From a virus: a DNA stretch of 20,528 nt. The position numbers and the translations under genes are program-made. The stretch covers positions 1-20,528 of IMG/VR virus record IMGVR_UViG_3300017743_000185, one strand, 5' to 3'. Numbering within the stretch: the stretch's first letter is position 1; each line of letters starts with the position of its first letter. Under the pieces are notes generated by a model that had not been told where the DNA came from, did no database searches, and saw nothing but the letters and a program-made list of their open reading frames with translations. This document shows, in pieces, positions 1 through 20,528 of this stretch.

Positions 1-1211
1 CCAACAATCAAGTAGCGTAGCTTGCTGAAGATGTCTTCAAGATGATTGACACCGAGATGTGCATGAATCCATACACGACCATCGTTCTCATCCATGAATA
101 CTTTCTTGTAGGTTTCTAGAAGTTTCTCTTCGCCTATATCTTCTTTGACGCTGTTGAGGTGCAACTTAGCGTTAGCTTCGATAGACATAATACCCTCAGC
201 TGTACGACTCCAGTTCTCCTCTAGTGCGACAATACCTACGTTGTCTTCGGTGTGGTTGATAAGCCAGTGTTCAATCTCTCTAGTAACACTAGACTTACCT
301 AGACCAGTACCGCCTGTCAGGGTAACTAACTCACCCTGTCTCATACCCTCAAGCTTTCTGTTCAAGCCATTCCACGGATATGGTATAGAGTCTTTCTTCT
401 CTGTCTGTAGCTTGCGATAAGCATCGAGCTGAGTAGATAGATTCAATATGCCTGACGGTGTATACGTCTTGGCATCCCAGAAAGCACTGACGAATGCTGT
501 ATGCTTTCTAGCTTTGAGCATATCGTTAGGGTCTTTGTAACCCTCTGGCAATGTCATAATCTTAGCCTTGTTCGGAGTAAGAAGCTTAGCTATTTCCTTA
601 GCGCCTTTCTTACCGGCATCGTCTGAGTCAAAGCATATAACTACAGTGTCAAACGATTCCAAGAACTCTAGACTATTCTTAACATCACGAGCACCTCCTT
701 GTGCTCCTGACTTGATAGATACTACAGACCACTTACTACCTAGCAGTTCGTATGCTGCCATAGCATCACACTCACCCTCGACTAGAGTAATAAACTTACC
801 GCCTGATTTGAAGAGCTGTTCTCCGAACAACCCTGATTCTTTGGAGTTACCCTGCCACACAAACTGTTTATCCTGTTTGCGTATCTTTGTGGCTACTTGT
901 TCTCCATTGCTGAAGAAAGGATAGTGATGGCTTGTAACTTGACCACCGACTGTAGTAGTAGATTTAACGCCATACTTCTTGGCAGTCTCTAGGCTAATGC
1001 TACGGTCTGTGAGTGCGTTAAAGCTAGCACCATCCTGCTTCGGTTGATACCTTGTAAAGTCCGTTATGGTATCTTGTTGCACTTCCGATGTGCCATATTG
1101 TTTAAAATAAGTATTGCAACTAAAGCAATACGCTGACCCATCATCATTCTGCGATACTGGGTCACTACCTCCGCACTCAGGGCACGGCAGGTTGTGTTTA
1201 ACAAATGGCAT
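1..1211 (-). CDS. Primase-helicase, T7 gp4-like (partial, C-terminus missing)
   Basis: Bifunctional replication protein that would synthesise RNA primers and unwind DNA at the phage fork. The ATG is at 1209-1211, with an AGAGGTG SD just upstream. About 403 codons are visible before the left edge. Residues 10-32 hold a zinc-binding primase finger (C10-P-E-C13 and C29-F-S-C32). A TOPRIM fold follows, with VEGECDA (E145) and CFDSDDAG (D195, D197). The helicase domain begins near residue 278 and has the Walker A loop GGTGLGKSS (K306) and the ALEE segment (E331/E332), typical of DnaB/gp4 helicases. Walker B and the C-terminus lie outside the window. It is the last visible gene of the leftward cluster, 9 nt after the 77-aa gene. 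The domain order matches T7 gp4, so the function is secure. Confidence 0.95.
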   Translation of the reverse strand, partial: MPFVKHNLPCPECGGSDPVSQNDDGSAYCFSCNTYFKQYGTSEVQQDTITDFTRYQPKQDGASFNALTDRSISLETAKKYGVKSTTTVGGQVTSHHYPFFSNGEQVATKIRKQDKQFVWQGNSKESGLFGEQLFKSGGKFITLVEGECDAMAAYELLGSKWSVVSIKSGAQGGARDVKNSLEFLESFDTVVICFDSDDAGKKGAKEIAKLLTPNKAKIMTLPEGYKDPNDMLKARKHTAFVSAFWDAKTYTPSGILNLSTQLDAYRKLQTEKKDSIPYPWNGLNRKLEGMRQGELVTLTGGTGLGKSSVTREIEHWLINHTEDNVGIVALEENWSRTAEGIMSIEANAKLHLNSVKEDIGEEKLLETYKKVFMDENDGRVWIHAHLGVNHLEDIFSKLRYLIV

Positions 1212-1220
1212 AAGCACCTC

Positions 1221-1454
1221 TTAGTTAGTTTCTGGTTCTTCTTCCGTATCCTCTACGATTGCTTCGTCCGTGAGTTCAGCTTCAAACAGTTCTTTAATAT
1301 GCGTAGCTCCTGCTTGCATTACCTGTATCTGTTTGTTTAACTCTTTGATTTTTGTTACGCTGTGTTGAATAAGTTGGAACAATCCCTGTCCCTGCTCACC
1401 CAACAACGACACATCATAAGATGTGCCATCGTCAGTTTTATAAGTGTACTGCAT
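1221..1454 (-). CDS. Hypothetical 77-aa protein, helical with acidic tail
   Basis: Starts with MQYTYKTDDGTSYDV, then a predicted amphipathic helix (about residues 18-60), then a strongly acidic C-terminus (EDTEEEPETN). Its ATG overlaps the stop of the ssDNA-binding protein gene by one base (TAATG), so translation is probably coupled. It lies between SSB and primase-helicase, so a replication accessory role is possible but not shown. The layout of a short beta start followed by one long helix resembles small phage proteins of the DUF6447 type. That resemblance is from memory and weak. Confidence 0.8.
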   Translation of the reverse strand: MQYTYKTDDGTSYDVSLLGEQGQGLFQLIQHSVTKIKELNKQIQVMQAGATHIKELFEAELTDEAIVEDTEEEPETN

Positions 1455-1879
1455 TATAGTTCGTCTCCCATGTCATCTTCTACGTCAAACTCACCACCGT
1501 CAACTGAGCCGACAGATACTAAGTCTAACACTTGCATTGCTTGGAAGTCTAAGCCTTTAAAGGTTTTGCCTTTCCACACTGACTCCCACTCCTTGTACTG
1601 AACCTTAACCTTAGAGCCATTACCTACACGCTCATCAATAGGGTTCTTCTGTCCGTCTACTAGCTTAGGTGCAGAGCGAACCATACCGTTAGGTCCATTA
1701 ACTTTACGCTTAATTACGATAGCTTTACCCTCGTCCATATCTTTTGTAGGGTAGCCACGCTTCTCAAAGTCATTAGCAGTATCATCATCAACAACTAGAT
1801 TAACCGTGTATACGGGTTCATAAGTTGTATTCGGTGTTGTTACACTTGCCCAATAAGCTGTTCCTGTTACTATTGCCAT
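1454..1879 (-). CDS. Single-stranded DNA-binding protein (phage gp2.5-like)
   Basis: 141 aa. The body looks all-beta (MAIVTGTAYWASVTTP..., YEPVYTVNLVVDD, GNGSKVKVQYKEWES). It ends in a very acidic tail (EFDVEDDMGDEL), the hallmark of phage and bacterial SSBs, whose tails contact replication partners. It would coat ssDNA during replication and recombination. A GGAG SD lies 8 nt before the ATG. It has its own consensus promoter (1915-1943) and is the first gene of an SSB / 77-aa / primase-helicase unit joined by TAATG coupling, which supports the replication role. Assignment rests on fold-like features, the tail and context, not on a single diagnostic motif. Confidence 0.8.
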   Translation of the reverse strand: MAIVTGTAYWASVTTPNTTYEPVYTVNLVVDDDTANDFEKRGYPTKDMDEGKAIVIKRKVNGPNGMVRSAPKLVDGQKNPIDERVGNGSKVKVQYKEWESVWKGKTFKGLDFQAMQVLDLVSVGSVDGGEFDVEDDMGDEL

Positions 1880-1914
1880 ATCATTTTCTCCATGTGGTTA
1901 AAAATTAAAAAGGT

Positions 1915-1943
1915 ATTATACTGATTTAGATTGCTGTTGTCAA
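1915..1943 (-). promoter_or_regulatory. Sigma-70 promoter for the SSB/primase unit
   Basis: Reading the minus strand: TTGACA (1938-1943), a 17-nt spacer and TATAAT (1915-1920), a perfect consensus match. Transcription should start near 1908, about 30 nt before the SSB start codon. The bases before the -35 (GTGC) are the same as those before the rightward promoter at 7111. Confidence 0.85.
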
Positions 1944-1946
1944 GCA

Positions 1947-2066
1947 CTATTTTGGATAAACGTGAGTTATTTCTATTAATGCTGACACAAGAGTAGCGCC
2001 TACAATTACATCAATAGGCGCTCCCAAAGCATATAAACTAATGCACACTGCCGCTGTGGTTATCAA
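1947..2066 (-). CDS. Small hydrophobic membrane peptide, 39 aa (TTG start)
   Basis: Fills most of the gap between the MazG-like gene and the SSB promoter. It opens with TTG preceded by a GGAG SD at 8-nt spacing, overlaps the 3' end of the MazG-like gene, and ends with TAG just before the SSB -35 box. The peptide (MITTAAVCISLYALGAP..., IVGATLVSALIEI) is almost wholly hydrophobic and could form one or two membrane helices. The same DNA has an 8-bp inverted repeat (1995-2002 with 2015-2022, GC-rich), so the region could instead be a non-coding hairpin. No function is claimed. Confidence 0.45.
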   Translation of the reverse strand: MITTAAVCISLYALGAPIDVIVGATLVSALIEITHVYPK

Positions 2067-2325
2067 CTATACTACTCCATTGTTTAAGTTTAGATAATTT
2101 ACTTTCGACTGCTTCCTGTAAAGGTTCTTCTTCTAAGAAACCATACTCAAGAAGCAGGGAAACCATACATAGAACATCCCCTGCCTCTTGAAGTATATTA
2201 TCTAGGTGTTTAATCTCGTTGCCGAACCTGATAATTTTACTGCAAGCCATGCTTAACTCCGAGCATTCTTCCATAGTTATTACTAGAAGCTCACGCTCTT
2301 GTGGTGTTAGTTTGTCGCTAAGCAT
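2038..2325 (-). CDS. MazG-like nucleotide pyrophosphohydrolase
   Basis: 95 aa, all-alpha. It carries the metal-binding signature of the MazG / phosphoribosyl-ATP pyrophosphatase superfamily: E19-E20-x-x-E23 in the first helix and E47-x-G-D50 (EAGDVL) in the second. Such enzymes hydrolyse (d)NTPs to the monophosphate and pyrophosphate. In phages they are linked to nucleotide-pool control or to (p)ppGpp signalling in the host. The ATG overlaps the stop of the DUF932 gene (TAATG). Length and motif spacing fit a single-domain enzyme. The substrate cannot be told from sequence. Confidence 0.85.
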   Translation of the reverse strand: MLSDKLTPQERELLVITMEECSELSMACSKIIRFGNEIKHLDNILQEAGDVLCMVSLLLEYGFLEEEPLQEAVESKLSKLKQWSSIVDNHSGSVH

Positions 2326-3254
2326 TATGCCGCCCTTGCAAAAGCTTTACGCACAATCTCTTGACGATTAGCTCTGACCGAAGCAATGTTTCGGTTAGAT
2401 GCTTTGGTGTACGCACCTGAGTGAGTAGACCAATCTGTAAAGGCATTGTACAAAGCCCAACGATTCTGACCTAGACGTACTTTATATCTATGGAAAGCGT
2501 CCCAGATGTAGGCTACATTCTTACCAGTGCCTCTGTTATTGTCAACAACTGCTGAGGGCGATAAGTGCTGAGACTCTTCAATAAGCTTTGGTGAGCCTAC
2601 GGCATGGCATATCTCTTTGAAAGCTTGGTCAGAACTAACGTACTCGCCTTGCATTCTGTCCCATAACTCTCGCTCGTTGTTGAATACATCTAGTGCTTTG
2701 ACGATTAGGTTAGCACCATGCTCAATGTTAAGGCTCTTGGTGTGCTTAGCTTTATATACAGCTACCTCACCACCAATAAATACCTGTAGATTTGTACAAG
2801 CAGACTGTATAGCTGCGGCACTAATCATAAACGGGAATGTACCATCAATAGAACTAGTAGCAAGTAGGCTGAGAGACGCTGTATCGCCATCTGGAGTCTC
2901 ATAAGTATGAGCAGGTAGTCTATATTGAACGAAGCATCTAGCACCGTCATGCGAAGTTCTAATAGTTTCTTCGATGTCTGTGGTGTTAAGGTCTGAACGC
3001 TCAATGATAGAACGTGTAGAGTCTATCATCTTTCTGGGTGCTACAGCCTGATAGCCGTGACCATGAACGCCTAGCTCTTGACCTGTATCGATGCGATAGA
3101 TAACAGACTTGGAGCTACCTAGTTCTGTCCCACCATCATCAATAGAATAATATAAGGGTGCGGTATTTATATCAAAATCTGCTGACCCATATCCCTTATC
3201 TCTAAGGGACTGGGTAGCACCGTAGTTCTGAAACATAGGTGTTATGTTAGACAT
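2325..3254 (-). CDS. DUF932 family protein (phage/plasmid-like)
   Basis: 309 aa. The C-terminal stretch RWALYNAFTDWSTHSGAY (about residues 265-283), the N-terminal IYRIDTGQELGVHGHGY and the central FPFMISAAAIQSACTNL fit the DUF932 family, found in many phages and plasmids and often near recombination or replication genes. The biochemical role is unknown. It is coupled by one-base TAATG overlaps to both the gene before (3254) and the gene after (2325), placing it in the leftward cluster between the small-gene block and the nucleotide/replication genes. Confidence 0.85.
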   Translation of the reverse strand: MSNITPMFQNYGATQSLRDKGYGSADFDINTAPLYYSIDDGGTELGSSKSVIYRIDTGQELGVHGHGYQAVAPRKMIDSTRSIIERSDLNTTDIEETIRTSHDGARCFVQYRLPAHTYETPDGDTASLSLLATSSIDGTFPFMISAAAIQSACTNLQVFIGGEVAVYKAKHTKSLNIEHGANLIVKALDVFNNERELWDRMQGEYVSSDQAFKEICHAVGSPKLIEESQHLSPSAVVDNNRGTGKNVAYIWDAFHRYKVRLGQNRWALYNAFTDWSTHSGAYTKASNRNIASVRANRQEIVRKAFARAA

Positions 3255-3508
3255 TAGCTGACTCCTTCGATGCCGTTGATGTCTTTGATATTGTTGAAGC
3301 TGATAGACCTAGAGCCTCTGTGCTGTAGATAGAAAGCCCACTTGTAGCAATGCAAGATATTAAAGCACTCGCCCTTGCTGACTTCGAAGCGGTTCTTAGA
3401 GCTTCTGCGTCTAACAATAAAAGACTTACCGAATAGTTTACCGTTTTTCTTACCGCTAAAAACGAGTGAATGTACTGCCGATGCTACAAAGTTAAATAAA
3501 GTTTCCAT
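3254..3508 (-). CDS. Hypothetical 84-aa basic protein
   Basis: Starts METLFNFVASAVHSLVFSG and contains a basic patch (KSFIVRRRSSKNRFEV, about residues 28-43). A longer reading from a GTG at 3523 exists, but ATG 3508 is preferred: a TGAGG SD lies about 8 nt upstream, and that SD would be inside the longer form. Its stop overlaps the DUF932 start (TAATG), and it begins 4 nt after the 49-aa gene. No family recognised; the basic patch could bind nucleic acid. Confidence 0.7.
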   Translation of the reverse strand: METLFNFVASAVHSLVFSGKKNGKLFGKSFIVRRRSSKNRFEVSKGECFNILHCYKWAFYLQHRGSRSISFNNIKDINGIEGVS

Positions 3509-3512
3509 AGTA

Positions 3513-3662
3513 TTATACCTCACAGGTTAAAGTTAAGTTTTCGTTTTGTGTCTGTTCAAAAGCATATTGGTCGGCATAGCCATCTATATAATCTGGGTTG
3601 CCGTTGTAATCACAGGGTAGTCCATCAATACAATCTTGAACTCCTCTATCATATTCGCTCAT
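3513..3662 (-). CDS. Small 49-aa acidic protein
   Basis: Begins MSEYDRGVQDCIDGLPCDY with an AAGGAG SD about 7 nt before the ATG, and its ATG overlaps the upstream stop (TAATG). It is rich in Tyr, Asp and Gly. The pattern of DRG, CIDG, PC, YIDGYADQYA recalls small phage proteins loosely similar to ribosome modulation factor (Gx..DxxxGxPC..Y..G). That is a weak analogy, not an assignment. SD, overlap and position in a coupled series support it as a real gene. Confidence 0.6.
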   Translation of the reverse strand: MSEYDRGVQDCIDGLPCDYNGNPDYIDGYADQYAFEQTQNENLTLTCEV

Positions 3663-3862
3663 TAGTTTTCTCCTTTGACATATTCTCTATATCCTTCTTC
3701 AACTACTAGTCTAGCAATAATGTAAGCACCACCATGAAGTACACCCTCTGTGCTAGCTTCATCATAGCTATGACAATAGATATGTTTAGACGGTTTGTTT
3801 TCGTACAATAACTCTACCGACCATGATGGTAACTTATCGGTTGTCGAGTTCGAGATAGTCAT
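3662..3862 (-). CDS. Hypothetical 66-aa protein
   Basis: Starts MTISNSTTDKLPSWSVELLY. An ATG further upstream (3925) would add 21 residues but has no SD and reads through the 54-aa gene in another frame. The ATG at 3862 has GGAGGC about 8 nt upstream, so it is chosen. Its first 29 nt overlap the end of the 54-aa gene and its stop overlaps the 49-aa gene start. It looks like a small alpha/beta protein (SWSVELLYEN, HIYCHSYDEAS, AYIIARLVVEEGYREYV). Function unknown. Confidence 0.7.
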   Translation of the reverse strand: MTISNSTTDKLPSWSVELLYENKPSKHIYCHSYDEASTEGVLHGGAYIIARLVVEEGYREYVKGEN

Positions 3863-3998
3863 ATTCTTCTGCCTCCGATTTATATCCTTCAAGTGCTTCT
3901 TTGGGTAGCATCGACAATAGTTCATATATCGGTGCTAAGTCTTTGTTTTCTATATCCTTTTCAATCTGGTTGATAACATCTAATACTAAATCTTCCAT
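3834..3998 (-). CDS. Small 54-aa acidic helical protein
   Basis: Sequence starts MEDLVLDVINQIEKDIENKD and ends YDYLELDNR. It is highly acidic and predicted mostly helical. The ATG has a GGAG SD about 7 nt upstream and lies 4 nt after the stop of the coiled-coil gene. It overlaps the next gene by 29 nt in another frame, and that gene's SD is inside this coding sequence. Strong negative charge is seen in DNA-mimic inhibitors, but nothing here shows such a role. Confidence 0.65.
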   Translation of the reverse strand: MEDLVLDVINQIEKDIENKDLAPIYELLSMLPKEALEGYKSEAEEYDYLELDNR

Positions 3999-4002
3999 AG
4001 CT

Positions 4003-4305
4003 TTACTCCACAGTCAGTTTGATTTTGTTTAAAGATTCTTTAATCTTAGCTTGTATAACTCCCTCATTTAACTGCACTCCATCTTCTTCAAACTCATTGA
4101 GTCTTTCTTCGTAACGCTCTAGATTATATTCATTCTCGTCAGCCAATGCTCTAATCTCATCTAGCTGACTCTCGAAATCTGAGAACCATTCTCGAATAGA
4201 TTCTAGCTCTTTGGTTATCGTCTTTTTCTTGCTAGCCAAAGCTACATCAAGGACATCCTGTATTTTATAGTTTATATATTCATCAAGCATATCTTGTAAG
4301 TTCAT
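4003..4305 (-). CDS. Coiled-coil protein, 100 aa
   Basis: Almost entirely helical: MNLQDMLDEYINYKIQDVLD, then a charged heptad-like stretch (about residues 26-75, KKKTITKELESIREWFSDFE, LDEIRALADENEYNLERYEE) and a final helix. Likely oligomeric. Its ATG overlaps the stop of the 58-aa gene by 4 nt (ATGA), so translation is coupled. No enzymatic motif seen, function unknown. Confidence 0.75.
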   Translation of the reverse strand: MNLQDMLDEYINYKIQDVLDVALASKKKTITKELESIREWFSDFESQLDEIRALADENEYNLERYEERLNEFEEDGVQLNEGVIQAKIKESLNKIKLTVE

Positions 4306-4478
4306 TGTTTCACCGCCTTTAAATCTTCAAGTTCAATTCCATCAGCTAAATGACTACAGTCATACCAATCAGCCTCATAAAGTTTAATGTTACCGTTATC
4401 ATCTAGCTCTTCGTTACCGTCTTCGTCTAGTCGGTAGAACTGGATGTTCCATACTTCTATTGTATAGTCTTTACTCAT
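4302..4478 (-). CDS. Hypothetical 58-aa acidic protein
   Basis: Begins MSKDYTIEVWNIQFYRLDED and contains EDGNEELDDNGNIKLYEADW, a very acidic hairpin-like segment. The ATG at 4478 is chosen over one at 4502 because GGGGAG lies about 7 nt upstream of it and the longer form would run back through the 43-aa gene. It overlaps that gene by 8 nt and the coiled-coil gene by ATGA. Function unknown. Confidence 0.7.
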   Translation of the reverse strand: MSKDYTIEVWNIQFYRLDEDGNEELDDNGNIKLYEADWYDCSHLADGIELEDLKAVKQ

Positions 4479-4602
4479 AGTATTCTCCCCGCAATTCTTC
4501 AACCATCTTATATATATCTATCAAATAGGAATCAGGAATCCCTAATTCATTTTGTAATTCTTGAATTTCAACGTGTAATAATTCTAAAAGTTTAAGACTC
4601 AT
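4471..4602 (-). CDS. Small 43-aa helical protein
   Basis: Reads MSLKLLELLHVEIQELQNEL then GIPDSYLIDIYKMVEELRGE and a short end. One or two amphipathic helices are expected. A GGAG SD lies about 8 nt before the ATG, and the gene starts 2 nt after the stop of the HhH gene (4605). It carries the next gene's SD in its own coding end. Too short to classify. Confidence 0.6.
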   Translation of the reverse strand: MSLKLLELLHVEIQELQNELGIPDSYLIDIYKMVEELRGEYYE

Positions 4603-4604
4603 AA

Positions 4605-5219
4605 CTATTCTCCAATTAAATAACTGTAGTGGACTTCGCTAACATGGTTAGCATCTTGCCACCGCTTAGATTTTGTAGCTAGATTCTCACACCATGAGTT
4701 CCATAGATTATCACAGCCATAAGCATGACACAAATCTATATAGGTTCTGGTTCGTTGGTCGTTAGCTTCCATAGCTTTCAGAGTCTTAGGCTTTGGATTC
4801 AGCTTCAGAATCTTAGGGTCTACATTGTACATCTTGATGTTATGAACATCCATACAACCAACCATTCCTGCTATTAGCTGACAGCAGAAACCTGCTTTAG
4901 GTAAACCTAAGCCATCAACTCTAAGGAAGATTGTCATCAGGCTGAAAGCCTTTTCGTCATAAGTTCTACCTGAGTTAAGGACTGCTTGAACCTGAGCAAA
5001 CATCTTATGTTTATTCGACATGAGATACTCATAAGTCTTAATCTTGTTGCCCCAAAGAAACTTGGAGTCTAACTTGTTAGCTCTAACGTCAGCCATCTGC
5101 TCTCCGACTGAAAGCCAGTTCTGTTGGATTGATAGAACTACCATGAGTACAGTATCTGCCATGTTGTTAGCACTACGTTGAGAGTATTCCTGAACCGCTT
5201 TACAGTGAGTGTTGAACAT
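4605..5219 (-). CDS. HhH-motif protein, DNA glycosylase-like
   Basis: 204 aa from ATG 5219. An ATG at 5225 sits directly on the AAGGAG SD, so 5219 (6-nt spacing) is preferred. Residues about 101-130 read DGLGLPKAGFCCQLIAGM followed by VGCMDVHNIKMY. This resembles the helix-hairpin-helix, catalytic Lys and DVH Asp of HhH-GPD glycosylases such as OGG1 (GVGTK...VDVH), with a slightly different loop length. The surrounding sequence is helical, as in that fold. If the match holds, it could bind or excise modified bases, perhaps for repair or modification of phage or host DNA. It could also be a non-catalytic HhH DNA-binding protein. Confidence 0.7.
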   Translation of the reverse strand: MFNTHCKAVQEYSQRSANNMADTVLMVVLSIQQNWLSVGEQMADVRANKLDSKFLWGNKIKTYEYLMSNKHKMFAQVQAVLNSGRTYDEKAFSLMTIFLRVDGLGLPKAGFCCQLIAGMVGCMDVHNIKMYNVDPKILKLNPKPKTLKAMEANDQRTRTYIDLCHAYGCDNLWNSWCENLATKSKRWQDANHVSEVHYSYLIGE

Positions 5220-5234
5220 CGCCATCTCCTTTGT

Positions 5235-5291
5235 AAGGAATTAAATAATTAATAAGTTCATTCTGAACTTCTTATTAATTATTTAATCCTT
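5235..5291 (-). repeat. Long AT-only hairpin before the HhH gene
   Basis: An inverted repeat with a 17-bp perfect A/T core (ATTAAATAATTAATAAG and its complement) plus flanking AAGG/CCTT and TTCA/TGAA steps, closing on a 3-nt loop near 5261. It lies between the stop of the 78-aa gene and the HhH start codon. The SD of the HhH gene lies just outside the stem. It could be an RNase III processing site, an attenuator or an mRNA stabiliser. No T-tract follows it on the transcribed strand. Confidence 0.75.
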
Positions 5292-5302
5292 ATTTAATTT
5301 AA

Positions 5303-5539
5303 TTATCTAATTGATTTAGTATTAAAACTATTTACAGCTTCTTCAAAGGTTAAATCGTAATGACCCCAAAATATCATACAGCCATCTTCAAAGCTAACAT
5401 CATGGACTGCATAGCAGTTATCTTTAAGTCTAGGACTTCGTATCATAGATATAACTACCTGCTTCTTATCACAATATCTAACAACATCAGCATCAATAGC
5501 TATATCTAAATGGTTTGAAACTTGCATAAGTCTATTCAT
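5303..5539 (-). CDS. Hypothetical 78-aa protein
   Basis: Begins MNRLMQVSNHLDIAIDADVV and ends FEEAVNSFNTKSIR. It looks like a small alpha/beta protein (VVISMIRSPR, CYAVHDVSFEDGCMIFWGHY). GGAGTT lies about 6 nt before the ATG and the gene overlaps the 58-aa gene upstream by ATGA. The hairpin at 5235-5291 follows its stop. No family recognised. Confidence 0.75.
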   Translation of the reverse strand: MNRLMQVSNHLDIAIDADVVRYCDKKQVVISMIRSPRLKDNCYAVHDVSFEDGCMIFWGHYDLTFEEAVNSFNTKSIR

Positions 5540-5712
5540 TGTATTAACTCCTTACAGTGTATTTCATAATCTAAAGCTATGGTATAATCTTCTGAAATTT
5601 CACTATCTTGCAACCAATCCCAAACCATATCTTCGGCTTCTATATTACTATTAGCATCAACCATTATTGAGCCATTTTTAGAACCAGTGTAATATACTTT
5701 ATACTTTTTCAT
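5536..5712 (-). CDS. Small 58-aa protein (MKKYKVYYTG-)
   Basis: Starts MKKYKVYYTGSKNGSIMVDA, then NIEAEDMVWDWLQDSEISED. The order of a beta pair then an AEDM helix is common among short phage ORFs that begin KKYKVxxxG and have xIEAEsxEEA. Ends in TGA overlapping the next ATG (ATGA). A GGGAG sits about 10 nt before the ATG, which is a little far. Function unknown. Confidence 0.65.
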   Translation of the reverse strand: MKKYKVYYTGSKNGSIMVDANSNIEAEDMVWDWLQDSEISEDYTIALDYEIHCKELIQ

Positions 5713-5716
5713 AACT

Positions 5717-5887
5717 CTATTGCTCCCGTCTGTAATAAGAACCTATAACTACATCAGTGTAGCCCATTCTTCGCCAATCATCTGCTACATCGTTAGCAGA
5801 CTCTATACTAAACAGCTCTGGACTTATTTCTATACCACCGACCCAAACTGTATAAATTTTTACATCACGCTTTGAAAACTGTTCCAT
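5717..5887 (-). CDS. Small 56-aa protein (TVWVGGIE-)
   Basis: Contains KIYTVWVGGIEISPELFSIE followed by ANDVADDWRRMGYTDVVIGS. The TVWVGG...A..A..W...GY.DVVI pattern recurs in small early proteins of many phages, from general familiarity. GGAGC lies 8 nt before the ATG. It ends 4 nt before the 58-aa gene begins. Probably a real small domain protein, function unknown. Confidence 0.65.
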   Translation of the reverse strand: MEQFSKRDVKIYTVWVGGIEISPELFSIESANDVADDWRRMGYTDVVIGSYYRREQ

Positions 5888-5891
5888 AAAT

Positions 5892-5981
5892 CTATGCTCC
5901 GTAATCTGCTAGAATTAAAAGAATTACCAAACCAATCGCAAATAAATTTACTGCAAGTAAATCAATATCTTCTTCTCGCAT
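5892..5981 (-). CDS. 29-aa single-span membrane peptide
   Basis: MREEDIDLLA followed by the hydrophobic run VNLFAIGLVILLILADYGA. One membrane helix is expected with a charged N-terminus. The ATG has TGAGGT about 8 nt upstream and the gene is the first after the promoter at 6014-6042; its stop is 4 nt before the next ATG. Short, but the regular spacing and SD argue that it is translated. Confidence 0.55.
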   Translation of the reverse strand: MREEDIDLLAVNLFAIGLVILLILADYGA

Positions 5982-6013
5982 AACTTTATACCTCACTCGT
6001 TGAATAGATTTAT

Positions 6014-6042
6014 ATTATACAGGACTTCCTTGTCCGAGTCAA
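6014..6042 (-). promoter_or_regulatory. Sigma-70 promoter for the small-gene block
   Basis: Minus strand: TTGACT (6037-6042), 17-nt spacer, TATAAT (6014-6019). It lies just after the stop of the 136-aa gene and upstream of the 29-aa gene. The spacer holds an inverted repeat (GGAC, 6-nt loop, GTCC). Confidence 0.7.
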
Positions 6043-6046
6043 ACAA

Positions 6047-6457
6047 TTACTTAGATAAAATCTCTAGGATTTTCTCTAGCTTGGTATCCATTGCATCGAC
6101 TCTCTTTTCAAGAGTGTCAACTCTGTCAGTCGCCTTCCCCTTCGGGGTAGATTTCTTAGAAGACTTAACAGTCTTAGCAGTCTTTTTAACTGTCGAAGCC
6201 TTTGGCTTCTTGATGAGGCTCATGAATTGTGGTGGAACACAATCCCATTCAAACCATTCAGTGGCTTCGCCATGAGTCATATAGCTATCGCTATCCTTGT
6301 AGTGTTTGTTCAATATAGCATTGAACACTTTGGTCAAGCCGTATCGCTCCGTAGGAGTCTTACTAGCTATGTTAGCGAAATGACAAGCTACTCCGTAGAC
6401 TTGACGTTGTGTTGCAATTTGATTGTTGTCGATTTTGCTGAAAGTCGCTGAAGTCAT
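6047..6457 (-). CDS. 136-aa protein with Lys-rich linker and C-terminal coiled coil
   Basis: First gene of the leftward transcript. Residues 1-80 form a globular part (RQVYGVACHFANIASKTPTE, GEATEWFEWDCVPPQFMSL). Residues about 83-109 are a Lys/Ser/Thr linker (KKPKASTVKKTAKTVKSSKK). The last 27 are a heptad coiled coil (VDTLEKRVDAMDTKLEKILE). The basic linker suggests nucleic-acid contact and the coiled coil suggests oligomers. GGAGA lies 8 nt before the ATG but is buried in the hairpin at 6459-6532. The coding DNA itself contains several perfect short palindromes (for example 6307-6327). Being first and early, it may act on the host, but that is inference. Confidence 0.8.
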   Translation of the reverse strand: MTSATFSKIDNNQIATQRQVYGVACHFANIASKTPTERYGLTKVFNAILNKHYKDSDSYMTHGEATEWFEWDCVPPQFMSLIKKPKASTVKKTAKTVKSSKKSTPKGKATDRVDTLEKRVDAMDTKLEKILEILSK

Positions 6458-6458
6458 A

Positions 6459-6532
6459 TTAGTTCTCCAAAATTTAAAAGTTGTTAGTTTCGTTAGAAAC
6501 TTACTAACAACTTTTTAATTTGGAGAACTTAA
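6459..6532 (-). promoter_or_regulatory. SD-sequestering hairpin in the leftward leader
   Basis: A near-perfect inverted repeat of roughly 33-nt arms with small indels and a GUUA/UAAC loop (6492-6495). Each outer arm ends in AGTTCTCC / GGAGAACT, and the GGAGAA next to the 6457 start codon is the SD of that gene. In the leftward mRNA the SD would therefore be paired with an anti-SD about 60 nt upstream, so translation would need opening of this stem. Confidence 0.8.
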
Positions 6533-6602
6533 TAACCATTTAAAAACATTTTAAAGTTTTTAAATGGTTAAAATTTGTACAAAATTTATTATAAATAAAT
6601 TT
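6533..6602. repeat. Tandem perfect AT-rich palindromes
   Basis: 6533-6570 is a perfect 15-bp inverted repeat (TAACCATTTAAAAAC, 8-nt loop). 6582-6602 is a perfect 9-bp inverted repeat (AAATTTATT, 3-nt loop). Between them lies AAATTTGTACAAAATTT, itself nearly symmetric. The block is almost pure A/T and sits between the two divergent arms, as expected for an unwinding element or for hairpins in a long leader RNA. Confidence 0.8.
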
Positions 6603-6848
6603 CGTGTGCGATAGAATTATGGGAGACTTTAAAAGTCTCAGGAGAAGATTTAAGCAAAGCTTAGAAATGCTTGTAAGTCGTTGAAAACTTTGGAGATTGC
6701 CAAGTAAAGCGTAGCTTTAAAGACTCGAAAATCTTTGCTCTAGTTTTGTAAACTAGAGAGTCTTGAAAAATCTTTATAGATTTTTGGCGTGTGCGCTCGA
6801 TAGATTCTTTAGAATCTCAGAAAATGTTGAAGTCTCAGAAGACTTCAA
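6603..6848. repeat. Chain of short perfect palindromes (leader or origin)
   Basis: No credible ORF. In order: GAGACTTT/AAAGTCTC (6623-6639), TAAGC/GCTTA (6651-6663), TAAAGC/GCTTTA (6705-6719), AAGACT/AGTCTT (6720-6764) enclosing CTCTAGTTT/AAACTAGAG (6738-6758), AAAAATCT/AGATTTTT (6766-6785), AGATTCT/AGAATCT (6802-6817), and TTGAAGTCT/AGACTTCAA (6827-6848). Loops are 1-4 nt apart from the enclosing stem. The octamer CGTGTGCG occurs at 6603 and 6788, each time followed within 3 nt by ATAGA or GATAGA. As RNA this would be a string of stem-loops in the leader of the leftward transcript. Confidence 0.75.
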
Positions 6849-7038
6849 AGGGGTGGGCAAGCTGCCATAGGGGGTACTGGGGATATATATACAATCTTAT
6901 ACATTTTTAGACGGTGTAGCATGTAAACCAGACAGGTCCGCAGCTTCATAGGGCTTTAAAGGCAGGAGCTAAAAAGCGGGTACATAGATAAGCATGATAA
7001 GCCATGCTCCATCATCTATATATAACCCGGGGGGCTAT
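6849..7038 (-). other. 5' part of the leftward transcript leader (G-rich/C-rich)
   Basis: No convincing gene. The plus strand has G-runs at 6850-6853, 6855-6857, 6870-6874 and 6879-6882 (a loose quadruplex pattern). The leftward RNA is correspondingly C-rich there, as in Rho-loading sites. Right at the predicted RNA 5' end (about 7016-7041) ATATA-GCCC and GGG-TTATAT can pair to a terminal hairpin. AGCATG/CATGCT (6991-7008) can form another. Confidence 0.5.
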
Positions 7039-7044
7039 ATGTAT

Positions 7045-7073
7045 ATTATACCCGTAGATTCGCAATCTGTCAA
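7045..7073 (-). promoter_or_regulatory. Main leftward sigma-70 promoter
   Basis: Minus strand: TTGACA (7068-7073), 17-nt spacer, TATAAT (7045-7050), perfect consensus. An A-rich tract upstream of the -35 (7075-7105, complement of TTTCTTCTTTTTTCTTC) could act as an UP element. The predicted start near 7038 gives a leader of about 580 nt before the first gene. The six bases ahead of the -10 (TACGGG) match the rightward promoter. Confidence 0.9.
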
Positions 7074-7110
7074 GAAATTTCTTCTTTTTTCTTCTTTCCT
7101 TAGAAAGTGC

Positions 7111-7139
7111 TTGACAAACCTTAATATTACGGGTATACT
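7111..7139 (+). promoter_or_regulatory. Main rightward sigma-70 promoter
   Basis: TTGACA (7111-7116), 17-nt spacer ending TTACGGG, TATACT (7134-7139). It is back to back with the leftward promoter; the -35 boxes are 37 nt apart and share one A/T tract. It should drive the terminase and virion genes, with transcription starting near 7146. Confidence 0.9.
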
Positions 7140-7157
7140 ATAGAGTATAACTATACT
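7134..7157 (+). promoter_or_regulatory. Operator-like alternating half-sites over the -10
   Basis: TATACT (7134-7139), AGTATA (7144-7149) and TATACT (7152-7157) are three copies of one hexamer in alternating orientation, giving two overlapping inverted repeats that cover the -10 box and the start site. Such an arrangement fits repressor binding, but may simply reflect AT-rich promoter sequence. Confidence 0.4.
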
Positions 7158-7220
7158 TTTATAGTTCGCATAGGTTCATGCGTGAAAATGAATCGTAGAA
7201 ATCCGATTAGGAGATATACG

Positions 7221-7283
7221 ATGACTAAAGAACTAGTATATATTTATAGAGGCGTAAAATACGTCAAAACAGTACAGGCATAA
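7221..7283 (+). CDS. 20-aa leader ORF (YRGVKY motif)
   Basis: Reads MTKELVYIYRGVKYVKTVQA, with an AGGAG SD about 8 nt before the ATG. It is the first translatable frame of the rightward mRNA and ends 4 nt before the small terminase ATG. The YRGVKY core resembles the short DUF4278-type motif (YRGVxY) found in tiny cyanobacterial and phage proteins. It may be a real micro-protein or a device that delivers ribosomes to the terminase gene, whose own SD is weak. Confidence 0.55.
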   Translation: MTKELVYIYRGVKYVKTVQA

Positions 7284-7287
7284 ATGG

Positions 7288-7686
7288 ATGGCAGAGAAAC
7301 AACTCACTACAAAGCAGCAATCGTTTTTAGATAATCTTACTAGCTGTGGTGGTGATGTAAAGACAGCTGCCGAACTTGCAGGATATGCAGAAGGTACACA
7401 CTACGCTGTAGTTAAAAGTCTCAAGTCTGAAATACTAGACATGGCTTCAAACATAATGGCACAGAACGCACCTAAAGCAGCTTCTAAGCTTGTTCAGATT
7501 ATGGATAGCCCTGAACCAATACCCCAAGCTAACATGCGTATACAAGCAGCACAACAGCTTCTAGACCGTGTAGGCTTAGGCAAGACAGAACGAGTTGATG
7601 TCAATGTTAATACAGGTGGTGGTCTATTTATAATCCCTGCAAAACAAGAGGTGATTATAGATGGAGATTATGAGGAGGACGAGTAG
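7288..7686 (+). CDS. Terminase small subunit
   Basis: 132 aa. The N-terminus LTTKQQSFLDNL...GGDVKTAAELAGYAEGTHYA (about residues 6-40) is the helix-turn-helix pattern of phage small terminases (KQxxFL.N...G....AA..AGY). This part recognises the packaging site. A central helical region (residues 45-95, AAQQLLDRVGLGKTERV) should make the ring, and an acidic C-terminus (DGDYEEDE) likely contacts the large subunit. It lies immediately upstream of the large terminase region. The SD is weak, so translation may be coupled to the 20-aa ORF. Confidence 0.88.
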   Translation: MAEKQLTTKQQSFLDNLTSCGGDVKTAAELAGYAEGTHYAVVKSLKSEILDMASNIMAQNAPKAASKLVQIMDSPEPIPQANMRIQAAQQLLDRVGLGKTERVDVNVNTGGGLFIIPAKQEVIIDGDYEEDE

Positions 7687-7891
7687 CACTATACCGTTTG
7701 GCTACAAACTAAACGAAGACAACCCAGAGCTACTAGACCCAATACACGAAGAGCTACAAGCTCTAGACAAAATACTACCACTAATAAAAGACAAGACATT
7801 GAGCCTACGAGAAGGTAGCTTGTGGTTGACCCACAAAACAGGACGTTCAATTTCTCACATGGGGCTAAAAAAAATTGCAGAAAGAAAATGA
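7661..7891 (+). CDS. 76-aa recombinase-domain-like ORF, possibly the N-terminus of the large terminase
   Basis: Starts at ATG 7661 with a strong AGAGGTG SD 7 nt upstream, overlapping the small terminase end by 26 nt. The sequence STIPFGYKLNEDNPELL...LSLREGSLWLTHKTGRSISH resembles the 'recombinase' helical domain of serine recombinases (PFGYK, then a spaced SLR..xWL..TGR.xS), without any catalytic domain. It ends in TGA at 7889-7891, overlapping the large terminase frame by 17 nt. Near the end is an A8 run (7867-7874), and a +1 shift there joins it in frame to the large terminase, giving 632 aa. It may be a free small protein, or the true start of the terminase. Confidence 0.7.
   Translation: MEIMRRTSSTIPFGYKLNEDNPELLDPIHEELQALDKILPLIKDKTLSLREGSLWLTHKTGRSISHMGLKKIAERK
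7867..7874 (+). other. A8 run, candidate +1 slippage site
   Basis: Eight A residues in CTA-AAA-AAA-ATT of the 76-aa frame. A +1 shift would place the ribosome on TTG-CAG-AAA of the large terminase frame. That frame has no ATG before its Walker A motif. A homopolymer miscall (true A7) would give the same fusion. Confidence 0.45.
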
Positions 7892-9560
7892 TTGGGACAT
7901 TAACCCCGACAAGTACCTCAAAGACGAGGACGGTAACTTTAAACTAAAACGTGACGGCACACCTCGCAAGAAGGGTGGCAGAGCTAAAGGTTCAAAGGGA
8001 AGGGGGTATAACTACCACTCAGAGACTAAAGCAAAGCTAGCTGCTAAAAAGAAAGTAAAAGAAAAACAAAAGAAACTAACAGCAGCACAAAAGAAAGTAG
8101 ATAATTACAAGAAGTCTATAAACGCAACAAAAAAGACTCTCAGCAAACTCGAAAATGAGAACGCAGATAAACTCATAAGCGCCAACGAGTTGGATGACAT
8201 CCCACAAGACTTGCAGTCTGAAGCACAAGCGGATGTTATCTTTGTGGCTAACGCAGGTCCTCAAGAGGATTTCTTGGCAGCCGGTGAAGTAGATGTATTA
8301 TACGGTGGTGCTGCAGGGGGTGGTAAGTCATACGCAATGTTGATTGACCCCCTTCGTTTTGCACACAGAAATGCACACAGAGCACTAATACTCAGACGCT
8401 CTATGCCAGAACTGCGAGAACTAATTGACAAAAGTCGGGAGCTGTACCCAAAAGCATTTCCCGGCTGTAAGTACAAAGAAGTAGAAAAGCTTTGGAACTT
8501 CCCAAGCGGAGCTAAAGTAGAGTTTGGATTCTTGGAGCGTGACGCAGATGTATATCGCTATCAAGGTCAAGCATATAGTTGGATAGGCTTTGATGAGATT
8601 ACACACCTACCCACAGAGTTTGCTTGGAACTATCTAGGTTCACGACTACGTACTACAGACCCTGAGATTGAGCCGTACATGCGTTGTACAGCAAACCCCG
8701 GTGGTGCAGGAGCTAACTGGGTTAAAAAGCGTTACATTGACCCCGCAGTTCCTAGAGACAGCTTCAGAGGCGCTGACGGGCTAACAAGAAAGTTTATACC
8801 TGCTAGGCTACAGGATAATCCATACCTAGCACAAGACGGTAGATACGAACAAATGCTAGAGGCACTACCGCCTACACAACGTCAACAATTACTTGACGGT
8901 AACTGGGATGTAGCAGAAGGCGCAGCGTTTGTAGAGTTTAGTCCATTTGACCACGTAGTTACACCCTTTGAGATTCCATTAAGTTGGGAACGCATTAAGG
9001 GCATTGACTACGGTTATGCATCAGAGAGTGCATGTGTATGGGGAGCAGTTGACCCTAGTGACGGTACATTAATTATATACAGAGAATTGTACCGCAAAGG
9101 TTTATTAGGCACAGAACTTGCCGGAATGTTAACTGAAATGGAATACGAAGACCCCTTCTCAGTGCCCGGAGTGCTCGATACAGCGTGTTGGAACAGGACT
9201 GGTACTACAGGTCCAACTGTTGGCGAAACGCTTCTAAGAGCAGGACATAAGCTCAGAAGGGCAGACAAGAATAGAATACAAGGTAAAATACAGATTCACG
9301 AATACTTGAAGCTTCAACAAAGCGGTAGACCACGATTACAGATTTTTAATACATGTCCTAACCTGATACGTGAGCTTCAAAGTATTCCTGTAGACAAGAG
9401 CAAACCAGAAGACGTTGATACACACGCATCTGACCACGCATACGATGCACTACGTTACTTGATAATGTCAAGACCAAGAATCAACGATACAATACAACAA
9501 CTAAGACAATTCAGACAAGAATCTACATTTAATCCGTCTGACTCAACTTTTGGATACTAA
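7875..9560 (+). CDS. Terminase large subunit (packaging ATPase-nuclease)
   Basis: 561 aa from TTG 7875; the first in-frame Met is residue 155, beyond the ATPase P-loop, so initiation is unusual. Residues 1-115 are a very basic, helical extension (PRKKGGRAKGSKGRG, KAKLAAKKKVKEKQKK), perhaps DNA-binding. The ATPase has Walker A GGAAGGGKS (K151), Walker B WIGFDE (D240, E241) and coupling motif CTANPGG. The RNase H-like nuclease has D378 (GIDYGYA), D435 (VLDTACW) and D524 (HAYDALRY). It pumps DNA into the prohead and cuts concatemers. It sits between small terminase and portal. Function is firm; only the N-terminus is in doubt. Confidence 0.95.
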   Translation: MQKENDWDINPDKYLKDEDGNFKLKRDGTPRKKGGRAKGSKGRGYNYHSETKAKLAAKKKVKEKQKKLTAAQKKVDNYKKSINATKKTLSKLENENADKLISANELDDIPQDLQSEAQADVIFVANAGPQEDFLAAGEVDVLYGGAAGGGKSYAMLIDPLRFAHRNAHRALILRRSMPELRELIDKSRELYPKAFPGCKYKEVEKLWNFPSGAKVEFGFLERDADVYRYQGQAYSWIGFDEITHLPTEFAWNYLGSRLRTTDPEIEPYMRCTANPGGAGANWVKKRYIDPAVPRDSFRGADGLTRKFIPARLQDNPYLAQDGRYEQMLEALPPTQRQQLLDGNWDVAEGAAFVEFSPFDHVVTPFEIPLSWERIKGIDYGYASESACVWGAVDPSDGTLIIYRELYRKGLLGTELAGMLTEMEYEDPFSVPGVLDTACWNRTGTTGPTVGETLLRAGHKLRRADKNRIQGKIQIHEYLKLQQSGRPRLQIFNTCPNLIRELQSIPVDKSKPEDVDTHASDHAYDALRYLIMSRPRINDTIQQLRQFRQESTFNPSDSTFGY

Positions 9561-9563
9561 TAC

Positions 9564-11732
9564 ATGAACGAAGAAGAAATGATGGACACAGCTAACGAAC
9601 TATACTTCGAGCCTGAAGAAACAGCAGGCGGCATGGAAATGGACCTTGCAGAAGATGTTCGTAATCGTTTTGTAGGTTTAGTACAAGACAGATTTGCTGA
9701 AGCATCAGACGCACGAGATTTTGACGAGCAGCGTTGGCTTACAGCCTACCACAACTACCGAGGAATCTACAACAAGAATGTACGATTCCGAGAGTCAGAA
9801 AAATCTAAAGTATTTGTAAAAGTAACTAAAACCAAAGTATTAGCAGCGTTTGGTCAGCTTGTAGACGTTATCTTTGGTACTGGTGAGTTTCCTATTGGTG
9901 TACGTGAAACTAAACTTCCTGAAGGCGTTGCAATGTATAGCCACATGGAAGCAGGTCAAACAGGTATAGAAACTAGTGCACCGCCTGAATACGAAGAAGA
10001 AAATACAAATGCTCCTAACATCTATGACGTAGGTTACGAAGGAGACGGTAGAGAACTTCCTGCAGGTGCAACACTAACAGGTACAAAGAATAATCTTACT
10101 TCAGCTATAGACGAAGCAGGTTTAGAGTTTGTTGATGGTCCTTCCGCAGACCCACAAGCATTAGAGCGTTCTCCTGCAAAGCAGGCGGCACGAAACATGC
10201 AAACGCTTATACACGACCAGATTGAAGAGTCTGGTGGCTCAAGCGAACTCCGCAATGCTTTACTAGAGTGTACGCTATTCGGTACGGGTATTGTTAAAGG
10301 TCCATTTAATTATAATAAGACACTAAGTCGTTGGACTAAAAACAGTTCAGGCGAAAGAGATTATAATCCTCTTGAAGTTCGTGTACCACGTATTGAGTTT
10401 GTAAGCATTTGGGATTTCTTTCCTGACCCCTCAGCTACGTCTATTGATGACTGTGAATATATAGTACACCGTCACAAAATGAACAAATCACAACTTCGAG
10501 CACTTACACGTATGCCGTTCTTTAATAAAGATGCAATACGTGAATGCATACAAATGGGTGCAGATTACGTTGAAAAAGACTATGAGAATGAACTAAAAGA
10601 TGACCAAAGCTTAGACGACTATTCAACAGGTCAATTTGAAGTAATCGAGTATTGGGGCATAATGGATGCTGAATACGCTAGAGAAGTAGGAATGGATTTA
10701 CCAGACGAGGTTGATGATTTAGATGAAGTTCAAGTTAATGCTTGGGTTAGCAACGGCAAGCTTCTTCGTGGGGTGGTCAATCCTTTTACTCCTTACAGAC
10801 TTCCATACAACGCCTTTCCATACGAACGCAACCCTTACAGCTTCTTTGGGATTGGGGTTGCGGAGAATATGGACGATTCTCAGCAAATAATGAATGGTCA
10901 TGCACGTATGGCTATCGACAACCTAGCACTAGCAGGTTCGTTAGTATTTGACGTAGATGAGTCAGCTCTTGTAGGTGGACAGTCAATGGACATATATCCC
11001 GGAAAAGTATTTCGCAGACAAGCAGGAATGCCCGGACAAGCTATACATGGCGTTAAGTTCCCAAACACATCTAACGAAAACATGATGATGTTTGACAAGT
11101 TCCGACAGCTAGCAGACGAACAAACAGGCATACCTAGTTACTCGCATGGTCAGACGGGCGTACAAAGCATGACACGTACTGCTTCTGGCATGTCTATGCT
11201 ATTAGGTGCTGCGTCACTTAACATTAAAACAGTAATTAAAAACATTGATGACTTTTTGCTAAAGCCTTTGGGTCAAGCATACTATCAATGGAACATGCAA
11301 TTTTTTGAAGGCGAGTTAGATATTCAAGGTGACTTAGAAGTACATGCAATGGGCACAAATAGCTTAATGCAAAAAGAAGTACGCAGTCAGCGTCTAACAA
11401 TGTTTTTGCAGACTGCACAAAACCCTGCGATTGCACCGTTTGTTAAAATCTCTAAGATTGTCAGTGAGTTGGCTTACAGCCTTGACCTTGACCCTAATGA
11501 GATTCTTAACGACCCAGAAGAAGCTGCAATTATGGCACAAATAATAGGAGCACAAAATGTTGGACAAGGAAATGGCGAAGCGCTTGGGTCCGTTGGTGAA
11601 CAACCCGGAGCTATGGGAATGCCTCAAGGAGCACCTCAACAACCTCCGGAACTTGGAGCTACAGGGACTGGCGGTGGCAACATCGGAACTGGAGCTGTAC
11701 CGCAGGCAGGGGAAAGCGAGTTCACTGGCTAA
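9564..11732 (+). CDS. Portal protein (head-tail connector)
   Basis: 722 aa, the size of large podovirus portals. It follows the terminase by 3 nt, as expected. The N-terminal part is helical (AEDVRNRFVGLVQDRFAEAS). The core has IEFVSIWDFFPDPSATSIDD and the late segment MTRTASGMSMLLGAA (about residues 536-550), typical of portals of this kind. It would form the dodecameric ring through which DNA is packaged and the tail attaches. The last 58 residues (from 665) are Gly/Gln/Pro-rich low complexity, and that DNA is shared with another gene in a different frame (11557-11787). The ATG has only a weak SD. Confidence 0.9.
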   Translation: MNEEEMMDTANELYFEPEETAGGMEMDLAEDVRNRFVGLVQDRFAEASDARDFDEQRWLTAYHNYRGIYNKNVRFRESEKSKVFVKVTKTKVLAAFGQLVDVIFGTGEFPIGVRETKLPEGVAMYSHMEAGQTGIETSAPPEYEEENTNAPNIYDVGYEGDGRELPAGATLTGTKNNLTSAIDEAGLEFVDGPSADPQALERSPAKQAARNMQTLIHDQIEESGGSSELRNALLECTLFGTGIVKGPFNYNKTLSRWTKNSSGERDYNPLEVRVPRIEFVSIWDFFPDPSATSIDDCEYIVHRHKMNKSQLRALTRMPFFNKDAIRECIQMGADYVEKDYENELKDDQSLDDYSTGQFEVIEYWGIMDAEYAREVGMDLPDEVDDLDEVQVNAWVSNGKLLRGVVNPFTPYRLPYNAFPYERNPYSFFGIGVAENMDDSQQIMNGHARMAIDNLALAGSLVFDVDESALVGGQSMDIYPGKVFRRQAGMPGQAIHGVKFPNTSNENMMMFDKFRQLADEQTGIPSYSHGQTGVQSMTRTASGMSMLLGAASLNIKTVIKNIDDFLLKPLGQAYYQWNMQFFEGELDIQGDLEVHAMGTNSLMQKEVRSQRLTMFLQTAQNPAIAPFVKISKIVSELAYSLDLDPNEILNDPEEAAIMAQIIGAQNVGQGNGEALGSVGEQPGAMGMPQGAPQQPPELGATGTGGGNIGTGAVPQAGESEFTG

Positions 11733-11787
11733 TTTAATGAATTTAAAAGAACAAGCTATCGAAGCTAAAAAACGTAAAGAGGATTAA
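11557..11787 (+). CDS. 76-aa helical protein overprinted on the portal 3' end
   Basis: Starts at ATG 11557 with AGGAG exactly 6 nt upstream, inside the portal gene, and overlaps it by 176 nt in another frame. The peptide is a well-formed helical protein: MAKRLGPLVNNPELWECLKE, then LNNLRNLELQG, and SSLANLMNLKEQAIEAKKRK. The order NPELW..L..HL...L......ELELYRRQGK..L..L..LKE looks like small proteins that follow portals in other phages (inference from memory). It ends just before the 543-aa gene starts. A strong internal SD and protein-like composition argue that it is real. Confidence 0.75.
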   Translation: MLDKEMAKRLGPLVNNPELWECLKEHLNNLRNLELQGLAVATSELELYRRQGKASSLANLMNLKEQAIEAKKRKED

Positions 11788-11789
11788 TC

Positions 11790-13421
11790 ATGCATTGTGA
11801 TGACAAAGGCAAAAAAAGAATGAAGAAAGCAGAAGGCTCAGAAGTTAAAAAGAAAAAGCTAACTTCTGCAGAAATGATGCAGATTATTGAAAAAAATCAC
11901 GATAAAAGTGCACGAGCTGTAATGAAACATCTTCCTTTAGCTGATGGTCCTCCAGAAGGTTTAGTTGATTTTGGAATTATGATGATTGACAAATATAGAA
12001 AAGTACAGGACCAACTAGAAAGAAATGACGAAAACGATTCCCGTGAGAAAAAAGCAATAGGCTCAGTAATTAAAAAAGCAACAGAAGGGGCTGATTCATT
12101 GTTGTCTGAAGCTCGTAAAGATGTTGTCGCAGCACGTAGTCCTGAACCTGCAGTAGATAAAAGCACTGAAGAAATGGCAGAAGCAGTATCTAAAGTAAAA
12201 GGAAGCGCAGAAGAAACAGCTGTTGAAAATGCAGAAACTGTCATGAAAGATGCTACTAAGCTTGTAAATTCTTTTGAGTTTTCTAGCGGTAATAAAAAGA
12301 TGGACAAGCAGTTTATTATAGAGTCTTTAAATGAAGTAGAAGACTCTGCAATTGTTGAAACTAAACAAGGTGTTGCTGAGTTTATTACTGATTTGCATCG
12401 AACACAAATGGACGAAGAAGGTAAGCCACTGTTAGGTCAAAATGACTTTAAAAAATTAAATGCGTTTGTATCTGACGAGCCACGAGAAGGCAGGGCAGAA
12501 GGTGGTTTATTAGAAGATGTACAAAGATACTTAACTCTTTATGAAGGGTTTGAAGAAAGTTTAGATAAAGCTAAAACAGCTGAAGATAAAAAACGTGCAT
12601 ACGAAAACTTTAAAAAACATGCTGATACTTTTGAACAGGATACTGTAATTAAAGCTTTACAAACTTTAGATGAATCAGACGGTAAAAGAGAACAAAAAAT
12701 GTTTGGTGGTATTATACATGCTATAAAAGGAGACAATGAAGGTAATAGTATACTTGAAAAAATGGCAGGTATAATTAAAGGAAGTAACCCGTCTTTAGCA
12801 GGAAAAATTATGGCAGAAGGTGAAAACACTGATGAATCTATTAGTAACTTAGAAGGTCCTGACCCTATTGAACCTTCTAACAATATGGCATCTATTGGAT
12901 ACGCAGAAGGCGGTAGTGTCGATATGCCTGAAGACACATACTCTAATATCCCAGAAGACGAAATGGATGAAGTGTTGTCTTCACAACTTCCTGACAATGA
13001 AATGGAAGAAGAATACACAGACTATGTTTTAAGCGAAGCTTTAGATGAAAAAGAACAAGAGTACCTAATGGCTGCTTTAGAACAAGACGGAAAACTAAGC
13101 AGTATCTTTGATAAGGTCATGGGTATTGCAGGGGAATTTGCCGGAGACGGGGCTGTAGAAGGTCCGGGAGACGGCACATCAGATTCGATACCTGCAAGGT
13201 TATCGGATGGTGAATTTGTTTTCACCAAAAAATCGGTAGACGTTATAGGCGCTGACGAACTCCAAGAAGTAATGGATGATGCTGAGCGTGACTATGACGA
13301 AGACCGTGAAATGAAATACGGTGGCGGCATGATGGATAGCTTACTGGATGGAAAAGACTATGATGAAGAAGTCCATAACCAAATGCTATCAGCAAATGCA
13401 ATGCCAAGCGTAAAGCGATAG
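11790..13421 (+). CDS. 543-aa acidic virion-associated protein of unknown role
   Basis: GAGG lies 7 nt before the ATG. A basic N-terminus (KGKKRMKKAEGSEVKKKKL) is followed by a long acidic, helix-rich middle (residues 30-370) with a short motif RAEGGLLED near 235 and a second, YAEGGSVDMPED, near 371. The C-terminal part has GPGDGTSDSIPARLSDGEFV (about residues 458-477), a motif seen in several phage virion and tape-measure-type proteins. Lying between portal and scaffold, it is likely packaged or involved in head assembly. It carries no enzyme motif I can name. The repeated AEGG motif and the composition hint at a composite gene. Confidence 0.75.
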   Translation: MHCDDKGKKRMKKAEGSEVKKKKLTSAEMMQIIEKNHDKSARAVMKHLPLADGPPEGLVDFGIMMIDKYRKVQDQLERNDENDSREKKAIGSVIKKATEGADSLLSEARKDVVAARSPEPAVDKSTEEMAEAVSKVKGSAEETAVENAETVMKDATKLVNSFEFSSGNKKMDKQFIIESLNEVEDSAIVETKQGVAEFITDLHRTQMDEEGKPLLGQNDFKKLNAFVSDEPREGRAEGGLLEDVQRYLTLYEGFEESLDKAKTAEDKKRAYENFKKHADTFEQDTVIKALQTLDESDGKREQKMFGGIIHAIKGDNEGNSILEKMAGIIKGSNPSLAGKIMAEGENTDESISNLEGPDPIEPSNNMASIGYAEGGSVDMPEDTYSNIPEDEMDEVLSSQLPDNEMEEEYTDYVLSEALDEKEQEYLMAALEQDGKLSSIFDKVMGIAGEFAGDGAVEGPGDGTSDSIPARLSDGEFVFTKKSVDVIGADELQEVMDDAERDYDEDREMKYGGGMMDSLLDGKDYDEEVHNQMLSANAMPSVKR

Positions 13422-13533
13422 GGCTACTTCGAAAGAACCCCCTATTATAAGTTTAACCTAGAGGCGACCTTGTAGTAACAAGCCCCCCATTGTCTAGCTA
13501 ACAATGAGGCTACCTTGTAGAGACTCAAGCCCC
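13420..13533 (+). other. Three-copy stem-loop leader before the scaffold gene
   Basis: The 126-nt gap before the scaffold gene has no ORF. It has three related units: GGGCTACTTCG-AAAG-AACCCC (13421-13441), GAGGCGACCTTG-TAGTAA-CAAGCCCC (13461-13484) and GAGGCTACCTTG-TAGAGACT-CAAGCCCC (13506-13533). Each can fold with a G-run/C-run base, a bulge CTAC or CGAC on the 5' side, and a CTT(G)/(C)AAG upper stem. The first copy starts on the stop codon of the upstream gene. Between copies two and three, ATTGT/ACAAT can also pair. It may be a protein-binding RNA or an mRNA processing or stability element for scaffold and capsid. Confidence 0.6.
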
Positions 13534-13547
13534 AAAAGGAGAGTGAC

Positions 13548-14330
13548 ATGACTGAAGTACAACAAACTGAAACAGTAGAAGAAGAAGCAGCAAACCCATA
13601 TAACATGAACAAAGATTATGACATCGCAGATGAACAAGTCTTTGAAAGTGCAGATGGAGTTTACTACGACAAACCAAAGAAGAAGGCTACTCGTAAATCG
13701 ACCCCTTCGGATGATAATTATAAAAAACGATACGATGACTTAAAAAAGCATTACGACAATAAGGTTAATCAGTTTAAGCAAAAAGAGAAAGAGCTTCAAG
13801 CACAATCTCGTATGCAGCAGCGTGTAGAACAAACGGTGAAGCATCAAGACAATCAAGAAGCAGCAGCTCAGCCCGCTAAACGAACCCCAGTAACTAGAAA
13901 ACCTACGCCAACTTTACAACAACGTGAATCTAAAGTAGCTCGTAAAGAAGCAGAAATGTCTTTACAAAAAGCTCACCCAGACTTTGCACAGATTAGAGAA
14001 AGCACAGAGTTTCATGTTTGGGCTAAATCCCAACCTAAATCAATTCAGGATTGGGTATACAATAATCCTAACAACGTAAGCTTAGCTGTCAAAGCTATTG
14101 ACATTTATAAATCAGAAACTGGATATACTTCTTCACGTACAACGGGAGGGTCGCAATCTCGACCATCTGGTTCTGCAGCTGATATGGTTTCAACCAAAAC
14201 AAAAACTGTTGATGCAGGCGAACCAAAAGTATGGTCGCAACGGGAAATCGCTGCACTGTCAATGGACCAATATGACAAGTATGAAAAAGAAATCGACTTG
14301 GCAATGTCTGAAGGCAGAGTAGTGGCTTAA
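13548..14330 (+). CDS. Scaffolding protein
   Basis: 260 aa. The N-terminus is acidic and disordered (MTEVQQTETVEEEAANPYNM). A long charged coiled-coil region follows (YKKRYDDLKKHYDNKVNQFK and QKEKELQAQSRMQQRVEQTV, about residues 62-105). After a Pro/Thr linker comes a helical part with HPDFAQIRESTEFHVWAKSQ. Size, charge pattern and position directly before the major capsid gene match internal scaffolds that shape the prohead and then leave. AGGAG lies about 8 nt before the ATG, after the hairpin leader. No sequence family signature is certain, so the call rests on composition and synteny. Confidence 0.85.
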   Translation: MTEVQQTETVEEEAANPYNMNKDYDIADEQVFESADGVYYDKPKKKATRKSTPSDDNYKKRYDDLKKHYDNKVNQFKQKEKELQAQSRMQQRVEQTVKHQDNQEAAAQPAKRTPVTRKPTPTLQQRESKVARKEAEMSLQKAHPDFAQIRESTEFHVWAKSQPKSIQDWVYNNPNNVSLAVKAIDIYKSETGYTSSRTTGGSQSRPSGSAADMVSTKTKTVDAGEPKVWSQREIAALSMDQYDKYEKEIDLAMSEGRVVA

Positions 14331-14364
14331 TTAATAAATGTCTTTATAAAAAGGAAACATAAAA

Positions 14365-15348
14365 ATGGCTAATAACGTATCAGACCAATATTTTAAACAA
14401 ACCGCTGTAGGTGACCCTGCAGTATCGCCACAAAACTTTGGCAACGGCACTAACTTCATGCCTGCAATTTACTCGAAGAAAGTTCTTAACTTTTTCCGTA
14501 AAGCATCAGTTGCTGAAGCAATCACAAACACCGATTACGCAGGTGAAATTTCTGCATACGGTGACTCAGTAAAAATCATCAAAGAACCAACCATTACTGT
14601 CCATCAGTATGAGCGTGGTGCAGATGTTACTAAAACTGACCTAACTGACGCTGAAATAAGTCTAGTAGTTGACACAGCAAACGCATTTAAGTTTATTGTA
14701 GATGACATCGAAACTCAAATGTCTCACGTAAACTTCAAAGAAGTTGCAGCTTCATCAGCAGCTTATGCTCTACGTGATGCGTTTGACTCAGGTGTAATTG
14801 CTAAAATGTTTGCAGGTGTAACTACATCTAGCCCAGACCACACTTTAGGCGCTGACACTACAACTTCTGTAGCTACAGGCATTTATGACGGTGCTGCTGC
14901 TGTTGGTCTACATCATGACGGTACTGACCCACTAGACCTATTGGCAAAAATGGCTCGTCTTCTTGATGAGCAAAACGTGCCAGAAGAAGGTCGTTGGGTT
15001 GTAGCTCCACCTAGCTTCTATGAGAAATTGTCGGAGTCAGGTTCTAAACTACTATCTGTAGACTTCAACGCAGGTCAAGGTTCTATCCGCAACGGTCTAG
15101 TAACTTCTGGTAAGTTGCGTGGCTTTAGCATGTATAAGTCTAACAACATTGCAGCCCCAACCAATGCTGACGGTAAGATTCTTGCCGGTCACATTTCTTC
15201 TACTGCTACTGCACAAACTATCACAAGCACTGAGGTTATTCGTGACCCAGATAGCTTCGGTGATATTTGCCGTGGTTTGCATGTATACGGTGTTAAGGTT
15301 TTACGACCTGAAGCACTAGTAGCTGCTTTCTACAACTTAGCAGCATAG
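14365..15348 (+). CDS. Major capsid protein
   Basis: 327 aa, about the size of T7-group capsid proteins. MANNVSDQYFKQTAVGDPAV is followed by IYSKKVLNFFRKASVAEAIT and SAYGDSVKIIKEPTITVHQY, then an E-loop-like region and a conserved-looking DAEISLVVDTANAFKFIVDD. Late part: RWVVAPPSFYEKLSESGSKL and VYGVKVLRPEALVAAFYNLA, the usual layout of an HK97-fold shell protein. Codons and AGGA SD are good. It lies after scaffold and before a strong terminator, consistent with very high expression. Confidence 0.93.
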   Translation: MANNVSDQYFKQTAVGDPAVSPQNFGNGTNFMPAIYSKKVLNFFRKASVAEAITNTDYAGEISAYGDSVKIIKEPTITVHQYERGADVTKTDLTDAEISLVVDTANAFKFIVDDIETQMSHVNFKEVAASSAAYALRDAFDSGVIAKMFAGVTTSSPDHTLGADTTTSVATGIYDGAAAVGLHHDGTDPLDLLAKMARLLDEQNVPEEGRWVVAPPSFYEKLSESGSKLLSVDFNAGQGSIRNGLVTSGKLRGFSMYKSNNIAAPTNADGKILAGHISSTATAQTITSTEVIRDPDSFGDICRGLHVYGVKVLRPEALVAAFYNLAA

Positions 15349-15366
15349 TAGAAACTTAATAAGCGA

Positions 15367-15394
15367 GGGGGCTGTAAAAAGCCCCCAACCTTTT
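15367..15394 (+). terminator. Rho-independent-type terminator after the capsid gene
   Basis: GGGGGCT (15367-15373) pairs with AGCCCCC (15380-15386) over a 6-nt loop GTAAAA, followed by AACCTTTT. The U-tract is short and delayed, so it is probably a partial terminator that lowers tail-gene expression relative to capsid, or a 3' stabiliser. Confidence 0.75.
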
Positions 15395-15419
15395 AACATA
15401 ATATAGGACTGAATAAAAC

Positions 15420-16190
15420 ATGGCAACAACCTATTTAGAATTAACTAATGAGCTTCTTCGAGAGTTAAATGAACTGCCACTAACTAGTGCAAACTTTAGC
15501 ACAGCTGTGGGTGTTCAACAACATGTAAAAGATTCAGTAAACAAAGCATATTTTGACATTGTGAATTATGAACCACAGTGGTCATTCCTATCCGCAGGAG
15601 AAAGCGGAACAGTTGACCCTATGTATGGCAATGTGTCAATAGACACTATAGCCGGTCAGCGATTTTACGAATTAAAACCTTCTAGCGATTCTATTGTAGA
15701 TGACTACGGGTCGGTAGATTGGGATAACTTCTACATTACTACAGTAGGAGTAGACGGTGAGTCTGCACCTTATACAGGCAAGAATTTAGAATACTGCACG
15801 TTAGAACAGTGGAAACGATTCCGAAGAACTAGCGAAAACAAAGACGATGCAGATACACAATCCTATGGCGTACCCAACATTGTAATTCGAAGCCCAGACG
15901 CTCGCAAGTTTGGACTTAGCCCCATACCCGACAAGGTTTACAAAGTTTGGTTTTACGCCTACAATTTACCAACAAAACTAAGTGCTCATGGAGATACAAT
16001 AGTATTTCCAGATATGTATGCACCTGTACTACTGGCAAGAGCTAGATATTACATTTGGCAGTTTAAAGATAATCCACAAGCTGCAGCATTTGCACTAGAT
16101 GACTACAAGAAAGGATTGCGTAGTATGCGCTCTAACCTTCTTGAACCTACACCATTTTTTATTAGCGATGACAGAGTGAGATTTGTTTAA
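15420..16190 (+). CDS. Tail tubular protein A-like / head-tail adaptor
   Basis: 256 aa. The start MATTYLELTNELLRELNELP fits tail tube A-type proteins of podoviruses (YLELTNxLLRELNE), and the following VQQHVKDSVNKAYFDIVNYE and ARARYYIWQFKDNPQAAAFA segments are helical. It would form the ring joining portal to the nozzle. It is the first gene after the capsid terminator, and its stop overlaps the next ATG by one base (TAATG). Assignment by motif and synteny. Confidence 0.82.
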   Translation: MATTYLELTNELLRELNELPLTSANFSTAVGVQQHVKDSVNKAYFDIVNYEPQWSFLSAGESGTVDPMYGNVSIDTIAGQRFYELKPSSDSIVDDYGSVDWDNFYITTVGVDGESAPYTGKNLEYCTLEQWKRFRRTSENKDDADTQSYGVPNIVIRSPDARKFGLSPIPDKVYKVWFYAYNLPTKLSAHGDTIVFPDMYAPVLLARARYYIWQFKDNPQAAAFALDDYKKGLRSMRSNLLEPTPFFISDDRVRFV

Positions 16191-17809
16191 TGGCAGCTTC
16201 GCAACCTTTTGGTTTTTCTTGTAAGGGTGGACTAAACACCAATATAAGTGAAATAGAAATGCTTAGTCAACCCGGAATTGCTACAGAGTTATTAAACTTT
16301 GAAGTTGACCCTGACGGTGGATATAGACGTATCAGCGGCTACGAAAACTTTAGAGCAACTAAACCTGAAGCAAGCACTACACCTATTCTTGGCTTAGCTG
16401 TGTACGCAGACGGTATTGTAGCAGCTAAAGGCACAAGTATTTATTTTGGCTCAGCTGACCAAGACTGGACTATAATTAACAGAGCTAGCGTATCTGCAAG
16501 CGGAGACAATCACTCGACATTTACTGGTCGCTCTGAAGATGCACGTACATCTCAAGGAACTGTAGCTTCTGTAATATATGAGGGAGCTGATGACTACGGT
16601 CAGTTAATTATGTGCGACCCAAGCAACAAACCATTTTTATTTAAAATGACGGGTACAGGAGCTTTTGATACTCGTACATTTTTTGCAGAAGAAATAACAG
16701 TAAACAGCGCAGAATGTCCAACAACTTGTGCAGTACACGAAAATCATTTAGTAGTCGGAGGAACAGCTGAATCTCCGAATACACTATACTACAGCGCAAC
16801 AAACGACCCCTCATCATTTACAGGGGCAGGGTCAGGCGCTATTGCAGTTCCAGATAGAATTATAGGTTTACGTAGTTTCCGTAATGATTGCATTATATTT
16901 TGTCAAAATAGCATACATAAACTAGTCAATATAAATGATGTTAATAGCATTGCTGTAGTTCCAGTAACTAAAAATGTAGGTTGTTTGAGTCAATTTACAA
17001 TTCAAGAAATTGGTGGCGACTTAGTATTTTTAAGTCCTGACGGAATCCGTACTGTAGCAGGAACAGCAAAGCTAGGCGATGTTGAGCTATCTTCTGTTAG
17101 TAGGAACATACAAAAGATTGTAACTGATGAAATAGTTTCAAAAGTAGATTCTCACAATATTTCTAGTTTAGTTCTTCGTTCTAAATCACAATATAGATTA
17201 TTTTATGGTAGTCCTCCTTTAGGTGTTGCTAATGCAGAAGGCATTATAGGGACATTTACAGGTCAAGGTTTTGAATGGTCAAAGCTAAAAGGTATCGAAG
17301 CTACAGCAACTGCAAGTGGTTTTGGATATGACGGATTAGAAAAAGTAGTTCACGGAGATTCAAAAGGTTACATATACGTACACGATAAAGGAAATACATT
17401 TACAGAAGCCGGTTCAGCATTTAATGTAGTAGCTAAGTATCAAACACCATATTTAGATTTTGGAGATATGGGAACTAGAAAAACTTTGTATTATGCAAAA
17501 CTATCAGTTACTCCAGATAAAAAATCTTCGGGCAATTCACAGCCTACTCTTACTACTTTGTTTGATTTTGAAGATACAGATATACAACAACCTCCAGAAG
17601 AAGAGTTACCAGAAGTTCATTCAGCTTCTCAATTTAATTCAGCAGTATTTAATACTTCAGTATTCGGAGCAGCTGACAATCCACTATTAAGAATAAGTTT
17701 ACAAGGAAGCTGTTATTCAGCAGCATTTAGACTAGAAAGTCGAGATGCGCTAACACCTTACACAATTAACGGTATATACATAAATTATGTGCCAACAGGC
17801 AGGAGATAA
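16190..17809 (+). CDS. Tail nozzle / stabilisation protein (tubular B or P22 gp10-like)
   Basis: 539 aa, beta-rich. The N-terminal GFSCKGGLNTNISEIEMLSQ and LLNFEVDPDGGYRRISGYEN segments are typical of podovirus tail nozzle/stabilisation proteins, in which a Gly-rich start is followed by NFEVxxxGGYRRRxGYE. Later beta-propeller-like strands (VVGGTAESPNTLYYSATNDP, CIIFCQNSIHKLVNI, IGGDLVFLSPDGIRTVAGTA) support this. It would close or extend the tail tube. It is coupled to the preceding gene, and the tail fibre follows 4 nt later. Whether it is closer to T7 gp12 or P22 gp10 cannot be decided by eye. Confidence 0.82.
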   Translation: MAASQPFGFSCKGGLNTNISEIEMLSQPGIATELLNFEVDPDGGYRRISGYENFRATKPEASTTPILGLAVYADGIVAAKGTSIYFGSADQDWTIINRASVSASGDNHSTFTGRSEDARTSQGTVASVIYEGADDYGQLIMCDPSNKPFLFKMTGTGAFDTRTFFAEEITVNSAECPTTCAVHENHLVVGGTAESPNTLYYSATNDPSSFTGAGSGAIAVPDRIIGLRSFRNDCIIFCQNSIHKLVNINDVNSIAVVPVTKNVGCLSQFTIQEIGGDLVFLSPDGIRTVAGTAKLGDVELSSVSRNIQKIVTDEIVSKVDSHNISSLVLRSKSQYRLFYGSPPLGVANAEGIIGTFTGQGFEWSKLKGIEATATASGFGYDGLEKVVHGDSKGYIYVHDKGNTFTEAGSAFNVVAKYQTPYLDFGDMGTRKTLYYAKLSVTPDKKSSGNSQPTLTTLFDFEDTDIQQPPEEELPEVHSASQFNSAVFNTSVFGAADNPLLRISLQGSCYSAAFRLESRDALTPYTINGIYINYVPTGRR

Positions 17810-17813
17810 ATAA

Positions 17814-19283
17814 ATGGGTCAAGCATACGCATCTAGAGCAAGCACTTTACACGATGGAAATATTATAAGTGCCGCACTTTTTAATAATGAATACAACGCA
17901 ATTTTAAATGCGTTCACATACGCTTCGTCAGGAACTACAGGGCATCAGCACGATGGCACTGAAGGCGAGGGCGGCAATATTCATACTATTGGCGACCAAG
18001 ACTTTTTAAATAAAGTTGTTATTGAGTCTAATGAAATTAAATTCTTTATTGAAGTAGGCGGTGCAGCTGTTGAGCAACTTAATCTTGCAGATGGTGTACT
18101 AGCTCCTGAAACTAATAATGATATTGACTTAGGAACTAGCAGTAAAAGATTTAAAACAATTTATGGAACTACTTTAAATGTAAGCACTGCTCTTACTAAC
18201 TCTCAGTTAGCTAATTCAACAGTATCGTATGGAGGCATTTCCTTAGCTTTAGGAGCTACAGACGCTACTCCTGCGTTTGACCTAAGCGATGCAACTAACT
18301 ATCCCACATCAAGTCTTAGCGGCACTATCGCTACAGCTCAAATAGCTGATGACGCTGTAACTACTGCAAAAATAACTGATGCAAACGTAACAAGCGCTAA
18401 ACTAGCAACTAGTGCAGTCACTTCTGTTAAAATATCTACAGGTGCTGTAGGCACAGGAGCAATAGCTGATGACGCTATAACAGCAGCTAAAATTGCTGAT
18501 GATGCTGTAGGTTCAGAACACATAGAAACGCTAAGCGCTACTTTAGCGTGTGGTGGGCAAAACTTAAATAACATAGGACAACTAAGTATTGGAACATCTA
18601 CTGCTTCACATCCTCTTCTTGTAGAAGGCGCAAAAACTTCAGAAGAAGATGACCTTGTTAGAATAGTCAATACTAATTCAGGCTCTACTCAAGACGGGCG
18701 AATAATAGGCTTGTACACCAATTCTAACCTTAGAGGAAGTTTAGGAGTTACTGAAGTAAGCTACGGAAGCGGCAGCTTTTTTGCAGGTCCGGGATGCGGA
18801 CTTTTAGCAACAACTCAGTTTACAAGTCAAATTGTTTCTCCGTGTGGAGGCTCTGGAGATTTACAAGACAATACGGTTGACTTAGGTCAAACATCTGTAC
18901 GGTTTGATGATATTTATGCAACTAATGGAACTATTCAAACTTCTGACCGAAACGAAAAACAAAACATTGCAGAGCTAACCGATGCAGAACGTAGAGTAGC
19001 TGTTGCAGCTAAAGGTTTACTGCGTAAGTTTAAATGGCAGAGTTCAGTTGCAGAAAAGGGCGACGATGCTCGTACACACTTTGGCATTATTGCACAAGAC
19101 CTTCAAGCTGCATTTAATACTGAAGGATTAGACGCAAGCGATTATGCTATGTTTATTAGCACTACGTGGTGGGAGCATGAAGGTGAGATATACATGCAAG
19201 ATGCTCCAGAAGGTGCAACAGAAAAAACTAGACTAGGTGTTCGTTATCCAGAACTACTAGCTTTTATAATAGCGGCACTATAG
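17814..19283 (+). CDS. Tail fibre/spike with S74 intramolecular chaperone domain
   Basis: 489 aa. The N-terminus has LHDGNIISAALFNNEYNAIL and GHQHDGTEGEGGNI, the usual tail-attachment start. A collagen-like series of short repeats runs from about residue 174 to 238 (QIADDAVTTAKITD, SAKLATSAVTSVKI, AIADDAITAAKIADDAVG), giving a trimeric shaft. Two DLG.(T)S..RF..IY motifs are near 105 and 356. The C-terminus from 376 carries the S74 signature: TSDRNEKQNI (S377, D378, K382), GLLRKFKW and THFGIIAQDLQAAF. This domain assists trimer folding and cuts itself off before the Ser. It would bind the host receptor. Confidence 0.9.
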   Translation: MGQAYASRASTLHDGNIISAALFNNEYNAILNAFTYASSGTTGHQHDGTEGEGGNIHTIGDQDFLNKVVIESNEIKFFIEVGGAAVEQLNLADGVLAPETNNDIDLGTSSKRFKTIYGTTLNVSTALTNSQLANSTVSYGGISLALGATDATPAFDLSDATNYPTSSLSGTIATAQIADDAVTTAKITDANVTSAKLATSAVTSVKISTGAVGTGAIADDAITAAKIADDAVGSEHIETLSATLACGGQNLNNIGQLSIGTSTASHPLLVEGAKTSEEDDLVRIVNTNSGSTQDGRIIGLYTNSNLRGSLGVTEVSYGSGSFFAGPGCGLLATTQFTSQIVSPCGGSGDLQDNTVDLGQTSVRFDDIYATNGTIQTSDRNEKQNIAELTDAERRVAVAAKGLLRKFKWQSSVAEKGDDARTHFGIIAQDLQAAFNTEGLDASDYAMFISTTWWEHEGEIYMQDAPEGATEKTRLGVRYPELLAFIIAAL

Positions 19284-19292
19284 GAGATTGAC

Positions 19293-19466
19293 ATGACTGT
19301 ACAAGAAGGTAAAGAAGTAGTAGATATAGCAGCAGCCTCAACCGGTATTTTAGCGTTAGCAGCATGGTTGCCGCCAACAGCTTCATTGTTTACCATTGTA
19401 TGGTTAGGTATTAGAATATACGAGTCAAAAACAATCCAAGACATAGTGAATAAAAAGGAAGACTAA
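19293..19466 (+). CDS. Holin, T7 gp17.5-like (57 aa)
   Basis: The gene is short. AGGAG lies about 6 nt before the ATG. The peptide has a polar start (MTVQEGKEVVDIAAAS), a hydrophobic span TGILALAAWLPPTASLFTIV, then WLGIRIYESKTIQDIVNKKE. The WLPP kink and the W..IRIYES ending followed by a charged tail resemble T7-type class II holins (WLPP..., W..IRIYES). It would form membrane lesions that time lysis and release the endolysin. No endolysin was seen in the window. Confidence 0.8.
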   Translation: MTVQEGKEVVDIAAASTGILALAAWLPPTASLFTIVWLGIRIYESKTIQDIVNKKED

Positions 19467-19469
19467 TTG

Positions 19470-20528
19470 ATGAGCAAAACTATTAAATCTTTAAAGCGTA
19501 ATCGAAAAAAATATAATACTGGTGGTATTGTACCTCCTGTTGTTCCTACGGCTATAGAGACTGTTGAAGAAACTCCAAGCTTAATGCAGCCCCAAGAAAC
19601 TCCTGAAAGTGCTGCAGGTGCTGCACAAAAAACAATGCCTATGGAGTCTGGAGTAGCACCCTCATTTAGACCAGATGATTTTCAAGGTGAAGGTTCTAAC
19701 TTTGCTGCTCCTGTAGATACCACACAGTTTAGTAATCCAACAGCAGAAGAGATAGCTGCATTTGAAGAATCTCAAGTACCCGACCCACGCTATGAAGCAT
19801 TTTTAGAGTCTCAAGCTCAAGCTGAAGCTGAAACTCCTGTATGGACAGGGGGCGATGCACAAACTATAAGAAACGCTGCAAATATGGCACAACTTGGGGG
19901 AGTCCCTCCTTCAGAAGGCGACCTTGCACAGTTTGATTATAATGGCGATGGGCAACTTACAAGTGCAGACTACGAAGCTATAGAGAGAGGAGATGTTCCG
20001 GGACTTCTTGCAGCACAAGAGCAGCTAGAACAGATAGCTGACTCTGATGTTTCTACTGATTTTAATGTAGGAGATGTCATTCAGGACTTAAAAGACGCAC
20101 AACAACCACAACAACCTGCAGCGTATACTGGCTCAACTGACCTTCCTGAAAATGCTACACCTGAAGATTTATCTTTACGTATAAAATATATTACTAGTGT
20201 AGCAGGTGCTCCGGCTGCTGATGCTTTTAAAAATAATCTTAAAGAATCTAATCCTGATTTATATTATGAAGCTTATCCTCAAGAATTTTATGATGGTGAA
20301 AGCGACCTTCCTCGTGATGCCACAGCTGAAGATGTAACTAAACGTATATCTTTTCTTAATCGAGTAGCAGGTGCTACAGCTGTAAATCCTTTTAAAAATA
20401 GTCTTAAAGAATCTAATCCTGATTTATATTACGAAGCTTTTCCTGAAGAATTTTATGATGGTGAAAGCGACCTTCCTCGTGATGCCACAGCTGAAGATGT
20501 AACTAAACGTATATCTTTTCTTAATCGA
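19470..20528 (+). CDS. Large virion-type protein with dockerin-like loop and tandem repeats (partial)
   Basis: 353 codons are open to the right edge. AAGGA lies about 10 nt before the ATG. The start MSKTIKSLKRNRKKYNTGGI is basic with a YNTGG motif like the YAEGG in the 543-aa protein. A long Pro/Glu/Ala-rich disordered part follows (residues 25-150). A calcium-binding-like loop DYNGDGQLTSAD sits at 156-167 (D156, N158, D160, Q162, T164, D167), as in dockerins and EF-hands. From residue 224 a 55-residue unit repeats, with two copies and the start of a third visible. It is probably an internal or tail-associated virion protein, but no catalytic domain is visible in this part. Confidence 0.75.
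   Translation, partial: MSKTIKSLKRNRKKYNTGGIVPPVVPTAIETVEETPSLMQPQETPESAAGAAQKTMPMESGVAPSFRPDDFQGEGSNFAAPVDTTQFSNPTAEEIAAFEESQVPDPRYEAFLESQAQAEAETPVWTGGDAQTIRNAANMAQLGGVPPSEGDLAQFDYNGDGQLTSADYEAIERGDVPGLLAAQEQLEQIADSDVSTDFNVGDVIQDLKDAQQPQQPAAYTGSTDLPENATPEDLSLRIKYITSVAGAPAADAFKNNLKESNPDLYYEAYPQEFYDGESDLPRDATAEDVTKRISFLNRVAGATAVNPFKNSLKESNPDLYYEAFPEEFYDGESDLPRDATAEDVTKRISFLNR
20139..20528 (+). repeat. 165-bp in-frame tandem repeat (55 aa)
   Basis: Units start at 20139, 20304 and 20469, exactly 165 nt apart. The protein unit runs DLPRDATAEDVTKRISFLNR, then VAG..., and on to KESNPDLYYEAFPEEFYDGE. Copies two and three are identical over the 60 nt that can be compared (20304-20363 with 20469-20528). 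Copy one is more diverged (DLPENATPEDLSLRIKYITS). This suggests recent duplication, and more copies probably lie past the right edge. Confidence 0.9.

Follow-up and report, generated by a model that had tools for sequence, protein, structure and literature searches.

What is the function of a chain of about ten palindromes packed between the two divergent gene arms of a marine phage genome? The DNA considered here, below called the window, is a virus record of 20,528 bases belonging to the HMO-2011/HTVC115P kind of marine phage lineage; its large terminase and that of the Pelagibacter phage HTVC115P share 67.8% identity over 87% of the length. Packaging and capsid genes are situated rightward from position 7288, and leftward from 6457 there are genes for a single-strand-binding protein, a pyrophosphohydrolase and small proteins without assigned function. 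The 830 bases between the arms contain no open reading frame of at least 50 amino acids starting and ending inside, and a tRNA search yielded none. This intergenic region carries two divergent promoters of the sigma-70 type, the leftward one with 12 and the rightward one with 11 of the 12 consensus bases. The palindromes are placed between the leftward promoter and the first gene of the leftward arm, denoted P, that is, in the stretch, about 590 nt long in the window, which the predicted leftward transcript would carry as an untranslated leader. The features of the region are collected in Table 1, where the base pairing of the transcript-start hairpin was judged by eye. A possible 20-codon frame with a good ribosome-binding site is seen just ahead of the small terminase gene (7221–7283, plus strand), and the leftward operon includes a DUF932 protein (2325–3254, minus strand).

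Table 1. Features of the intergenic region and the adjacent gene P (positions in the window; arms in bp, loops in nt).
Feature	Position	Strand
Leftward promoter, TTGACA – 17 nt – TATAAT, 12/12 consensus bases	7045..7073	-
Rightward promoter, TTGACA – 17 nt – TATACT, facing the terminase genes	7111..7139	+
Conserved transcript start, possible small hairpin TATAGCCC-CCC-GGGTTATA, one G-U pair in the transcript sense	7021..7039	-
Element E2 (from alignments): CTGGTTTACA, ATGTATA.GATTGTATATATA, G or C run, ATGGC.....GCCC	6849..6950	-
Box 1, CTGGTTTACA	6922..6931	-
Hairpin, arm 9, loop 4	6827..6848	-
Hairpin, arm 6, loop 4 (AGATTC...GAATCT), paired variants in relatives	6802..6817	-
Hairpin, arm 8, loop 4	6766..6785	-
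Hairpin, arm 9, CTCTAGTTT-ACA-AAACTAGAG, nearly invariant (helix 1)	6738..6758	-
Box 2 (CTAGTTTACA), inside hairpin 6738..6758	6756-6747	-
Hairpin, arm 6, loop 3 (helix 2)	6705..6719	-
Hairpin, arm 5, loop 3 (helix 3)	6651..6663	-
Hairpin, arm 7, GAGACTT-TTA-AAGTCTC (helix 4)	6623..6639	-
Hairpin, arm 9, loop 3	6582..6602	-
Long perfect hairpin, arm 15, loop 8 (helix 6)	6533..6570	-
Terminal long hairpin burying the P ribosome-binding site GGAG 6468-6465 (helices 7-8)	6461..6531	-
Perfect hairpin, arm 6, nested in the terminal long hairpin	6486-6501	
Gene P, first gene of the leftward operon	6047..6457	-

The preliminary description of this DNA counted about ten perfect palindromes in 390 bases, and this count is accurate: the segment 6459–6848 contains ten non-overlapping perfect hairpins (arm at least 5, loop 3–8), while dinucleotide shuffles (n = 300) have 3.98 on average and nine at most, none of the 300 reaching ten. 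Four of the hairpins have arms of at least 9 bp, against a shuffled mean of 0.04. With arms of at least 7 and loops of 0–8, there are 19 hairpins across the 20.5-kb window, seven of them in 6458–6850. Two details had been overstated. The hairpin with 33-nt arms is real but imperfect, 6457–6488 being 78% complementary to 6503–6534 in an ungapped comparison, and the left part, said to be almost pure A/T, is AT-rich, but at 6459–6605 reaches only 81% A+T.

In folding energy the real sequence is far ahead of its shuffles. The minus-strand RNA of 6458–6860 has a folding energy of −113.1 kcal/mol, while its shuffled versions average −58.6 (a gap of about 54 kcal/mol, z = −11.2), and the plus strand of the same segment stands out too (z = −8.6). 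For the entire leader, 6458–7038, the z-scores are −10.2 on the minus and −9.1 on the plus strand. The strand comparison was extended to 24 of 41 non-redundant leaders, the window included, with 25 shuffles each; the mean z was −11.0 for the minus and −9.3 for the plus strand, the minus strand being more extreme by z in 17 leaders and the plus strand in seven.

The relatives were collected by a search with the small terminase, which yielded 360 of them (the analysis used the best 80 of the 360), and a search with P, which yielded 67. Out of 155 loci, 110 have both the small terminase and P, and these yield 55 different homologues of the intergenic region, counting the window's own, all with the same promoter–leader–P layout. 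The leftward promoter is perfect in 54 of the 55 and retains 11 of 12 bases in the remaining one. The leader starts with AGCCC followed by GGG in 48 regions, and its length, measured from 6 nt past the −10 box, ranges from 579 to 855 nt. The number of hairpins with an arm of at least 7 varies from 4 to 13 per region, some relatives carrying extra ones, and in many of them the counterpart of the long hairpin 6533..6570 has perfect arms of 18 bp. The 41 non-redundant leaders comprise 28 close and 13 distant ones; covariation and tetraloops were counted on the 28 close leaders only. The alignment of the close regions took in 32 of 37, 20 of these 32 being among the rows listed.

In three relatives with contigs of 48–50 kb (G001, G002, G005), the homologous leader is the largest hairpin cluster; the other clusters of G001 are two small ones of three hairpins each, and none of the three contigs has more than threes elsewhere. 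A promoter is found at the place homologous to the rightward one in these three relatives and in the more distant G009. The latter has no P in its 48.9 kb (this is the contig of locus L079) and no hairpin cluster at the leader, which folds with z = −5.0 (20 shuffles). No P was detected at eight loci (L054, L055, L056, L061, L070, L071, L072, L079), which all keep the promoter and match the first 390–489 columns of the leader profile (E from 1e-48 to 1.6e-73), a match that covers element E2; in L070 and L071, P may simply be cut off, since these contigs extend no more than about 800 bases upstream of the terminase. Six relatives further removed can still be aligned with the hairpin parts, at 60–64% identity. 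The replication arm of G001 includes a gene for a Cas4-domain exonuclease (L161:511–1374, plus strand).

Among 50,697 phage records, neither P (protein search) nor the leader DNA (distant-mode search) has a match at E 0.01. With the leader profile, isolated phages yielded matches upstream of the small terminase in HTVC103P (E 0.093) and HTVC033P (E 0.29), matches at other places in CRP-1 (E 0.039) and HTVC115P (E 0.21), and nothing in HMO-2011. The folding z of the corresponding region is −3.9 in HTVC033P, −1.8 in HTVC103P and 0.0 in HTVC115P. As the profile matches are weak (E 0.04 or worse) or absent, the isolated phages were not counted as members. Boxes resembling CTAGTTNACA are seen by eye in the corresponding regions of HTVC115P and HTVC103P (L151, L152).

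Several short elements of the leader are conserved as sequence. G001, G002 and G005 each match CTRGTTDACA just twice, at the homologues of boxes 1 and 2, and the form CTRGTTTACA (6922–6931 and 6747–6756 of the window, minus strand) occurs twice in each of the eight close leaders listed and in these three contigs. One block of element E2, at 6870–6882 in the window, is a run of G in some leaders and a run of C at the same place in others; L142 and L148, nearly identical by eye, differ in this very block. A conserved peptide in E2 was considered and rejected: as judged by eye, the third codon is variable and the frame stops early in group B, hence the element is not coding.

In the hairpins, it is the pairing that is conserved, while the letters change. 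The covariation set was formed by the window and 27 close relatives and spans roughly the 3′ 300 nt of the chain, the structure being derived without G–U pairs. In these 28 leaders 89.1% of cells are paired, compared to 77.4% with shuffled partners, and 47 of 73 pairs change on both sides. The covariation score is 0.328 versus 0.132 in shuffles that ignore kinship (0 of 500) and 0.06–0.16 in slid versions, the latter contrast being inflated, as the structure was derived from the same 28 sequences. RNAalifold with default settings retains a smaller set of 38 pairs, 19 of them changed on both sides. Among 162 ordered pairs of leaders that are 80–98.5% identical, 39% of changed stem pairs are compensated. 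One pair of helix 2 is CG in 11 leaders, GC in 11 and UA in six, with no wobble form, and the outer pair of helix 4 covaries with 100% of cells paired. At the place of hairpin 6582..6602, 17 of the 28 close leaders, as counted by eye, have a G..A tetraloop in the transcript sense (GATA in six, GACA in five, GAAA and GTAA in three each), and the window has none.

The preliminary description had named two signs that would speak against its claim, shuffled controls folding equally well and stems broken by uncompensated substitutions in homologous phages; in fact, the shuffles fold far worse, and compensation is seen for 39% of the changed stem pairs in relatives. The evidence for conserved pairing, drawn from comparison of sequences, is strong, and since pairing is kept as the letters change, the chain is probably useful.

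A search for covarying helices across the whole leader in the same 28 leaders, a small set, had five local hairpins at the top (scores 0.48–0.67). The best distant match is a 6-bp helix with a score of 0.317, which we take for chance, the other distant ones scoring lower, and no convincing long-range helix was found. With local pairing in every one of the best-supported helices, the leader resembles a row of separate hairpins more than an ornate global fold.

The last of these hairpins is connected with gene P. The P ribosome-binding site is paired in the last long hairpin in all 28 close leaders, and in 27 of them it has an exact upstream complement, the site itself varying (GGAGA, AAGGA and others). 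In the distant leaders the site is paired in one of 13; here P may in some cases start a few residues away from the assigned codon, as several matches begin at residues 2–6. The P protein has a conserved helical N-terminal part, a Lys/Ala-rich linker and a C-terminal helix that resembles a coiled coil. Its alignment with 37 homologues contains 27 invariant columns, 25 of them within residues 1–75. It belongs to one PHROGs family of unknown function and has only sub-threshold matches in Pfam; the structure model is modest (pLDDT 71), and the fold search against the PDB matched no solved fold, the two matches having E 8 or worse. The basic linker together with a coiled coil would suit an oligomer that binds nucleic acids.

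The explanation that we tentatively prefer, with a probability just short of even, is that the leftward operon of replication genes has a structured, untranslated RNA leader acting on continuation or stability of the transcript and on translation of P. The locus has a promoter directly upstream, an untranslated leader, the first gene of the operon downstream and compensatory change. The leader RNA suggested earlier is supported by the conserved promoter, the covarying stems and the ribosome-site hairpin of the close group, but a strand-specific tolerance to G–U pairs was not found in the stems. That the operon is early is presumed from the genes it contains and from the host type of its promoter. 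At this perfect consensus promoter the sigma-70 RNA polymerase of the host would start and produce the long leader ahead of P. The emerging RNA would fold into independent short hairpins separated by conserved single-stranded stretches, and these hairpins may guard the long untranslated leader from cutting or termination, by shielding it either from RNases and Rho or, through a put-like effect on RNA polymerase, from termination. The last long hairpin would mask the ribosome-binding site and thus delay or condition translation of P; RNase III or an interaction of P with the RNA could release the masked site. The one or two long hairpins are possible RNase III sites.

The evidence that the palindromes function at the level of RNA rather than DNA is moderate. 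It consists of the promoter, the ribosome-site hairpin of the close group, the G..A loops in the transcript sense at one hairpin (17 of 28) and the slightly stronger folding of the minus strand (17 of 24). On the other hand, the plus strand folds nearly as well, the ribosome-binding site is unpaired in 12 of the 13 distant leaders, and the missing wobble preference opposes an RNA-level reading.

The wobble pairs deserve a closer look. G–U and A–C cells in stems number 90 and 92, respectively, in the close group and 37 and 56 in the distant one; the counts are 258 versus 228 over the ordered leader pairs and 53 versus 57 in the 28 close leaders. Hence G–U is not preferred over A–C, and in the distant group it falls below A–C. 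For comparison, in the E. coli 16S and 23S rRNAs the same count in hairpins, at arm 6, is 16 for G–U (8.8 in shuffled sequences) and 11 for A–C (10.0 shuffled), the G–U excess resting on small numbers; in the leaders, at arm 9, it is 15 for G–U (5.1 shuffled) and 17 for A–C (6.3 shuffled). In the transcript sense the leaders are C-rich and G-poor (22% and 16%), and the G–U to A–C ratio expected from composition is 0.73 in the 28 close leaders; since such composition favours A–C, the observed equality may hide a mild preference for G–U. Still, such a preference is weaker than expected for a constraint at the RNA level only, which weakens the case for stems maintained as RNA alone.

Another feature that fits poorly is a purine/pyrimidine period of about 9.5 nt. 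The self-match of the leaders peaks at lags 9 (z = 30), 19, about 27–29 and 38–39. The period is hardly visible in A+T versus G+C, it remains when the hairpins are masked, and its signal is strongest at the leader, in G002 as well as in the window. Out of 20 distinct rows without a P match, ten fall under the lowest P-bearing row (0.068), a comparison in which some P-less rows are contigs ending before P and kinship is a confounder.

These features bear on the main rival to a leader RNA, a role at the level of DNA, which is a real possibility, if an unlikely one. Here the palindromes would form a replication origin or unwinding region next to a strong promoter, or else both strands would extrude hairpins whose structure is the recognised feature, and transcription through the region would be incidental or would prime replication. 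Pairing kept without strand preference is expected if both strands matter, and the period continues through the linkers; however, it is close to 9.5 and not to 10.5, the helical period of B-DNA. The 81% A+T near P and the position of the primase/helicase and DNA polymerase genes of G001 in the same arm also agree with a DNA role, whereas the last hairpin of close relatives tracks the P ribosome-binding site, which a DNA role does not need. The GC skew, proposed earlier as a check for an origin, does flip here, with the cumulative minimum at 6001–6500, but the flip is not decisive, since transcription diverges at the same region and the skew would flip anyway.

A combination of the two levels is quite unlikely. 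In such a case, an array of about 400 nt, built of purine/pyrimidine units of about 9.5 nt with neighbours strictly Watson–Crick complementary on both strands, would work both as DNA and as a leader RNA and would be bound by P, its DNA form being either hairpins, extruded or single-stranded, or a wrapped complex with protein that doubles as an origin.

It is improbable that the palindromes have no selected function and that template switching at imperfect palindromes keeps making perfect ones in tolerated non-coding DNA. Correction of quasipalindromes through template switching is described in the available text of PMC7202029, and compensation of 39% of changed pairs with no wobble preference agrees with this process. 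Against it are the alignment of the hairpin parts with six distant relatives in a compact genome and a last hairpin tracking the ribosome-binding site in every close leader.

A packaging site for the adjacent terminase small subunit is very improbable. Indeed, pac and cos sites are often found upstream of the small terminase gene, where this region lies, and a series of short repeats might fit the ring shape of a small terminase. But the palindromes are 440–830 bp away from that gene, beyond the promoter, and the contig ends, admittedly a weak proxy as they are ends of assemblies, are scattered over the intergenic region: 23 of 50 incomplete loci, ending at most 1300 bases upstream of the gene, were examined, and 15 of the 23 could be placed on the intergenic region of a relative. 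Thus a fixed genome end at this region is unsupported.

Finally, mobile palindromic elements, also suggested in the preliminary description and here taken as REP or PeSL-like, are hardly conceivable and were rejected, as the hairpins, variable as their number is among relatives, occupy homologous places, differ from each other in sequence and have their largest cluster at this one locus.

A published account of the leader was not found in the open-licence literature, and absence from it is not proof. HMO-2011-type phages are reported to be widespread and dominant across the ocean (PMC9038755), and none of the terms hairpin, promoter, terminator and non-coding occurs in the available text of that paper. 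PMC12753301, in its available part, treats other pelagiphages, HTVC022P and HTVC027P, and of the many candidate RNAs in the available part of PMC2864571 none was recognised as this leader. Being conserved for pairing over sequence and situated behind a perfect host-type promoter, the leader is a concrete target that could reveal how early phage genes are controlled through RNA in hard-to-culture bacteria. Through two puzzles, the missing G–U preference and the 9.5-nt period, the choice between RNA and DNA becomes directly testable.

Several known systems resemble the chain in part. CsrB-type sponge RNAs are chains of short hairpins and likewise have a run of about ten or more of them, but here GGA is present in none of the ten loops on either strand (by eye). 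The promoters of the N4 virion RNA polymerase, which are extruded DNA hairpins, also have short stems and 3-nt loops, and their non-conserved bases are replaceable if pairing is kept, as stated in the available part of PMC4496689. Unlike these, the promoters here look like ordinary sigma-70 ones. An N4-like virion RNA polymerase was not found among the 3371-aa and 1809-aa proteins and nine further open reading frames of G001, and the 3371-aa protein was rejected as a candidate, having no match to an RNA-polymerase family and no such motif. This late-region protein (L159:9027–19142, minus strand) has a long Gln/Ala/Asn-rich tail and two acidic EF-hand-like stretches seen by eye; it belongs to no PHROG family, and its only Pfam match is to dockerin and sub-threshold.

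GOLLD, ROOL and OLE, RNAs several hundred nucleotides long that occur in phages, are similar to the leader in being large and structured. In the available text of PMC12286853 they are treated as large ornate structured RNAs of bacteria. Here, by contrast, the best covarying helices are local and Rfam gives no match at the gathering score; at E up to 5 the segment 6300–7350 has 14 matches, all below the gathering scores and ten of them to models of microRNA precursors.

The closest parallels are early leaders of phages. The lambda pL leader, with nutL, an RNase III stem and the N ribosome-binding site, likewise combines a strong early promoter, a long structured leader and a stem at the ribosome-binding site of the first early gene. 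It differs in that here no N-like protein and no boxA or boxB were identified, the first gene product having a Lys/Ala-rich linker and a C-terminal helix. The HK022 put element is a pair of hairpins, compared to some ten hairpins over 400 nt here, and the two are likened by description rather than by sequence. In both cases the structure belongs to a nascent early transcript of a phage, and put is reported to suppress pausing and termination of early genes (available text of PMC9378689). While it passes the defining sequence test of no named family, the leader may be regarded as a variant of the known phage early leaders exemplified by HK022 put and the lambda N leader.
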